64,000 bases of DNA, taken from contig NZ_JAIVAI010000004.1 in the NCBI RefSeq assembly GCF_020171525.1, forward strand, positions 149,058 through 213,057, given 5' to 3'. The translations under genes and the position numbers were made by a program. The notes below the pieces were generated by a model that was not told where the DNA came from, did not search any database, and saw only the letters and a program-made list of their open reading frames with translations. Source of the DNA: Halobacillus yeomjeoni (GTDB taxonomy: Bacteria > Bacillota > Bacilli > Bacillales > Halobacillaceae). Positions 1 through 64,000 of this stretch are shown one piece after another; within the stretch, counting starts at the first letter, position 1, and every line of letters begins with the position of its first letter.

Positions 1-84
1 TATCACTGGTTCTATATCTTCAGATTCGAGTAGAGGTCGTATTCCTTCTTCACTTAACGGATCAGAAATCAAAACTCTCAGCAT
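1..84 (-). CDS. serA: D-3-phosphoglycerate dehydrogenase, N-terminal end only (gene runs off the window)
   Basis: Only the first 28 codons are visible. The translation begins MLRVLISDPLSEEGI, the usual N-terminus of SerA, which oxidises 3-phosphoglycerate in the first step of serine synthesis. The ATG at 84 overlaps the last 7 bases of the upstream aminotransferase gene, so the two should be translationally coupled. The rest of the gene, including the NAD-binding and ACT regions, lies to the left of the window and cannot be judged. The call rests on the short N-terminus plus the neighbour. Confidence 0.8.
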   Translation of the reverse strand, partial: MLRVLISDPLSEEGIRPLLESEDIEPVI

Positions 85-1247
85 TCTTGAACCTCCTTAA
101 TAATCTCTAAATAAGCTTCTTGAGCAGCGGCGACCCCGGCCCCTGATGTGAAATCATGGCCGAGACGTTTCAAAATAATTTCTAAAATACCGATATATTG
201 TAAAACCTGGCTGGATCGACAATACCCCATATGACCGACCCTGAAGACCTGCCCCTTCATATGTTTCTGTCCTCCGGCTAAAATCAATCCGAATTCTTCT
301 CTAGCCATTTTACGCAGATCTTCGGCTTGGAATGTATTGGGCTTCACAGAAGTAACCGTAGCGGATGCCGCTTCCTCGGAAACTAATAAAGGAAGATTGA
401 GAGCTTTAAAAGCTTCCCGTGTCATACCTTTCATCAGTTGGTGTCGATGATAAACGTTCTTCAGTCCCTCTTCATCTAATAAATTTAAAACCTCTGATAA
501 CCCGAATAATAAAGAAAGGGGAGGGGTGAATGGAGTCTGCCCTTCTCCTAAGCGGTTACGGTAACTCCTCAAGTCCAAATAAAAGCGCGGCCTGTCGTTT
601 TGTTCAACGACTTCCCAACCATATTTGCTCACAGCTGCAAAAGCTAATCCTGGAGGCAGCATCATTGCTTTTTGCGAACCGGTCACTACGAAATCGATTC
701 CAGACCTGTCCATATTAATTTCTACTCCTCCAATGGAAGATACACCATCTACAACAACAAGAGCCTGGCTTATTTCTTTTACTCTTAGAGCAATTTCTTC
801 TACAGGATGAATGACCCCTGTGGAGGTTTCACAATGAGTTAAGAAAACAGCTTTTGTATTTTCAAAAGCCTGGAGGGTCGATTCCACTCGTTCAACATCT
901 ACAGCTTCGCCCCATTCGACTTCGATTCGATGAACCTTGAGTTCATAAGTCTCACATATTTTCGCGAAACGATCTCCGAATGCACCAGCAACTACGACGA
1001 TGACTTCATCTCCAGGTCGGGTTGCATTCACTACAGCTGCTTCCAAAGCTGATGTTCCACTCCCTGATAAAATGAGTACGTCTTCTGATGTTCCGAATAA
1101 TGGCTTTAATCGTGGAGCGATTTCCTTCAATAAGTCTTTACACTTCTGCCCCCTATGACCAATCATAGGTTGATTCATTGCCCTTTCTACACTCGGTGGC
1201 ACCGGAGTCGGCCCTGGCGTATGTAACAAGTCCCATTCTCGCTTCAT
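78..1247 (-). CDS. Class V PLP-dependent aminotransferase (serine/alanine-glyoxylate type)
   Basis: A 389-residue fold-type I aminotransferase. It opens with the family motif HTPGPTPVPPSV, has a Gly-Ser rich phosphate-binding stretch (SGSGTSALEAA) near residue 65, and VVTGSQKAMMLPPG near residue 190, whose lysine should hold PLP. The ATG at 1247 is chosen because AGGAGGGTG lies 9 bases upstream; an in-frame extension to 1277 has no ribosome site. It overlaps serA by 7 bases. Such serA-linked class V enzymes could act with SerA as phosphoserine or serine-pyruvate aminotransferase. The family is clear; the substrate is inferred. Confidence 0.88.
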   Translation of the reverse strand: MKREWDLLHTPGPTPVPPSVERAMNQPMIGHRGQKCKDLLKEIAPRLKPLFGTSEDVLILSGSGTSALEAAVVNATRPGDEVIVVVAGAFGDRFAKICETYELKVHRIEVEWGEAVDVERVESTLQAFENTKAVFLTHCETSTGVIHPVEEIALRVKEISQALVVVDGVSSIGGVEINMDRSGIDFVVTGSQKAMMLPPGLAFAAVSKYGWEVVEQNDRPRFYLDLRSYRNRLGEGQTPFTPPLSLLFGLSEVLNLLDEEGLKNVYHRHQLMKGMTREAFKALNLPLLVSEEAASATVTSVKPNTFQAEDLRKMAREEFGLILAGGQKHMKGQVFRVGHMGYCRSSQVLQYIGILEIILKRLGHDFTSGAGVAAAQEAYLEIIKEVQEC

Positions 1248-1308
1248 GATTCGAAACACCCTCCTAAGTAGACTCAATTTCCCTATTTTTCTTTCCTTTT
1301 ATTCAAAA

Positions 1309-1360
1309 AGCCCTGTTAAAATTCTTTGGTGATAAATCAACAAGGAAACTTAACAGAGCT
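1309..1360. repeat. Short imperfect inverted repeat resembling MITE ends
   Basis: Arms AGCCCTGTTAAAATTCTTT (from 1309) and its imperfect complement ending AACTTAACAGAGCT (1360) match at about 15 of 19 positions. They resemble the terminal repeat TAGGCTCTGTTAAAG of the element at 6641. The site lies between two divergent genes, so it could be a deleted element reduced to its ends, or simply a hairpin. Confidence 0.5.
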
Positions 1361-1470
1361 GCTCGAAAAGAAATGATATTCCTTTATCCTATCAAAAGAT
1401 TAAACGATGTCAATTTAATTTGAATTTTCTGCTTTATTACTTTTTTTCTTTTTTTTCTCTGGATTTTTAC

Positions 1471-1499
1471 CTGAAAAGTTTTTCTATTCAATGTATAAT
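1471..1499 (+). promoter_or_regulatory. Sigma-A type promoter of the peptide-binding lipoprotein gene
   Basis: A perfect TATAAT (1494-1499) is preceded by 17 bases and CTGAAA (1471-1476, 4 of 6 to TTGACA). It lies about 50 bases before the gene start, in an AT-rich region. Confidence 0.6.
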
Positions 1500-1548
1500 T
1501 CAAAAAGTAGTCATTTTTTAGAAAATTTACAATTCGAGGGGGATTACA

Positions 1549-3228
1549 TTGAGAAAGCATTACAGTTTATGGCTTCTTTCGGTGCTTATGCTGGTCTTGG
1601 TACTTGCAGCGTGTAGTGGAGGCGGAAGTACAACAGAAAGCAACGGTGAAGGAAATGAAGAGAATACTGAGAAATCCTCAGAAGAAAATAATGCAAAGCA
1701 AGAAATCACAGTAACAGCAAAGAGTGAAATTCCAAGTATGGACCCTCAACTGATCACTGACTCCGTAGGTTTCCAGTGGGCAGGAGAAACGTTAGAAGGT
1801 TTGTATCGTCTTGATGAAAACAGCCAGTTAACAGAAGGTATGGCTGAAAGTTCTGAAGTCAGTGACGATGGTTTGACTTGGACTTTCAAACTTCGCGATG
1901 CCAAGTGGTCCAATGGCGACCCGGTAACAGCAAATGACTTCGTATATGCATGGAGAAGAGCTGTAGACCCGGATGTAGGTTCTGAATACGGCCCTTATTT
2001 CCTTGGTGGTATCATTAAAAACGCAAGTGCCATCAGTAATGGTGAAAAAGATATTGAAGAGCTCGGCGCCAAAGCCGTTGATGAAAAAACGCTTGAAGTA
2101 CAGCTTGAAAAACCTGTACCTTACTTCAAATCTATGACTGTATTCGTGACATTCATGCCGATGAATCAGAGTTACGTTGAAGAGCAGGGTGAAAACTTCG
2201 CTACAGAAGCTGAGTACACTCTTGCAAACGGACCTTTCAAAATGACGGAATGGAATCACGGTGAAGGCTGGACAGTAGAGAAAAACGAATCTTACTGGGA
2301 TGCTGACACAGTACAACTAGATAAAATCAATGCGAAAGTAATCAAAGAAGTATCTACTGGCGTAAACTTATATGAATCTGGTGAAATTGATCAAACAGAA
2401 CTGAACGCTGAATTCGTCGATCAATACCGTACAAATGAAGCATTCGAAGTAGTTGAAAAACCATACCTTTACTTCTTCAAATTCAACCAGGAAGCTCACC
2501 CAGCTTTAGCTAATGTTGATGCTCGTAAAGCGATCTCTCTTGCCATCGACCGCCAATCCTTAGTCGATGTCATTCTGAATGATGGTTCTGTACCAGCAGA
2601 AGGTTATGTACCATCAAACTTCGTATCCATGCCTGAAAGCGGTAAAGATTTCCGCGAAGCTCAAGGTCCATTGGTAGGATCTGATGAAGAAAAAGCGAAA
2701 GAACACTGGAGCAAAGCTCTTGAAGCTCTAGGAGAAGAGTCTGTAACCATCGAATTGCTTGGTGATGATACAGGAACATCGAAAAATGTACTAGCTTATT
2801 ACAAAGATCAACTAGAATCCAAACTAGATGGTTTGACGATCAAACTTGTCGAAGTACCATTCAAAGAACGTGTACGTCGTGACAGTGCTTCTGAATTCCA
2901 AATCGAAGCAGCGACATGGGGTCCTGACTATGTCGATCCAAACACATACTTGAACATGTACTTGACAGATGGTCAGAACAACAACATGAACTATTCAAGC
3001 GAAGAGTATGACGCTTTAATCAAAAAAGCGAATGACGAATATGCGCAGCAACCTGAAAAACGTTTTGAAACTTTCCTGGAAGCAGAACGTTTACTTCTAG
3101 AAGAAGACGCTGCGGTAGCTCCGATTTATCAGGATGCTAAAGCACAACTCTTCCGCCCATCCATCAAAGGTGTATTCACGACTGCAACAGGTCCTGAATT
3201 CGAATTTAAATGGGCTTACGTTGAATAA
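1549..3228 (+). CDS. Oligopeptide ABC transporter substrate-binding lipoprotein (OppA/SBP_bac_5 family)
   Basis: A 559-residue extracytoplasmic binding protein. The signal peptide ends in the lipobox L-A-A-C (Cys22), followed by a Ser/Gly/Glu/Asn-rich linker to about residue 55, so it should be lipid-anchored outside the membrane. The mature part has family 5 signatures (DGLTWTFKLRDAKWSNGDPV; the ANGPFKMTEW region). The start is TTG with the strong site GAGGGGG upstream. No permease or ATPase genes lie beside it, so it is either an orphan or serves a transporter elsewhere. It probably binds oligopeptides; the precise ligand is unknown. A terminator follows directly. Confidence 0.9.
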   Translation: MRKHYSLWLLSVLMLVLVLAACSGGGSTTESNGEGNEENTEKSSEENNAKQEITVTAKSEIPSMDPQLITDSVGFQWAGETLEGLYRLDENSQLTEGMAESSEVSDDGLTWTFKLRDAKWSNGDPVTANDFVYAWRRAVDPDVGSEYGPYFLGGIIKNASAISNGEKDIEELGAKAVDEKTLEVQLEKPVPYFKSMTVFVTFMPMNQSYVEEQGENFATEAEYTLANGPFKMTEWNHGEGWTVEKNESYWDADTVQLDKINAKVIKEVSTGVNLYESGEIDQTELNAEFVDQYRTNEAFEVVEKPYLYFFKFNQEAHPALANVDARKAISLAIDRQSLVDVILNDGSVPAEGYVPSNFVSMPESGKDFREAQGPLVGSDEEKAKEHWSKALEALGEESVTIELLGDDTGTSKNVLAYYKDQLESKLDGLTIKLVEVPFKERVRRDSASEFQIEAATWGPDYVDPNTYLNMYLTDGQNNNMNYSSEEYDALIKKANDEYAQQPEKRFETFLEAERLLLEEDAAVAPIYQDAKAQLFRPSIKGVFTTATGPEFEFKWAYVE

Positions 3229-3243
3229 TTAATAAAAACCATG

Positions 3244-3290
3244 AAATCCATAAGCGCTCTTAATCGAGCTGCTTATGGATTTATCTTTTT
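3244..3290 (+). terminator. Rho-independent terminator after the OppA-like gene
   Basis: AAATCCATAAGC pairs with GCTTATGGATTT (3271-3282), followed by a T-rich tail. Confidence 0.85.
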
Positions 3291-3358
3291 CTTGAATCCT
3301 TTCCTACTTCACGTTATAGTGATGTGATAATCAACACTGAAGTCAGGAGGGGAAGACA

Positions 3359-3979
3359 TTGAAGCGGATTTATATAAGAGCTCTTTATTACTTTACAGGT
3401 ATCATACTGTTAACTTTCGGTATCGCTTTGACAATCCAGTCAAAATTAGGTACTTCCCCTTTTGATGCCCTTCTCGTAGGCTTATACAGAACTTATGGAT
3501 TGACGATAGGAAGCTGGGAAATTGTTGTAGGTTTATCGATGATCGTCTTCAATTCAGTGGCTGAAAAAAGGCGGCCTGAGATGATTGCCCTGGCCACATC
3601 TTTTCTCACAGGTCTTGGAATTGACTTTTGGATGTTCACCATCAGATCTTGGCTGGACCCTGAAACTGTTCTATTGCAATATATTGTTCTGATCCTTGGA
3701 ATTCTTTTCTCTGGATTAGGTATTGCCATAAATCTGCAAGCTGATTTCGCTCCGAACCCCTTCGACCGAATGATGCTCGTCGTCCGGGACCTAACTGGGT
3801 GGTCGGTTACTTTTTCAAGAGCTTTAATCAGTATCGTCCTTGTCATTCTGGCACTTATATTCGGAGGTTCAATCGGAATAGGAACAATACTCATAGCCTT
3901 ATTCAGTGGAGCAATCATTCATCAATTCATGAACCGCATTCATCGATTAGACAAAAACTTACTGCTTATCGATCATTAA
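3359..3979 (+). CDS. YczE/YyaS/YitT-type integral membrane protein
   Basis: A 206-residue protein with about five hydrophobic segments. The sequence SKLGTSPFDALLVGLYRTYGLTIG and the internal echo DFAPNPFDRMMLVVRDLTGWS are typical of the YczE/YyaS family (COG2364), in which two similar halves carry P-F-D motifs. It starts at TTG with AGGAGGGGA upstream. It is a single gene between a terminator and the convergent rpsR operon. No biochemical function is established for the family as far as I know; some members are linked to secondary metabolite export or maturation. Family call good, function unknown. Confidence 0.8.
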   Translation: MKRIYIRALYYFTGIILLTFGIALTIQSKLGTSPFDALLVGLYRTYGLTIGSWEIVVGLSMIVFNSVAEKRRPEMIALATSFLTGLGIDFWMFTIRSWLDPETVLLQYIVLILGILFSGLGIAINLQADFAPNPFDRMMLVVRDLTGWSVTFSRALISIVLVILALIFGGSIGIGTILIALFSGAIIHQFMNRIHRLDKNLLLIDH

Positions 3980-4114
3980 TCCTGAGTTTGGCTAAACCAT
4001 ATTGTAAATAAATCTTGAAACCACTCTTTTTATTAGAAGGATGATCTGCAAGAGGAATTTCAACTTCTATCCAAGTTTTGAACTTCCAAATTCAATGAAA
4101 AAGGCTGACAACAC

Positions 4115-4155
4115 AAAAAAGCCATGGGATCTAAATAGATCCCATGGCTTTTTTT
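4115..4155 (-). terminator. Terminator of the rpsF-ssb-rpsR operon (bidirectional)
   Basis: GCCATGGGATCTA pairs with TAGATCCCATGGC, with A and T runs on the two sides, so it can work on either strand. It lies 10 bases past the rpsR stop. Confidence 0.92.
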
Positions 4156-4165
4156 CGCGCTACTC

Positions 4166-4393
4166 TTACTCAGTAGAGTAAGGAAGTAGAGCCATTTGAC
4201 GAGCGCGTTTGATAGCTTTCGTCAATTTACGTTGATATTTAGCAGAAGTTCCAGTTACTCGACGAGGAAGAATCTTCCCACGGTCAGAGACGAAACGTTT
4301 CAGCAAATCAACATCTTTAAAGTCGATGTGTGTGATTCCATTCGCAGTGAAGAAACACACCTTTTTACGTTTTCCGCGTCCACGACGTGCCAT
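4166..4393 (-). CDS. rpsR: 30S ribosomal protein S18
   Basis: A 75-residue basic protein with the family core [16 protein letters not shown] and the C-terminal [22 protein letters not shown]18 binds S6 in the platform of the 30S subunit. It is the last gene of the rpsF-ssb-rpsR operon, 21 bases after ssb, with a strong GGAAGGAGTG site before its ATG. Length is normal for a bacillary S18. Confidence 0.98.
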
Positions 4394-4414
4394 GTAGCAT
4401 TCACTCCTTCCTTT

Positions 4415-4903
4415 TTAGAATGGTAAATCGTCGTCTGATATATCGATTGGCTCCCCATTATCAGCAAATGGGTCGTCATCTCGTTGATTATTGTTGTTAG
4501 AACCGAAGTTATTTCCTGATGGTTGTTGATTCTGATTAGGTTGGAATCCTGAGCCTCCACGATTTCCTCCACCTTGGGAAGAACCTTTGGATTCTAAGAA
4601 TTGTACGCTATCTGCAACAACTTCTGTTACAAATATACGCTTACCTTCCTGGTTATCGAAGCTGCGTGTCTGCAAGCGACCATCAACTCCGACTTGACTG
4701 CCTTTACTCATAAAGTTGGCTAAGTTCTCTGCAGCACGTCTCCAAACGACACAATTGATGAAGTCTGCATCTCGATCACCTTGGTTATTCGAGAATGGAC
4801 GGTTCACTGCAATTGTGAAATTAGCGACGGCTACTCCGTTAGGCGTATAGCGTAAATCAGGATCCTTCGTTAATCTGCCGACTAATACGACACGATTCAA
4901 CAT
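4415..4903 (-). CDS. ssb: Single-stranded DNA-binding protein
   Basis: A 162-residue SSB with the N-terminal OB fold ([20 protein letters not shown]), a Gln/Asn/Gly-rich linker from about residue 105, and the acidic tip DDDLPF that docks replication and repair partners. The ATG at 4903 is preferred to the in-frame GTG at 4912 because AAGGAGTG lies about 8 bases before it and OB folds of this family begin MLNR. The ribosome site overlaps the end of rpsF, implying coupled expression in the rpsF-ssb-rpsR operon. Confidence 0.97.
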
Positions 4904-4915
4904 CAGAATCACTCC

Positions 4916-5209
4916 TTATTTGTCATCTTCGCGTACAGCGATGTGGCGGATAATATCATCCGTGAACTTCGCTTGACGGTCGAATTCGTTGATCGCTTCA
5001 CGTGTACCTTTGAAGTCGATCGTTACATAGATCCCATCACGGTAGTCGTTAATTTCGTAAGCAAGGCGACGCTTGCCAACTTCTTTAACCTCTTCAATCT
5101 CCGCGCCTTGATCGGTTAGGATAGTGCTGAAACGATCCATGACAGATGTTTTAGCTTCCTCCTCGATATCTGGGCGGATGATATACATGATTTCGTATTT
5201 TCTACTCAT
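4916..5209 (-). CDS. rpsF: 30S ribosomal protein S6
   Basis: A 97-residue S6 ([29 protein letters not shown]). It is the first gene of the rpsF-ssb-rpsR operon, with the strong site AAGGAGGTGA before its ATG. S6 and S18 form a complex on 16S rRNA and in several bacteria also bind their own leader. A hairpin leader and a clear promoter lie upstream. Confidence 0.98.
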
Positions 5210-5237
5210 CCGTTTTCACCTCCTTATGGACTTAGCG

Positions 5238-5258
5238 GCTCCTATATCGTATAGGAGC
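5238..5258 (-). promoter_or_regulatory. Hairpin in the rpsF leader, candidate S6:S18 autoregulatory site
   Basis: On the mRNA strand GCTCCTATA pairs perfectly with TATAGGAGC across a CGA loop, and is followed at once by CGC, giving a CCG at the stem base. It lies about 30 bases before the rpsF ribosome site. S6:S18 leader elements with a key CCG are known; whether this is one is inferred. Confidence 0.5.
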
Positions 5259-5293
5259 AAGGAGTAATTTTTCTTAATTACTCACAATGAAGT

Positions 5294-5322
5294 ATTATAT
5301 CAAAGTTGTCCTATATTTACAA
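5294..5322 (-). promoter_or_regulatory. Sigma-A type promoter of the rpsF operon
   Basis: On the minus strand TTGTAA (5322-5317), a 17-base spacer, then a perfect TATAAT (5299-5294). It sits between ychF and rpsF. Confidence 0.7.
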
Positions 5323-5351
5323 TACTTAAACGGAAGGATCCTGTTTTACGC

Positions 5352-6449
5352 TTATACGTTGAAACGGAAATGGATAACGTCACCATCACGGACTAAATAT
5401 TCTTTTCCTTCTAAACGGACCCGTCCACGGTCACGGGCAACACTCATAGACCCCGCATCAACTAAATCTTCATAGGAGACTGTCTCAGCACGAATGAATC
5501 CTCTTTCGAAGTCGGTATGAATGATGCCGGCTGCTTGAGGGGCTGTCATTCCTTCTTTAAATGTCCAAGCTCTTACTTCCTGTTCACCCGCTGTGAAATA
5601 AGTTGCAAGTCCCAATAAATTGTACGTAGCCTTGATCAATTGATCCAGACCTGACTCTTCGATTCCTAGATCTTCTAGAAATTCATCTTTTTCTTCCCCA
5701 TCAAGTTCAGCAATTTCAGATTCGATTTTCGCACATACGACGATGACTTCAGCATTTTCTTTAGCTGCAAACTCTCGAATTTGCTTCACTTTGTCGTTGT
5801 CTTCCTGACCGATTTCATCTTCACTCACATTCGCTACGTAAAGGATCGGCTTCGAAGTCAATAAATGAAGTCCTTTGACGATCTTCTCTTGATCATCACT
5901 GAAATCGATGGCACGTGCTGGTTGTTCAGCTTCTAAGGCATCCTTCAACTTCTCCAGCACTGCATATTCAGCTACGGCTTCTTTATCTTTTTGGCGGGCC
6001 ATTTTAGCTACTCGCTCCATTCGTTTAGAAACGGTCTCTAAGTCGGCAAGAATCAATTCTAAATTGATTGTTTCAATATCGGTAATAGGATCCACCTGTC
6101 CTGACACGTGAGTGATGTTTTCATCCTCGAACGCACGCACGACATGGCAGATCGCGTCAACCTGGCGAATATGGGATAAGAATTGGTTTCCTAATCCTTC
6201 CCCTTTACTAGCACCTTTTACGATTCCTGCAATATCGGTGAATTCAAAAGCTGTGGGTACGGTTTTCTTCGGGTTGACAAGCTCGGTAAGCTTTTCTAGA
6301 CGACTATCCGGAACTTCCACGATCCCGACGTTCGGATCTATTGTGGCGAACGGATAGTTGGCTGATAAAGCACCAGCTTGAGTAATTGCGTTAAATAACG
6401 TAGATTTCCCTACGTTCGGTAAACCTACGATTCCTGCTGTTAATGCCAT
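5352..6449 (-). CDS. ychF: YchF/EngD family P-loop ATPase/GTPase
   Basis: A 365-residue Obg-family NTPase at normal length. The P-loop is GLPNVGKSTLFNAIT (about residues 8-22). NPKKTVPTAFEFTDIAGIVKGASKGEGLGNQFL carries the switch region and G3, and the C-terminal TGS-like domain ends HFRFNV. YchF binds ribosomes and in several bacteria prefers ATP; it acts in translation and stress responses. It precedes rpsF on the same strand, as yyaF does in B. subtilis, but rpsF has its own promoter. Confidence 0.97.
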   Translation of the reverse strand: MALTAGIVGLPNVGKSTLFNAITQAGALSANYPFATIDPNVGIVEVPDSRLEKLTELVNPKKTVPTAFEFTDIAGIVKGASKGEGLGNQFLSHIRQVDAICHVVRAFEDENITHVSGQVDPITDIETINLELILADLETVSKRMERVAKMARQKDKEAVAEYAVLEKLKDALEAEQPARAIDFSDDQEKIVKGLHLLTSKPILYVANVSEDEIGQEDNDKVKQIREFAAKENAEVIVVCAKIESEIAELDGEEKDEFLEDLGIEESGLDQLIKATYNLLGLATYFTAGEQEVRAWTFKEGMTAPQAAGIIHTDFERGFIRAETVSYEDLVDAGSMSVARDRGRVRLEGKEYLVRDGDVIHFRFNV

Positions 6450-6640
6450 ATAAGACTTTCACTCCTTAAGGATTTACATACATGCATGTTAGTCATTTCA
6501 ATTATAGATACTGAATAGGAAAATAACAACCGATTGAAAATATAAATCTATGCATGAATAGACTGGTTTTTACAACTTTTTCTAACCAAATAAGAAAGTT
6601 TTAATACTGATAATCACACATAATCTCTGTTTCTTAATTG

Positions 6641-7114
6641 TAGGCTCTGTTAAAGTCTGGTGTTGTTATTTCACATGTGAGCTCATATCAGCACTTTCTC
6701 TCCTGGAATTTGTGGGAGGCGGCCTTTTAGAATGACTCCCTTTCCGTGGGGTACCGCGAGCCTCCTCAGGCTGCGCCTTCCGGGGTCTCACGATGTACCT
6801 TTATCCCACAGGAGTCTCGCCATTCTAAAAGGCCGCCTCTTCAAAGTAGAAGTGTCAGAAAGGCCATAACCGAAGTCCGTTACACCAACTTCGAACGGGA
6901 TGGCAGGGAAAACAGGTAGACTCCTGCGGGAATAAGGAACAAGGTGAGACCCCGGAGAACAAAGTTCGAGGAGGCTCAAGCGTCCCCCGCGGAAAGCGGA
7001 CTGTTTTCCCTGCCATCCCATGCTGTGAGTAAATAAAGGACCGAACACCTAATCTCAGACGGGGATTATTTAGTAATCGTTTAAGATATCAACAACAGAC
7101 TTTAACAGAGCCTA
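6641..7114. mobile_element. MITE-like non-coding element with 19-bp terminal inverted repeats
   Basis: The perfect terminal inverted repeats TAGGCTCTGTTAAAGTCTG (6641-6659) and its complement (7096-7114) are flanked by a direct ATTG on both sides, suggesting a 4-bp target duplication. Inside are two hairpin modules in opposite orientation: 6716-6839 with 19-bp arms (GAGGCGGCCTTTTAGAATG) and 6897-7019 with 19-bp arms (GGGATGGCAGGGAAAACAG). Each contains a GGTGAGACCCCGG / GAGGAGGCTC type core, a repeat I recognise as widespread in Bacillaceae genomes. No transposase is present. It accounts for the gene-free stretch 6450-7199. Confidence 0.85.
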
Positions 7115-7162
7115 ATTGTAAATAAATAAAATTTAGAGATCTATCACTAACTTAACAAGAGA

Positions 7163-7190
7163 AAGCCTGCCGGAAGGGCAGGCTTTTCTT
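7163..7190 (-). terminator. Bidirectional terminator after the DUF951 gene
   Basis: AGCCTGCC pairs with GGCAGGCT around GGAAG, with TTTTCTT on one side and TTTCTCTT on the other. Confidence 0.85.
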
Positions 7191-7199
7191 CAGCAATAT

Positions 7200-7397
7200 T
7201 CATTGTTCATTATGCTCAAGGACTTTCTTCATTTTTGTTTCGAATTTACGTCGGGGTACCATCACGCTATGACCGCATCCCTCACACTTGATACGAATAT
7301 CGGCACCCATACGGATGATTTTCCAACGATTCTCTCCACAAGGATGGGGTTTTTTCATTTGTACGATATCATGTAAGTCATACTTTTTATCGGTCAT
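7200..7397 (-). CDS. DUF951 (YyzM-like) small zinc-ribbon-like protein
   Basis: A 65-residue protein beginning MTDKKYDLHDIVQMKKPHPCG, the hallmark of DUF951, with C-G-x-N-x-W and I-K-C-E-G-C-G-H cysteine motifs that look like a metal site. The ATG at 7397 follows AAAGGAG; a TTG further upstream would overlap that site. It lies 21 bases after an MscS gene and before a terminator, so it is probably the last gene of that operon. The family is conserved in Firmicutes near oriC, but I know no proven function. Confidence 0.88.
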   Translation of the reverse strand: MTDKKYDLHDIVQMKKPHPCGENRWKIIRMGADIRIKCEGCGHSVMVPRRKFETKMKKVLEHNEQ

Positions 7398-7418
7398 GTG
7401 ATCTGAACTCCTTTTCAA

Positions 7419-8300
7419 TCAAGCTTGTTTTTGTTCTGCTTCATCGTGCCTGGAATACATCACCATACGAGGGAATGGAATCTCTATTCCGACTTGATCC
7501 AGACGGTTTTTCACTTCTTTTCTTAGTATACGAGCGACTACCCAGTGTTCCATCGGCTGCACTTCACTGATAATCCTCATTACTACGTCGGATGCCCCCA
7601 GGTTTTGGACGCCCAATAATTGAGGAACTTCAGTAATTTGTTCGTACCGTTCAGGCAGTTCCTTCAATAGCTCTAAGATTGCCTCTTCAGCTCTTTCAAT
7701 GTCTTCTTCATATGCAACACTGACGTCTACTACAGCGATACTGTTGTAAATGGAATAGTTAGTTACTTGGGTAACATTTCCGTTTGGAAGGATATGAACC
7801 TCACCCGTCCAAGATTTGACTTTACACGTTCTGAGACCGACTTCTTCAACAAAACCTTCTACACCTGATGTCTTAATATAATCGCCGACTGAAAACTGAT
7901 CTTCAAAAATGATGAAGAAGCCCGATATAATATCCCGGACCAGGTTCTGCGCTCCAAAACCGATGGCTAAACCTGCCACACCGGCACCGGCAAGGAGAGC
8001 ACCCACTTCGAGGGTGAACGTCTCGAGAATCATGATGAAAGAGATAAAATAAACAACGTAGGAAAGCGTATTGATAATCAACTTTTTCAGCGTAGCTTCG
8101 CGTCGCTGAGTAATTTTGAACGGACCTTTCTTACGATTGTCAAAGAATCTCGTAACCAGTCTCGATCCAAATTTGATAATGATCAGCGAGACCAGCAAGA
8201 TCAAGCATATCTCCAAAGCGCCCAAGCCGATCGTCACCCAAAGCTCAGGACCCGTGATATACTCGACCGTTCTGTCCACTTGAGTTTGTATATCCTTCAC
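7419..8300 (-). CDS. Small-conductance mechanosensitive channel, MscS family
   Basis: A 293-residue membrane protein with three transmembrane segments before the pore-lining helix AGAGVAGLAIGFGAQNLVRDIISGFFI (about residues 105-131), the typical MscS TM3, then the beta domain (EDQFSVGDYIKTSGVEGFVEEVGLRTCKV). It releases solutes on hypo-osmotic shock. The GTG start at 8300 gives a better distance to AGGAGGGG than the TTG at 8303. It is followed by the DUF951 gene; a MscS gene fits a salt-adapted organism. Confidence 0.93.
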   Translation of the reverse strand: MKDIQTQVDRTVEYITGPELWVTIGLGALEICLILLVSLIIIKFGSRLVTRFFDNRKKGPFKITQRREATLKKLIINTLSYVVYFISFIMILETFTLEVGALLAGAGVAGLAIGFGAQNLVRDIISGFFIIFEDQFSVGDYIKTSGVEGFVEEVGLRTCKVKSWTGEVHILPNGNVTQVTNYSIYNSIAVVDVSVAYEEDIERAEEAILELLKELPERYEQITEVPQLLGVQNLGASDVVMRIISEVQPMEHWVVARILRKEVKNRLDQVGIEIPFPRMVMYSRHDEAEQKQA

Positions 8301-8350
8301 CAATTCCCCTCCTGAAATAAAATGATTGTAAGAATCATTTTAACAGGTTC

Positions 8351-9370
8351 TCAACGAATTTTGAATTTAGAAATCAAAGGATGGATTAAAAGGGACGAAA
8401 GTACGTATAAGTTCAAAATCCCATACAACGGATATAAGATTTTAATCAATGTAGAAAACCCGAATGAAGTAAACGGAAGCATCAGAGCGATCATTGCCAT
8501 CGCCAATATCCATAACGGCTGATTCAAATAGCTCCGGAACCTCGTTACCAGTCCCAGGGTCCCTGATGCTGCAGTGGTAAAAATAGCGATCCACAGCATA
8601 ATCGACATAAATATCATCATTTCGTACGGATAATGTTTTAATATGGCGAATAAGGGAATTTCATATAAAATGATTTGTTCAGAAATTTGAATCAAGCTGT
8701 TGTTATATAAATAGGAAATGATTCCGAGAACAGCCCCGCTTCCCAGTGCTGCAATCCATACCTCTCCTTTATGTTTCATCTGGTTCCCTATCGCTCCTAA
8801 CACAGCAATCAACGGCAGGATATTCAAAGCCGTGAATGGAAAAGCAGCCATCCAGTTACTGGTTTCCCTCACGTGACCGAAGAGAGATAAATTTTGATCA
8901 CTGATGAATAAGATCAATACAAACAATAAGCCTGAGATCAAAAGCGGTAATACGAAGCTGTTCACGACGACAAGCCCTTTGACATCCCACACAAAAAGCA
9001 AGATCAGCGGAATCACGATGGCAATGACACCTAAACGGTAAGAATAATGAAACGCCTGCCACGTCGCACCACTGCCTGCAAGCATGACCACCGTAGTTGT
9101 AAATAGATAAAGGATGATCATCCAATCGTAAATACCTGTAAGACGCTTACCTACAACTGCCCTTAAGACTGGGAGATAATGCGTGGATTGTTTCTCAAAA
9201 CTGATGTTCATAATCGTAAAACAACAAATAGTAAACATTACTGCAAACAACAATATGGCTAAACTACTATCTTGTCCAAAGAACTGCCAAAGCTCTCTTC
9301 CCGAGGCATATCCCGCTCCGATCATCGTCCCTATTATTAAAAACATCCATTTCATACCCGCTTTGATCAT
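8351..9370 (-). CDS. YkvI-type membrane protein (COG3949)
   Basis: A 339-residue integral membrane protein with about ten hydrophobic segments. The N-terminal FLIIGTMIGAGYASGRELWQFF matches the first helix of YkvI-like proteins, which resemble amino-acid transporters of the LeuT/APC type with a broken first helix (G-x-x-I-G-A-G). Start ATG with GGAGGAG upstream. It ends about 50 bases before the mscS start on the same strand and diverges from yyaC. A transporter of an amino acid or compatible solute is plausible, but no substrate can be read. Confidence 0.8.
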   Translation of the reverse strand: MIKAGMKWMFLIIGTMIGAGYASGRELWQFFGQDSSLAILLFAVMFTICCFTIMNISFEKQSTHYLPVLRAVVGKRLTGIYDWMIILYLFTTTVVMLAGSGATWQAFHYSYRLGVIAIVIPLILLFVWDVKGLVVVNSFVLPLLISGLLFVLILFISDQNLSLFGHVRETSNWMAAFPFTALNILPLIAVLGAIGNQMKHKGEVWIAALGSGAVLGIISYLYNNSLIQISEQIILYEIPLFAILKHYPYEMMIFMSIMLWIAIFTTAASGTLGLVTRFRSYLNQPLWILAMAMIALMLPFTSFGFSTLIKILYPLYGILNLYVLSSLLIHPLISKFKIR

Positions 9371-9459
9371 AGTCGCTCCTCCAGGTCTATGTATTTGTCA
9401 CGTATAGAACGAGGGAAAACCTTATATACTGTTACTACTATGAGTTTGGAGGAGAAGCT

Positions 9460-10080
9460 ATGAATCTAAAGGACAAGTTTTCTAAAGAAGAACGACGTGT
9501 CAACATTGAAGAACCGGCAATGAGTGAAACGTTAAGTCTTCATTTGAATGATTGGCTTCCCCATTCAAGAGAAGTAGTAATAGCGTGCATAGGGACAGAT
9601 CGTTCCACAGGTGATTCATTCGGGCCGCTGGTCGGATCCATGCTTGAGGACCAACATTTAAAAACATTTCACGTTTATGGAACTCTTGAACATCCACTAC
9701 ATGCATTAAACCTTAAAGAAAGAATTGAATTGATCTACCAAGTCCATACCGACCCTTTCTTGGTTGCCATAGACGCCTGTCTAGGTAAAGCTTCATCTGT
9801 AGGATATGTGGTGCTTGGGCAAGGATCGATATCTCCAGGGTCTGCATTGAAAAAAGACCTGCCTCCTGTTGGTGATGTCCATATCAGCGGCATGGTCAAT
9901 GTCTGCGGATTTATGGAACACGTCGTTTTGCAGAATACTCGTCTCCATACGGTCATGCAAATGGCTGCAAAGGTGGCTGCTTCTATTAAAATAGCTGATA
10001 TAGAAAGACACAAAAAACGAGTAGAGATACCTCCTTTTTCTACTATAAAAAGAAACACTTTCAAGAAAAAACGCGCTTGA
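9460..10080 (+). CDS. yyaC: YyaC (GPR-like putative sporulation protein, DUF1256)
   Basis: A 206-residue protein with the family core VIACIGTDRSTGDSFGPLVG and FLVAIDACLGKASSVGYV, the fold shared with germination protease and hydrogenase maturation proteases. In B. subtilis yyaC is a forespore gene of unknown role between ychF and parB, the same neighbourhood as here. The ATG is preceded by GGAGGAG. Upstream, GTATA (9402-9406) and ATATACT (9424-9430) loosely resemble forespore sigma-F/G elements with a spacing slightly long; this is a weak suggestion only. Confidence 0.9.
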   Translation: MNLKDKFSKEERRVNIEEPAMSETLSLHLNDWLPHSREVVIACIGTDRSTGDSFGPLVGSMLEDQHLKTFHVYGTLEHPLHALNLKERIELIYQVHTDPFLVAIDACLGKASSVGYVVLGQGSISPGSALKKDLPPVGDVHISGMVNVCGFMEHVVLQNTRLHTVMQMAAKVAASIKIADIERHKKRVEIPPFSTIKRNTFKKKRA

Positions 10081-10089
10081 ATCAAAAAA

Positions 10090-10118
10090 AAAACGAAGCA
10101 TACGGCTTCGTTTTTTTG
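10090..10118 (+). terminator. Bidirectional terminator between yyaC and the DUF554 gene
   Basis: AACGAAGC pairs with GCTTCGTT around ATACG, with an A run before and seven T after. Confidence 0.9.
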
Positions 10119-10126
10119 TCTTTACT

Positions 10127-10834
10127 TTATTGAATTTCCCTTAATACAAAGACAATCAACCCTACAACAATCAATCCGGGAAGAAGGTTGGCAACTCGTA
10201 TCTTTGTTATTTTAAGGATGTTAAGCCCGATGGCAACGATCATTAACCCACCTGCAGCAGTCACTTCATTGATCAACATTTCAAGCATACTCTTAGGAAT
10301 CCATTGATTGATTTGAGTGGCTAATAGTGCAATGGATCCTTCGTAGAGAACGACCGGAACAATGGAAAAAATGACGCCGATCCCTAACGTTGTGGTCAAA
10401 ACGAGAGAAATGAATCCATCAATGATTGCTTTCGTGATTAAAATTTCATGATCATTGCGCAGGCCGCTGTCTAATGCTCCAATGACAGCTAATGCACCAA
10501 TGACGAAAATAAGAGAGGCTGTAATAAAACCTTGGGCAATCGTCGATTTTTCATCAGGCTTCGTGAACTTCCTTTCGAGGGACCGCCCTATTCCCTCCAG
10601 CTTCTCTTCTAAACGCATAGCCTCTCCAATGACTGCTCCGAATAAAAGGCTCAATAATACGATTACGATGTTTTCAGTTTTAAATGCCATCTGGAGACCG
10701 ATCAACATCACCGTTAGTCCTACGCCGTGCATAACGGTTTCTTTATATCGTTCAGGAATTTTTGTGAAAAATAAACCGATTATAGTTCCGACAAATATAC
10801 ATAAGCCATTGACGATTGTTCCGAATAATACCAT
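10127..10834 (-). CDS. DUF554 family membrane protein (YdfK-like)
   Basis: A 235-residue membrane protein with about seven hydrophobic segments. GTIVNGLCIFVGTIIGLFF at the N-terminus and GVGLTVMLIGLQMAF are the DUF554 hallmarks. Two copies of a repeat-like G-x-x-I-x-x-D-S-G / T-K-A-I-I-D-G-F pattern suggest an internally duplicated carrier fold. Function is not known for the family. It starts 20 bases from a parS site and follows parB on the same strand. Confidence 0.85.
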   Translation of the reverse strand: MVLFGTIVNGLCIFVGTIIGLFFTKIPERYKETVMHGVGLTVMLIGLQMAFKTENIVIVLLSLLFGAVIGEAMRLEEKLEGIGRSLERKFTKPDEKSTIAQGFITASLIFVIGALAVIGALDSGLRNDHEILITKAIIDGFISLVLTTTLGIGVIFSIVPVVLYEGSIALLATQINQWIPKSMLEMLINEVTAAGGLMIVAIGLNILKITKIRVANLLPGLIVVGLIVFVLREIQ

Positions 10835-10853
10835 GCCCTACTCTCCGATACTT

Positions 10854-10869
10854 TGTTTCACGTGAAACA
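10854..10869. promoter_or_regulatory. parS centromere site (ParB/Spo0J binding)
   Basis: TGTTTCACGTGAAACA is a perfect 16-bp palindrome and matches the bacillary parS consensus TGTTNCACGTGAAACA. It lies between parB and the DUF554 gene, about 15 kb left of dnaA. ParB loads here and spreads, recruiting SMC and driving origin segregation with ParA. Confidence 0.97.
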
Positions 10870-10892
10870 TTTAATAATTATTTGTTGAACAA

Positions 10893-11741
10893 CTACTTCT
10901 CCGATGGTGACTCAAACCACTTCAAAATACGCTCAAGATCGTCCTCATTCATAAACTCAATTTCTATTTTTCCTTTTCTCTTCCCTTTATGAATGGTTAC
11001 TCCTGTCCCTAAGCGTTGTTTCAAATGCTCTTCCTGTTCTTTCAAGAAAATATCTCTCTTATCCTCTTTCTTTTTCTCTGTCTTTTCTTGATTGTAATCG
11101 TAGACCATTCGCTCCACTTGGCGGACATTGAGCCCCTCTTTTTCAATTTTTTCTACAAGAGGGAGTAATTTTTTCCTATCTTTCAAGCTGAGGAGTGCTC
11201 TACCATGACCCATCGATAATCCACCATCATCCATTCGCTTAATAACATCTGCAGGCAGAGAAAGTAACCTTACAAAATTGGCAATGTGTGACCGGCTCTT
11301 GCCAATCCGATTAGCAAGCATGTCTTGGGTTAAATCTAATTCATTCATTAGACTTTGATACGCTTTCGCTTCTTCAATCACTGTCAAATCTTCCCTCTGA
11401 AGATTTTCAAGCAGAGCGATTTCCATCATTTGCTGATCGGACATTTCACGTATGATGGCAGGAACAGCCGTCAAACCAGCCATTTTGGCTGCCCTGTATC
11501 TCCGTTCACCGGCGACGATTTCGTAGCCTTTAATACTCCTTCTCACAATTAACGGCTGAAGGACACCATGCTTTTCAATCGAGTGTTTCAACTCAAGAAT
11601 CGATTCTTCTTGAAAATGCTTCCTTGGTTGATAAGGGTTCGGTCGACAATCTTTTAATGGAACTTCAGTCATATGTTCGCCTTTTTGTTGTTCGACATCC
11701 GAGAAAAAAGCACCAAGGCCTTTACCTAACCCTTTCGCCAT
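10893..11741 (-). CDS. parB: Chromosome partitioning protein ParB/Spo0J
   Basis: A 282-residue ParB. It starts MAKGLGKGLGAFF, which in ParB proteins is the ParA-stimulating peptide, followed by the CTP-binding GERRYRAAKMAGL (residues ~77-89) and LLENLQREDLT motifs, then the helix-turn-helix (LTQDMLANRIGKSRSHIANFVRLLSLP) that reads parS, and a C-terminal dimer domain. It overlaps parA by 20 bases, and its site AGGAAGTGA lies inside parA. A perfect parS lies just downstream. In spore formers it also relieves Soj effects on sporulation. Confidence 0.97.
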   Translation of the reverse strand: MAKGLGKGLGAFFSDVEQQKGEHMTEVPLKDCRPNPYQPRKHFQEESILELKHSIEKHGVLQPLIVRRSIKGYEIVAGERRYRAAKMAGLTAVPAIIREMSDQQMMEIALLENLQREDLTVIEEAKAYQSLMNELDLTQDMLANRIGKSRSHIANFVRLLSLPADVIKRMDDGGLSMGHGRALLSLKDRKKLLPLVEKIEKEGLNVRQVERMVYDYNQEKTEKKKEDKRDIFLKEQEEHLKQRLGTGVTIHKGKRKGKIEIEFMNEDDLERILKWFESPSEK

Positions 11742-12495
11742 TAGCGATCACTTCCTTTGCGAATTCTAGATATACTTCAGCACCACGGGACTTAGGATCG
11801 TACAATATAACAGGTTTTCCATGGCTGGGCGCTTCACTGAGACGTACGTTTCTTGGAATAATGGATTGGTAAACACGGTCTTGGAAATATTTCTTCACTT
11901 CTTCAATGACTTGTATCCCTAAATTTGTACGAGCATCAAACATTGTCAGGAGTACACCTTCTACCATCAATCGGTGATTCATATGTTTTTGAACCAGGCG
12001 TACGGTATTCAACAATTGACTCAATCCTTCCAGCGCATAAAACTCACATTGGACTGGAATGATGACCGAATCAGAAGCTGTCAACGAATTCAAAGTTAAT
12101 AATCCTAAAGAAGGTGGACAATCAATAATGATATAGTCATACTCATCTTTGATCTTATCAACCGCTTGTTTTAACCTTACTTCTCTGGATATGGTCGGTC
12201 CAAGCTCAATTTCAGCACCTGCCAACTGGATTGTGGCCGGAATGGCGTCCAAGTTTTCCACCATGGTGGATGTAAGAACGTCATGGGCGCTGGCGTCTTC
12301 TACAAGGACATTGTAAATGCATTGGTCGACGCCACCCTTTTCTACTCCTACGCCACTTGTCGCATTGCCTTGCGGGTCGATATCGACTAAAAGAACTTTA
12401 TGGTTGTAATATGCCAGGCATGCACTTAAATTAACGGCCGTTGTTGTTTTTCCAACCCCGCCTTTTTGATTAGCAATCGAAATGACTTTCCCCAT
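11722..12495 (-). CDS. parA: Chromosome partitioning ATPase ParA/Soj
   Basis: A 257-residue deviant Walker ATPase. The signature is KGGVGKTTTAVNLSACL (residues ~11-27), with both lysines, then VDIDPQGNATSG and IIDCPPSLGLLTLNSL. It binds DNA non-specifically when ATP-bound and is controlled by ParB; in B. subtilis Soj also regulates DnaA. It overlaps parB by 20 bases and lies 90 bases after noc, matching the B. subtilis noc-soj-spo0J order. Confidence 0.97.
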   Translation of the reverse strand: MGKVISIANQKGGVGKTTTAVNLSACLAYYNHKVLLVDIDPQGNATSGVGVEKGGVDQCIYNVLVEDASAHDVLTSTMVENLDAIPATIQLAGAEIELGPTISREVRLKQAVDKIKDEYDYIIIDCPPSLGLLTLNSLTASDSVIIPVQCEFYALEGLSQLLNTVRLVQKHMNHRLMVEGVLLTMFDARTNLGIQVIEEVKKYFQDRVYQSIIPRNVRLSEAPSHGKPVILYDPKSRGAEVYLEFAKEVIANGERVR

Positions 12496-12542
12496 AAAGT
12501 CACCTGCCTTTTCATTCGTTTTCCTTAATAGTACCTTTAGTT

Positions 12543-12576
12543 AAAAAAATCCCCATCTCACAACAGTCAAGATGGG
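12543..12576 (-). terminator. Terminator after noc
   Basis: On the minus strand CCCATCT pairs with AGATGGG and is followed by ATTTTTTTAA. It separates noc from parA. Confidence 0.8.
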
Positions 12577-12585
12577 TAGTGAAGC

Positions 12586-13446
12586 CTATGATTTTTTCTT
12601 CGGTATCTTTATGGTGATTTGATAGTAATCCTCGTGATCTTCTTCATTCGTTTCTAAATCTATTCCTGTGTCCGTCACCATGCTCAACGATTGTCTTATC
12701 GTGTTCATAGCAATTCGCATATCTTTATTGACACCTTTGAGTTTCGGTTTTTTCTTTTTCTGTTTTGATTCGTTCAACTTTGCAATCCGTTCCTCGGTTT
12801 GCTTGACGTTTAGCTGTTTCTCAATAATTTCATTAAGAATGTTCTCCTGAATTTCAGGATCTTTCACAGCGATTAATGCTCTTGCGTGTCTTTCGGTAAT
12901 CTTTTTATCCATCACGGCGAGCTGCACAGCTTCCGGGAGCTTGAGCAAACGCAGTTTGTTGGCAATTGTTGATTGACTTTTTCCTAGTCGCTGCGCCAGG
13001 GCTTCCTGGGTGAGCTCATGAATTTCAATCAATTTCGCATAAGCGACAGCTTCTTCAATAACTGTCAATTCTTCCCGTTGCAAGTTCTCGATCAATGCCA
13101 CAGATGCCGTTTGTGAGTCATTCATTTCTCTTATGATCGCGGGAACGGTCTCCCACCCAAGTGATTGAACAGCACGCCATCTGCGCTCTCCAGCAATCAA
13201 TTCATAATTTTCTTCATCTAACCGACGGAGAACGATCGGCTGAATCATCCCATGCGTATGTATCGTCTGGGCTAGTTCGCTGATCTTCTCGTTGTTAAAA
13301 ATAGCTCGTGGTTGGTAACGGTTTGGCTGGACTCGTTCTACTGGGATTTGCACAACTTCATCAGGGTTGTACACTTCCTCTTTGCTGTCATTCTCAGTAT
13401 CCGTTTTTTCCCCCAGCCCAAACAAACGACCAAAAGGATGTAACAC
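12586..13446 (-). CDS. noc: Nucleoid occlusion protein Noc
   Basis: A 286-residue ParB paralogue. The N-terminus [14 protein letters not shown] is the amphipathic membrane-binding helix typical of Noc, distinguishing it from Spo0J. Then come the CTP-binding [12 protein letters not shown] and [10 protein letters not shown] motifs and the helix-turn-helix [27 protein letters not shown]. Noc binds sites related to ATTTCCCGGGAAAT and blocks division over the nucleoid. Start is GTG after AAGGTGG. One such site is seen at 47507. It lies upstream of parA-parB, separated by a terminator. Confidence 0.96.
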
Positions 13447-13851
13447 GATCAGACACCACCTTTATACGATCAAGCACACGTCGGATTCTTCTCTCTGATT
13501 AGAGAATCTCGAATAGAAAAAAGCGCTGCAGATCTTCGGGCTGCTGCGCATACGTATGCCGATTTTTATTCTTTATTCATTTTATCATATTTAATCTAGT
13601 AAAAGTATCTTCAAGATTGATAAATTGGATTGTAATCATGTCGAAAAATAGCAAAGAAATGTAGGAATCATTGGAATTTCATTTATAAATGCCTACTCGA
13701 CCTTCCATTTTTATAGCAGAAAAAGTCGATATATTTCTAAAATCTTCTTGGGAACGGAAAAAATCTTCACATCAAATGTGAATATGACATTCTCCTTTCT
13801 TTAGTCTCATTTAGTTATAATCTGCATTCATTTATGATTCGAGGAAATAAA
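13447..13851. other. Intergenic region upstream of noc
   Basis: This AT-rich stretch carries no convincing gene. On the minus strand TTGAAG followed after 19 bases by TATGAT (around 13610-13580) is a weak candidate promoter for noc. Nothing else is recognised. Confidence 0.4.
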
Positions 13852-13884
13852 AAAGTGAACAAAGCATAATGCTCTTGTTCACTT
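13852..13884 (-). terminator. Terminator after the GNAT acetyltransferase gene
   Basis: AGTGAACAA pairs with TTGTTCACT; on the minus strand it is followed by TTTTTTATT. Confidence 0.85.
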
Positions 13885-13914
13885 CTATTCCTGAGTTTAT
13901 TTTTTAAATTATGA

Positions 13915-14460
13915 TCAACTATGATGAAGATCGTCCCTGATCAAGCCATATACGTCTATATCTTTATATTCATCCCTGTGAAGCAGATCTTTTCTTAATG
14001 TTCCTTCATAACTCAGCCCGGCTTTTTGCATAACTTTGGTTGATCCCGGATTACCCGAAAGGGCTGCAGCCCATATTCGCTGCAAATTCAATACTTCAAA
14101 ACCATATTCGATCATCCGTACGGCCGCTTCTGTCGCCAAACCTTGATTCCAGAAAGGTCTGCCGACCCAGTAAGCTAACTCACCCTTGTTATGTAGGGTA
14201 TCGATACGCAATGTCATCGTTCCTACAAGGGCTCCACTTTCTTTAAGAGTCATTGCCATGGGGTAGGCCTTCCCTTCATCAAGCCACTTCTCATGAGATC
14301 GGATCCAATCCATGGCATGGTCAACGGTATATGGATGAGGCACGAAAGTAGTGGCTGCTACCTCTTTGTCTCCTGCAAGTTCACTCACTTTTTCAGCTTG
14401 TGAAACAGAATAAGGTTTAAGGTGCATACGGTGGGTTTCTAACTGTATGGAAGCTGCCAT
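13915..14460 (-). CDS. RimJ/RimL-type GNAT N-acetyltransferase
   Basis: A 181-residue GNAT protein. The acetyl-CoA motif region reads VGRPFWNQGLATEAAVRMIEYGFEVLNLQRIWA, and the C-terminal NPGSTKVMQKAGLSYEGTLRKDLLHRDEYKD is typical of RimJ/RimL-like enzymes that acetylate protein N-termini or small molecules. ATG with GAGGAGG upstream. It is a single gene with its own terminator, in a place that differs from B. subtilis. Substrate unknown. Confidence 0.9.
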   Translation of the reverse strand: MAASIQLETHRMHLKPYSVSQAEKVSELAGDKEVAATTFVPHPYTVDHAMDWIRSHEKWLDEGKAYPMAMTLKESGALVGTMTLRIDTLHNKGELAYWVGRPFWNQGLATEAAVRMIEYGFEVLNLQRIWAAALSGNPGSTKVMQKAGLSYEGTLRKDLLHRDEYKDIDVYGLIRDDLHHS

Positions 14461-14588
14461 TTCTATTCCTCCTCATCAAGTTATTCATTATATCTTTTCA
14501 TAACCGACGTGAAATGAAAACCTGCTTATTGTAATAATTTAATGTTTTTGTGGAAGAATGAGCACAAAACTGAAAAGTAGGTGTAGGC

Positions 14589-14849
14589 ATGGATCTTCAA
14601 CAAAATCAGTATCAACCCGGGGATGTCGTTTATGTCATATATCGAAACCCCCACACATATGATGTGGCCAATATACAAGAAGCTGCTGTCGTCAATAATC
14701 CTGAACAGCCTGGTGAACTTGCATTATTTCTATACGAATCCTATTTTCCACTGGACTCCGCCATTGCGGTTTACGCTTCCCAAAGAGAGGCTGAACAAGC
14801 ATATTTCGATACTTTCGGAGGAACGAATACGGAGGGACAGTTGTGGTAA
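14589..14849 (+). CDS. splA: SplA, regulator of the spore photoproduct lyase operon
   Basis: An 86-residue protein with GDVVYVIYRNPHTYDVANIQ, matching SplA as I recall it, and it directly precedes splB. SplA is described as a TRAP-like negative regulator of the splAB operon in B. subtilis. The last 7 bases overlap splB, so the two are coupled. The site GTAGGTG before the ATG is modest. Alone the sequence would be hard to place; the partner makes the call strong. Confidence 0.85.
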   Translation: MDLQQNQYQPGDVVYVIYRNPHTYDVANIQEAAVVNNPEQPGELALFLYESYFPLDSAIAVYASQREAEQAYFDTFGGTNTEGQLW

Positions 14850-15871
14850 AACCTTTTATTCCAGAGTTGGTCTATATCGAACCAAGAGCTTTAGAGTATC
14901 CACTGGGGCGCGAGTTGAAAGAGAAATTTGAAGGTATGGGTATAGAAATCCGTGAAACGACCTCCCATAACCAAGTAAGAAACCTGCCAGGTGAAAACGA
15001 CTTTCAAAAGTATCGAATGGCGAAATCGACGCTTGTCGTCGGTGTCCGAAAAACCCTTAAATTCGATACCTCCAAACCTTCAGCGGAATATGCCATACCA
15101 CTGGCTACCGGTTGTATGGGACATTGTCATTACTGTTATTTGCAGACGACGATGGGGAGCAAACCGTACATCCGTACGTATGTGAATGTGGAAGAGGTAT
15201 TCGATGCCGCAGAACAATATATGAAGGAACGAGCACCAGAAGAGACGAGGTTCGAGGCCAGTTGTACTTCAGATATCGTGGGAGTGGACCACCTTACTCA
15301 TACACTGAAACGAGCGATTGAATACTTTGGTGAGTCGGAACGCGGCCGTCTACGATTTGTTACTAAGTTCGCTCACGTCGATCACCTTCTGGATGCAAAA
15401 CATAATGGGCGAACTCGTTTCCGGTTCAGTATGAATGCTGATTATGTCATCAAATACCTGGAGCCGGGGACCTCCAGATTAGACGATCGGATCGAGGCCG
15501 CTGCAAAAGTAGCCAAAGCCGGTTACCCACTCGGATTCATCATAGCTCCCATTTACCTTTATGATGATTGGAAGGAAGGGTATCGAATCCTTTTTGAAAA
15601 GCTGCAGGACAAGCTTCCTGATTATGCGACGAAAGATTTGACATTCGAGTTGATTCAGCACCGATTTACGAAGCCGGCGAAAAGAGTGATTCAAAAGAAT
15701 TACCCTATGACGAAGCTGGAAATGGATGAAGAGAAGCGAAAATATAAGTGGGGTCGTTATGGGATCGGAAAATATGTTTATCAAAAAGATGAGCAGGAAG
15801 AAATGAAAGACACATTAGGCGGTTATATCAACCAATACTTCCCTGAAGCTTCTCTGGAATATTTCACTTGA
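14843..15871 (+). CDS. splB: Spore photoproduct lyase
   Basis: A 342-residue radical SAM enzyme that repairs the 5-thyminyl-5,6-dihydrothymine lesion in spore DNA at germination. The cluster cysteines are in GCMGHCHYCY (Cys91, Cys95, Cys98; C-x3-C-x2-C), and the conserved hydrogen-donor cysteine is Cys141 in EASCTSD. Length equals the B. subtilis enzyme. It starts at GTG inside splA, after GGAGGGA. A terminator follows at once. Confidence 0.97.
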   Translation: MVKPFIPELVYIEPRALEYPLGRELKEKFEGMGIEIRETTSHNQVRNLPGENDFQKYRMAKSTLVVGVRKTLKFDTSKPSAEYAIPLATGCMGHCHYCYLQTTMGSKPYIRTYVNVEEVFDAAEQYMKERAPEETRFEASCTSDIVGVDHLTHTLKRAIEYFGESERGRLRFVTKFAHVDHLLDAKHNGRTRFRFSMNADYVIKYLEPGTSRLDDRIEAAAKVAKAGYPLGFIIAPIYLYDDWKEGYRILFEKLQDKLPDYATKDLTFELIQHRFTKPAKRVIQKNYPMTKLEMDEEKRKYKWGRYGIGKYVYQKDEQEEMKDTLGGYINQYFPEASLEYFT

Positions 15872-15876
15872 TACAG

Positions 15877-15906
15877 CTCCCTTCCTATCAAAGGAAGGGA
15901 GTTTTA
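15877..15906 (+). terminator. Terminator after splB (bidirectional)
   Basis: CTCCCTTCCT pairs with AGGAAGGGAG around ATCAA, followed by TTTTATAATTTTTT. Confidence 0.85.
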
Positions 15907-16134
15907 TAATTTTTTTCGAACACACTCACGGTAAACTTCAAATCCATTGTTCATATAAAATCTCCTCGCCTCCTCATTTTCTATCCAATAATCCAGCTCC
16001 ACGTATGCACATTGCTGGTCGGCCGCCATGCGCTCGACCGCTTCCATCAATCTTTTTCCGTAACCACAATTTTTTATCGAAAATTCATTTGTTTGATATT
16101 TTCCTGAAAGTGGAATGCTTACTATACCAAACAA
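15904..16134 (-). pseudogene. C-terminal fragment of a GNAT acetyltransferase
   Basis: The last ~55 residues (GYGKRLMEAVERMAADQQCAYVELDYWIENEEARRFYMNNGFEVYRE) are a clear GNAT motif A/B half. The expected N-terminal half, about 70-80 residues, is missing. The codons before it read as the promoter side of the divergent dehydrogenase gene and give no family sequence. There is no ribosome site at the first ATG. It is most simply a decayed remnant, although a short expressed peptide cannot be excluded. Confidence 0.7.
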
Positions 16135-16151
16135 ATTTAAGGAGGCACACT

Positions 16152-17021
16152 ATGGACTTTATGAACCGCCAGACAGAAGGACAGCCAGCTCAGCACCAAA
16201 ACCGACAACCTGGTATAGAAAGCGAAATGACACCAAGACCTGTACAGGCAGATGAAGAGTACCAAAGTGGTAATAAGTTAGCAGGGAAAGTAGCTTTGAT
16301 TACAGGTGGAGACAGCGGCATCGGCAGGTCTGTTTCTATCGGTTTTGCAAAAGAAGGTGCAGATGTAGCGATTTCGTACTTAGAAGAGCATGATGATGCT
16401 GAGTATACGAAGAAAATGGTCGAGGAGCAGGGACGTCGTTGTATATTGATTCCAGGTGACATCGGAGATGAGTCCGTCTGTCAGGAAGCCGTAGAGCAGA
16501 CTGTCAATAAACTAGGTAAGCTGGATATCTTAGTAAACAATGCTGCGGAACAACACCCGACGGACGACATCATGAACATTACTTCTGAACAACTGGAACG
16601 AACATTCAAAACGAATATCTTCGCCATGTTCCATATGACAAAAGCAGCGCTGCCTCACCTGCAGAAGGGAAGTTCTATCATAAACACAGCTTCTGTAACA
16701 CCTTATGTAGGAAGTCCTGATTTAGTAGACTATACATCTACAAAAGGAGCAGTCGTAGGATTCACTCGTTCATTGGCCAAACAATTGGTGAGTAAAGGGA
16801 TTCGAGTCAATGGAGTTGCACCCGGCCCCATTTGGACACCGCTGATCCCATCGACATTCTCAGAGGATAAGGTGGCTGAGTTCGGTACCAATACTCCAAT
16901 GGGACGCCCTGGACAGCCGGTGGAACATGTCGGAAGTTATGTGTTACTGGCATCTGAAGACTCCTCATACATGACAGGCCAGTTCATTCATATCAATGGC
17001 GGCATGTATACGTCCAGTTGA
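16152..17021 (+). CDS. SDR-family oxidoreductase (YhdF/YhxC/YghA-like)
   Basis: A 289-residue short-chain dehydrogenase. A polar N-terminal extension of about 40 residues (Gln/Pro-rich) precedes the NAD(P) motif TGGDSGIGRS; NNAAEQHP is the NNAG-type motif and the active site is Y-T-S-T-K. The extension is typical of the YhdF/YhxC/YghA group, often linked to general stress. The ATG at 16152 follows AAGGAGG; longer in-frame starts have no such site. Substrate unknown. Confidence 0.9.
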   Translation: MDFMNRQTEGQPAQHQNRQPGIESEMTPRPVQADEEYQSGNKLAGKVALITGGDSGIGRSVSIGFAKEGADVAISYLEEHDDAEYTKKMVEEQGRRCILIPGDIGDESVCQEAVEQTVNKLGKLDILVNNAAEQHPTDDIMNITSEQLERTFKTNIFAMFHMTKAALPHLQKGSSIINTASVTPYVGSPDLVDYTSTKGAVVGFTRSLAKQLVSKGIRVNGVAPGPIWTPLIPSTFSEDKVAEFGTNTPMGRPGQPVEHVGSYVLLASEDSSYMTGQFIHINGGMYTSS

Positions 17022-17084
17022 CATATTCTTTCTTGCAGTTTTTCTCCTTCCTGCTCAAACTAATATTTAAGGAGGAGAAAACGT

Positions 17085-17909
17085 ATGCCTGAAGGTCCTG
17101 AAATAAGACGTGCAGCAGATCAAGTAGAAAAAGCTGTGATTGGACGCCCTGTACTGGATCTTTCATTCGCTTTTGAACATCTTCAACAATATGAATCGAT
17201 GTTACAAGGCTCTTTTATCTCCCGTGTGGAAACGAAAGGAAAAGCCATGCTCATTCGCTTCGACAACGGGTTCACGATTTATACGCATAATCAACTCTAC
17301 GGGAAATGGGTGATCCGTAATGCTTACAATTATCCGAAAACAAATCGCCAACTACGTTTAGCCATCCACAACGAAAAAAAGTCAGCTTTACTTTACAGTG
17401 CTTCGGATATTGAAGTCATGCGTTATGAAGAGGTCCCCCATCATCCGTTCATTGCGAAAATAGGACCTGATGTACTGAATGAGCGAGTCAGTGCTGAAGA
17501 TTTAAAATCCAGATTCATGGAAAAACGATTCCGAAACCGCAAATGGACATCACTTCTTTTAGACCAATCATTTATAGCGGGCATTGGAAACTATTTGAGA
17601 AGTGAAATCCTATTTGTTGCAAACATCCATCCCGATCTTCGTCCGGTCGATTGTACAGAAGACCAGTTGACGAAGGCAGCAGAAGCTACGATAGATTTGA
17701 TGTGGCGTTCTTATGAAAATAAAGGGATAACGAACGACATTGAGTTGGCGGAATCACTCAAAGCAAAAGGTGCAAAGCGATATGAATATCGGCATTGGGT
17801 CTTTAATCGAGCTGGGCAGCCATGCCGCATTGATGGAACTGAAATTATAAAATTCACTGCTGGTTCACGAAGATGCTATTACTGCCCGACATGTCAAAAA
17901 AAACCGTAA
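17085..17909 (+). CDS. nei: Endonuclease VIII-type DNA glycosylase (Nei/Fpg family)
   Basis: A 274-residue base-excision glycosylase/AP lyase. It keeps the catalytic N-terminus M-P-E-G-P-E (Pro2 nucleophile), a Lys in KGKAML, and the helix-two-turn-helix FIAGIGNYLRSEILF. The C-terminal zinc finger is odd: the first pair reads C-R-I-D (Cys247, Asp250) where C-x2-C is expected, while an extra Cys264 precedes Cys267 and Cys270 in R-C-Y-Y-C-P-T-C. Metal binding may be rearranged. Substrate range (oxidised pyrimidines) follows from the Nei-like N-terminus. Confidence 0.9.
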   Translation: MPEGPEIRRAADQVEKAVIGRPVLDLSFAFEHLQQYESMLQGSFISRVETKGKAMLIRFDNGFTIYTHNQLYGKWVIRNAYNYPKTNRQLRLAIHNEKKSALLYSASDIEVMRYEEVPHHPFIAKIGPDVLNERVSAEDLKSRFMEKRFRNRKWTSLLLDQSFIAGIGNYLRSEILFVANIHPDLRPVDCTEDQLTKAAEATIDLMWRSYENKGITNDIELAESLKAKGAKRYEYRHWVFNRAGQPCRIDGTEIIKFTAGSRRCYYCPTCQKKP

Positions 17910-17945
17910 TCCCCTTACCATTTGTTCAGGGGATTACGGTTTTTC
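17899..17945 (+). terminator. Bidirectional terminator overlapping the nei stop codon
   Basis: AAACCGTAATCCCCT pairs with AGGGGATTACGGTTT, followed by TTTCTC. The left arm includes the last codons of nei. Confidence 0.92.
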
Positions 17946-17951
17946 TCATGT

Positions 17952-18452
17952 CTACTCTTCTGTGGTTTTAAAAAAGATATGTTCAGCTTGAATTTCTTCG
18001 CTGACTGTCAATTTACCAAAAGAGTAATAAGGTAGCTTGCGCTTGTCTGTCACAGAGCCTGGATTGAAAAGGAGCTTATTCTTGTAATAGCGAAGAAGGG
18101 GAAGATGGGAATGACCAAAGATGATCAAACTTACATCTTCTTTTTCGAAAGCTTCTATGACTCTTTTTTCAGTCGTTTTTTTCTCACCATGCCCATGAAT
18201 GACTCCAATTTCATGCCCATCAGCGTCAAATACCAGTTGTGAAGGAAACAACCGTTTGATGTCTTCCCCATCAACGTTTCCATAGACACCTCGAACGGGT
18301 GCGTATTTTTTCAACTCATGATAAACCTCTACGGTCTGCCAATCCCCTGCATGAATGATTAGGTCAGCATCCTTTAACTCTTCAATCAAACGACCGGGAA
18401 GCTGTTTGGCTTTTTTCGGCATATGAGTATCTGAGAGGACAATAAGTTTCAT
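17952..18452 (-). CDS. YfcE/MJ0936-type metallophosphoesterase
   Basis: A 166-residue calcineurin-like phosphoesterase with all metal motifs: SDTHM (D-x-H), AGDW, GNVDG, IHGHG, FGHSHLP and NPGS. Small enzymes of this type hydrolyse phosphodiesters such as bis-pNPP and cyclic nucleotides in vitro; the cell substrate is unclear. Single gene, convergent with nei. Confidence 0.92.
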   Translation of the reverse strand: MKLIVLSDTHMPKKAKQLPGRLIEELKDADLIIHAGDWQTVEVYHELKKYAPVRGVYGNVDGEDIKRLFPSQLVFDADGHEIGVIHGHGEKKTTEKRVIEAFEKEDVSLIIFGHSHLPLLRYYKNKLLFNPGSVTDKRKLPYYSFGKLTVSEEIQAEHIFFKTTEE

Positions 18453-18541
18453 TTTTCCTCTTCCTCCTATCTTGAATTATACACTCAGCCCGTGAATTTG
18501 TTCTTTTCATGATGTCGAAATGACAAGTATGAAAGTAGAAA

Positions 18542-18566
18542 CCCCCTCGAGATCTTCGAGGGGGCC
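18542..18566 (-). terminator. Terminator after rsmG
   Basis: CCCCCTCGA pairs with TCGAGGGGG; on the minus strand the hairpin is followed by TTTCTAC. The T run is short, so efficiency is uncertain. Confidence 0.7.
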
Positions 18567-18569
18567 CTG

Positions 18570-19286
18570 TTATTGGATGGGTGCTTTATTTGGCGTACCT
18601 GCTTTTCGCGGGTACTTCTTGGGTGTTTTTCTGCGCTTTTCAATAATGGCGATATTGCGTTCACTTTCTTCTTCCGGAAGCGAGAAGGTATGAATATCCT
18701 TCACTTCTCCTCCTACCGTTTGAATCGCGACTTTCGCATCTTCCAATTCTTCTGCAAGACCCGGCCCTTTCATAGCCATGAAATGACCGCCTTTCGAAGT
18801 AAGAGGTAGACAAAGCTCACTTAGAACTGACATTCTGGCGACTGCTCTCGCCATGACAAGGTCATAACCTTCTCGAAACTTAGCGTTTTTTCCGAAGTTT
18901 TCAGCTCTGTCATGATAAAAAGCGACATCATCCAGTCCCAATTCATGAGCCAGGTGATTCAAAAATGTGATTCTCTTCTTCAAAGAATCCACAATCGTGA
19001 CTTTCACATGCGGAAAGGCGATTTTAAGCGGTAAACTCGGAAATCCAGCTCCCGCTCCTACATCACAAATGCGGAGCGGTTCACTGAAATCAAAGTACAT
19101 TGCTGCCGTCAGTGAATCATAAAAGTGCTTAAGGTAAACACCTTCTTGGTCCGTAATCGCAGTCAGGTTCATTTTTTCATTCCATTCGACAAGAATTTCA
19201 AAATAACGCTGAAACTGCTGAAGCTGATTGTCGTTTAATTCGATACCTTGTTCTTTCAGTGCTTTTAGAAAGGTGTTTGTATCCAT
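18570..19286 (-). CDS. rsmG: 16S rRNA (guanine527-N7)-methyltransferase RsmG (GidB)
   Basis: A 238-residue SAM methyltransferase. The SAM loop is [13 protein letters not shown] (about residues 77-89), followed by [13 protein letters not shown] and [14 protein letters not shown]. It methylates G527 of 16S rRNA; loss gives low-level streptomycin resistance in several bacteria. It lies 18 bases after mnmG, as in most bacteria, and has a basic C-terminal tail ([14 protein letters not shown]). Confidence 0.97.
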
Positions 19287-19304
19287 AAGTCCATCCTTTC
19301 GTTA

Positions 19305-21194
19305 TTATTCACCAGACACGCGGGCGATATTTCCTTGTTCAATATACACAAGAAGAATAGAAACGTCCGCCGGGTTGACTCCTGAAACACGAGAAGCTTG
19401 TCCTACTGATAGTGGACGAACATTTTTCAATCGATCACGTGCCTCTGTAGCCAAACCATGAATCGCATCATAATCGATGTCTTCCGGAATCTTCTTATTC
19501 TCCATTTTCTTCATACGATCGATTTGCTCCAGAGCTTTCTTGATATAACCGCTGTATTTCACTTGAATCTCCACTTGCTCTTTTACATCTGCAGGAAGAT
19601 TCACGTCACTAGGAGTCAGCTTTTCAATATGCTCATATTTCATTTCTGGACGTTTCAGCAGGTCGATGGCACGGATTGCATCTTTAAGTTTCGATCCACC
19701 CGCTTCTTCGATGACCGCCTGTACTTCATCGGTTTCTTTAAGAATGACTTTATCTATGCGTTTTTTCTCTTCTTCAATCAACCGTTTTTTCTCCTTGAAT
19801 CGCTCGTATCGATCTTCAGGAATCAACCCAAGGTTATAACCGATTTCGGTCAATCTCAAATCAGCGTTGTCGTGTCTGAGCATCAAACGGAATTCAGCAC
19901 GAGATGTCAGCAAACGGTATGGTTCCCCTGTACCTTTTGTAACAAGGTCATCAATCATGACTCCGATATACCCTTGTGAACGGTCAAGGACAAGAGTTTC
20001 AAGGTCAAGTGCCTTGGCAGCAGCGTTAATTCCTGCCATCAGCCCCTGACCGGCTGCTTCTTCATAACCAGAAGTTCCGTTCAACTGACCCGCGGTAAAC
20101 AATCCTGAAATCTTCTTCGTTTCAAGGGTCGGCCAGAGCTGGGTAGGCACGATTGAATCGTATTCGATAGCATAACCCGCCCGCATGATTTCTGCATTCT
20201 CAAGGCCTGGGACCGTCTTCATCATTTCATTTTGGACATATTCAGGCAGTGAAGTAGAAAGACCTTGTACGTAAACTTCCTCTGTGTCTCGACCTTCTGG
20301 CTCGAGGAAAATTTGGTGACGCGGTTTATCGTTGAATCGGACAATCTTATCTTCAATGGAAGGGCAATAACGAGGCCCTGTCCCTTTAATTGCACCTGAA
20401 TACATAGCTGACAATCCTAAGTTGTCATTGATGATCTTATGCGTCTCCTCGTTTGTGTAAGTCAGCCAGCATGGAATCTGATCGGTAATGAATTCCGTAG
20501 TTTCATAAGAGAATGACCGGGGCTCCTCTTCTCCTGGTTGAATCTCGGTTTTCGAATAGTCAATCGTATGACTGTTCACACGCATAGGTGTACCAGTCTT
20601 GAATCGAACCATGTCGATGCCGAGTTCCTCCAACTGCTCTGAAAGTGAAACGGTTGAGCGTTGGTTATTCGGGCCGCTTTCATATGAAAGGTCACCGATA
20701 ATCACGCGGCCACGCATGAATGTCCCTGTCGTGACGATGACAGTCGGAGCATAATACGCAGCTTTTGTCTCCGTAACGACTCCTTTGATTTCATCATCTT
20801 CAACAATCAAGCTGTCGACCATCGCTTGACGAAGCGTTAAATTCTCTTGGTTTTCCAGGATACGTTTCATCTCTTTAATATATAAAGGTTTGTCGGCTTG
20901 TGCTCTTAATGCACGTACGGCCGGTCCTTTACGAGTGTTAAGCAGACGCATTTGGATATGCGTTTTATCAATGACTTTCCCCATTGCACCGCCTAGTGCA
21001 TCCACTTCACGGACAACGATTCCTTTTGCCGGTCCTCCGATTGACGGGTTACACGGCATAAACGCAACCAGGTCAAGGTTAAGAGTCAACATCAAGGTTT
21101 TCGCACCTCTTCTTGCTGCAGCTAACCCAGCTTCAACCCCTGCATGACCGGCACCAACTACAATAACGTCATAATGCCCTGCATCATATGTCAT
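19305..21194 (-). CDS. mnmG: tRNA uridine-34 5-carboxymethylaminomethyl modification enzyme MnmG (GidA)
   Basis: A 629-residue FAD protein. FAD-binding [12 protein letters not shown] is at residues 11-22; [10 protein letters not shown] and [12 protein letters not shown] are family signatures; the C-terminal helical domain ends [19 protein letters not shown]. With MnmE it makes cmnm5U34 in tRNAs. mnmE lies 23 bases upstream on the same strand, and rsmG follows, so this is one operon. Confidence 0.98.
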
Positions 21195-21217
21195 TTGGTT
21201 GTCTCTCCTTTTTAATG

Positions 21218-22594
21218 TTATTTCCCTAAGCAGAATTGTGAAAACAATTGATCAATTAAGCTTTCATGGACCGTGTCCCCAACAATTTCTCCGAGGATCT
21301 CCCAGGTACGAGTCACGTCGATTTGTACCACATCTAAAGGTACACCCATTTCCATACCGTTTTGAGCATCCTCCAGAGCTTGTTTCGCTTGCTTGAGCAA
21401 TTGCACATGGCGAACGTTGGATACATAGGTCATATCCCCACTGTCCAGTTCCCCTTCAAAGAATGTATTGGCTATCGCTTCTTCCAGCTGATCGATCCCT
21501 TCTTCTTTTACTAGTGCAGTGGAAATGACCGGATGATCGCCTGCCAATTCTTTGACTCGCTCTATATCTAACTTTGGCTCTAAATCCATTTTGTTTACAA
21601 TTACGATGACATTCATGTCTGAAATGGCTTCAAACAGCTTCTCATCCTCATCGTTCAATTCATCCCCATAGTTTAACACAAATAAAATCAGGTCAGCTTC
21701 TTTTAAAACTTGACGAGATCGCTCGACACCTATTTTTTCAACGATATCTTCTGTTTCCCTGATTCCGGCTGTATCGATCAGACGCAAAGGTACTCCTCTG
21801 ACATTCACATATTCCTCGATGACGTCTCGAGTAGTTCCTGGAATTTCAGTAACAATCGCTTTATTCTCATGGACAAGGGCGTTCATCAATGAGGATTTCC
21901 CGACGTTCGGCCGCCCAATAATGGCTGTACCTAATCCTTCTCTGAGAATTTTACCTTGGCGGGCAGTTTCCAACAGCTTTGTCACTTCTTCATGGACTTC
22001 TCTTGTTTTTTCTTTCATCATTTCATGCGACATTTCTTCTACATCATCGTATTCGGGATAATCGATATTCACTTCTACGTGAGCAAGCGTCTCCAATAAC
22101 TTTTGACGGAGCTCTTGAATCAATTTCGACAAACGACCATCCATTTGCTTCAAAGCGACATTCATTGCACGGTCTGTTTTGGCCCGGATCAAATCCATTA
22201 CAGCTTCAGCTTGTGAAAGGTCGATACGCCCATTCAAGAACGCTCGTTTTGTAAACTCTCCAGGCTCAGCAAGGCGAGCACCACTGGCAAGCACTATTTC
22301 AAGTACACGGTTGACAGACACCAGACCGCCGTGACAATTGATTTCTACAATATCTTCTCTCGTAAAAGTTTTTGGCGCACGCATGACGGATACCATCACT
22401 TCTTCTGCCATTTCACCCGTCTCAGGATCGATGATTTTACCGTAATGCATCGTATGGGAATCGACTTCATTTAAATCCTTCCCTTGAAAAAGCGCTGCTG
22501 AAATCGAGACGGCTTGTGGTCCACTCAATCGTACGATTGCAATGGCACCCTCTCCCATAGGGGTTGATATGGCGGTTATTGTATCTGTTTCCAC
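21218..22594 (-). CDS. mnmE: tRNA modification GTPase MnmE (TrmE/ThdF)
   Basis: A 458-residue protein with the formyl-THF binding N-domain ([22 protein letters not shown]), a helical domain with the inserted G domain (G1 [15 protein letters not shown]3 DTAG, G4 NKMD), and the invariant C-terminal C-L-G-K (Cys455). The start is GTG after AGGAGGTG. It is the first gene of mnmE-mnmG-rsmG, preceded by a DnaA-box cluster that might couple its expression to DnaA. Confidence 0.98.
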
Positions 22595-22630
22595 ACGCGC
22601 TCACCTCCTTGATTTTTTTCCATGATTTAT

Positions 22631-22758
22631 TTATCCACATAAAAAGAAATTTTAGTAGTCACTAACTTATTAGATTACCACACACCCGTGTGTTTTGAAA
22701 AGATATCAACATATTTTTTGAATAGATATCTTAAAATCCATTATCCACATGTGTATAA
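22631..22758. other. DnaA-box cluster between mnmE and jag
   Basis: Two perfect TTATCCACA boxes (22631-22639 and 22741-22749) and a TGTGTATAA (22750-22758) directly abutting the second. The sequence between is AT-rich and includes the small inverted repeat CACACCCGTGTG. I recall DnaA boxes at jag-thdF in B. subtilis too, so this may be a conserved DnaA-titrating or mnmE-regulating site. Confidence 0.75.
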
Positions 22759-22794
22759 CTCCTTATTCAATCTTTAAAAGCAAAAGAATTCATG

Positions 22795-22836
22795 CAAAAA
22801 AAGTACTTCTATCCAGAAAACCGGATAGAAGTACTT
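22795..22836 (-). terminator. Terminator of the rpmH-rnpA-yidC-jag operon
   Basis: AAGTACTTCTATCC pairs with GGATAGAAGTACTT; on the minus strand seven T follow. Located 10 bases past jag. Confidence 0.92.
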
Positions 22837-22846
22837 ATCAAAAAGC

Positions 22847-23461
22847 TCAAGATGGACGGATCACTACATGTCGACGTGGGTCATTACCATCTGAGTCTGT
22901 ATTTACTTTTTTATGATTCTGCAAAGCGGTATGAATAATTTTTCGTTCATACGAAGGCATAGGTTCTAGTCTAACGTCTTTACCGGTTCGGATGGCTTTA
23001 TCAGCCAGGCGCTGAGCCAGGTTTTCAAGTGTCTCCTTCCGCCTTTCTCGATAACCTTCAGCATCGAGCATGACGGTGAAATACTGATCAGACTCCCGGT
23101 TGACGACTAATTGAGCCAGGTATTGTAAAGCATTAAGGGTTTGACCACGTTTGCCAATCAGAATCGCAATTTTTTCTCCTTCTAATTGCATCGCTATATC
23201 ACGATCTTTGACTACTGATTGGATTGAAACAGGAGCCCCCATTTGTTCTGCTACTTCTGAGATGAATGATTCGGCATCCTGCACTGGATCTTTTTGAATG
23301 GATACTTTTACGATTGCGGGTTTGCTCCCAAATCCGAGAAATCCTTTTTTTCCTTCATCAATGACATCGATATTCACTTGGTCCTTCGATGTTTGCATTT
23401 GTTCTAGTGCTGATTGGACCGCCTCTTCAACTGTATTTCCAGTAGCAGTTATTTGCTTCAC
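22847..23461 (-). CDS. jag: Jag/KhpB RNA-binding protein (SpoIIIJ-associated)
   Basis: A 204-residue protein with the Jag N-domain ([18 protein letters not shown]), a type II KH domain ([21 protein letters not shown]) and an R3H domain at the C-terminus ([17 protein letters not shown]). With KhpA-like partners it binds RNA and affects cell elongation; in B. subtilis it is named for its link with SpoIIIJ. It starts at GTG with a 4-base overlap with yidC (GTGA). Confidence 0.96.
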
Positions 23462-24219
23462 TCGCTTGCTCCTCCCGTCGCTTTATCCATCATAGGTTTA
23501 CGGATGAATATCGTTTGAAGAATCATCACGATGTTACCGACAATCCAGTACAACGCAAGTGCTGATGGGAAGAAGAATGCGAATGTACCGATCATAAGCG
23601 GCATGATATACAGCATCATTTGCATTTGCGGGTTTTGAGCTGCTGCTCCGCCTGCCATCATCAACTTTTGCTGAAGGAATGTCGTTCCAGCTGTCAAAAT
23701 CGCTAGGAATGGATCAGCTGTCCCCAGCTGCAGCCAAAGAAAGTCATGAGTCTGAATGGCATCCGTTCTCATGATTGCATGATAAAAGCCAATCAAAACA
23801 GGCATTTGCACAATAATCGGTAAACAACCTGCTAGTGGATTGACCCCGTGCTTTTGGAAAAGCTGCATCGTTTCTTGCTGCAGTTTCTGCTGAGTTTGTG
23901 CATCTTTAGATGAATATTTTTCACGCAGCTCTTTTAGTTCAGGCTGGATGTCCTGCATCGCTTTTGAACTTTTCAATTGTTTAACGTTCAAAGGCAGCAA
24001 TAGAACACGGATGATGATGGTTACGATGATAATCGCCAAACCATAACTTCCACCCGTCAATTCAGCGAAATACAAAAGTGTCTTCGACAATGGGAATACT
24101 ACATATTCGTTCCAAAATCCTGTGCTATCCTGGGTGATTTCTTGGTTGACTTCCATACACCCGGATAGGAACGCAAGCACACCTAACATGGCAAGGAGTG
24201 CTATAATCTTATTGCGCAA
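23458..24219 (-). CDS. yidC: Membrane insertase YidC/SpoIIIJ (lipoprotein)
   Basis: A 253-residue YidC of the Gram-positive type. A signal peptide with lipobox F-L-S-G-C (Cys21) gives a lipid anchor, followed by five transmembrane segments; [15 protein letters not shown], containing the hydrophilic-groove Arg, begins the cytoplasmic hairpin. It inserts membrane proteins and, in spore formers, is needed for forespore sigma-G activity. Start TTG after AAGGAGGAAGG. Operon with rnpA and jag. Confidence 0.96.
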
Positions 24220-24306
24220 CGTTCCTTCCTCCTTACTGAAACTCTCTTCACTAATTCTCTACGACTTCTCCTGTTTCCTGCACGGACGAATCGTGAGAAT
24301 TGACTC

Positions 24307-24654
24307 TTATTTCGTTTTATTCAATAGCTTGGACCTCGATAAAACGTGGTTCAAGCTTTTCTTAATTTCATGAAAATTCATTTTGTTGGTTGGTTTTCTA
24401 GCAATGATCACAAAATCATAGTCAGGGTGAATCTGGTCTTCAAGTTCTTTAAAAGCTTGTCTCAAGTAACGCTTCACCTGATTTCGCACTACAGCAGGTC
24501 CGATTTTTTTACTGACCGACAATCCAATGCGGAAATGGTTTTGTTCTTGTTTTTTCAAATAGTAAAGAACCAGTTGACGATTCGCGAAGGACTCACCATG
24601 CTGGAACACTTTCTGAAATTCTTCATTTTTTTTGATTCGGTAAGCTTTCTTCAT
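24307..24654 (-). CDS. rnpA: Ribonuclease P protein component
   Basis: A 115-residue basic protein with the RnpA signature [15 protein letters not shown] and the N-terminal [21 protein letters not shown]. It assists the RNase P RNA in tRNA 5' maturation. It follows rpmH, with an intervening hairpin that may set the ratio of the two products. Confidence 0.97.
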
Positions 24655-24691
24655 GTCAAAGATCCACCCTGCTATAAATCTTCATATACTA

Positions 24692-24720
24692 GAAAAAAGA
24701 CCACTGATTTTTTCAGTGGC
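24692..24720 (-). terminator. Attenuator-like terminator between rpmH and rnpA
   Basis: On the minus strand GCCACTGA pairs with TCAGTGGT around AAAAAA, followed by CTTTTTTC. It begins at the rpmH stop codon, so much transcription may end after rpmH. Confidence 0.8.
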
Positions 24721-24855
24721 CTATGCTGATAATACTTTTCTTCCTTTACGACGACGGCGTTGTAGTACTTTACGACCGTTCTTAGTACTCATACGCGCAC
24801 GAAAGCCGTGTACTTTTTTACGCTTACGATTATTTGGTTGAAATGTGCGTTTCAT
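24721..24855 (-). CDS. rpmH: 50S ribosomal protein L34
   Basis: A 44-residue very basic protein [19 protein letters not shown]...KGRKVLSA, the full L34. The ATG at 24855 follows AGGAGGTG; a longer in-frame reading to 25230 runs back into the origin and is not coding. L34 is the usual neighbour of oriC on the side opposite dnaA. Confidence 0.98.
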
Positions 24856-25101
24856 ATATATACACCTCCTGAGGAAAATTCCATAAATACAGACATTTAA
24901 AAGGCAGTCCCGATAATTATAAGCAATGATCACCTTTTCTGTCAATGTGGTTTTCCATTCTTTAGTTTTTTTAATGTGGAAGTTCCAAAGTTCCCTATGA
25001 TCCATCCCAGTTATATAACAGATCCTGTTGTAGAACACTTTAAAAAAATCCTCTATCAATTTACCATTTTTTCGAACGAAATTGCGAACATTCACAGCTT
25101 C

Positions 25102-25377
25102 TGTGTATAATTTTTTCGGGGTCAAACGACTGTCCACATCAAATATCGACAAGCTAATCACAAAATATAGTGTTGTGGATAGCATCTGTCTACAAGCTGT
25201 TGGGATTGTGGATAAGTTCGCAGGAACCATTGCAACTCGTGTTTTTATCTGGTATTATATTTGTGCTTAACCGTGAATTGATTTTTCCACAGTCAAATGT
25301 TTTCCACAGTTTGTGGATAACGTGTGGACATTTATTAACACGGATGTTTATTTGATTATGCACAGGATTGTGGACAA
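25102..25377. other. oriC, upstream DnaA-box cluster (rpmH-dnaA intergenic)
   Basis: Perfect TGTGGATAA boxes at 25207-25215 and 25312-25320, and TTATGCACA at 25356-25364. One-mismatch boxes lie at 25102 (TGTGTATAA), 25174 (TGTGGATAG), 25283 and 25300 (TTTTCCACA) and 25369 (TGTGGACAA). This is the counterpart of the incA/incB region in B. subtilis. The gene-free stretch 24856-25559 is explained by this cluster, the dnaA promoter and a leader hairpin. Confidence 0.93.
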
Positions 25378-25433
25378 TGAGATTAACTATCTAGAAAACT
25401 ATCACTACCAGTATCCAACTCTCCACAAGCTGC

Positions 25434-25463
25434 TTGTACTCATAAAACAAATTACCTTATACA
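25434..25463 (+). promoter_or_regulatory. Candidate dnaA promoter
   Basis: TTGTAC (25434-25439), then 18 bases, then TATACA (25458-25463). It lies just after the DnaA-box cluster and about 100 bases before dnaA, suiting autoregulation by DnaA. Match is moderate. Confidence 0.45.
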
Positions 25464-25477
25464 AAATTTATACGAAT

Positions 25478-25530
25478 GCCTTTCGGTCCTTTCGCGCCGT
25501 TCGAAAAAGAGAACGAAAGGCTTTTTTGTT
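25478..25530 (+). terminator. Terminator-like hairpin in the dnaA leader
   Basis: GCCTTTCG (25478-25485) pairs with CGAAAGGC (25514-25521), followed by TTTTTTGTTTT. The loop holds a second TTTCG/CGAAA pairing. It stands between the putative promoter and the dnaA start, so it could attenuate dnaA transcription. Confidence 0.65.
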
Positions 25531-25559
25531 TTCCATTTCTATCGAAAGGGGTGAAATGT

Positions 25560-26915
25560 TTGGAGAACATAAATGAACTATGGAATAACACGCTGGAAAA
25601 AATTAAAGAGAAAATTAGTAAACCCAGCTTTGAAACGTGGTTAAAAGCAACAAAAGCAGATTCGTTGAGTGAAAATACACTAACAATCGTAGCTCCAAAT
25701 GAATTCGCCAGAGACTGGCTTGAAAATCAATACGAAGGGTTGATCACAGAAACCTTATATGAAGTGACAGGAGCTGAACTGACAGCTAAATTCATCATTC
25801 CAGAGACCAAGGACGATTCCTTGGATGATGTAAAACTTTCTTCGAAGAAGGTACCGGAAGTTAAAAATAATGGGAACGAAGAATCCCCGCAAAGTATGCT
25901 GAATTCTAAATATACATTTGATACTTTCGTTATCGGTTCTGGTAACCGTTTTGCTCATGCGGCTTCTTTAGCTGTAGCGGAAGCACCGGCTAAAGCTTAC
26001 AATCCTTTATTCATCTATGGTGGAGTCGGACTCGGTAAAACTCACTTGATGCATGCGATCGGCCATTACGTTCTGGATCACAATCCAAACGCGAAAGTGG
26101 TTTATTTATCTTCAGAGAAATTCACGAATGAATTCATCAATTCCATCCGTGACAATAAAGCTGTCAATTTTAGAAATAAATACCGTAGTGTCGACGTTCT
26201 TCTTATCGATGACATTCAATTCCTTGCCGGGAAAGAACAGACACAGGAAGAATTCTTCCATACATTCAACACATTACACGAAGAGAGTAAGCAAATCGTC
26301 ATTTCCAGTGACCGACCGCCGAAAGAAATTCCTACTCTGGAAGATCGATTGCGTTCACGTTTTGAATGGGGTTTGATTACGGACATCACGCCTCCTGATT
26401 TGGAAACAAGAATTGCAATCCTAAGGAAGAAAGCCAAAGCGGAAGGATTGGATATCCCGAACGAAGTTATGTTGTATATCGCAAACCAAATTGATACCAA
26501 CATCCGCGAGTTAGAAGGCGCGCTGATCCGAGTTGTCGCTTACTCCTCCTTGATCAACCGTGATATTAATGCATCTTTGGCTGCAGAAGCGTTGAAAGAT
26601 ATCATTCCAAGCTCAAAACCGAAAGTGATCACCATTGAAGCGATTCAGGAAATGGTTGGTGAAAAGTACAATGTGAGATTAGAAGATTTCCCAGCAAAAA
26701 AACGAACGAAATCTGTCGCATTCCCTAGACAAATCGCCATGTATTTATCTAGAGAACTCACAGATTTCTCTCTTCCGAAAATCGGAGAAGAATTTGGTGG
26801 ACGAGATCACACGACCGTTATTCATGCTCACGAAAAAATATCAAAAATGATTGCTACCGACCAGCAGCTGCAAAAAGAGCTGGACGAAATTAAAGAACAA
26901 CTGAAAACTCACTAA
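25560..26915 (+). CDS. dnaA: Chromosomal replication initiator DnaA
   Basis: A 451-residue DnaA beginning (M)[21 protein letters not shown]. It has an N-domain, a linker, the AAA+ domain (Walker [15 protein letters not shown], Walker [11 protein letters not shown]) and the C-terminal box-binding domain with [15 protein letters not shown]. The TTG at 25560 is chosen: it follows AAAGGGGTG and gives the canonical N-terminus; upstream in-frame codons run through the leader hairpin. DnaA boxes lie on both sides of the gene. It is followed by dnaN. Confidence 0.98.
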
Positions 26916-27066
26916 GTGGATAATGTGTATAAAAGGTGCACATACATCAACAGATTGTCCACATGTGGATAACCACTCGTGAAAGTTGTCGAATTGCGTT
27001 ATCCACAAATCCACAGCCCATACTATTACTATTACGACTTTTTATAATAAAAATAATTAAATATAT
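26915..27066. other. oriC, downstream part: DnaA boxes, DnaA-trios and unwinding region
   Basis: DnaA boxes: AGTGGATAA (26915), TGTGTATAA (26924), TTGTCCACA (26955), perfect TGTGGATAA (26964-26972) and perfect TTATCCACA (26999-27007). After a short GC-rich patch comes TACTATTACTATTAC (27021-27035), which fits the DnaA-trio pattern, then an almost pure AT stretch (27036-27066). This order, box-trio-AT rich, is the basal unwinding system described in B. subtilis. Replication should start here. Confidence 0.93.
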
Positions 27067-27088
27067 GCTTAGTAGGAGGAGTGTATTC

Positions 27089-28228
27089 ATGAAATTTATA
27101 ATTCAACGGGATCAATTGATTGAGAGTGTCCAAAATGTAATGAAAGCCATATCTTCAAGAACAACGATTCCAATTTTGACTGGAATGAAAATAGAGGCTA
27201 CAGCGGAAGGAATAAAACTGACAGGTAGTGACTCAGACATTTCAATTGAATCTTATATACCTCAAGAAGAAGATGGAATTGTTTATGTAGAAAATATTGA
27301 ACCAGGTAGTATTGTCTTACAGGCAAAGTATTTCCCTGATATCGTACGTAAACTTCCTCAAAATACAGTTGAGATTGAAAGTGATAATCACAGGAACGTT
27401 ACGATTCGCTCTGGAAATGCAGAATTCCATTTGAACGGACAAGATCCTGAAGAATACCCTCAGCTTCCACAACTGCATACTGAAAATAGCTTTGAACTTC
27501 CGATCGATCTTTTGAAAAATTTGATACGTCAAACTGTTTTTGCAGTGTCCACATCAGAAACGCGCCCGATTTTAACAGGGGTTCATGTTCGTATGGATAA
27601 CGGGGAGCTGGAATTCATCGCAACAGACAGCCACCGTCTTGCATCAAGAAAAATTCCTATGGAACAACCAGAAGGCAAAGAGCTTCCATCTGTCGTCATT
27701 CCTGGTAAAAGTTTGACGGAGTTGAATAAAATCCTTGATGATTCAGAAGAAACGATTGAAATCAGCGTTACAGAAAATCAAGTTCTTTTCCGTACGAAAC
27801 ACTTATACTTCTTATCGCGGTTACTTGACGGCAATTATCCAGAGACCTCCCGTTTAATTCCGGAGCAAAGCAAAACGATCGTGAAAATCGATACGAAAGA
27901 ACTGCTTCAGTCTGTGGATCGTGCATCTCTATTAGCTAAAGAAAACCGTAACAATGTCGTGCGTTTGATTACGAAAGAAAACAACCACCTTGAAATTACC
28001 GGTAACTCTCCAGAAGTCGGTAACGTTGTCGAAGAAGTAACGGCTGATGACGTAGAAGGGGAAGATCTGAAGATTTCCTTCAGTGCAAAATATATGATGG
28101 ATGCCTTGAAAGCTGTCGAATATGACCAAGTGAAAGTTGAATTCACAGGTGCTATGCGGCCATTCCTCATACGCCCCGTTGACGATGAACAGATTTTACA
28201 ATTGATTCTTCCTGTTCGAACTTATTAA
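27089..28228 (+). CDS. dnaN: DNA polymerase III beta subunit (sliding clamp)
   Basis: A 379-residue clamp of three similar domains, beginning MKFIIQRDQLIESVQNVMKA and ending with the usual M-R-P-F-L-I-R and QLILPVRTY. The ATG at 27089 follows AGGAGGAG; longer in-frame readings would run into the unwinding region. It tethers the replicase to DNA. A terminator follows, so yaaA-recF probably use read-through or a separate promoter. Confidence 0.98.
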   Translation: MKFIIQRDQLIESVQNVMKAISSRTTIPILTGMKIEATAEGIKLTGSDSDISIESYIPQEEDGIVYVENIEPGSIVLQAKYFPDIVRKLPQNTVEIESDNHRNVTIRSGNAEFHLNGQDPEEYPQLPQLHTENSFELPIDLLKNLIRQTVFAVSTSETRPILTGVHVRMDNGELEFIATDSHRLASRKIPMEQPEGKELPSVVIPGKSLTELNKILDDSEETIEISVTENQVLFRTKHLYFLSRLLDGNYPETSRLIPEQSKTIVKIDTKELLQSVDRASLLAKENRNNVVRLITKENNHLEITGNSPEVGNVVEEVTADDVEGEDLKISFSAKYMMDALKAVEYDQVKVEFTGAMRPFLIRPVDDEQILQLILPVRTY

Positions 28229-28250
28229 TAAGATGTGCCACTGAAACGAA

Positions 28251-28290
28251 GGTGCTGTTATGGATGACATAATGGCACCTTTTTATCTTT
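28251..28290 (+). terminator. Terminator after dnaN
   Basis: GGTGCTGTTATG pairs imperfectly with CATAATGGCACC, followed by TTTTTATCTTTTT. Confidence 0.8.
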
Positions 28291-28387
28291 TTGAAAGGAA
28301 TTGAGGCGGAAAATCGCTTGGACTTTTCTTACACCTATATCTTTAGTAAAATAGAATAAGGTGAATTCATAAAATAGGGTGAATAAT

Positions 28388-28615
28388 ATGAACGAACGTA
28401 TTGAAATATCAACAGAATATATTCCATTAGGGCAATTTTTAAAACTTGCAAATATTGTCGAATCTGGTGGAATGGTGAAAATTTTTCTCAGCGAGTTTGA
28501 AGTGTACGTGAATGGAGAGTTGGAGAACCGCCGTGGACGGAAGCTTTACCTGGGAGATACGGTGGAAATAGAAGAATTCGGAGCCTTTGAGGTTGTCCGA
28601 GAAGAACAGAATTAA
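28388..28615 (+). CDS. yaaA: S4-domain protein YaaA (RNA-binding)
   Basis: A 75-residue protein with a single S4-like RNA-binding fold ([21 protein letters not shown], then [21 protein letters not shown]). The ATG at 28388 is spaced well from AGGGTGA. It ends 5 bases before recF, the same order as in B. subtilis; the orthologue there has been linked to ribosome assembly. Confidence 0.93.
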
Positions 28616-28620
28616 CGCAT

Positions 28621-29739
28621 ATGTATATACATGAGTTGTCTTTGCGATCCTATCGTAATTATGATCAACTCTCTCTGACCTTTGACCATACGATCAATGT
28701 CATCATTGGTGAAAATGCCCAGGGGAAGACCAATTTGATGGAAGCCATTTACGTTTTGGCTTTTACCAAGTCCCACCGCACGCCGAGAGATAAGGAATTG
28801 ATACAGTGGGATGCAGAGTATGGTAAAATAAAAGGGAGTATATTCAAACGTAATCGTAAGTTCCCTTTGGAAATCATCGTTTCCAATAAAGGGAAAAAGG
28901 CGAAACTTAATCATATCGAGCAAAAGCGCCTGAGTGATTATATCGGTGCTTTAAATGTGGTCATGTTTGCACCTGAGGACCTTAATTTAGTCAAAGGGAG
29001 TCCTCAGGTGCGTCGTCGGTTTATTGACATGGAAATCGGTCAAATTCAACCGACATACATTTATCATCTCGGTCAGTACCAAAAGATTCTCAGACAGAGA
29101 AACCATCTGCTGAAAGAACTTCAAAGAAAGCCTTCAGCGGATAGAACGATGTTAGGCGTACTGACCGATCAGTTAGTCGAACATGCAGCCACGATCATAG
29201 AAAGACGTTTCAAATTTATGCAGCTGCTGCGTTCATGGGCCACACCGATTCATGAAGGGATCAGTCGTAATCTCGAAAAACTAGAAATTGCCTATGATGC
29301 GAGTGTCAAAGTATCAGAGGATATGAATTTGGAAACAATAAGGAATACGTACAAGGAAAAATTTTCCGAAATAGAGTCGAAAGAAATCGATCGAGGAACG
29401 ACCCTTGCAGGTCCACACAGAGATGATCTTGTTTTTTATGTGAACGGTAAAGACGTGCAGACGTATGGATCTCAAGGTCAGCAGCGAACCACTGCCTTAT
29501 CTTTGAAACTTGCTGAAATCGAGCTCATTCATAGTGAAGTAGGAGAATACCCGATTCTACTATTGGATGATGTTCTGAGTGAATTGGATGACTACCGTCA
29601 ATCCCACTTGCTCCATACGATTCAAGGCAAAGTTCAGACGTTCGTCTCGACGACAAGTATAGATGGAATTGAACATGAAGCTCTTGAAAAAGCAGAGATT
29701 TTTCATGTGAAAGAAGGAACGATAGAAGTCAGGAAATGA
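28621..29739 (+). CDS. recF: DNA replication and repair protein RecF
   Basis: A 372-residue SMC-like ATPase. Walker A is [17 protein letters not shown] (about residues 27-43), the signature is [19 protein letters not shown], and Walker B is [13 protein letters not shown]. It helps load RecA at gaps with RecO and RecR (recR lies at 62338). It starts 5 bases after yaaA. Confidence 0.98.
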
Positions 29740-29748
29740 GGTGGCAAG

Positions 29749-30036
29749 TTGTTCATTCACATTGGTGATGATCATGTTATCCAGTCGAAAGATGTTGTGG
29801 CCATTATCGATCGAAGTTTAATTTCATCCTCTACGATCATTGAAGAAATGATTTTTAACCAGCGCAGAGAAAAACAAGTGATTGAAAGTAAAGATCATCA
29901 AGCGAAATCCATCGTAATCACAGATGAATACATCTATTTCAGTCCACTTTCTGTCTTTACGTTGAAAAAGCGTGCCAATATGATGACGACTTTGAATAAG
30001 TTAGAGGATTTCTCTGAAGAAACAGAGGATCAATAA
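29749..30036 (+). CDS. remB: Extracellular matrix regulator RemB (YaaB)
   Basis: A 95-residue protein starting (M)FIHIGDDHVIQSKDVVAIIDRSL with the conserved KSIVITDEYIYFSPLSVFTLKKRA. RemB was found in B. subtilis as an activator of biofilm matrix genes; it is related to the RemA family. The start is TTG after GAGGTGG, 9 bases past recF. The order recF-remB-gyrB is conserved. Confidence 0.92.
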   Translation: MFIHIGDDHVIQSKDVVAIIDRSLISSSTIIEEMIFNQRREKQVIESKDHQAKSIVITDEYIYFSPLSVFTLKKRANMMTTLNKLEDFSEETEDQ

Positions 30037-30084
30037 AATAGATATCTGTAAGAGTATTAGAGTAAAACCACTTGAGGAATGTAG

Positions 30085-32022
<1,938 letters not shown>

Positions 32023-32096
32023 ACGAAACAACAAGCCACATGAATGGAGAACGGCCTGAGCCTTTCTCTCTTTTGGTAACATAGGAGGTAAATAGA

Positions 32097-34643
32097 ATGG
32101 TTGATCAACCCGAACGCCCACGCGTACAGGAAGTGAATATCAGCCAGGAAATGCGAACATCTTTCCTGGACTATGCGATGAGTGTCATCGTAGCACGTGC
32201 ACTTCCTGACGTTCGTGATGGCCTTAAGCCTGTACACCGACGCATTTTATATGCGATGCACGATTTAGGTATGCATGCAGATAAAGCATATAAAAAATCT
32301 GCACGTATTGTCGGTGAAGTAATCGGTAAATATCACCCGCACGGTGATTCAGCAGTATACGATACGATGGTACGTATGGCACAAGATTTCAACTATCGAT
32401 ACATGTTAGTCGATGGACACGGAAACTTCGGCTCTGTCGATGGAGATGCCGCTGCTGCTATGCGTTATACAGAAGCGAGAATGTCGAAAATCTCAATGGA
32501 AATTTTGAGAGACATCAATAAAGATACCATTGATTATAACGATAACTATGACGGTACAGAACGTGAACCGATCGTTCTTCCTTCCAAATTCCCGAATTTG
32601 CTTGTCAACGGTGGCTCGGGAATCGCCGTAGGAATGGCTACCAACATTCCACCACACCAATTAGGTGAAGTGATTGATGGTGTCCTGGCTCTAAGTAAAG
32701 ACCCGGATATCACGATACAGGAATTGATGGAAAATCATATTTACGGGCCGGATTTCCCTACAGCCGGAAAAATCCTCGGTCTCAGCGGGATTCGTAAAGC
32801 CTATGAAACCGGTAAAGGTTCCATTACAGTCCGGGCTGACGTCGAAATTGAAGAGATGGCCAACGGTAAACCACGCTTGATCGTGAATGAATTGCCTTAT
32901 CAAGTCAACAAAGCACGATTAGTTGAAAAAATTGCTGATCTTGCGCGCGATAAAAAAATCGACGGAATTACCGACCTGCGTGATGAATCCGACCGTAATG
33001 GAATGCGTATGGTCATTGAACTTCGTAAAGATGTCAATCCGAATGTTTTATTGAACAACCTATATAAGATGACCGCCTTGCAGTCGACATTCGGTATCAA
33101 CATGCTGGCTCTAGTTGATGGACACCCACGAGTCCTGAATCTTAAGCAATGCTTGGAATATTACTTGGAGCACCAAAAAGAAGTCATCAAACGACGGACC
33201 GCTTACGAACTTCGTAAAGCCGAAGCGAGAGCTCATATTTTAGAAGGTTTACGTGTCGCTTTGGACCATCTGGATGAGGTCATTACCTTGATTCGTGAGT
33301 CGCAAACGACAGAAATCGCCCGTTCCGGTTTGATGGAGCGTTTCGGATTATCCGAAAAGCAGTCACAAGCCATCCTTGATATGCGCCTGCAGCGTTTGAC
33401 AGGATTAGAGCGTGAAAAAATAGAAAATGAATATCAGGATCTCGTCAAATTGATCGCTGAATTGAAAGCTATTTTAGCGGATGATGAAAAGGTTCTTGAA
33501 ATCATTCGTGAAGAATTGCTTGATATTAAAGAGCGTTACAATGACGAACGACGCACAGAAATCATTCTTGGGGGTACAGACTTCATCGAGGATGAAGACT
33601 TGATTCCAGAAGAAACGATCATCGTAACCTTGACCCATCAAGGCTATGTGAAACGACTACCAGCGAGCACATATCGGTCCCAGCGCAGAGGTGGACGAGG
33701 TGTCCAAGGTATGGGTACCCACGAAGAAGATTTTGTCGAACATCTTCTGTCTACTTCCACACACAATACTTTGTTATTCTTCTCAAACAAAGGAAAAGTG
33801 TACAAAGCGAAGGGATATGAAGTTCCTGAATTCAGTCGAACAGCAAAAGGTATTCCAATCATCAATATGTTGAATATTGAACGTGATGAATGGATCAATG
33901 CTGTGATAGCTGTCGAAGACTTCGTCGATGACTGGTTCTTCGTGTTTACAACGAAGAATGGAATAACCAAACGTACGACTCTGTCCCAGTTTGCCAACAT
34001 ACGTAAAGGCGGTCTGATTGCCCTTGGTCTGCGGGAAGATGATGAGTTGATTTCTGTTAGACTGACTGATGGTACGAAAGATGTCATGATCGGTACACAA
34101 AATGGGTATCTGATTCGATTCAATGAAGATCAAATCAGAGCGATGGGCAGAACAGCGGCTGGTGTCAAAGGTATTTCTCTCCGTGAAGACGATAGAGTCG
34201 TTTCCATGGAAATTTTAGATGATGACCTTCAAGTCTTGACGGTTACAAGTAAAGGATACGGAAAACGTACCCCGGCAAGTGACTACAGAATTACGAATCG
34301 TGGAGGAAAAGGTATCATCACTTGTAATTTGACCGAAAAGAATGGCCAGGTCGTAGCGACCAAAGCCGTTCACGGAGATGAAGACGTCATGATTATTACA
34401 GCAAGTGGCGTCCTGATCCGTATGTCTGTAGAAAGTATTTCTGAAACAGGAAGAAATACACAAGGAGTACGCTTGATCAAACTCGGTGAAGGCGAAGAAG
34501 TGGCTACTGTCGCACGTGTAGAAACTGAAAAAGAAGAAGAGGAAATGGTAGAAGAAGCCATTGAACTTGATGAAGAGACTGCAGAGACAAACGAAGACTC
34601 TCAAGAGGATTCTTCTGCGGATACAGATGGAGAAGAATCGTAA
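32097..34643 (+). CDS. gyrA: DNA gyrase subunit A
   Basis: An 848-residue GyrA. The catalytic tyrosine is Tyr124 in [10 protein letters not shown]. The quinolone-determining region reads [17 protein letters not shown], with Ser85 and Asp89, the sensitive-type serine. The C-terminal beta-pinwheel begins with the GyrA box QRRGGRG. A strongly acidic tail of about 40 residues ends the protein. ATG after AGGAGG, 74 bases past gyrB. Confidence 0.98.
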
Positions 34644-34654
34644 CCCTTTTTTCA

Positions 34655-34700
34655 AAGGTCGCCTGTCGAGGTAAAAAAAGCGGCAGGCGGCCCTTTTTAA
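34655..34700 (+). terminator. Terminator after gyrA
   Basis: GTCGCCTGTCG pairs with CGGCAGGCGGC across an A-rich loop, followed by CCTTTTT. Confidence 0.88.
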
Positions 34701-34734
34701 TATTTAACGCTTATAAGGAGAGGTGAAAGGCTTT

Positions 34735-35826
34735 ATGCAAGTGCATCCTTCTCAGTTGGTCCCTGGATGTATTATCACAAAAGATATCATAGGCAAGACC
34801 GGCCGGCCGATCATACCAAATCGAACCGTCGTTTCTCCTATACATATAAGAGTGTTGGAGCAGTTTCTGGTAGAGGAAGTGGAAGTAGCTGATAAATTGT
34901 CTGATGGGACGTTGTTTACACCTCGTTCAACAGATTCTGAAGAAGAGAATCCTGTATCGAATGAACCTCCTGTAGCTGAATTGACTCCTTTTTATGAAAA
35001 TTATTTAGAGGCTGTCCAAAGCTATAAAAGATGGTTCAAAGAATGGCAGCATGGGGATCCAGTAGATTTACTTGCTTTACGTAAAGTTATGGTTCCTTTA
35101 CTAGAAGAAGCCGTGGAATCAGGGAAAGATGTTTTCAAACTTCACCATTATTCTTCCAGTGGTGAATATTTGTATCACCATAATGTAGCAATGGGTTTGA
35201 TTTCTGCCTATTTAGCAGAAAAGATGGGATACAAGTATGGGGAATGGATACAAATAGGACTCGCTGCCACTTTATGTGATGCAGGTATGTCTCAGATCGA
35301 TCCGACGATCATATGGAAAGAGGGCTCTATTCTTGAATCAGAATATGCCGAAATCAAGAAACATCCTTTGATCTCCTTTCAATACGTAGAATCCACCCCT
35401 TATTTGAGTAAAAGTGTAAAATTAGCGATTCTTCAGCACCATGAACGATTGGACGGAAGTGGTTACCCTATAGGGCTTAAAGCAGATAAAATTCATCCCT
35501 TCAGCCAAATCATAGCTGTCAGTGACATTTATCACGCAATGACCTGTGAAAGGATTTATAGAGTTAAACAATCCCCATATAAAGCTCTTGAGGAAATTTT
35601 ACAAAAGCAATTCGGGCGCTATGATCACCGTGTCATTCAAGTGATGGTAAAGGAATTGACGGATTATTCGACAGGAACAAAAGTACGACTCTCCAACAAA
35701 CAGACAGCAGAGGTGATGTTTGTCGATCAATCTCAGCCTACAAGGCCAATGGTCCGGTTGGAAGAAGGAAGTATCTTTCAATTGAAAGAACAGCGTCACT
35801 TGCATATCGAAGAAGTTATCGGTTAA
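34735..35826 (+). CDS. HD-GYP-like phosphohydrolase with an altered HD motif
   Basis: A 363-residue cytosolic protein: an N-terminal region of about 130 residues, then an HD-GYP-type domain. HHE (about 235-237) and DGSGYP (from about 239) are intact, as are the late SDIYHAM and the E-R-I-Y-R. But the central HD-x-GK motif is replaced by C-D-A-G-M (Cys181-Asp182), so a metal ligand is lost. It may be a c-di-GMP binding or weak phosphodiesterase form. The ATG at 34735 suits the site GAGAGGTG better than the GTG at 34723. It lies in a position that in B. subtilis holds an rRNA operon. Confidence 0.8.
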   Translation: MQVHPSQLVPGCIITKDIIGKTGRPIIPNRTVVSPIHIRVLEQFLVEEVEVADKLSDGTLFTPRSTDSEEENPVSNEPPVAELTPFYENYLEAVQSYKRWFKEWQHGDPVDLLALRKVMVPLLEEAVESGKDVFKLHHYSSSGEYLYHHNVAMGLISAYLAEKMGYKYGEWIQIGLAATLCDAGMSQIDPTIIWKEGSILESEYAEIKKHPLISFQYVESTPYLSKSVKLAILQHHERLDGSGYPIGLKADKIHPFSQIIAVSDIYHAMTCERIYRVKQSPYKALEEILQKQFGRYDHRVIQVMVKELTDYSTGTKVRLSNKQTAEVMFVDQSQPTRPMVRLEEGSIFQLKEQRHLHIEEVIG

Positions 35827-35830
35827 ATGA

Positions 35831-35866
35831 AGACCAGTTCCCTTTAAGAAAGGAACTGGTCTTTTA
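35831..35866. terminator. Bidirectional terminator inside the end of yaaC
   Basis: AGACCAGTTCC pairs with GGAACTGGTCT, with TTTT after. The right arm encodes the last residues of yaaC on the other strand. Confidence 0.9.
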
Positions 35867-36551
35867 ACCATTCAGCAATCAACTTTGGAATGTGTTCTGA
35901 TGCAGCATTCAGGAAGTGAATGATAAAAACATAGTCTTCCCGGTCTCTCATTTGTTCCATTTCCCCCCACCATTCTCCTTCATACCGGACCAGCATACTC
36001 AAGTTATAAAGGACAGCAAAATATGATAAAAGGGCGGGCCAAGGTTCTTCGGTTTTTTGACTGGAGTTCTTATAGTGATAGATAGGTTTCATGGATTCTA
36101 GTGGTCGAAGCAATTCATCCATAGAAACTTTTTCTTTCGTACAATTAAATTGGAAAAGATGATGGGCTGCGTATGGAAACAAGCCATGAGGCTGGATTCT
36201 CACATCATCTTCTAAAAAACGATAATGCTGCTTTTTACGTTTACGAGTGGATAATCCATGGGCTAATACTTTGGAAGTAGCAGGATATCCAGGGTCTACT
36301 GTCAGCAGGCAGCTTTTTAAATAATGGTTCAGTCCATAGTAATATAATAGAGGTTTGACGCTGAGGGGAGTATGGGAGGCAGCATTCCAATACTCTTCTC
36401 CTAAATTCAACCCGTGTATAAACCTTTCAGCGTTATGAAACGCGTGATGATCCACTTTAGGATGATCGATCCTCTCGTAACAAGATGCTAAAAAAGGGCG
36501 CGAATGTGCGGTCACCTTTAAGTATGTAAGGATCGTTTCTTCAAACACCAT
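35844..36551 (-). CDS. yaaC: YaaC-like protein
   Basis: A 235-residue protein without clear motifs: PLLYYYGLNHYLKSCLLTVDP and HHLFQFNCTKEKVSMDELLRPL are the parts I associate with the YaaC family. Its place, divergent from guaB on the minus strand, matches B. subtilis yaaC. The ATG at 36551 follows AAAGGAG. It is shorter than my recollection of the B. subtilis protein (about 315 residues), so the family may vary at the ends. Function is unknown. Confidence 0.8.
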   Translation of the reverse strand: MVFEETILTYLKVTAHSRPFLASCYERIDHPKVDHHAFHNAERFIHGLNLGEEYWNAASHTPLSVKPLLYYYGLNHYLKSCLLTVDPGYPATSKVLAHGLSTRKRKKQHYRFLEDDVRIQPHGLFPYAAHHLFQFNCTKEKVSMDELLRPLESMKPIYHYKNSSQKTEEPWPALLSYFAVLYNLSMLVRYEGEWWGEMEQMRDREDYVFIIHFLNAASEHIPKLIAEWLKDQFLS

Positions 36552-36697
36552 ACTCTTCATCTCCTTTTCACTTGTTACAAAAAATCCATTATTTATAACA
36601 TTTTCCTTTAATTTGTAAAAGTGGAAATCCCTCATGATTTTTATGGTTGAAAAACCACAATCATTGTCGTATTGTAAATAACAATAAGTAATTGTAA

Positions 36698-38233
<1,536 letters not shown>

Positions 38234-38249
38234 CCTGGTAAATCATTGC

Positions 38250-38280
38250 TAGACAGGGACTTTTCCCTGTCTATTTTTTT
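38250..38280 (+). terminator. Terminator after guaB
   Basis: AGACAGGGA pairs with TCCCTGTCT around CTTT, followed by ATTTTTTT. Confidence 0.92.
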
Positions 38281-38338
38281 ATGGAAGCATGTGATAAAAT
38301 GACAAAGATGCATATTTTATAGGTGGAGGTTGAAAAAG

Positions 38339-39670
38339 TTGATACAAAGATTCAAAGCATCATTAGCCATTACACTGGCTATCATTTTAAGTTTTACTGC
38401 CGTTTTTGCTGGTCCTAAAGATACATACGCCTCTACGGTTGCTGTCGAAGCGAAGTCAGCGATTTTAGTAGATGCTGAAACAGGAAAGGTTTTGTTTGAG
38501 AAAGAGGCAGATTTGACCCTCCCTCCAGCTAGTATGACAAAGATGATGACAGAATATCTCGTACTAGAAGCGATTGATGAAGGGAAAATCAGCTGGGATA
38601 CGACAACACAAATCAGTCAATATGCTTTTGATATATCCGCCAACCCTGAATATTCAGGGGTCGGTTTGAAATTAAATAAAGATTACACTGTACGTGAACT
38701 CTATGAAGCTATGGCCGTCAATTCAGATAATGCGACTACGATCGCACTTGCAGAATTGCTGGCAGGTACAGAAGGCGAATTCGTCAAAATGATGAATGAA
38801 AAAGCCAAAGAAATGGGTCTGCCGGATTATGAATTCGTAAACTCTTCCGGTTTGAATAATTCCCATTTAGATGGGAACCACCCCGAAGGAACAGAACCAG
38901 ATGCTACAAACTTGTTATCCGCAAGATCAGCAGCTCTCCTGGCTTATCATTTAATCAATGATTATCCGGAATCTTTGGAGTTTTCAGGTCAGACGACAGC
39001 TGAAATTGATGGACAAAAGGTTACGAACTGGAACTGGATGATTCCGAATATGCCGGGGTCTTTATCACAATTCGGTTATGAAGGTGTCGATGGGTTGAAA
39101 ACCGGATATACGGACCTTGCAGGAAACTGTTTCACAGGAACGGCCGAGAGAAGCGGCCAGCGTTTCATCGCTGTTGTCATGAAAGCCGATTCCCGACCAT
39201 CTCGTTTCCGTCAAACGGCTAAACTTTTTGATTATGGGTTCCAACAGTTCGAACGAAAAGAATTGTTTGAGGAAGGTTACCAGATCGATGGAGAATCAGA
39301 ACTTCCAGTTACGAAAGGAAAAGAAGATGTAGTAGAACTGGAAACAAACGATTCTTTGTCCACCCTTGTGAAAAAAGGGGACGAGGAAAATTATACGATC
39401 AAATACAATATTTCCAAAGATAAATTAGATGCAAATGGAAAATTGGTTGCTCCTGTTGAAAAGGGACAAAAAGTAGGAACCGCTGAGCTGGTCTACAGTG
39501 GAGAGGATCAGTATGATAACATTCTCTCGAAAAAGACGAATACAGTAGATCTAGTGACAACATCATCTGTTGAAAAAGCGAACTGGTTCATGCTCATGAT
39601 TGGCGGGATCGGTGAATTCTTCAGTGATATTTTCAGTGGTGCGGTGGATATGGTAAAAAGCTGGTTTTAA
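38339..39670 (+). CDS. dacA: D-alanyl-D-alanine carboxypeptidase DacA (PBP5)
   Basis: A 443-residue low-molecular-weight penicillin-binding protein. A signal peptide (LAITLAIILSFTAVFAG) leads to the catalytic motifs S-M-T-K, S-D-N and K-T-G, then the PBP5 C-terminal beta domain and a terminal amphipathic/hydrophobic anchor (ANWFMLMIGGIGEFFSDIFSGAVDMVKSWF region). It trims the fifth residue of the peptidoglycan stem. The TTG at 38339 is 9 bases from GGAGG; the TTG at 38330 touches it. The order guaB-dacA-pdxS is as in B. subtilis. Confidence 0.96.
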   Translation: MIQRFKASLAITLAIILSFTAVFAGPKDTYASTVAVEAKSAILVDAETGKVLFEKEADLTLPPASMTKMMTEYLVLEAIDEGKISWDTTTQISQYAFDISANPEYSGVGLKLNKDYTVRELYEAMAVNSDNATTIALAELLAGTEGEFVKMMNEKAKEMGLPDYEFVNSSGLNNSHLDGNHPEGTEPDATNLLSARSAALLAYHLINDYPESLEFSGQTTAEIDGQKVTNWNWMIPNMPGSLSQFGYEGVDGLKTGYTDLAGNCFTGTAERSGQRFIAVVMKADSRPSRFRQTAKLFDYGFQQFERKELFEEGYQIDGESELPVTKGKEDVVELETNDSLSTLVKKGDEENYTIKYNISKDKLDANGKLVAPVEKGQKVGTAELVYSGEDQYDNILSKKTNTVDLVTTSSVEKANWFMLMIGGIGEFFSDIFSGAVDMVKSWF

Positions 39671-39785
39671 TCGGCTATATCCAATTTAAGTAGTAGGAAT
39701 TGATCATCTCTTGCGTTACAATAGTGGATAGGAATTCTTTTAAATCAATGAGAGAGCTATATAGCTGAATTAGGAGGAATGTATC

Positions 39786-40670
39786 ATGTCACAAACAGGT
39801 ACAGATCGTGTAAAACGAGGAATGGCTGAAATGCAAAAAGGCGGCGTCATCATGGACGTCGTAAACGCTGAGCAAGCAAAAATCGCCGAAGAAGCCGGAG
39901 CAGTTGCGGTCATGGCGCTTGAACGTGTACCAGCTGATATCCGTGCAGCTGGAGGCGTAGCACGTATGGCGGACCCTACCATCGTAGAGGAAGTCATGAA
40001 TGCAGTATCGATTCCGGTTATGGCCAAAGCTCGTATTGGGCATATTACAGAAGCACGCGTATTAGAAGCGATGGGTGTAGACTACATTGATGAAAGTGAA
40101 GTTCTGACCCCTGCGGATGAAATTTACCATATCAAAAAAGACGATTACACTGTACCATTCGTTTGTGGCTGCCGTAACTTGGGTGAAGCGACACGCCGTA
40201 TTCGTGAAGGGGCATCCATGCTTCGCACAAAGGGAGAACCAGGTACGGGTAACATCGTAGAGGCTGTCAGCCACATGCGCCAAGTACAGTCCCAAATCCG
40301 TCATCTTCGCGGTCTATCCGAAGATGAGGTAATGGTTTATGCAAAAGAAAATGGTGCTCCATTCGATCTATTGATGGAGATCCGTGAAGAAGGCCGCCTT
40401 CCAGTAGTAAACTTTGCTGCCGGCGGTATTGCTACTCCAGCTGATGCTGCATTGATGATGCAGTTGGGAGCGGACGGTGTATTTGTTGGTTCCGGGATTT
40501 TCAAATCCAACAACCCAGAAAAGTTTGCTCGTGCAATTGTAGAAGCAACGACTCACTATGACGATTATAAACTGATCGGTGAACTTTCCAAAGGACTTGG
40601 AACAGCTATGAAAGGCATGGAAATGTCCACTTTGACTGCTGATCAGCGCATGCAGGATCGCAGCCAGTAA
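39786..40670 (+). CDS. pdxS: Pyridoxal 5'-phosphate synthase subunit PdxS
   Basis: A 294-residue (beta/alpha)8 synthase that builds PLP from ribose 5-phosphate, glyceraldehyde 3-phosphate and ammonia. Signatures are [46 protein letters not shown] and the [13 protein letters not shown] region. Ammonia comes from PdxT, encoded next. ATG after TAGGAGGAA. Confidence 0.98.
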
Positions 40671-40748
40671 TTGAGCAGACGATTGACCGGTCACGGGCAG
40701 TCGGATAGTCATTTTTAGTTTCATTGTTTAAAAAAGGAGACATGCATC

Positions 40749-41339
40749 ATGACGACAATCGGTGTATTAGGACTTCAAGGGGCATTTCGTGAGCATGTTC
40801 GTTCTGTAGAAGCTACAGGAGCAAAAGCGCTCGTAGTGAAAAAGAAAGAACAACTCGAGGATATTGATGGTCTGATCATACCTGGTGGAGAAAGTACGAC
40901 CATGCGTCGTTTAATTGATAAGTATGATTTTTTAGAACCTATCCGCCAATTCGGGAAGCAAGGAAAACCGTTGTTTGGAACTTGTGCAGGCTTAATTCTG
41001 CTGGCTTCAGAAATAGACGGCTCTTATGATGTTCATTTAGGACTGATGGATATCAAAGTTCGAAGAAATGCTTTTGGTCGTCAGCGTGAAAGCTTTGAAG
41101 CGGATCTTGATATTAAAGACATCGCAGACGGATTCAATGCTGTATTCATCCGTGCGCCTTATATCGAAGGTGTCGGTGAAGACACAGAAGTACTGGCAAC
41201 CTATGATGGTCACATTGTTGCTGCTCAACAAGATCATTATCTGGCATGTTCATTTCATCCTGAGCTGACCGACGATCATCGTTTAACGAGTCATTTTGTC
41301 GAAATGGTCGATCAGTCTAAAAAATCACTTGCATTCTAA
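40749..41339 (+). CDS. pdxT: Pyridoxal 5'-phosphate synthase glutaminase subunit PdxT
   Basis: A 196-residue class I glutaminase that feeds ammonia to PdxS. It carries [10 protein letters not shown], the nucleophile in G-T-C-A-G-L-I-L, and the His-Glu pair in FHPEL. It follows pdxS by 78 bases in the usual pdxST order. Confidence 0.98.
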
Positions 41340-41379
41340 AAAAATTTAAGCTAATCTAAGTGAACACAATAAAGATATC

Positions 41380-41622
41380 AAAACGTTGATAGGAAATAGT
41401 AGCATGAACTTCTTTCCAAAGAGAGTCAGTGGCTGGTGTGAACTGATGAAAGAATTATGTGAATCCATCCTTGAGTGTCCGATTGAACAACAGTAGGTCG
41501 GACCGGCCCTCACCGTTATGAGATAAGCCGGAAGGTCGATATATGACCTTCAATCTGGGTGGTATCGCGGGAAGCTTAAACAAGAGCTCTCGTCCCTATA
41601 TAAGGGACGGGAGCTTTTTTAT
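41380..41622 (+). promoter_or_regulatory. T-box leader controlling serS (serine-specific)
   Basis: The T-box sequence TGGGTGGTATCGCGG (41556-41570) is followed by a terminator whose arms are GAGCTCTCGTCCC and GGGACGGGAGCT, then TTTTTT (to 41621). Upstream are AGAGAG and GGCTGGTGTGAA, typical of Stem I, and then GAATCC (41461-41466), where TCC reads as a serine specifier. Uncharged tRNA-Ser should stabilise the antiterminator and let serS be transcribed. Confidence 0.95.
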
Positions 41623-41647
41623 ATACAAAAATAAGGAGGAATCAACT

Positions 41648-42922
41648 ATGTTGGATATGAAATACCTGCGTCAAAATTTTGATGAAATCAAAGAGAAATT
41701 ACAACATCGGGGAGAAGATCTCTCTGATCTGGATGCTTTTGGTGACTTAGACAGCCGCCGCCGGGAACTCATCCAAGAAACCGAAGAATTGAAAGCTCGT
41801 CGTAATGAGGTTTCTAAAGAGATTTCACAGCTTAAGAAACAAAAAGAAGATGCTGATGATAAAATCAAAGAAATGCGTGAAGTAGGCGATCGTGTAAAAG
41901 AATTAGATGGAGAGCTGAAGGATGTAGAGGAAAAGTTACAAACCCTTCTTCTATCCATCCCGAACATCCCACATGAAAGTGTCCCAGCTGGAGAAGATGA
42001 GGATGATAACGTTGAAGCTAGAAAATGGGGAGAGATCCCAACCTTCAACTTTGAAGCAAAAGCCCATTGGGACGTAGCTACAAACTTAGGATTACTGGAT
42101 TTTGAACGCGCCTCTAAAGTGACAGGCAGCCGATTTGCTTTTTATAAGGGAATGGGAGCTCGTCTGGAGAGAGCTTTATTGAATTTCATGATGGATTTAC
42201 ATGCAGATGAACATGGTTATCAGGAAATGCTTCCCCCTCAGATGGTGAACCGGGATTCTATGACTGGTACTGGTCAATTACCGAAGTTTGAAGAAGATGC
42301 ATTTAAGATTGAAGACTGGGATTACTTCTTAATTCCGACAGCAGAAGTACCTGTGACCAACTACCACAGGGATGAAATTTTATCTGTTGAAGATTTACCT
42401 CAAAAATTTGTAGCTTTCAGTACCAATTTCCGTTCTGAAGCAGGGTCTGCCGGGCGAGATACAAGAGGATTAATCCGTCAGCATCAATTCAACAAAGTCG
42501 AGTTGGTTCAACTTGCTAAGCCTGAAGATTCTTATGATGTATTAGAAGAGCTTACAGGCCATGCTGAGAAGGTCCTGCAGCTGCTTGAACTACCTTATCG
42601 AGTCATGAGCATGTGCACAGGAGATTTAGGCTTCACAGCGGCTAAAAAATACGATATTGAAGTATGGATTCCAAGCTATGATACGTACCGTGAAATCAGC
42701 TCTTGCTCCAATTTCGAGGACTTTCAGGCTCGCAGGGCAGGAATCCGTTTCCGCCGTGAAGAAAAAGGAAAGCCTGAATTTGTTCATACCTTGAACGGTT
42801 CCGGTCTTGCTATCGGTCGTACAGTCGCTGCAATCTTAGAAAATTATCAGCAGGAAGACGGCTCTGTCATTGTACCTGAAGTTCTTCGTCCATACATGGG
42901 TGGAAAAGAAGTAATTAAATAA
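41648..42922 (+). CDS. serS: Seryl-tRNA synthetase
   Basis: A 424-residue class II synthetase. The N-terminal long coiled coil binds the tRNA arm (about residues 25-105), followed by motif 2 ([26 protein letters not shown]) and motif 3 ([19 protein letters not shown]). The ATG at 41648 follows AAGGAGGAA, just beyond the T-box terminator. Expression depends on tRNA-Ser charging. A tRNA-Ser gene lies 400 bases downstream. Confidence 0.98.
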
Positions 42923-42930
42923 TGCTTGTA

Positions 42931-42958
42931 GGGCCACGTCTTTACGTGGCCTTTCTTA
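42931..42958 (+). terminator. Terminator after serS
   Basis: GGCCACGT pairs with ACGTGGCC around CTTT, followed by TTTCTTA. Confidence 0.85.
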
Positions 42959-42964
42959 CATACA

Positions 42965-43264
42965 TAAGGGGTTCTATTAATGCTTGGTGTTGTTATTTCA
43001 AAAATCGTAGCTTAGATCAGCTCTTTCCGTTCTGGAATCTGTTTTTGTGTCCTTTTAGAATGACTCGCTTTACGTGGGTACCGTGAGTTTCCTTAGGCTG
43101 ACGTTTTCCGGGGTCTCACGATGTACCTTCATCCCACAGTAGTCTCCCCATCCCCGCGGAAAGCGGACTGTTTTCTCTTCCCTCCCACATTATGATTAAA
43201 CGAGGGACCGATGGAGTAATAAGTAATCGTTATAAAGAGCAACAAACGACGTTATCAAAGTCTG
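42965..43264. mobile_element. Decayed, internally deleted relative of the 6641 MITE-like element
   Basis: The left end matches the first ~200 bases of the element at 6641 with many changes (shared CTTGGTGTTGTTATTTC, CCTTTTAGAATGACTC, CCGGGGTCTCACGATGTACC). At about 43150 it jumps to the right-hand part (CCCCGCGGAAAGCGGACTG, then AGTAATCGTT and AACAAACGAC). About 170 central bases are missing and the terminal repeats no longer pair well. It fills the gap between serS and tRNA-Ser. Confidence 0.75.
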
Positions 43265-43285
43265 AAAAAAATTTTTCAAGAAATG

Positions 43286-43314
43286 TTGACGATTTTTATA
43301 AACCGTGATAGTAT
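43286..43314 (+). promoter_or_regulatory. Promoter of tRNA-Ser
   Basis: TTGACG (43286-43291), 17 bases, TAGTAT (43309-43314), 18 bases before the tRNA. Confidence 0.75.
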
Positions 43315-43332
43315 ATTATTTGTCGGTCACAC

Positions 43333-43425
43333 GGAGGAGTACCCAAGTCCGGCTGAAGGGAGCGGTCTTGAAAACCGCCAGGGGGTTAACGCCCCGCGGG
43401 GGTTCGAATCCCTCCTCCTCCGCCA
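43333..43425 (+). tRNA. tRNA-Ser (anticodon UGA), CCA encoded
   Basis: A 93-base class II tRNA. The acceptor GGAGGAG pairs with CTCCTCC (43415-43421), with discriminator G and an encoded CCA. The anticodon loop in GGTCTTGAAAACC gives TGA; the long variable arm and the GGTTCGAATCC T-arm are clear. It reads UCA-type serine codons. Confidence 0.97.
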
Positions 43426-43473
43426 TTTAAATTATCAACAATAGCGCATAAATATTGGAGATTATAGAATGAA

Positions 43474-43508
43474 ATCGTTACTGTTAAGTAACGGTTTTTT
43501 TTATGCTC
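43474..43508 (+). terminator. Terminator after tRNA-Ser
   Basis: ATCGTTACT pairs with AGTAACGGT around GTTA, followed by a run of eight T. Confidence 0.85.
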
Positions 43509-43631
43509 TTTTTTAAGTGATGAAGCATGACTGCTTTTCAAGATACATATCGAGAATGATTATAGAAGTAGTAGAGGTATAAACGTAAAACACGGGCTAA
43601 GGGCTGCAATAAAGGTGAAATTCTGTTTGGA

Positions 43632-44165
43632 TATCGCTTATATCGCCTCCCGATACGGGGTGAAAATAATCTTATCCTCTACTAAATAAAGGTTTCAGAA
43701 AAGAAAGATATATTGTAAGATTTATTTAGAGGCTCACTCATATCGGTTATAGCGTCTGGCGATACAGTAACTATATCGATGAACGTAGTTTTATTTGATG
43801 TATCGCTACCCGATACATATTGCTAACTTGGTAGAAAAACGTCATCTTTTAGTAAAGGAGATCCGATATGCGACACGATATACGTCCAAACGAACGTGCT
43901 TATTCCACGAAAGAAGTGGCAGAAGAGGTAGGTATAGCCACGCCTACAGTAAGGAAATATGGTCAAATACTCGAACGCAATGGATATGAATTTTTTAAAG
44001 AGGGAGATCGGAGGATCTTTGTTCAATCCGATATCGACGCCCTCATAGCGATACGCGATACAGCACAACCTAAAGACGATACAGCTAAAGAGTTGGTTGA
44101 ACAGCAGCAAGAACGCTTATCCAGCACCGAAACGACGAGTGTAGCGGCTCCCGATACATACGATA
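43632..44165. repeat. Cluster of TATCG/CGATA half sites with four paired sites
   Basis: Paired sites TA(T/G)CG-N5-CGATA(C) occur at 43641-43655, 43750-43764, 43801-43815 and 44142-44156, always with a 5-base spacer. Further half sites are at 43548, 43632, 43741, 43774, 43864, 43876, 44029, 44032, 44049, 44056, 44077 and 44161. About a dozen and a half half-sites in some 600 bases is far above chance. They surround and enter the coiled-coil protein gene at 43868, and most likely bind its product. They explain the gene-free stretch 43510-43867. Confidence 0.8.
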
Positions 44166-44575
44166 CTGCTCTTCAAGACTCTGCCAAGCTTCATGAGTTC
44201 TTAAAGTTCTTATCCAGTGAACTGGCTGCCTCACGGGAAATGAATGCACAACTTTCTAATGATATCACTCAACTCAAAACTACGGTCTCGCGTCTTCAAC
44301 AGGATCACCATGTTATCAGCGCAGGGGTCGGGAACATGGCTCAAAAAACAAATACCAAAATAGATAAATTAACAGCCCGGCAAGAAGCTCAATACGAAGA
44401 ATTGCTGGAACAAGAAAAACTTAAAAGTGATATGCTTCAACAAGAATTGCAAGCGATGAGAGAAGAACAGAAGCGTGAATGGCAATCTCAAAATGAGTTC
44501 AATAAAAGGTTGGAAGGAAAAGTGAAAAACTCAAAAGGAACCTGGGATTGGCTGCGTTCTTTATTCAGTAAATAA
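43868..44575 (+). CDS. RacA/pSK1-Par-like DNA-binding coiled-coil protein
   Basis: A 235-residue protein. Residues ~11-64 form a MerR/RacA-like helix-turn-helix with wing (YSTKEVAEEVGIATPTVRKY, then a G-D-R-R-I-F wing and D-I-D-A-L helix). Residues ~105-150 and ~160-218 are predicted coiled coil. The tail N-S-K-G-T-W-D-W-L-R-S-L-F-S-K is basic and Trp-rich, like a membrane-seeking helix. This layout is that of RacA and of single-protein plasmid partition proteins (pSK1 Par, DUF3967-type). The ATG follows AAAGGAG. The clustered TATCG/CGATA sites around the gene suggest binding and autoregulation. I do not recognise an exact orthologue at this place in B. subtilis. Confidence 0.75.
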   Translation: MRHDIRPNERAYSTKEVAEEVGIATPTVRKYGQILERNGYEFFKEGDRRIFVQSDIDALIAIRDTAQPKDDTAKELVEQQQERLSSTETTSVAAPDTYDTALQDSAKLHEFLKFLSSELAASREMNAQLSNDITQLKTTVSRLQQDHHVISAGVGNMAQKTNTKIDKLTARQEAQYEELLEQEKLKSDMLQQELQAMREEQKREWQSQNEFNKRLEGKVKNSKGTWDWLRSLFSK

Positions 44576-44613
44576 AAAATCCTGCAGCTTACATGTAAGC
44601 TGCAGGATTTTTA
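44576..44613. terminator. Bidirectional terminator between convergent genes
   Basis: AAATCCTGCAGCTTACA pairs perfectly with TGTAAGCTGCAGGATTT, with A and T runs outside. Confidence 0.93.
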
Positions 44614-44630
44614 TTAAGACTTCTTCTCTA

Positions 44631-45314
44631 TTACGTCAGCAAGTGGCTTGAGCGCCATTTACGGGATTGTTGAATGAAATGACCGATTTTCTCTAAAATA
44701 GGTTCAATGCTGTCTTCATCATTCATCACATCGTAATCAGCAATATTTAATCGTAATACCGGACAGGCGTTAAAGTTATCGATCCAATTCTCATAACGTT
44801 TAAACATTTCCTCCCAATATTCGACTGGCGTTTCCTGTTCCATTGGCCGGCCTCGCTTTTTGATACGTTCTAAGACGTCGTCAAAAGAGCCTTCCAGATA
44901 AATTAATAAATCAGGATGAGGAAAATATGGGGTCATGACCATAGCATCAAATAGGTTGCGATACGTTTCATAATCTGTACCCGACATCGTTCCTTTTTCA
45001 TAATGCATACGGGCAAAAATCCCGGTATCTTCATAGATGGAACGGTCTTGAATGAACCCGCCTCCATATTCAAAAATTTTCTTTTGTTCTTTGAAGCGCT
45101 CGGCTAAGAAGTATATTTGAAGGTGGAAACTCCAACGTTCAAAGTCTTGATAGAATTTATCAAGGTAAGGGTTGGTGTCCACTTTTTCAAACGAGGTACG
45201 AAAATTTAATGCATCGGCAAGAGCATTCGTCATCGTTGACTTCCCTACACCGACGGTACCAGCTATCGTTATGACGCTGTCATGTGGTATTCCGTAGCGT
45301 TCACGTGCATTCAT
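44631..45314 (-). CDS. dck: Deoxyadenosine/deoxycytidine kinase
   Basis: A 227-residue deoxynucleoside kinase. The P-loop is GTVGVGKSTMTNAL, then ERWSFHLQIYFLAERFKEQ and the DRSIYEDTGIFA motif, close to B. subtilis Dck (YaaF). It salvages dA and dC. Its ATG overlaps the stop of dgk by 4 bases, so both are made from one message. Confidence 0.93.
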   Translation of the reverse strand: MNARERYGIPHDSVITIAGTVGVGKSTMTNALADALNFRTSFEKVDTNPYLDKFYQDFERWSFHLQIYFLAERFKEQKKIFEYGGGFIQDRSIYEDTGIFARMHYEKGTMSGTDYETYRNLFDAMVMTPYFPHPDLLIYLEGSFDDVLERIKKRGRPMEQETPVEYWEEMFKRYENWIDNFNACPVLRLNIADYDVMNDEDSIEPILEKIGHFIQQSRKWRSSHLLT

Positions 45315-45952
45315 TTGATAACTTCTCCTTTATTTAAATGTTGCTCTACTTGATCAACAATATAATTCAAATCATCTTGGTGCTTAACAAAGTCCAGGTG
45401 ATCACCGTTCAAGCGAATGATTGGTATATCCGGATGGGTAGCTTCGAAGTGGTTCATGAAATCCTCATAATCTTGGGATAGCTGTTGTAGATAAGACGGT
45501 TGAATATTCGCTTCCACATCTCGGTTACGCATTCTGATCCGGTCTAATAAAGTATCCAAACTCGCATGCAAATATACAATGATATTCGGGCGTGGCATAT
45601 CGTGTGTTAAGATATCGAATATTTGAGAGTACTTGTGAAATTGTCCTTCCTGCAGCGTACGACGAGCAAATATCATGTTTTTCGAAATATGGTAATCGGC
45701 TACGACAGGCTTTCCGTGCTGCAGATATTTGCGGTCGATATCTTCAAGCTGCTTGAAACGATTACACAAGAAGAACATCTCAGTTTGGAAACTCCATTCT
45801 TCAATATTATCGTAAAACTTGCCTAAAAACGGGTTCTCCTCAACGATTTCCTTGAGTAAATGAAAATCAAACTGGGAGGCGAGCTTTTTAGACAGAGACG
45901 TTTTCCCAACCCCAATGGGCCCTTCAACAGAAATGAAAGGTAGTTGTCCCAT
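45311..45952 (-). CDS. dgk: Deoxyguanosine kinase
   Basis: A 213-residue deoxynucleoside kinase. The P-loop is EGPIGVGKTSLSKKL, with EEWSFQTEMFFLCNRFKQL and VADYHISKNMIFARRTL, matching B. subtilis Dgk (YaaG). It salvages deoxyguanosine. First gene of the dgk-dck pair; here the pair reads on the minus strand, towards the origin. Confidence 0.92.
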   Translation of the reverse strand: MGQLPFISVEGPIGVGKTSLSKKLASQFDFHLLKEIVEENPFLGKFYDNIEEWSFQTEMFFLCNRFKQLEDIDRKYLQHGKPVVADYHISKNMIFARRTLQEGQFHKYSQIFDILTHDMPRPNIIVYLHASLDTLLDRIRMRNRDVEANIQPSYLQQLSQDYEDFMNHFEATHPDIPIIRLNGDHLDFVKHQDDLNYIVDQVEQHLNKGEVIK

Positions 45953-46127
45953 CTCTTCTCCTCCTTGTAACTCTATTAAGAAAAAGCTTAGGTACTGTTA
46001 TGACTACATCAGTTTCGGTACCTTATGAACTAAAAACAAATTTCGATACGTTTTGACAGACAAATAATATTTTATCATATACAAAGCAATGAAGTAACAT
46101 CCATGCTTTATTTTTAGTGGAATTTAC

Positions 46128-46156
46128 TTTTCAATTGTCTGCTTGTTTTGTATAAT
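46128..46156 (+). promoter_or_regulatory. Promoter of tRNA-Arg
   Basis: TTTTCA (46128-46133), 17 bases, perfect TATAAT (46151-46156), 18 bases before the tRNA. Confidence 0.7.
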
Positions 46157-46174
46157 ATTACACATACATTTTGA

Positions 46175-46247
46175 GCCCCCGTAGCTCAGGGGATAGAGCA
46201 TCGGTTTCCTAAACCGTGTGCCGCAGGTTCGAATCCTGCCGGGGGCG
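46175..46247 (+). tRNA. tRNA-Arg (anticodon CCU), no encoded CCA
   Basis: The acceptor GCCCCCG pairs with CGGGGGC, discriminator G. The D-arm is GCTCAGGGGATAGAGC; the anticodon loop TTCCTAA gives CCT, and the T-arm contains GGTTCGAATCC. CCA is absent (GTTT follows), so it must be added after transcription. Confidence 0.95.
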
Positions 46248-46263
46248 TTTAAACAAACAATAA

Positions 46264-46305
46264 AGGCTGGGGGAGCATTGTTACTTTTGCTCCCCCAGCC
46301 TTTTT
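46264..46305. terminator. Bidirectional terminator between tRNA-Arg and modC
   Basis: AGGCTGGGGGAGCA pairs with TGCTCCCCCAGCCT, then TTTT. Confidence 0.92.
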
Positions 46306-46928
46306 CATTTATCCTCTTTCAACACTCCTTTTTCTATATGAAGAATCCGGTGGCCGAGTGATTCGGCTTCATGCCGATCATGCGTGACTAATAGGATGGG
46401 TATTTTCCATAATTTATGTAAGCGAACCAGTTCTTGTTGGCATTGAACTTTAGTTTGATGGTCCAACGAAGAAAAGGGTTCATCCAGTAATAACAAAATC
46501 GGTTGTGTAGCTAAAGCACGGGCTAACGCTACTCTTTGTTTTTCGCCACCTGATATATGTGCGGGATATTTATTCATAAGGTGATTAATACCTACTGCAT
46601 CTATCAATTGACTCGTCAGAGACGCATCTTTCGCTCCATACTCGATATTCTTCTTCACTGTCATATGAGGGAATAAAGCATAGTTTTGAAAAACATATCC
46701 TACTTTTCGATTTTGAACAGGAGCGGGCTTTTGCTTTCCCTTAAATAAGATGTTATCTCCTAATTGTATAAAACCATCATCCGGGTGTTGAAGACCAGCA
46801 ATACAATCGAGAGTAGTGGTTTTACCTGATCCCGAAGGACCGGTTAGTACAGCTATTTCATTCCCAAGATTGATATTTACATTTAAAGGGAACCTGTCTA
46901 ATTGCTTGGAAAAGTTTGTTTTCAGCAT
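46305..46928 (-). CDS. modC: Molybdate ABC transporter ATP-binding protein ModC (short form)
   Basis: A 207-residue ABC ATPase. Walker A is GPSGSGKTTTLDCI, the signature HISGGEKQRVALARALA, and Walker B LLLLDEPFSSLD, with the switch His in THDRHE. It lacks the C-terminal molybdate-binding (TOBE/MOP) domain of the E. coli protein. Third gene after modA and modB. Confidence 0.88.
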   Translation of the reverse strand: MLKTNFSKQLDRFPLNVNINLGNEIAVLTGPSGSGKTTTLDCIAGLQHPDDGFIQLGDNILFKGKQKPAPVQNRKVGYVFQNYALFPHMTVKKNIEYGAKDASLTSQLIDAVGINHLMNKYPAHISGGEKQRVALARALATQPILLLLDEPFSSLDHQTKVQCQQELVRLHKLWKIPILLVTHDRHEAESLGHRILHIEKGVLKEDK

Positions 46929-46949
46929 AAGGTTAACTCCTTAATGAAT

Positions 46950-47624
46950 TCATTCTTTTGACGTGGTGAGCATGTTACGCCTGGTCCACCAATTCAACCA
47001 CAAAATGGAACTAAGTCCGAGAATTAATAAAACAAGAACCCAGATTTTCGCTTCTTCCATATGACCAGATTCGACAGCAAAATAGATGGCTAGGGGAAGT
47101 GTTTCTGTTACTCCGGGAATGTAACCTGCAATCATCAACGTGGCTCCGAATTCACCTAACGCTCGAGCGAAAGTCAGAACCAGACCGGCTAAAAGACCCG
47201 GCCATGCGAGCGGGAGGGAAATGGTAAAAAACACTTTCACTTTTGATGCCCCCATGGTTAAAGCAGCATTTTCAATATTTTGATCATAATTGCTGAAAGC
47301 GGCAGTAGCGCTTTGATACATAAGAGGAAAAGAAACCACAATTGCTGCAAGGACCGCACCGATCCAGGAGAATACGATTCGGATTCCGAACCAATCCATG
47401 AGAAGACTCCCAATCCAACCTTTTTGACCAAATATGTATAAGAGTCCAAAGCCTATGACAGTGGGTGGAAGCACAAGAGGGAGCAAAAGAATGGATTCAA
47501 TCAAACTTTTCCCGGGAAATATTTTTCTGGAAATGATTCGGGCAAGGATAATTCCCATAATGAAAACAATCAATGTAGCAATGGTTGATATTTTTAAAGA
47601 AAGCCAAAAAGGAGAATGCATCAT
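46950..47624 (-). CDS. modB: Molybdate ABC transporter permease ModB
   Basis: A 224-residue permease with five transmembrane segments and the EAA loop ENAALTMGASKVKVFFTISLPLAWPGLLAGL that contacts ModC. PLVLPPTVIGFGLLYIFG is typical of ModB. The ATG overlaps the modA stop by 4 bases. A near-perfect Noc-binding sequence (TTTTCCCGGGAAAT) lies inside the gene. Confidence 0.93.
   Translation of the reverse strand: MMHSPFWLSLKISTIATLIVFIMGIILARIISRKIFPGKSLIESILLLPLVLPPTVIGFGLLYIFGQKGWIGSLLMDWFGIRIVFSWIGAVLAAIVVSFPLMYQSATAAFSNYDQNIENAALTMGASKVKVFFTISLPLAWPGLLAGLVLTFARALGEFGATLMIAGYIPGVTETLPLAIYFAVESGHMEEAKIWVLVLLILGLSSILWLNWWTRRNMLTTSKE
47507..47520. promoter_or_regulatory. Candidate Noc-binding site inside modB
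   Basis: TTTTCCCGGGAAAT matches the B. subtilis Noc consensus ATTTCCCGGGAAAT at 13 of 14 positions. noc itself is encoded at 12586-13446. Confidence 0.7.
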
Positions 47625-48391
47625 CGTGTGTTAATCACTTCCTGGAAACCGTATTTATGAAAAATTTGCTGGGCACGTTCTGATTGTAGATATGTGAGGA
47701 ATTTCTCTGCTCTTTTTTGGTTTTTCTTATTGTCAATAACAGCCGCTGGGTAAACAATCGGCTTGTGTAAATCTTTGTCGATGTATTCAGCGATTCGAAC
47801 ACGGTCTGAGATCTTAGCATCACTTGCATATATGAATCCGTAATGAACATTTTCCGATTCTACATAGGCCAGCACTTGACGTACATTACTCGTGAAAACA
47901 GTACGTCCATGCATTTCCTCCCATAATTGAATCTTTTTTAACACTTGTTTCGTATATGTACCAGCGGGAACACTGTCTGGATCGCCAATAGCGACCTTTC
48001 CATCTTTAAATTTAAGATCCTCAACATGAACGTTGGAACGGTTGTGCTTAGGTACAATCAATACCAGTTGATTTCCGACGATATTGTGGCGTGAGTTCTT
48101 TACAATCAGGTTTTGTTCTTCAATCTTGTTCATCCAACGCTGATCTGCCGATAGGAAAACATCCACCGGGGCTCCACGGATGATTTGCTGAGCGATTTTC
48201 CCTGAGCTTGAAAAGTTGATCTCAATTGATTCATTATTCTCCCTTTCATACTCATCGGCGATCTCTGATAAAACATCCGTTAAACTTGAAGCGGCAGATA
48301 TAGTGAGTGGAGAAGTATCATCAACATTGGAACAGCTGGTTAGACCAAAAAGGAGGGTTGTAAAATAGAGAACAATTGTGGGTCGATTCAT
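47621..48391 (-). CDS. modA: Molybdate-binding lipoprotein ModA
   Basis: A 256-residue binding protein. The signal peptide has lipobox L-T-S-C (near residue 20), then the ModA start LTISAASSLTDVLSEIADEYE, FSSSGKIAQQI and GAPVDVFLSADQRWM, which carry the oxyanion-binding serines. It captures molybdate or tungstate outside the cell. First gene of modABC, all on the minus strand. Confidence 0.94.
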   Translation of the reverse strand: MNRPTIVLYFTTLLFGLTSCSNVDDTSPLTISAASSLTDVLSEIADEYERENNESIEINFSSSGKIAQQIIRGAPVDVFLSADQRWMNKIEEQNLIVKNSRHNIVGNQLVLIVPKHNRSNVHVEDLKFKDGKVAIGDPDSVPAGTYTKQVLKKIQLWEEMHGRTVFTSNVRQVLAYVESENVHYGFIYASDAKISDRVRIAEYIDKDLHKPIVYPAAVIDNKKNQKRAEKFLTYLQSERAQQIFHKYGFQEVINTR

Positions 48392-48483
48392 CCTTCATCC
48401 TCCTTAATCATCGATGGAAGTTCATCAATTATTATACATTCAGATGAAAATGAAGTAAAAACGGAAAGAAAGGAGGGTGATTT

Positions 48484-49137
48484 ATGAAAACTAAAATTAT
48501 TGTTGGTATATTGGTAGCTCTCCTGTTGACTCAAATGCCCGTAATCGGAAAGTATTTTGCAATTTTGAATACAATGATTCATGAAACCGGACATTCTTTC
48601 TTCGCACTTATTACTGGGGGAGAAGTGCAAAGGATCTCATTATTTCCTGATACCTCAGGAACTACATTGACTGGACATTCTTCTTGGTGGAGTCAATTCT
48701 TAACCAGCATTGCAGGGTATGTCACATCGTCGTATTTTGCTTTTTTGTTTTTATCTTTGCTGCTAAAAGAAAAATATAAATGGATCATATATATCCTGTT
48801 AGTCTTTCTTTCCATAAACCTTTTTTTCTGGGTCCGAAACCTTTATGGGCTTTTTTGGATTGGATCGTTTGCAGCGGGATTCATATGGCTTTTAAAATCT
48901 GGAAATAAGACATTCGTACAGTATGTTCTCGTTTTGATCGCTTCTCTCGTTTTTGTCGAAGCAATTACAAGCGCATTTGAAATTATGTGGGTCAGCTTCG
49001 TAACGCCTCTCAGGGCGGGAGATGCTGCCAACCTCGCCCAATTAACTACGTTTATCCCTTCGCCGATTTGGGGGATTGTTTTTTTCGTGCAAGCTGTCTG
49101 CTTTTCTTGGTTTGCCTTAAAAAAAGTGCTTGTTTAA
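48484..49137 (+). CDS. M50-type membrane metalloprotease
   Basis: A 217-residue membrane protein with about six hydrophobic segments. The zinc motif is in MIHETGHSFFALITGGEV (H-E-x-x-H, near residue 35), followed by a repeat of small residues, as in M50B peptidases related to the site-2 proteases. It may cut a membrane-bound regulator. ATG after AAAGGAGGGTG. It diverges from modA with no linked anti-sigma gene, so the substrate is unknown. Confidence 0.85.
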   Translation: MKTKIIVGILVALLLTQMPVIGKYFAILNTMIHETGHSFFALITGGEVQRISLFPDTSGTTLTGHSSWWSQFLTSIAGYVTSSYFAFLFLSLLLKEKYKWIIYILLVFLSINLFFWVRNLYGLFWIGSFAAGFIWLLKSGNKTFVQYVLVLIASLVFVEAITSAFEIMWVSFVTPLRAGDAANLAQLTTFIPSPIWGIVFFVQAVCFSWFALKKVLV

Positions 49138-49235
49138 ACGCCTGTTTTTTATTTTTTTACAAAAATCCGCTCATGCCCTGCCTTTCATACAACTACTGAA
49201 TAAGGTAGTAAAGAACTAAGAGAGGGGGGAATCAA

Positions 49236-49340
49236 ATGAGTAAAGGATACGGTGGAGGCTTCGCGCTTCTAGTAGTATTATTCATCCTTTTGATCATCAT
49301 CGGGGCATCTTATGGAGGCGGCCGTGGTTACGGTTATTAA
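49236..49340 (+). CDS. YjcZ-like small sporulation-type peptide
   Basis: A 34-residue peptide MSKGYGGGFALLVVLFILLIIIGA followed by SYGGGRGYGY: a Gly/Tyr-rich head, one hydrophobic helix, and a Gly/Tyr/Arg tail. That is the layout of the YjcZ family of tiny coat-associated proteins in Bacillaceae. ATG follows AGAGGGGGG. It is too short to be called by length and stands on the match and the strong ribosome site. Confidence 0.85.
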   Translation: MSKGYGGGFALLVVLFILLIIIGASYGGGRGYGY

Positions 49341-49439
49341 TAAATGAGCGGGGTTCCCCGCCCCCTTACATAAATAGGTTTGAAGCTGACTGAAAAGGGT
49401 AACTAGTAAATAGACTATTGGTACAGAGGGGTATTCATT

Positions 49440-49691
49440 ATGGATTTAAAAGAGCGTTTAATCAGTCATGGTTATGACCATATTGATATTTTGATTATTG
49501 ATGAAGAATCAAATCAAACGACTGTGCCGGATATAACTCTACACAAGGTATCTGAATTGGAATATAAACTTTATCTAATTCCTGAAACCATCCACTATCA
49601 TCTGGAAGATGAAAATCCGTACTTCGAAGCAGAACAAAGAAATGAATTGGGAGAGCCGAAAAAAATCAAAGGTTTCGTCCTAGAGTGGTAA
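49440..49691 (+). CDS. Hypothetical 83-residue acidic protein
   Basis: I do not recognise this protein. It is small, acidic and without membrane segments: MDLKERLISHGYDHIDILIIDEESNQ... ends KKIKGFVLEW. A GAGGGGT ribosome site and a following terminator support a real gene. No operon partner is evident; it lies between the YjcZ-like gene and aldA. Confidence 0.6.
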   Translation: MDLKERLISHGYDHIDILIIDEESNQTTVPDITLHKVSELEYKLYLIPETIHYHLEDENPYFEAEQRNELGEPKKIKGFVLEW

Positions 49692-49692
49692 A

Positions 49693-49720
49693 AAGATCCT
49701 GTGAAAGGGTCTTTTTTTTA
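49693..49720 (+). terminator. Terminator after the hypothetical gene
   Basis: AGATCC pairs with GGGTCT (one G-T pair), then seven T. Confidence 0.7.
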
Positions 49721-49809
49721 TTTCATGTTTTTGTTTAACCTATCCATCCGTTTACATTTTGGTTATAAAAGGAAAATAAAACTTAAATCTTTTCAGGAGG
49801 TATGAAAAA

Positions 49810-51261
49810 TTGAAAACACATTCTTTGTATATTAATGGCGAATATATTGATTCGACAGGTGATGAATGGATTGATGTCTTGAACCCAGCGAATGAACATG
49901 TCATATCCAAAATACCAAAAGGGACCGAAGAAGATGTCAATCGAGCTGTTGAGGCAGCGAATGAAGCGCAAAAAAGCTGGGAGCTGAAGCCGAATATAGA
50001 GCGAGGTAAAATTGTCAGGAAATTGGGGGATCGCATAGAAGAGAAGCGCGATACATTCATTGACCTGCTTCAAGAAGAACAAGGAAAGGATTATGAATTA
50101 GCCAGTGGAGAAGTGGACCTGGCTATCGACTACTTCCGCTATATGTCTGAATGGGCGAGGAGGATCGAAGGAGAGGTTGTCCCAAGTGACCGACCGAATG
50201 AAAATATCTTTATTTATAAAAAACCGATCGGTGTGGTAGGTGGAATTGTCCCATGGAACTTCCCGGTTTTCATCTTAGCCAGAAAAGTGGCCACAGCATT
50301 GGTGACCGGGTGCACGATTGTATTGAAGCCTAGTCAGCAAACACCGAACACAGCTATGGAATTCACTAAAATTGTTGATTCAATGGATGAAATTCCAAAG
50401 GGTGTCTACAACGTAGTGACAGGTACCGGTTCAGAAATAGGAAACACGTTGGCTGCTCATAAAGAGGTACACATGATATCAATGACAGGAAGTGTCCAAG
50501 CTGGAACGAAGGTTATGGAAGCAGCTGCTCAAAACATAACAAAAGTGAACTTGGAGCTGGGAGGTAAAGCACCAGCGATTGTTACAAAAAACGCTGACTT
50601 AGATGTGGCGGCAGACAGTATAACGACTTCTCGATTGGCGAACAATGGACAAGCTTGTACAAACGCAGAGCGTGTATATGTCCATGAGAGTGTGGCGGAA
50701 GATTTGGTGGAAAAACTCCGTCATCGTTTTGAATCCTTGAAAATAGGAAACCCAAGAGAAAGCAAAGAAGTAGATGTGGGTCCGCTTGTCAGTATGGAGC
50801 GATTAGAAGAAGTGGAGGCAATGGTCGAGGGGGCTGTGGAGAGCGGTGCACGCGTTGAAATTGGAGGAAAACGCGAAGACTTGGAACATGGATACTTTTA
50901 TCAGCCGACGATTCTTACTGAGATTGATCATAGTAATAAAATCATGCATGAAGAAATATTCGGTCCAGTCATCCCTATTGCCACATTTAAAACCTTAGAC
51001 GAAGCGATTGAGAAAGGGAATGATACAGAGTACGGTCTCTCTTCTTCGGTCTACACAGAAGATATGAATGAGGCAATGCGTGTAATCAATGAACTGAAAT
51101 TCGGTGAAACTTTCGTCAATCGAGAGAACTTTGAAGCTGTTCAAGGCTATCACGCCGGAATGCGTAAATCAGGACTCGGAGGAGCGGATGGTAAACACGG
51201 AATGGAAGACTTTCTAGTTACTCAAGTCGTATACATGGAATACAAAAACGATCAACAATAG
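49810..51261 (+). CDS. aldA: Aldehyde dehydrogenase, AldA-like (lactaldehyde/glycolaldehyde type)
   Basis: A 483-residue NAD-dependent aldehyde dehydrogenase. It aligns throughout with E. coli AldA as I recall it: EWARRIEGEVVPSDRPNENIF, GIVPWNFPVFILARKVATAL, the catalytic Glu in LELGGKAPAIV, the catalytic Cys in NNGQACTNAERVYV, and GYHAGMRKSGLGGADGKHG at the end. It likely oxidises short hydroxyaldehydes. Start is TTG after AGGAGG. The substrate in this host is inferred. Confidence 0.88.
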   Translation: MKTHSLYINGEYIDSTGDEWIDVLNPANEHVISKIPKGTEEDVNRAVEAANEAQKSWELKPNIERGKIVRKLGDRIEEKRDTFIDLLQEEQGKDYELASGEVDLAIDYFRYMSEWARRIEGEVVPSDRPNENIFIYKKPIGVVGGIVPWNFPVFILARKVATALVTGCTIVLKPSQQTPNTAMEFTKIVDSMDEIPKGVYNVVTGTGSEIGNTLAAHKEVHMISMTGSVQAGTKVMEAAAQNITKVNLELGGKAPAIVTKNADLDVAADSITTSRLANNGQACTNAERVYVHESVAEDLVEKLRHRFESLKIGNPRESKEVDVGPLVSMERLEEVEAMVEGAVESGARVEIGGKREDLEHGYFYQPTILTEIDHSNKIMHEEIFGPVIPIATFKTLDEAIEKGNDTEYGLSSSVYTEDMNEAMRVINELKFGETFVNRENFEAVQGYHAGMRKSGLGGADGKHGMEDFLVTQVVYMEYKNDQQ

Positions 51262-51262
51262 A

Positions 51263-51296
51263 AAGAAGGTTGCCTGGATCAGGCAACCTTCTTTTA
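51263..51296. terminator. Bidirectional terminator between aldA and the AAC(3)-type gene
   Basis: AAGAAGGTTGCCTG pairs with CAGGCAACCTTCTT, with T tail. Confidence 0.93.
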
Positions 51297-52094
51297 CTCT
51301 TTATTCAGCCATCTTGCAGCGAAATCTACAGATTCCTTCATAGAAAAAAGGCGACTTTCTGCCAGCCCCACTTTCCCGAAGATGACTGAATGATCGGCTT
51401 CAAAATCCCTGCCTATGGTTTCGAAGGAATCTTCGTTGAATTCGATGTCCTTATAAGTCATCCAGATCTCTCTCCCATCTTTTTGGATGGGCGCACCACG
51501 AACGTATTCTTTTCTTACGTCCGCTTTGTATTCGGATAAATGAAAGCTTGTGTTGGTATCGTATCCTACACCAATCAATAAGATTTTTGCATCAAGGTCA
51601 TACGCTTTCTGAAGCGGTGAATTCTCACCTAAGGAATACTCCAGTTGATGGTCCTTGGTTATTTCACCTGCATGTTTTCCCCATGCAGATATAGAAAAAG
51701 TAGGGTGATAGCTCCTATAAACCTCTGGAAACTTTCGGAATAACTCAGGTAGAACACCTAAATATGTAGAAGGCGTCTTGTCACGATCAAACGCAGGCAT
51801 CGTTTGTCGTATGGTGTCGTGCCATTCTTTTGGAACGGGTGGATTCTCCCATTCTGACGGATCAGATAGGGTTAGAGAGTGCGTTTGTATAATCAAAGTC
51901 CCCTCTGTGGTTACCGCATCCATTAGAGATTGAAGGACTGCTTGCGGTCCTCCGACCGTCCAGCCCAGCGCTTTCATCGAGACATGTACTAAGAGATTAT
52001 CCCCTCGGCGGATTCCCAGCTTTTGTAGATCTCTTGTCAAAGAATTAATAGTGTTGGGTTTGGTGGATTGTTCGATCACTTTTTTTTCGGACAA
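51294..52094 (-). CDS. AAC(3)-family N-acetyltransferase (YokD-like)
   Basis: A 266-residue protein of the aminoglycoside 3-N-acetyltransferase fold: LVHVSMKALGWTVGGPQAVLQSLMDAV, GTLIIQTHS and RSYHPTFSISAWG are family motifs, with the HxSxxxxG and late H-P elements. YokD of B. subtilis and this group are chromosomal; activity on aminoglycosides cannot be assumed. Start TTG after AAGGGGG. Single gene beside queF, on the same strand. Confidence 0.87.
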   Translation of the reverse strand: MSEKKVIEQSTKPNTINSLTRDLQKLGIRRGDNLLVHVSMKALGWTVGGPQAVLQSLMDAVTTEGTLIIQTHSLTLSDPSEWENPPVPKEWHDTIRQTMPAFDRDKTPSTYLGVLPELFRKFPEVYRSYHPTFSISAWGKHAGEITKDHQLEYSLGENSPLQKAYDLDAKILLIGVGYDTNTSFHLSEYKADVRKEYVRGAPIQKDGREIWMTYKDIEFNEDSFETIGRDFEADHSVIFGKVGLAESRLFSMKESVDFAARWLNKE

Positions 52095-52165
52095 AGTTTA
52101 TCCCCCTTCTTCTTTATACAAAAAGATGCTCTTTCTTAAAGAGCATCTTTGTTTTGCTGGTCTGA

Positions 52166-52660
52166 TCAGCGATTATCTATCTTTTCTGGATAAAGGTCAT
52201 GGTTCATTAAACGGTGATCAGCCATTTGTTCGAATTTCGTTCCAGGTTTCCCATAGTTGCAATAAGGGTCAATGGAGATGCCGCCTCTTGGTGTGAATTT
52301 TCCCCAAACCTCTATATAACGAGGATCCATCAAGTCAATGAGGTCATTCATAATCGTGTTTACACTATCTTCGTGGAAATCTCCGTGGTTTCTAAAGCTG
52401 AATAGATACAGTTTCAGAGATTTACTTTCCACCATCTTAACATCCGGAATGTAACTGATATAAATCGTAGCAAAATCAGGTTGACGTGTTTTCGGACAGA
52501 GGGTGGTGAATTCCGGGCAGTTAAACTTTACGAAATAGTCACGGTTCGGGTGTTGGTTATCAAATGTCTCCAAAACATCTGGGTCATATTCAAAAGAGTA
52601 GTCTGTACCTTGATTGCCAAGTAAAGACAAATCCAAACTGTTTTCGTTTCTTCCATGCAT
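52166..52660 (-). CDS. queF: NADPH-dependent 7-cyano-7-deazaguanine reductase QueF
   Basis: A 164-residue unimodular QueF of the T-fold. It has the catalytic Cys in [19 protein letters not shown] and the QueF signature [20 protein letters not shown]. It reduces preQ0 to preQ1 in queuosine synthesis. The ATG at 52660 follows AAAGGAGATA. The gene is preceded by a preQ1-I riboswitch and terminator, so its own product shuts it off. No queCDE are near. Confidence 0.97.
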
Positions 52661-52735
52661 GTTAAATATCTCCTTTATCATTTCGTTCCTTTCTTTGTCC
52701 AGAACCTTGTGAGGGCAAAGAAGTAGATATCTCAA

Positions 52736-52768
52736 AATAAAAACCGCAGCTTCTAAGGGCTGCGGTTT
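52736..52768 (-). terminator. Riboswitch-controlled terminator before queF
   Basis: On the minus strand AAACCGCAGC pairs with GCTGCGGTTT, followed by TATTTTG. It sits just after the preQ1 aptamer. Confidence 0.88.
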
Positions 52769-52782
52769 ATCGGCTTTCAGCT

Positions 52783-52823
52783 TCCTTAGTTTTTTATAGA
52801 GGGATTACGCTAAGAAACCTCTT
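52783..52823 (-). promoter_or_regulatory. preQ1 class I riboswitch aptamer
   Basis: On the minus strand the sequence reads GAGGTTTCTTAGCG, then CCCTCTATAAAAAACTAAGG, matching the preQ1-I aptamer: P1 GAGG/CCTC, the loop, and the A-rich tail whose CTAAG docks as the pseudoknot. The downstream hairpin is the terminator for queF. With these it explains the gene-free stretch 52661-53071. Confidence 0.95.
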
Positions 52824-53031
52824 TATAAAGCGAAACAATTTCAGGTTCATTATATGGATACAGATGTAAACTGTCAATTTTCCTTATTCTTTATACCCAT
52901 TTATGTAAATCTTTTACCATTTCCCTTTAAAAAAAGAACGTTTTCATCTAAAATGGAATTAATTCATGCAAAATTCTGAAAAATTATCAATGCAGCGGCT
53001 CTGAATAGCAGAGCTTTTTCAAGCCGCAACG

Positions 53032-53045
53032 AGAAAACGTTTACA
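53032..53045. promoter_or_regulatory. Candidate CcpA (cre) site upstream of acsA
   Basis: AGAAAACGTTTACA matches the cre pattern TGWAARCGYTWNCW except at the first base. It lies 26 bases before the acsA start. A weaker one, AAAGAACGTTTTCA, is near 52935. In B. subtilis acsA is under CcpA, which supports the call. Confidence 0.6.
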
Positions 53046-53071
53046 AAAACAATCTTTTATGAGGTGATTTA

Positions 53072-54781
53072 ATGGACATGCAACCAATCCAGGCAAGAAC
53101 AGGTAATCACAACATGGATAACTACAAAGAAACATATGATCAATTCAATTGGGAAGAAGCCAAGAGTAATTTTACGTGGAGTGAAACCGGCAAAGTGAAC
53201 ATAGCTTATGAAGCCATCGACAAACATGCTGCCGATCCACAAAAGAAAAACCAAGTCGCTCTTGTTTATTCAGCGCCTGACCGAGAAGAAGAGTTGACTT
53301 TCGAAGATTTGAAAGTGAAGAGTGACCAATTTGCAAATGTATTAAAAAAACACCATATCAATAAAGGGGATCGTGTATTCCTGTTTTTACCGAGAAGCCC
53401 TGAATTTTACGCAGCTTTTCTCGGAATATTGAAAGTCGGAGCTATCGCAGGTCCATTATTCGAGGCTTTTATGGAACAAGCAGTAAGAGATCGTTTGGAA
53501 GATAGTGAAGCGACGATGTTAATTACGACTCCTGAACTGCTGGAACGTGTTCCTGTAGATGAACTTCCACATTTAAAGCAGATTGTTTTAGTTGGTGGAG
53601 AAGCACCAGGAAACTATATTTCTTATGATGAAGAAATGGCGGACGCTTCCAAAGACTTTGAAATCGAGTGGGTGGACTTGGAAGACGGTATGCTGCTGCA
53701 TTACACTTCAGGATCCACAGGTAAACCAAAAGGGGTTTATCACGTTCATAATGCCATGATCCAGCACTATCAAACAGGAAAATGGGTGCTCGACTTAAAA
53801 GAAGATGATATTTATTGGTGTACAGCGGACCCTGGTTGGGTCACAGGTACAAGCTATGGAATATTCGCTCCATGGTTAAATGGGGTTACAAACGTAATCC
53901 GCGGTGGCCGCTTCAGTCCTGATGATTGGTATAATACAATCGCAGAAAAGAATGTGAGTGTGTGGTATTCCGCGCCGACCGCGTTCCGAAAACTGTTGAG
54001 TGCCGGCGAGGAAGCCGCGGAACGTCACGACCTTTCTTCACTCAGACATATTCTGAGTGTCGGAGAGCCATTAAACCCAGAAGTCATCACTTGGGGGCTG
54101 AAAGCTTTCGACCTTCGTATTCACGATACATGGTGGATGACGGAAACTGGCGGAATGTTGATTTGTAACTACCCGGCTATGGATATGCGTCCGGGTTCCA
54201 TGGGTAAACCGTTCCCGGGAATCGTCGCCTCTATTGTAGACAACGAAGGAAATGAATTACCTCCAAATCAAATGGGGAATCTCGCCATTAAAGAAGGATG
54301 GCCTTCTATGATGCGCGCTATTTGGAACAATCCAGGAAAATATGAAAGTTATTTCATGAATGGCTGGTATGTATCCGGAGATAGCGCCTATAAAGATGAA
54401 GATGGGTACTTCTGGTTCCAGGGACGTTTAGATGACGTCATAAACACATCTGGAGAACGAGTTGGACCATTCGAAGTGGAAAGTAAATTGATTGAACATG
54501 AGGCCGTAGCAGAGGCAGGCGTCATCGGAAAACCAGACCCAGAGCGTGGGGAAATTATAAAAGCTTTTGTAACATTACGTGAAGGATATCAAGAATCAGA
54601 TGATCTTTTAGAAGATATCCGTCAGTTCGTGAAAAAAGGGTTAAGCGCTCACGCTGCGCCGAGAGAGATCGAGATTAAAGAAACGATTCCTAAGACAAGA
54701 AGTGGTAAGATTATGCGTCGACTACTTAAATCTTGGGAGTTGGGACTGCCGACAGGAGATACATCTACTCTAGAAGAATAA
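53072..54781 (+). CDS. acsA: Acetyl-CoA synthetase
   Basis: A 569-residue AMP-forming ligase that converts acetate to acetyl-CoA. ATP-binding YTSGSTGKPKGV, STGVYH-type loops, TWWMTETGG, YFWFQGRLDDVI and the modified lysine in KTRSGKIMRRLLK are all present. The last lysine is the residue that in B. subtilis is acetylated by AcuA; no acuABC genes are found here. Start ATG after GAGGTG. Carbon-source control through the upstream cre is likely. Confidence 0.95.
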   Translation: MDMQPIQARTGNHNMDNYKETYDQFNWEEAKSNFTWSETGKVNIAYEAIDKHAADPQKKNQVALVYSAPDREEELTFEDLKVKSDQFANVLKKHHINKGDRVFLFLPRSPEFYAAFLGILKVGAIAGPLFEAFMEQAVRDRLEDSEATMLITTPELLERVPVDELPHLKQIVLVGGEAPGNYISYDEEMADASKDFEIEWVDLEDGMLLHYTSGSTGKPKGVYHVHNAMIQHYQTGKWVLDLKEDDIYWCTADPGWVTGTSYGIFAPWLNGVTNVIRGGRFSPDDWYNTIAEKNVSVWYSAPTAFRKLLSAGEEAAERHDLSSLRHILSVGEPLNPEVITWGLKAFDLRIHDTWWMTETGGMLICNYPAMDMRPGSMGKPFPGIVASIVDNEGNELPPNQMGNLAIKEGWPSMMRAIWNNPGKYESYFMNGWYVSGDSAYKDEDGYFWFQGRLDDVINTSGERVGPFEVESKLIEHEAVAEAGVIGKPDPERGEIIKAFVTLREGYQESDDLLEDIRQFVKKGLSAHAAPREIEIKETIPKTRSGKIMRRLLKSWELGLPTGDTSTLEE

Positions 54782-54791
54782 TGTTTGCCAA

Positions 54792-54823
54792 AAGCGCACA
54801 ATCAATGGTTGTGCGCTTTTTTT
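54792..54823 (+). terminator. Terminator after acsA
   Basis: AAGCGCACAA pairs with TTGTGCGCTT around TCAATGG, then seven T. Confidence 0.93.
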
Positions 54824-54830
54824 ATGAGAT

Positions 54831-54846
54831 TGTTTCACGTGGAACA
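54831..54846. promoter_or_regulatory. parS centromere site (right arm)
   Basis: TGTTTCACGTGGAACA; its reverse complement TGTTCCACGTGAAACA is a known full-consensus bacillary parS. It lies just after the acsA terminator, about 29 kb right of dnaA. Confidence 0.95.
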
Positions 54847-54992
54847 ATGGTGGTGAATGGAAAAGGGAGAATGATCAGGTTTGTTTGGATAACGGATAAG
54901 GGAATAGGCTGTATGATTACTCGATATGGAGCAGTATGGAATGAAGCGATGCTCTATAGGGTAAAGTGAGGAATACAGAGGAAGTGAAGGAA

Positions 54993-56312
54993 ATGGAAAA
55001 ATCTATGTACGATTTAATCGGAATAGGCATTGGACCTTATAATCTTGGTTTAGCCGCATTGGTCGATCAAACGGATGAATTAGAAGCAGCTTTTTTTGAT
55101 AAAACTCCTGAGTTTATTTGGCACCCTGGAATGTTGATAGAAAAGATGGATCTCCAAGTCCCATTTGTTGCAGACTTGGCTACATTTGCTGATCCCAAAA
55201 GTCCTTATACATTCATGAACTATTTACATGAACACAACCGGATGTTCCCTTTTTTCTTTCACAAACACTTTGAAGTGCCAAGACAGGAATACAACCATTA
55301 TCTTCAATGGGTGGCAGGCCAGTTGAAAGAGCTCTATTTTGGCCACACTGTAGTGGATGTATTGGACAAAAAAGAAGCCGATCCTCCTCATTATGAAGTG
55401 ATAGCAGAAGAAAATGCCACCGGGGAGAGAAAGTTCTATAAAGCAAAGAATATTATTATGGGAACGGGCAGTGAGCCGTTGATTTTAGATGGAATGGATG
55501 GATTGCCGAATGAAGATGTCATGCATTCCAGTCGCTACTTATTTGAAAAGAAACATTTATTGAAATCCAAAGGCATTACGGTGGTAGGTTCAGGACAAAG
55601 CGCATTGGAAGTTTTCTTGGATTTATTAGAAGAACAAGAACGCCAGGATATGAAATTAACTTTGCTGACCAGGACAGGTGGATTATTTCAATTAGACAAA
55701 GCGAAATTTGCCCAGGAAGTTTTCACACCTGAATATGTCGATTACTTTCATCAATTAAGTTTTGACCAGCGTACCCAAGCTCTTGATACATTGAAACCGT
55801 TGAGAAATGGAATTGATCCGGAAACACTCACCCGTTTATATACGAAACTTTATCACAAAACGGCAGGGATGAGAGATAGTAACGTGTTAATTCAGCCGAT
55901 GACTGAAGTGAAAAATATTAAAGCTGTTGAAGACGGATATGAGCTTTCCTGCAGGCAGTGGCAGGAAGAAGTGGATTATAAGTATAAAACCGAAAAAGTG
56001 GTATTAGCCACTGGATATAAACCTCACATTCCTGATTGGTTTTTACGCAGGTTCCAAGATCAAATTGTATGGGAAGAGGAAGGGAAGTTCAAAGTGAACA
56101 GGGATTATCAGCTGGAATTCCGTGATCATCGGAATCATCATCTGTTCAGTTTGACCAACCTTGTCCATTCTCATGGAGCCGGGGCTACCAACCTAGGATT
56201 GTCTGTGCATAGAAATGTTCATATCATTAATAAAATAGCAGGCAAATCTATTTATAAAAATCAGGAAGATACCACCTTCCAGCAATTTTCCATGAAAGAT
56301 TTTCAAGGATGA
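54993..56312 (+). CDS. Lysine/ornithine N-monooxygenase family (siderophore-type hydroxylase)
   Basis: A 439-residue flavin-dependent N-hydroxylase of the SidA/IucD/PvdA group. FAD-binding GIGIGPYNLGLAAL is near the start, W-H-P-G-M and F-A-D-P-K-S-P-Y-T-F follow, VVGSGQSALEVFLDLL binds NADPH, and the late ATGYKPHIPDW is the usual ATG motif. These enzymes hydroxylate lysine or ornithine for hydroxamate siderophores. The ATG at 54993 follows GTGAAGG. No siderophore synthetase or transporter adjoins it. Substrate open. Confidence 0.9.
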   Translation: MEKSMYDLIGIGIGPYNLGLAALVDQTDELEAAFFDKTPEFIWHPGMLIEKMDLQVPFVADLATFADPKSPYTFMNYLHEHNRMFPFFFHKHFEVPRQEYNHYLQWVAGQLKELYFGHTVVDVLDKKEADPPHYEVIAEENATGERKFYKAKNIIMGTGSEPLILDGMDGLPNEDVMHSSRYLFEKKHLLKSKGITVVGSGQSALEVFLDLLEEQERQDMKLTLLTRTGGLFQLDKAKFAQEVFTPEYVDYFHQLSFDQRTQALDTLKPLRNGIDPETLTRLYTKLYHKTAGMRDSNVLIQPMTEVKNIKAVEDGYELSCRQWQEEVDYKYKTEKVVLATGYKPHIPDWFLRRFQDQIVWEEEGKFKVNRDYQLEFRDHRNHHLFSLTNLVHSHGAGATNLGLSVHRNVHIINKIAGKSIYKNQEDTTFQQFSMKDFQG

Positions 56313-56405
56313 ACCTCCCCCCTTCTCTAGAAGTTTATCTTTTAAGCACAGGGGAAAACAGGCTGTGTGGAAAAATTTTGAATAAATAAAAGGAGAGGGT
56401 AGTAG

Positions 56406-56918
56406 ATGAGTAAAATCGCTTGTGTCATTACGTCTATGTTTGAAGATGTAGAGTATACGAAACCGGCGAAATCTTTTGAACAGGAAGGCCATGAAGTGAC
56501 AACCATTGAATGGGAGTCAGGAAAAGAAGTTACAGGTAAGCAAGGGGAAGCAAGCGTACAAATTGATGCATCTATTGATGAAGTCAAGCCTGAAGATTTT
56601 GACGCGTTGTTCATCCCAGGTGGATTTTCACCTGATGTGTTACGAGGGGACGAAAAGTTTGTTCACTTCGCTAAACATTTCATGGATGAGAACAAACCTG
56701 TATTCGCCATTTGTCATGGGCCACAACTGTTGATTACAGCGAAAACCCTTGAAGGAAGAAAAGCAACCGGCTTCAAATCAATCGCAGTTGATATGGAATA
56801 TGCAGGAGTTGATTATAAGGATCAAGAAGTCGTCGTCTGTAATAATCAACTTGTGACAAGTCGTCAACCTGATGATATCCCGGCATTCACGAAGGAGTCA
56901 CTTCAATTATTGAAATAA
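56406..56918 (+). CDS. DJ-1/PfpI family protein (YfkM/GSP18-like)
   Basis: A 170-residue class I glutaminase-like fold. The nucleophile elbow is FAICHGPQLL (Cys near residue 103), with GGFSPD and the Glu in VITSMFEDVEYT. It is like the general stress protein 18 (YfkM) of B. subtilis. Some of this family show glyoxalase or deglycase activity; here the role is not fixed. ATG after AGGAGAGGG. Confidence 0.9.
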   Translation: MSKIACVITSMFEDVEYTKPAKSFEQEGHEVTTIEWESGKEVTGKQGEASVQIDASIDEVKPEDFDALFIPGGFSPDVLRGDEKFVHFAKHFMDENKPVFAICHGPQLLITAKTLEGRKATGFKSIAVDMEYAGVDYKDQEVVVCNNQLVTSRQPDDIPAFTKESLQLLK

Positions 56919-56934
56919 TAAATAATGTGAATTT

Positions 56935-56967
56935 GAGTCACGAGGCTGCCCCTTGTGACTCCTTTTC
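56935..56967 (+). terminator. Terminator after the DJ-1/PfpI gene
   Basis: GAGTCAC pairs with GTGACTC (inner AGG/CCT extension), then CTTTTC. The T tail is short. Confidence 0.75.
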
Positions 56968-57084
56968 ATATCCTGACTGGATTGCATCATGTGGAGTTGA
57001 GGTCCTCAATCAATTATAATGGGAGTAACGTATAGTCAGTGGATTTGAGTGGATTGATGTCAGTACATACATAGGAGGACAAAT

Positions 57085-57852
57085 ATGATCGTTCGTGAAC
57101 AGGAAAACGCCTTTATTATGATCAAGCAGCACGATCATGCAAGGATATCTGGAGAAATCGTTTCTAATTGGAAAAATAATTTTTTGTTGCGCTCGAAGCT
57201 GAGGGAAGAAGCGGATTGGGCAGTTTTTGAACATGACCGGGCGTGGATTCCTCTGGATGATCATCCGGTATGGGATGGGGAAAATAATCGTCCCTATTCG
57301 TTTATAGATTACCCATTAGAAAAGAAGCTCGCCGCTTATCAAAGAGGGATCGAAGAGGTAGCGGCTCATTCCTTATATGCCGGGATGCTGTGCAGTATGC
57401 ATTATCAATCTTTTTTCTCCGAGGAAGCAGATGATATTCGTATACGCGAATTTATAAAAGAAGAAAAGGAACGACAAGAAACGTTGTTTGCGCAAATGGA
57501 AACTGATGTACCGATGGATATTTATCAACTTCACTTTAAGAGGTTACAGTTTTGTGATGATTTGTCCTTATATGTATGTATGCAGGAACCGGGTATAACA
57601 AAAAGCGAAGAGGTACCTTGGTTCAGAGATGGCTTTAGACAAAGTTTTGATTTTTCACCTGAAGGCATGATGGCTCATTGGAAAGATGAAAATCATGTTA
57701 CTGTTGATCCATTTCCATTTCAATCGGCTTTTGACGTACTGATCCCTTACCGTCTCGTTCAGAAAGATCTTATAAATGATGTGGGTATTGAGAGGGCATA
57801 CCAGGAGACAGTAGTAAAACACTACCGAATATCATTTATTCCTGAATCATGA
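57085..57852 (+). CDS. DUF3891 family protein
   Basis: A 255-residue soluble protein beginning MIVREQENAFIMIKQHDHARISGEI, with HSLYAGMLCSMHYQSFF and LQFCDDLSLYVCMQEPG. These His/Asp-rich elements are typical of DUF3891 and may form a metal site of an HD-like helical fold (H-D-H-A, H-S, C-D-D-L-S-L). ATG after TAGGAGG. Function unknown. It is a single gene with a following hairpin. Confidence 0.82.
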   Translation: MIVREQENAFIMIKQHDHARISGEIVSNWKNNFLLRSKLREEADWAVFEHDRAWIPLDDHPVWDGENNRPYSFIDYPLEKKLAAYQRGIEEVAAHSLYAGMLCSMHYQSFFSEEADDIRIREFIKEEKERQETLFAQMETDVPMDIYQLHFKRLQFCDDLSLYVCMQEPGITKSEEVPWFRDGFRQSFDFSPEGMMAHWKDENHVTVDPFPFQSAFDVLIPYRLVQKDLINDVGIERAYQETVVKHYRISFIPES

Positions 57853-57858
57853 AAAGAA

Positions 57859-57905
57859 CCCGCATGACAGACAGTCTGAAAAGAATTCTGACTGTCTGTA
57901 GCGGG
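57859..57905. terminator. Hairpin between convergent DUF3891 and SleL-like genes
   Basis: CCCGC..ACAGACAGTC pairs with GACTGTCTGTAGCGGG, long stem. On the plus strand ATTTATTTTTG follows; on the minus strand TTCTTTTC. Confidence 0.75.
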
Positions 57906-57909
57906 AGAT

Positions 57910-59202
57910 TTATTTTTGTTTCTTTTCTACATTGAACTGGTTGCTAAGCAGCAGCCAGTTTTGAGGGAAAGAAAGGCCGAGTTTCCAATAACTGATTCCC
58001 TTTAACCCTCGATCTTTAATTAAATCGAATTTTTGTTGAATGGACCGTGCATCCTCAAACCAAACTTCATGATCGTTTCCCTCTTGATCTGTATAGGTGA
58101 AGTAAGGGGCCTGCTCTTCTTCATCGTACAATATGTTTACATTATTCTCTTTTGCTATTTGGATTGCCCGCTGAGGGCTGACAGCTTTTGCGTACTCACC
58201 GCCAGGCTCATACGGAAGCGTCCAATCGTATCCATATAAATTCTGCCCCAGTAAAATCTTCTCTGCCGGCATTTCTGTCAATGCGTAATCTACCACTTCA
58301 GTTACTGGACCGATCGGAGACACAGCTCTAGGCGGTCCACCGCTATACCCCCACTCATAAGTCATCAATACGACAAAATCGGCAATTTCCCCGTGCGCCT
58401 TATAATCGTGTGCTTCATACCAGGCGCCTTTTTGGTCCGCGCTTGTTTTAGGGGCGAGAGCCGTGGACATCAAAAGGTCTTCTTTAGTTAATCTTTGCTT
58501 TGCTTTTCGTAAAAACTGGTTATAGTTCTCTTTTAATTCTATTGGGAGGAATTCCATATCAAAATGAACGTCTTCATAGCCGATTTCCTTTGCTGTATTG
58601 ACGATATTGTCGAGTAAAGTATCCTGTAATGCCGTGTCAGTCAAAAATTTTCTACCTAACTCAGCGCTGAACTCACCATCAGCCAGGTTGGTGACTACCA
58701 TCATTAATGAAGCATCGTTGTTCGCAGCAATTCCTTTGAAGTCATCCAGAGGTGGAGATTTCAAGGTTCCATCTTCGTTGATTTCATAACTGAAGGGCGC
58801 TAAGTAAGAGAGCTGCGCGGCCCTTGTTTGAGCAGAAGCCTTAAGAGTATCAGACACTTCTCCACCGAATGGCTCAATATAGGCATTAGCTGACGTCATA
58901 GTCGGTGGCTGTTCAGGAATATAGAGTCTGAATCCGACATTCAATATGGCATTCTTTGAAATTCCGTTCACTCGAGCAAGCTCGTCTGCGGTTGTATTGA
59001 AGCGTAGTCCAATGGTATATAAACTATCTCCAGGCTGTACAAAATAATATTGACCGACAATCGGTATCACGATGGCTTGACCAATGACCAGATCATCAGG
59101 AGTTTCTAATTCGTTTGCCTCAATGATAGCATTTGGCGTAGTATCATAGAGACCAGCAATCGAATATACAGAATCGCCTTGTTGGACGACATGGATTTGC
59201 AT
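57910..59202 (-). CDS. LysM-glycoside hydrolase 18 protein, SleL/YaaH-like spore cortex lytic enzyme
   Basis: A 430-residue protein with two LysM repeats at the N-terminus (QIHVVQQGDSVYSIAGLY and YYFVQPGDSLYTIGLRF, residues ~1-95), then a GH18 barrel with the catalytic strand DVHFDMEFLP and DFVVLMTYEWGYSGGPP. It matches SleL/YaaH, an N-acetylglucosaminidase on spore cortex fragments. No signal peptide, as expected for a coat/cortex protein made in the mother cell. The ATG at 59202 follows AAAGGAGTG. It diverges from tadA, near its B. subtilis place. Confidence 0.92.
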   Translation of the reverse strand: MQIHVVQQGDSVYSIAGLYDTTPNAIIEANELETPDDLVIGQAIVIPIVGQYYFVQPGDSLYTIGLRFNTTADELARVNGISKNAILNVGFRLYIPEQPPTMTSANAYIEPFGGEVSDTLKASAQTRAAQLSYLAPFSYEINEDGTLKSPPLDDFKGIAANNDASLMMVVTNLADGEFSAELGRKFLTDTALQDTLLDNIVNTAKEIGYEDVHFDMEFLPIELKENYNQFLRKAKQRLTKEDLLMSTALAPKTSADQKGAWYEAHDYKAHGEIADFVVLMTYEWGYSGGPPRAVSPIGPVTEVVDYALTEMPAEKILLGQNLYGYDWTLPYEPGGEYAKAVSPQRAIQIAKENNVNILYDEEEQAPYFTYTDQEGNDHEVWFEDARSIQQKFDLIKDRGLKGISYWKLGLSFPQNWLLLSNQFNVEKKQK

Positions 59203-59266
59203 TGACGTCACTCCTTTCTCATCTATATCAATGTATGAAAAGCTTAAGTGTAAATATTCTTACTAA

Positions 59267-59746
<480 letters not shown>

Positions 59747-59774
59747 ATGGATTGAGGATGAACAAAATTTGGCA

Positions 59775-59803
59775 TTGCATTTTTAAATAAAACTCGCTAT
59801 ACT
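59775..59803 (+). promoter_or_regulatory. Promoter of the SRP RNA
   Basis: TTGCAT (59775-59780), 17 bases, TATACT (59798-59803), about 7 bases before the RNA. Confidence 0.75.
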
Positions 59804-59809
59804 GGTAAT

Positions 59810-60078
59810 GTCGTGCTAAGCGGGGAGGTAGCGGTGCCCTACACTCGCAATCCGCTGTAGCGAGGCCGAATTCCCACCCAAGGTGGTGTGGCTTCAAGGT
59901 CTGCCTTATGTGACCGGTGTTGACACTCAGGTCCTGCGCAACGGGAACCAGTGAATCCTGTCAGGTCCGGAAGGAAGCAGCAGTAAGCTGTTCCTCCCGT
60001 GTGCCGCGGGAGTGCCTGGGTTGAGCCGTAATCATAAGTAACGCTTGGGGCCACGCCATCGACGGTGGGTGCACGGCA
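59810..60078 (+). ncRNA. ffs: Signal recognition particle RNA, large bacillary type (scRNA)
   Basis: The sequence begins GTCGTGCTAAGCGGGGAGGTAG after the promoter and contains the SRP core: GTCAGGTCCGGAAGGAAGCAGCA and the GGTCCTGCGCAACGGGAA side. The 5' and 3' ends close the Alu-like domain (CCGTGCACCC near the end pairs with GGGTGC). At about 270 nt it is the long form with an Alu domain, as in B. subtilis. Exact ends are approximate. Confidence 0.95.
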
Positions 60079-60116
60079 CATACATATTAAAGCACTGTTC
60101 AATTTTTTATAAAAGA

Positions 60117-60154
60117 TGAAGCCGTTATGAACGATAATCATAACGGCTTTTTTC
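60117..60154 (+). terminator. Terminator after the SRP RNA
   Basis: AAGCCGTTATGA pairs with TCATAACGGCTT around ACGATAA, then TTTTTC. Confidence 0.92.
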
Positions 60155-60254
60155 TATTATTAAAACAAAATGGTTCAGCAACTTTCGTGAAGGTTCACAT
60201 CACATCCTTCCATCAGGTATAATAGAGTCGAGACTAAAAAGGGAGAACGGTTAT

Positions 60255-61976
60255 ATGAGCTATCAGGCTTTGTATCGTGTCTGGCGTCCCAGGAACTTTG
60301 AAGATGTCGTTGGACAAACTCATATCACACGAACACTACAAAATGCGATTGAGCAGGATAAATTTTCCCACGCATATTTATTTTCCGGCCCTCGTGGTAC
60401 AGGGAAAACAAGTGCGGCGAAAATTTTCGCCAAAGCTGTAAACTGTGAACAATCTCCAGTGAAAGAACCCTGTAATGAATGCCGGGCTTGTTTAGGTATT
60501 CAGGATGGGTCTATTTCTGATGTTATTGAAATTGACGCTGCCTCCAATAACGGAGTAGAACAGATCAGGGAAATACGTGACAAAGTCAAATATGCACCGA
60601 GTGCCGTTTCCTATAAAGTGTATATTATTGATGAAGTTCATATGTTGTCCATGGGTGCTTTTAATGCCCTGTTAAAAACATTGGAAGAACCTCCGCAGCA
60701 TGTCATATTCATTTTAGCTACCACAGAGCCGCATAAAATACCGTTGACGATCATTTCAAGGTGCCAGAGATTTGATTTTAAACGAATCTCTCAAAAAGCT
60801 ATGGTAGACAGGATGGATGCCATTACCACTGCTGAAGAAATTAATATTGCTCGTGAAGCTTTGGAAATAGTCGCTCTTACAGCTGAAGGCGGAATGAGGG
60901 ATGCTTTAAGTCTCCTCGACCAAGCCATTTCCTATAGTGAAAACGAAGTAACCGTTGATGATGTTCTCGCTGTTACGGGTGCTGTATCGCAAGGCAGACT
61001 CGCCGAAGTGGTAAACGCACTGCATAAACAAGAAGTCAAATCTGCCCTTGAAGCGGTAGATGATCTTATACAAAAAGGAAAAGATCCAGGTAGGTTTGTT
61101 TTTGATTTGATTTATTACTTGCGAGACATCTTACTCTTTCAAAGTGCACCTGATTTGGAGCATAACCTCGAGAGAGCAATTCCTGATGAGACATTTCGGC
61201 AACTATCCGGCCAGCTTTCTGCGTTCTGGATACAAAAAGCTATCCGTGAGTTAAATCAATGTCAGCAGGAAATGAAGTGGACCACAAGTCCAAAGGTATT
61301 CATCGAAATTGCACTGCTGAACATGGTGGAAGTAAAAACTGTAACAAGTGAAAGTTCTCAAATAGAACCAGAAGCTGTACAGAAACTGACACGTAAAATC
61401 AGTGAACTGGAGAAAGAGTTGACGTCACTCAAGCAAAACGGGGCCAGCCCACAAGCTTCTGCTCCTCAAAAGCCGAAGCGGACACCTGCAAAATCAGGAA
61501 GAAAAGGATATAATGTACCATATGAACGAATTCGGCAGGTATTGAATGAAGCATCTAAAGATGAGATTAAAAATATCCAAAGCCGCTGGGCTGATTTTAT
61601 GGATGCTCTCAAACAGAATAATGCCCCTGCTCATGCGACACTTTTGAATAGTAAACCAAGAGCTGCTTCGTCAAAAGCACTTGTTTTAGCATTCCGCTAT
61701 GACATTCATTGTTCTTTGGCATTGGAACACCAGCAAACGATTGAGCCGCTGCTGACTGAATTCGTAGGTAAACCATTTACAATCATCCCGATTCCCGAAC
61801 AAAACTGGCAGGATTTAAGGGAAGAGTTTGTTCGGAAACAGAAGGGGGATTCTTCTGAAGACACCCCTGAAGGCGATGGAACCGGCGAGTCTTCCTCTTC
61901 ATCTAATGAGGAAGATCCATTGGTGTCTGAAGCGCGTAAATTAGTCGGGGATGATATGATAGAAATTCAAGAATAA
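60255..61976 (+). CDS. dnaX: DNA polymerase III subunits gamma and tau
   Basis: A 573-residue AAA+ clamp-loader subunit. It has [20 protein letters not shown], Walker [16 protein letters not shown], a four-Cys zinc module ([16 protein letters not shown]), the DEVH Walker B ([10 protein letters not shown]) and the sensor [19 protein letters not shown]. The C-terminal ~200 residues are the tau part that contacts the polymerase. ATG after GGGAGAA. The order dnaX-ebfC-recR is conserved. Confidence 0.97.
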
Positions 61977-62008
61977 AACGACTTAGTTCATTTAAAGGAG
62001 GAATCGCC

Positions 62009-62326
62009 ATGCGTGGTGGAGGAAACATGAATAATATGATGAAACAAATGCAGAAGATGCAGAAGAAAATGATGAAGGCTCAGGAAGAGCTTCATGAAAT
62101 GACATTCGAATCTTCAGCAGGCGGCGGTATGGTTAAAGTAACCGCTAATGGTAAAAAAGAAATTACTGACGTAGAGATTGATGAAGAAGTTGTAGATCCA
62201 GATGATGTTGAAATGCTTCAAGATTTGATAATTACTGCGACGAATGACGTCCTTAAACAAGTAGACGATAAAACGAATGACACTATGGGACAATTCACCA
62301 AGGGTATGCCTGGAGGAATGTTCTAG
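62009..62326 (+). CDS. ebfC: YbaB/EbfC family nucleoid-associated protein
   Basis: A 105-residue protein with a Met-rich N-terminal helix ([21 protein letters not shown]) and the conserved [21 protein letters not shown] and [14 protein letters not shown]. It binds DNA non-specifically as a dimer. ATG after AAAGGAGGAA. It lies between dnaX and recR, as yaaK does in B. subtilis. Confidence 0.95.
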
Positions 62327-62337
62327 GAGGAGTACTC

Positions 62338-62934
62338 ATGTATTATCCGGAACCAATATCAAAACTGATTGACAGTTTTACGAAACTGCCAGGGATCGGT
62401 CCTAAGACGGCCGTCCGCCTGGCTTTTTTTGTCTTAGAGATGGAAGAAGATGATGTATTGGATTTTGCGAAGTCTCTAGTGAACGCTAAGAGGGAGCTGA
62501 CTCACTGCTCTATTTGTGGTCATATTACAGACCAAGACCCTTGCTCTATCTGCCAAGATGAATCTAGAGATCAAACATTGATTTGTGTAGTTCAAGACCC
62601 GAAAGACGTCATCGCTATGGAAAAGATGAAGGAATTCAGTGGAAAGTACCATGTTTTACATGGCGCTATTTCTCCAATGGATGGGATAGGGCCGGAAGAC
62701 ATAAATGTTGCCAGTCTTATTAATCGATTGAAGGATGAAGGAATCGAAGAACTCATACTTGCAACGAATCCTAATATCGAAGGTGAAGCGACAGCGATGT
62801 ATATTTCTCGTTTAGTAAAACCATCAGGAATACGTATGACGAGGATTGCACATGGGTTACCTGTCGGCGGAGATTTAGAGTACGCCGATGAAGTGACATT
62901 ATCTAAAGCTCTTGAAGGTCGTAGAGAACTGTAG
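62338..62934 (+). CDS. recR: Recombination protein RecR
   Basis: A 198-residue RecR: helix-hairpin-helix ([15 protein letters not shown]), four-Cys zinc finger ([16 protein letters not shown]), Toprim domain and the Walker-like C-terminal end. It acts with RecO and RecF in gap repair. ATG follows AGGAGGAG, 11 bases after ebfC. Confidence 0.98.
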
Positions 62935-62949
62935 AAGAGGGTGTTCCTG

Positions 62950-63162
62950 ATGTTTGGTAGAAGAAAAGTCGATAAAGAATTGAATCAAGAACTTCTATTG
63001 AATATAAAGAAAACGAAAAAAGAATGGGAAGATTTGAATAATATTATTGAACAAAGCATTGAACCAAGTGAAGAAGGCTTAGCTGAGTTAGCGGTTATAA
63101 AAGCAAAATACTTCTATTTATTAAGGGAAGCCAGAGTACGCGGAGTCAATGCGCTGTCTTAA
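62950..63162 (+). CDS. yaaL: DUF2508 protein YaaL
   Basis: A 70-residue helical charged protein with the YaaL pattern IKKTKKEWEDLNNIIEQSIEPS and KAKYFYLLREARVRG. The ATG at 62950 is spaced well from AGAGGGTG; the GTG at 62941 is inside it. In B. subtilis yaaL stands between recR and bofA; its role is unknown. Confidence 0.9.
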   Translation: MFGRRKVDKELNQELLLNIKKTKKEWEDLNNIIEQSIEPSEEGLAELAVIKAKYFYLLREARVRGVNALS

Positions 63163-63231
63163 TATGTACTATACCCCCGCTTGTCTTCATATACTGGAGT
63201 AGATTCAGTATTTTGGACAGGGGGTTTTTTT

Positions 63232-63495
63232 ATGGATCCGGTACTCATCCTATTAATATTAGGATTAGCTATCCCTTTTCTACTTATATTGGGGGTTCCG
63301 TCCACACCGATTAAGTGGGTCGGGGGTTTAATGACGCGTTTGATTGTAGCGGTTATTCTCTTATTCTTTGTAAACTTATTTGGAGCACAGTTCGGTTTGC
63401 ATATCCCTATTAACGGTTTTACGGCAGTCGTATCAGCGGTATTGGGGGTTCCGGGGATCATCTCCCTGGCTGCTGTTCAAATCTGGGTTCTTTAA
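63232..63495 (+). CDS. bofA: Pro-sigma-K processing inhibitor BofA
   Basis: An 87-residue membrane protein, equal in length to B. subtilis BofA, with two hydrophobic segments and the conserved LFFVNLFGAQFGLHIPINGFTAVVSAVLGVPGI; the N and H residues there are implicated in inhibiting the SpoIVFB protease. The ATG at 63232 follows CAGGGGG. CATATACT upstream (63187-63194) resembles a mother-cell sigma -10 but this is weak. Confidence 0.95.
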   Translation: MDPVLILLILGLAIPFLLILGVPSTPIKWVGGLMTRLIVAVILLFFVNLFGAQFGLHIPINGFTAVVSAVLGVPGIISLAAVQIWVL

Positions 63496-63500
63496 AGAGG

Positions 63501-63529
63501 TTGAGGAGAGATCTCCTTGATCTTTTTTT
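63501..63529 (+). terminator. Terminator after bofA
   Basis: TTGAGGAG pairs (with two G-T pairs) with CTCCTTGA around AGAT, then TCTTTTTTTA. Confidence 0.75.
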
Positions 63530-63646
63530 ATTGCCATGATCCGCTTTTGTAATATTAAAAGAACACTTTTATCAACCCATCCCGCCATAAAAAAGTCGTT
63601 GCGACAAAAAGGTATAAAAGAAATCTAATAAAATATGAAAAAAGGG

Positions 63647-63676
63647 TTGCCAATCCTAAATGCCACGTGATATATT
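63647..63676 (+). promoter_or_regulatory. rRNA operon promoter 1
   Basis: TTGCCA, 18 bases, TATATT (63671-63676). First of three spaced promoters before the rRNA operon. Confidence 0.6.
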
Positions 63677-63744
63677 ATTACTTGTCGCGTTGAAAGACAC
63701 CGACACCGGCTGAAAAAGCCGCAAAAAAATCATGAAAAAAGTTG

Positions 63745-63773
63745 TTGACTTCAACAACGCATCATGGTAAATT
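63745..63773 (+). promoter_or_regulatory. rRNA operon promoter 2
   Basis: TTGACT (63745-63750), 17 bases, TAAATT (63768-63773). The -35 lies in the palindrome GTTGTTGACTTCAACAAC. Confidence 0.75.
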
Positions 63774-63819
63774 AATATTTGTCGCCAAAAAAGGCAGACG
63801 AAAGAAATTAAAAAAGTTG

Positions 63820-63848
63820 TTGACACCAACAACGAGCCATGATAAGAT
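63820..63848 (+). promoter_or_regulatory. rRNA operon promoter 3
   Basis: A perfect TTGACA (63820-63825), 17 bases, TAAGAT (63843-63848). The -35 lies in GTTGTTGACACCAACAAC, a near copy of the palindrome of promoter 2. Confidence 0.85.
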
Positions 63849-64000
63849 GGTTAAGTCGCTGTTTTGAGCGGCGAACAACATTTTGATCTTTGAAAACTGA
63901 ACGAACCAACCAGTACGTCAAGATATTTCTTCTATTAAGAAGAAAACGAAACAAGCACATTCGGTGTGCAAATGAGCAAGACAAACTTTTTCAACTTTTA
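63849..64000 (+). other. rRNA operon leader (16S rRNA begins beyond the window)
   Basis: GATCTTTGAAAACTGAAC (63885-63902) is the usual sequence ahead of bacillary rRNA genes, and the last bases (CAAACTTTTTCAACTTTTA) resemble the leader directly before GAGAGTTTGATCCTGG. The stretch 63530-63646 before the promoters holds nothing I recognise. Confidence 0.85.

What the first reader, a model, noticed from the sequence alone, without database searches (positions are those of the whole stretch)
43548..44575. Chromosomal single-protein partition or anchoring system with its own centromere-like array
Seen: a 235-residue protein with MerR/RacA-type helix-turn-helix, long coiled coil and a Trp-rich basic tail, in a gene flanked and entered by about 17 TATCG/CGATA half sites. 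Four pairs have the form TA(T/G)CG-N5-CGATAC, three upstream (43641, 43750, 43801) and one inside the gene (44142). Known: plasmid pSK1 Par works without an NTPase and binds repeats upstream of its gene; RacA ties the origin region to the pole in sporulation. Inferred: this is a chromosomal counterpart near oriC that binds its own DNA, autoregulates and may link the origin region to the membrane through the tail. Location right after a tRNA-Ser suggests later arrival.
Basis: partly seen in the sequence, partly recalled or inferred. Interest (0 to 1): 0.9.

Follow-up and report, generated by a model that had tools for sequence, protein, structure and literature searches.

The report
Origin tether with self-encoded centromere sites
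In many relatives of Bacillus, the gene of a predicted DNA-binding protein carries inside and beside itself, and elsewhere around the chromosome's replication origin, copies of one DNA motif that the protein likely grips, which would tie the origin region to the cell membrane and help hand chromosomes to daughter cells.

Summary
The protein belongs to a compact family of about 235 residues, strong in 67 of 299 sampled genomes of the order. The paired motif TAKCG-N5-CGATA recurs at fixed places inside the gene (+178, +274), against the promoter (about -70), and just upstream or downstream: 235 sites within 700 bp of 89 orthologues, 19 in 524 kb of flank.

Three results go beyond autoregulation. 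(1) Nine loci hold remains of extra gene copies, stop-ridden in five, that keep the motif better than the rest: 147/152 core bases against 3170/3916. (2) Neighbours vary, but genes with an array lie 256-508 kb from dnaA in 14 of 15 complete genomes; here about 17 kb. (3) Of 59 motif copies away from the gene in 22 genomes, 44 lie in the origin-proximal quarter; 32 of 46 after removing shared and protein-coded copies.

Best reading: a RacA/RocS/pSK1-Par-like one-protein origin organiser (predicted winged HTH, coiled coil, amphipathic tail) whose centromere is partly its own gene. It is not RacA by profile and coexists with RacA. Binding, membrane attachment and phenotype are untested.

The parts
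43868..44575 (+). gene of the 235-aa protein (winged HTH, linker, long coiled coil, amphipathic tail)
   Evidence: ORF; 88 further orthologous loci studied; model
43895..44065 (+). codes for the predicted winged HTH, residues 10-66
   Evidence: model and VIA-align matches to RacA and pSK1 Par DNA-binding domains, tied with ParA N-domains
44180..44569 (+). codes for the long helix / coiled coil, residues 105-234
   Evidence: model
44537..44572 (+). codes for the amphipathic C-terminal tail GTWDWLRSLFSK, candidate membrane anchor
   Evidence: hydrophobic moment; inference for membrane binding
43641..43656 (+). paired site TATCGCCTCCCGATAC (-227)
43750..43765 (+). paired site TAGCGTCTGGCGATAC (-118)
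43801..43816 (+). paired site TATCGCTACCCGATAC (-67), next to the promoter
   Evidence: a core at the same gene position in many orthologues
44142..44157 (+). in-gene paired site TAGCGGCTCCCGATAC (+274)
   Evidence: same gene position in many orthologues
43820..43848 (+). putative promoter TTGCTA-N17-CATCTT, directly after the -67 site
   Evidence: read by eye from aligned upstream regions, where TTGCAA ... CATATT recurs; the consensus scan did not flag it
44575..44612 (.). terminator-like hairpin after the gene
   Evidence: consensus scan, reported for the - strand
25581..26903 (+). dnaA, marker of oriC
   Evidence: G000:C4:174638-175960

Best explanation
The gene most likely encodes a one-protein organiser of the chromosome's origin region: its predicted winged helix-turn-helix would bind TAKCG-N5-CGATA sites, its predicted coiled coil would link bound dimers, and its amphipathic tail would fasten the complex to the membrane. 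Shown by sequence: the sites recur at fixed positions inside the gene, at its promoter and close by; they survive in decayed gene copies; and they are enriched around oriC. Inferred: that the protein binds them, tunes its own promoter through the -70 site, gathers dispersed origin-proximal sites into one complex with the gene-borne array as the densest seed, and acts in segregation as a centromere-to-membrane tether. In that reading part of the centromere is the gene itself, and dead tandem copies of the gene are kept as further centromere units.
For: 235 site cores within 700 bp of 89 orthologues against 19 in 524 kb of flank. Fixed in-gene positions +178 and +274, with Arg63 written CGC in 70 of 86 genes against 9% of other Arg codons in the site-bearing genes. 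Remains of extra gene copies in 9 of 89 loci keep 147/152 site-core bases against 3170/3916 others, and 13 of 19 whole sites. Genes with at least two extended sites lie 256-508 kb from dnaA in 14 of 15 complete genomes, on either arm, while neighbours vary. 44 of 59 copies away from the gene lie in the origin-proximal quarter; 32 of 46 after removing shared and protein-coded copies; 180 strand matches in the 22 genomes against 16 for the reversed pattern. HTH closest to RacA, ParA N-domains and pSK1 Par among solved structures. Precedents: RacA ram sites mostly within 250 kb left of oriC (PMC4949633, passage); RocS has HTH, coiled coil and amphipathic helix and needs oligomers to bind membrane (PMC11500499, passages).
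Confidence: 0.62

Rival explanations
1. It is an ordinary autoregulated transcription factor with several operators at its own gene and a small regulon.
For: One site sits directly before a recurring promoter-like block; MerR-type HTH; clustered operators are common.
Against: Two sites lie 178 and 274 bases into the gene at fixed places; sites survive in dead gene copies; 21 or 22 of 26 dispersed sites looked at lie in reading frames; position relative to dnaA.
Confidence: 0.2
2. It is a Noc-like timer: site-bound complexes near the origin sit on the membrane and hold back division or regulate initiation, rather than moving or anchoring the origin.
For: Dispersed sites plus an amphipathic helix are the Noc plan (PMC4331003, passages).
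Against: Noc sites are spread over most of the chromosome except the terminus, whereas these are concentrated near oriC with a dense array at the gene; the protein is not a ParB-type protein by Pfam or fold.
Confidence: 0.1
3. It is a plasmid or phage partition gene caught in chromosomes, a hitchhiker without a host function.
For: Distant relatives are plasmid DUF3967/MerR proteins (67 records, none covering 80% of the query); phage family phrog_3470 matches at 2e-12; neighbours vary; a broken copy exists in G036.
Against: Conserved at about 58-72% identity in most strong matches across genera, largely genus-wise gene tree, no full-length copy on the plasmid or phage records searched, placement relative to dnaA.
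Confidence: 0.08

Closest known systems
RacA of Bacillus subtilis with its ram sites
   Same: MerR-type winged HTH then coiled coil; dispersed sites concentrated near oriC; ties DNA to the membrane side (PMC6593407 and PMC4949633, passages)
   Different: No RacA profile match; RacA profile matches occur beside it in 12 of 27 gene-bearing genomes at E 1e-13 or better; about 235 residues against the 184-position RacA model; sites inside and beside its own gene
RocS of Streptococcus pneumoniae
   Same: N-terminal winged HTH, coiled coil, C-terminal amphipathic helix; single-protein chromosome partitioning (PMC11500499, passages)
   Different: RocS carries DUF536, which is not among the Pfam matches here; I saw no specific binding sites for RocS in the passages read
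pSK1 Par, single-protein plasmid partition system
   Different: Chromosomal, longer range of sites, sites inside the gene; no sequence match to the Par chain up to E 10
Noc of Bacillus subtilis
   Same: Dispersed palindromic sites, amphipathic helix, recruits DNA to membrane (PMC4331003, passages)
   Different: ParB-type protein with N-terminal helix; sites over most of the chromosome
DUF3967 / MerR proteins of Bacillaceae plasmids
   Same: 30-48% identity over the matched part, mainly the HTH, in the rows I compared; TATCG/CGATA half sites before the start of one of them (L159)
   Different: No TAKCG-N5-CGATA pair in the two loci read (L159, L160); no record covers 80% of this protein

Membership tests
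RacA | NCBIfam RacA profile (NF009646-NF009649) | tested here: not met
   not among the 10 NCBIfam matches up to E 1; the profile does find other genes in the same genomes
RacA | MerR-type winged HTH | tested here: met
RacA | binding sites concentrated near oriC | tested here: met
   for the motif, not for binding: 44 of 59, or 32 of 46 after clean-up, in the origin-proximal quarter
RacA | interaction with DivIVA at the pole | not testable with these tools
   -
RocS | DUF536 domain | tested here: not met
   not among the 17 Pfam matches up to E 1
RocS | C-terminal amphipathic helix | tested here: met
   hydrophobic moment 0.54, family mean 0.56 over 88 sequences; membrane binding itself not testable
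pSK1-type Par | sequence relationship to pSK1 Par | tested here: not met
   no match to the solved Par chain up to E 10, phmmer or profile
pSK1-type Par | winged HTH of Par fold and site array beside own gene | tested here: met
pSK1-type Par | stabilises a replicon alone, without NTPase | not testable with these tools
   needs a plasmid stability assay
DUF3967 proteins | Pfam DUF3967 match | tested here: not met
   not among the 17 Pfam matches up to E 1

The most novel reading that the evidence does not exclude
A self-encoding centromere: the coding sequence of the segregation protein is itself part of the centromere, dead tandem copies of the gene are kept only as extra binding units, and the locus is held at a set distance (about 250-500 kb) from the replication origin on either arm while its neighbours change, because it must work together with dispersed sites around oriC to bring the origin region to the membrane.
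Probability: 0.42. Interest if true: 0.87.

Novelty: new variant of a known kind. Interest (0 to 1): 0.77.

Why it matters
If true, a good share of Bacillaceae (67 of 299 sampled genomes of the order have the gene) carry an unstudied origin-organising system beside ParB and RacA, with a defined DNA site that gel shift and ChIP can test. It would show how a centromere can grow: tandem copying of a gene that carries its own sites, then decay of all but the sites. And it would give a natural case in which a locus keeps its distance from oriC rather than its neighbours, which makes the question of why centromeres sit where they do testable.

Tried and rejected
Strand-dependent site orientation was an artefact of loci shown in contig orientation; corrected. 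The PHP-gene site shared by G000, G006, G307, G309 and G316 looked like deep conservation; one search shows that the peptide HIGYRY largely dictates it and that genomes without an array keep it, so it was dropped from the count. Shared copies were also counted once there; two of the shared pairs (labels x1, x2) were matched by motif letters only, without reading the genes. RacA replacement: rejected, since RacA-profile matches at E 1e-13 or better occur in 12 of 27 gene-bearing and 5 of 11 genomes without a strong match (1 of 38 passes the curated cut-off). Near-origin sites in genome G004 (no strong match): two of three places were read and precede a PadR-like gene (my own reading of the sequence). 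tRNA integration: no repeat of 12 or more bases of the tRNA 3' end in the next 2.6 kb. Array built from gene remains in this window: no remains found for G000. Phage homologues: none by tblastn at 1e-3. Rfam: only the tRNA in 42900-44700. Foldseek on the whole model: no match under E 0.001. Literature searches listed no paper whose title or abstract start describes this family or motif (top 4-15 rows of each seen); subscription papers are mostly not held.

Full report
What is in the sequence. The 235-aa frame at 43868-44575 stands after a tRNA-Ser. The region 43548-44575 holds 18 TATCG/CGATA half sites (shuffle mean 2.8, maximum 10 of 2000) and five TAKCG-N5-CGATAC pairs, at 43641, 43750, 43801, 44046 and 44142; the rest of the window holds none. 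Genome-wide the same pattern gives 9 strand matches, 6 of them (5 places) here, and 2 for the reversed control. With the longer pattern YRTAKCGNNNNNCGATAYR this genome has five places at the gene and four elsewhere, one of them 27 kb from dnaA.

The family. The protein search counted 768 relatives at E 0.001 (best 120 listed). In 299 genomes of the order, 67 have a strong match (E 2e-50 or better), 47 more only a weak one, and 185 none at E 0.001. Adding close relatives gave 89 loci for study. The gene tree groups many of the labelled genera together, while this window's genus falls into several places and this copy stands alone (FastTree; support values not inspected). In G036 the frame is broken in the middle, the gene has no site within 1.5 kb and lies 1147 kb from dnaA. 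Pfam, NCBIfam and PDB sequence searches give no informative family; PHROG 3470, of unknown function, matches at 2e-12. In the plasmid collection only partial DUF3967/MerR relatives occur, in the phage collection none.

The sites. On the gene strand the sites recur at about -50 to -75, at +178 and +274 inside the gene, and at further places upstream or from just past the stop codon to about 250 bp on, further in loci with gene remains. Counting the eight-base core TANCG-N5-CGNTA, 235 lie within 700 bp of the 89 genes and 19 in the other 524 kb held; 69 of 89 loci have at least one, 63 at least two, 48 at least three. The -70 site abuts a recurring TTGCAA ... CATATT block (26 upstream regions looked at by eye). 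In the 53 genes picked for a +178 site, residue 60 is Ile or Val and residue 61 Ala or Ser while the motif letters stay; since they were picked for the motif that alone is circular. The fairer figure is CGC at Arg63 in 70 of 86 genes with Arg there, against 9% of the other Arg codons in the site-bearing genes.

Decayed copies. BLASTN of each gene against its own masked flanks found remains in 9 of 89 loci, 22 alignments, some as short as 32-85 bases. In five of these genomes the genome search shows stop codons in the remains. The remains mostly end near residue 150 and lack the rest of the coil. In alignments of 100 or more bases in direct orientation, 147 of 152 site-core bases are identical against 3170 of 3916 others, and 13 of 19 sites are whole where 18% each would be expected (p 2.5e-6, not corrected for shared descent). 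So the sites have outlived the reading frame.

Place on the chromosome. In 22 genomes with a chromosome-sized contig dnaA was located. Fifteen have two or more extended sites at the gene: distances to dnaA are 256-508 kb in 14 and 728 kb in one (G006). Seven have fewer: 391 kb (G052) and 888-1464 kb in six (Mann-Whitney p 5e-5, not tree-corrected). G309 falls in the second group by this rule although it keeps two in-gene cores. By the strand of dnaA the 15 lie 10 to the right and 5 to the left (my arithmetic). Neighbouring genes differ between most genera. In this window's genome the gene is about 17 kb from dnaA. In five genus mates where tRNA-Ser and dck were both seen, they are 0.36-1.4 kb apart and the gene is elsewhere.

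Dispersed sites. Outside 5 kb of the gene, 59 copies of the extended motif occur in the 22 genomes; 44 lie in the origin-proximal quarter (p 2e-15 against uniform). After dropping the PHP-gene copies and counting copies shared by related genomes once, 32 of 46 remain (p 3e-10). The pattern gives 180 strand matches in these 22 genomes and the reversed pattern 16; in 11 genomes without a strong match to the protein the sums are 13 and 5. Six of the 13 are three places in G004, some 400 kb from dnaA, of which the two read precede a PadR-like gene. Of 26 copies read in 22 loci, 21 or 22 lie in reading frames, which fits architecture better than gene control. Against this: some copies are coded by conserved peptides, and four of the 22 genomes have no extended site at all.

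The protein. AlphaFold with 43 sequences gives a winged HTH, a weak linker and one long helix (mean pLDDT 78.8, pTM 0.29). Best structural neighbours by VIA-align are RacA (8.5), ParA N-domains (8.2-8.5), NmlR (7.9) and pSK1 Par (7.7), which count as tied. The last 12 residues are amphipathic and on average basic in 88 orthologues. RocS and Noc are precedents in which such helices need oligomers or nucleoprotein complexes to bind membrane (PMC11500499 and PMC4331003, passages), which an array would provide.

Verdict. The evidence favours a RacA/RocS/Par-like one-protein origin organiser over plain autoregulation. By profile it is not a member of RacA, RocS (DUF536) or DUF3967. The unusual part is that sites are built into the gene and outlive dead gene copies, and that the locus keeps its distance from oriC. 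DNA binding, membrane contact and any effect on segregation are inferred.

Noticed in passing
window about 42970-43156: A repeat of about 185 bases between serS and the tRNA-Ser recurs at 74-83% identity at 20 or more other places listed for this genome, and partly in genus mates; no Rfam match.
   Followed up: no
G036:C1:1147274-1147988 (L071): A broken copy of the gene, without sites near it and 1147 kb from dnaA: loss of place, sites and frame go together here.
   Followed up: partly
L158:9661-9692 (genome G004): Two adjacent copies of the same kind of palindrome precede a PadR-like regulator gene in a genome without a strong match to the protein; likely an unrelated operator with similar letters.
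   Followed up: partly
L159:2454-2535: A Parageobacillus plasmid gene for a DUF3967 protein (about 44% identity in the HTH) has TATCG/CGATA half sites just before and after its start, in another arrangement; a possible plasmid-borne cousin of the system.
   Followed up: partly
L152 about 2063 (G224) and L151 about 2001 (G290): Extended-motif sites 8-9 kb from dnaA; the G224 copy lies between genes that read like rsmG and noc (labels from my own reading).
   Followed up: no
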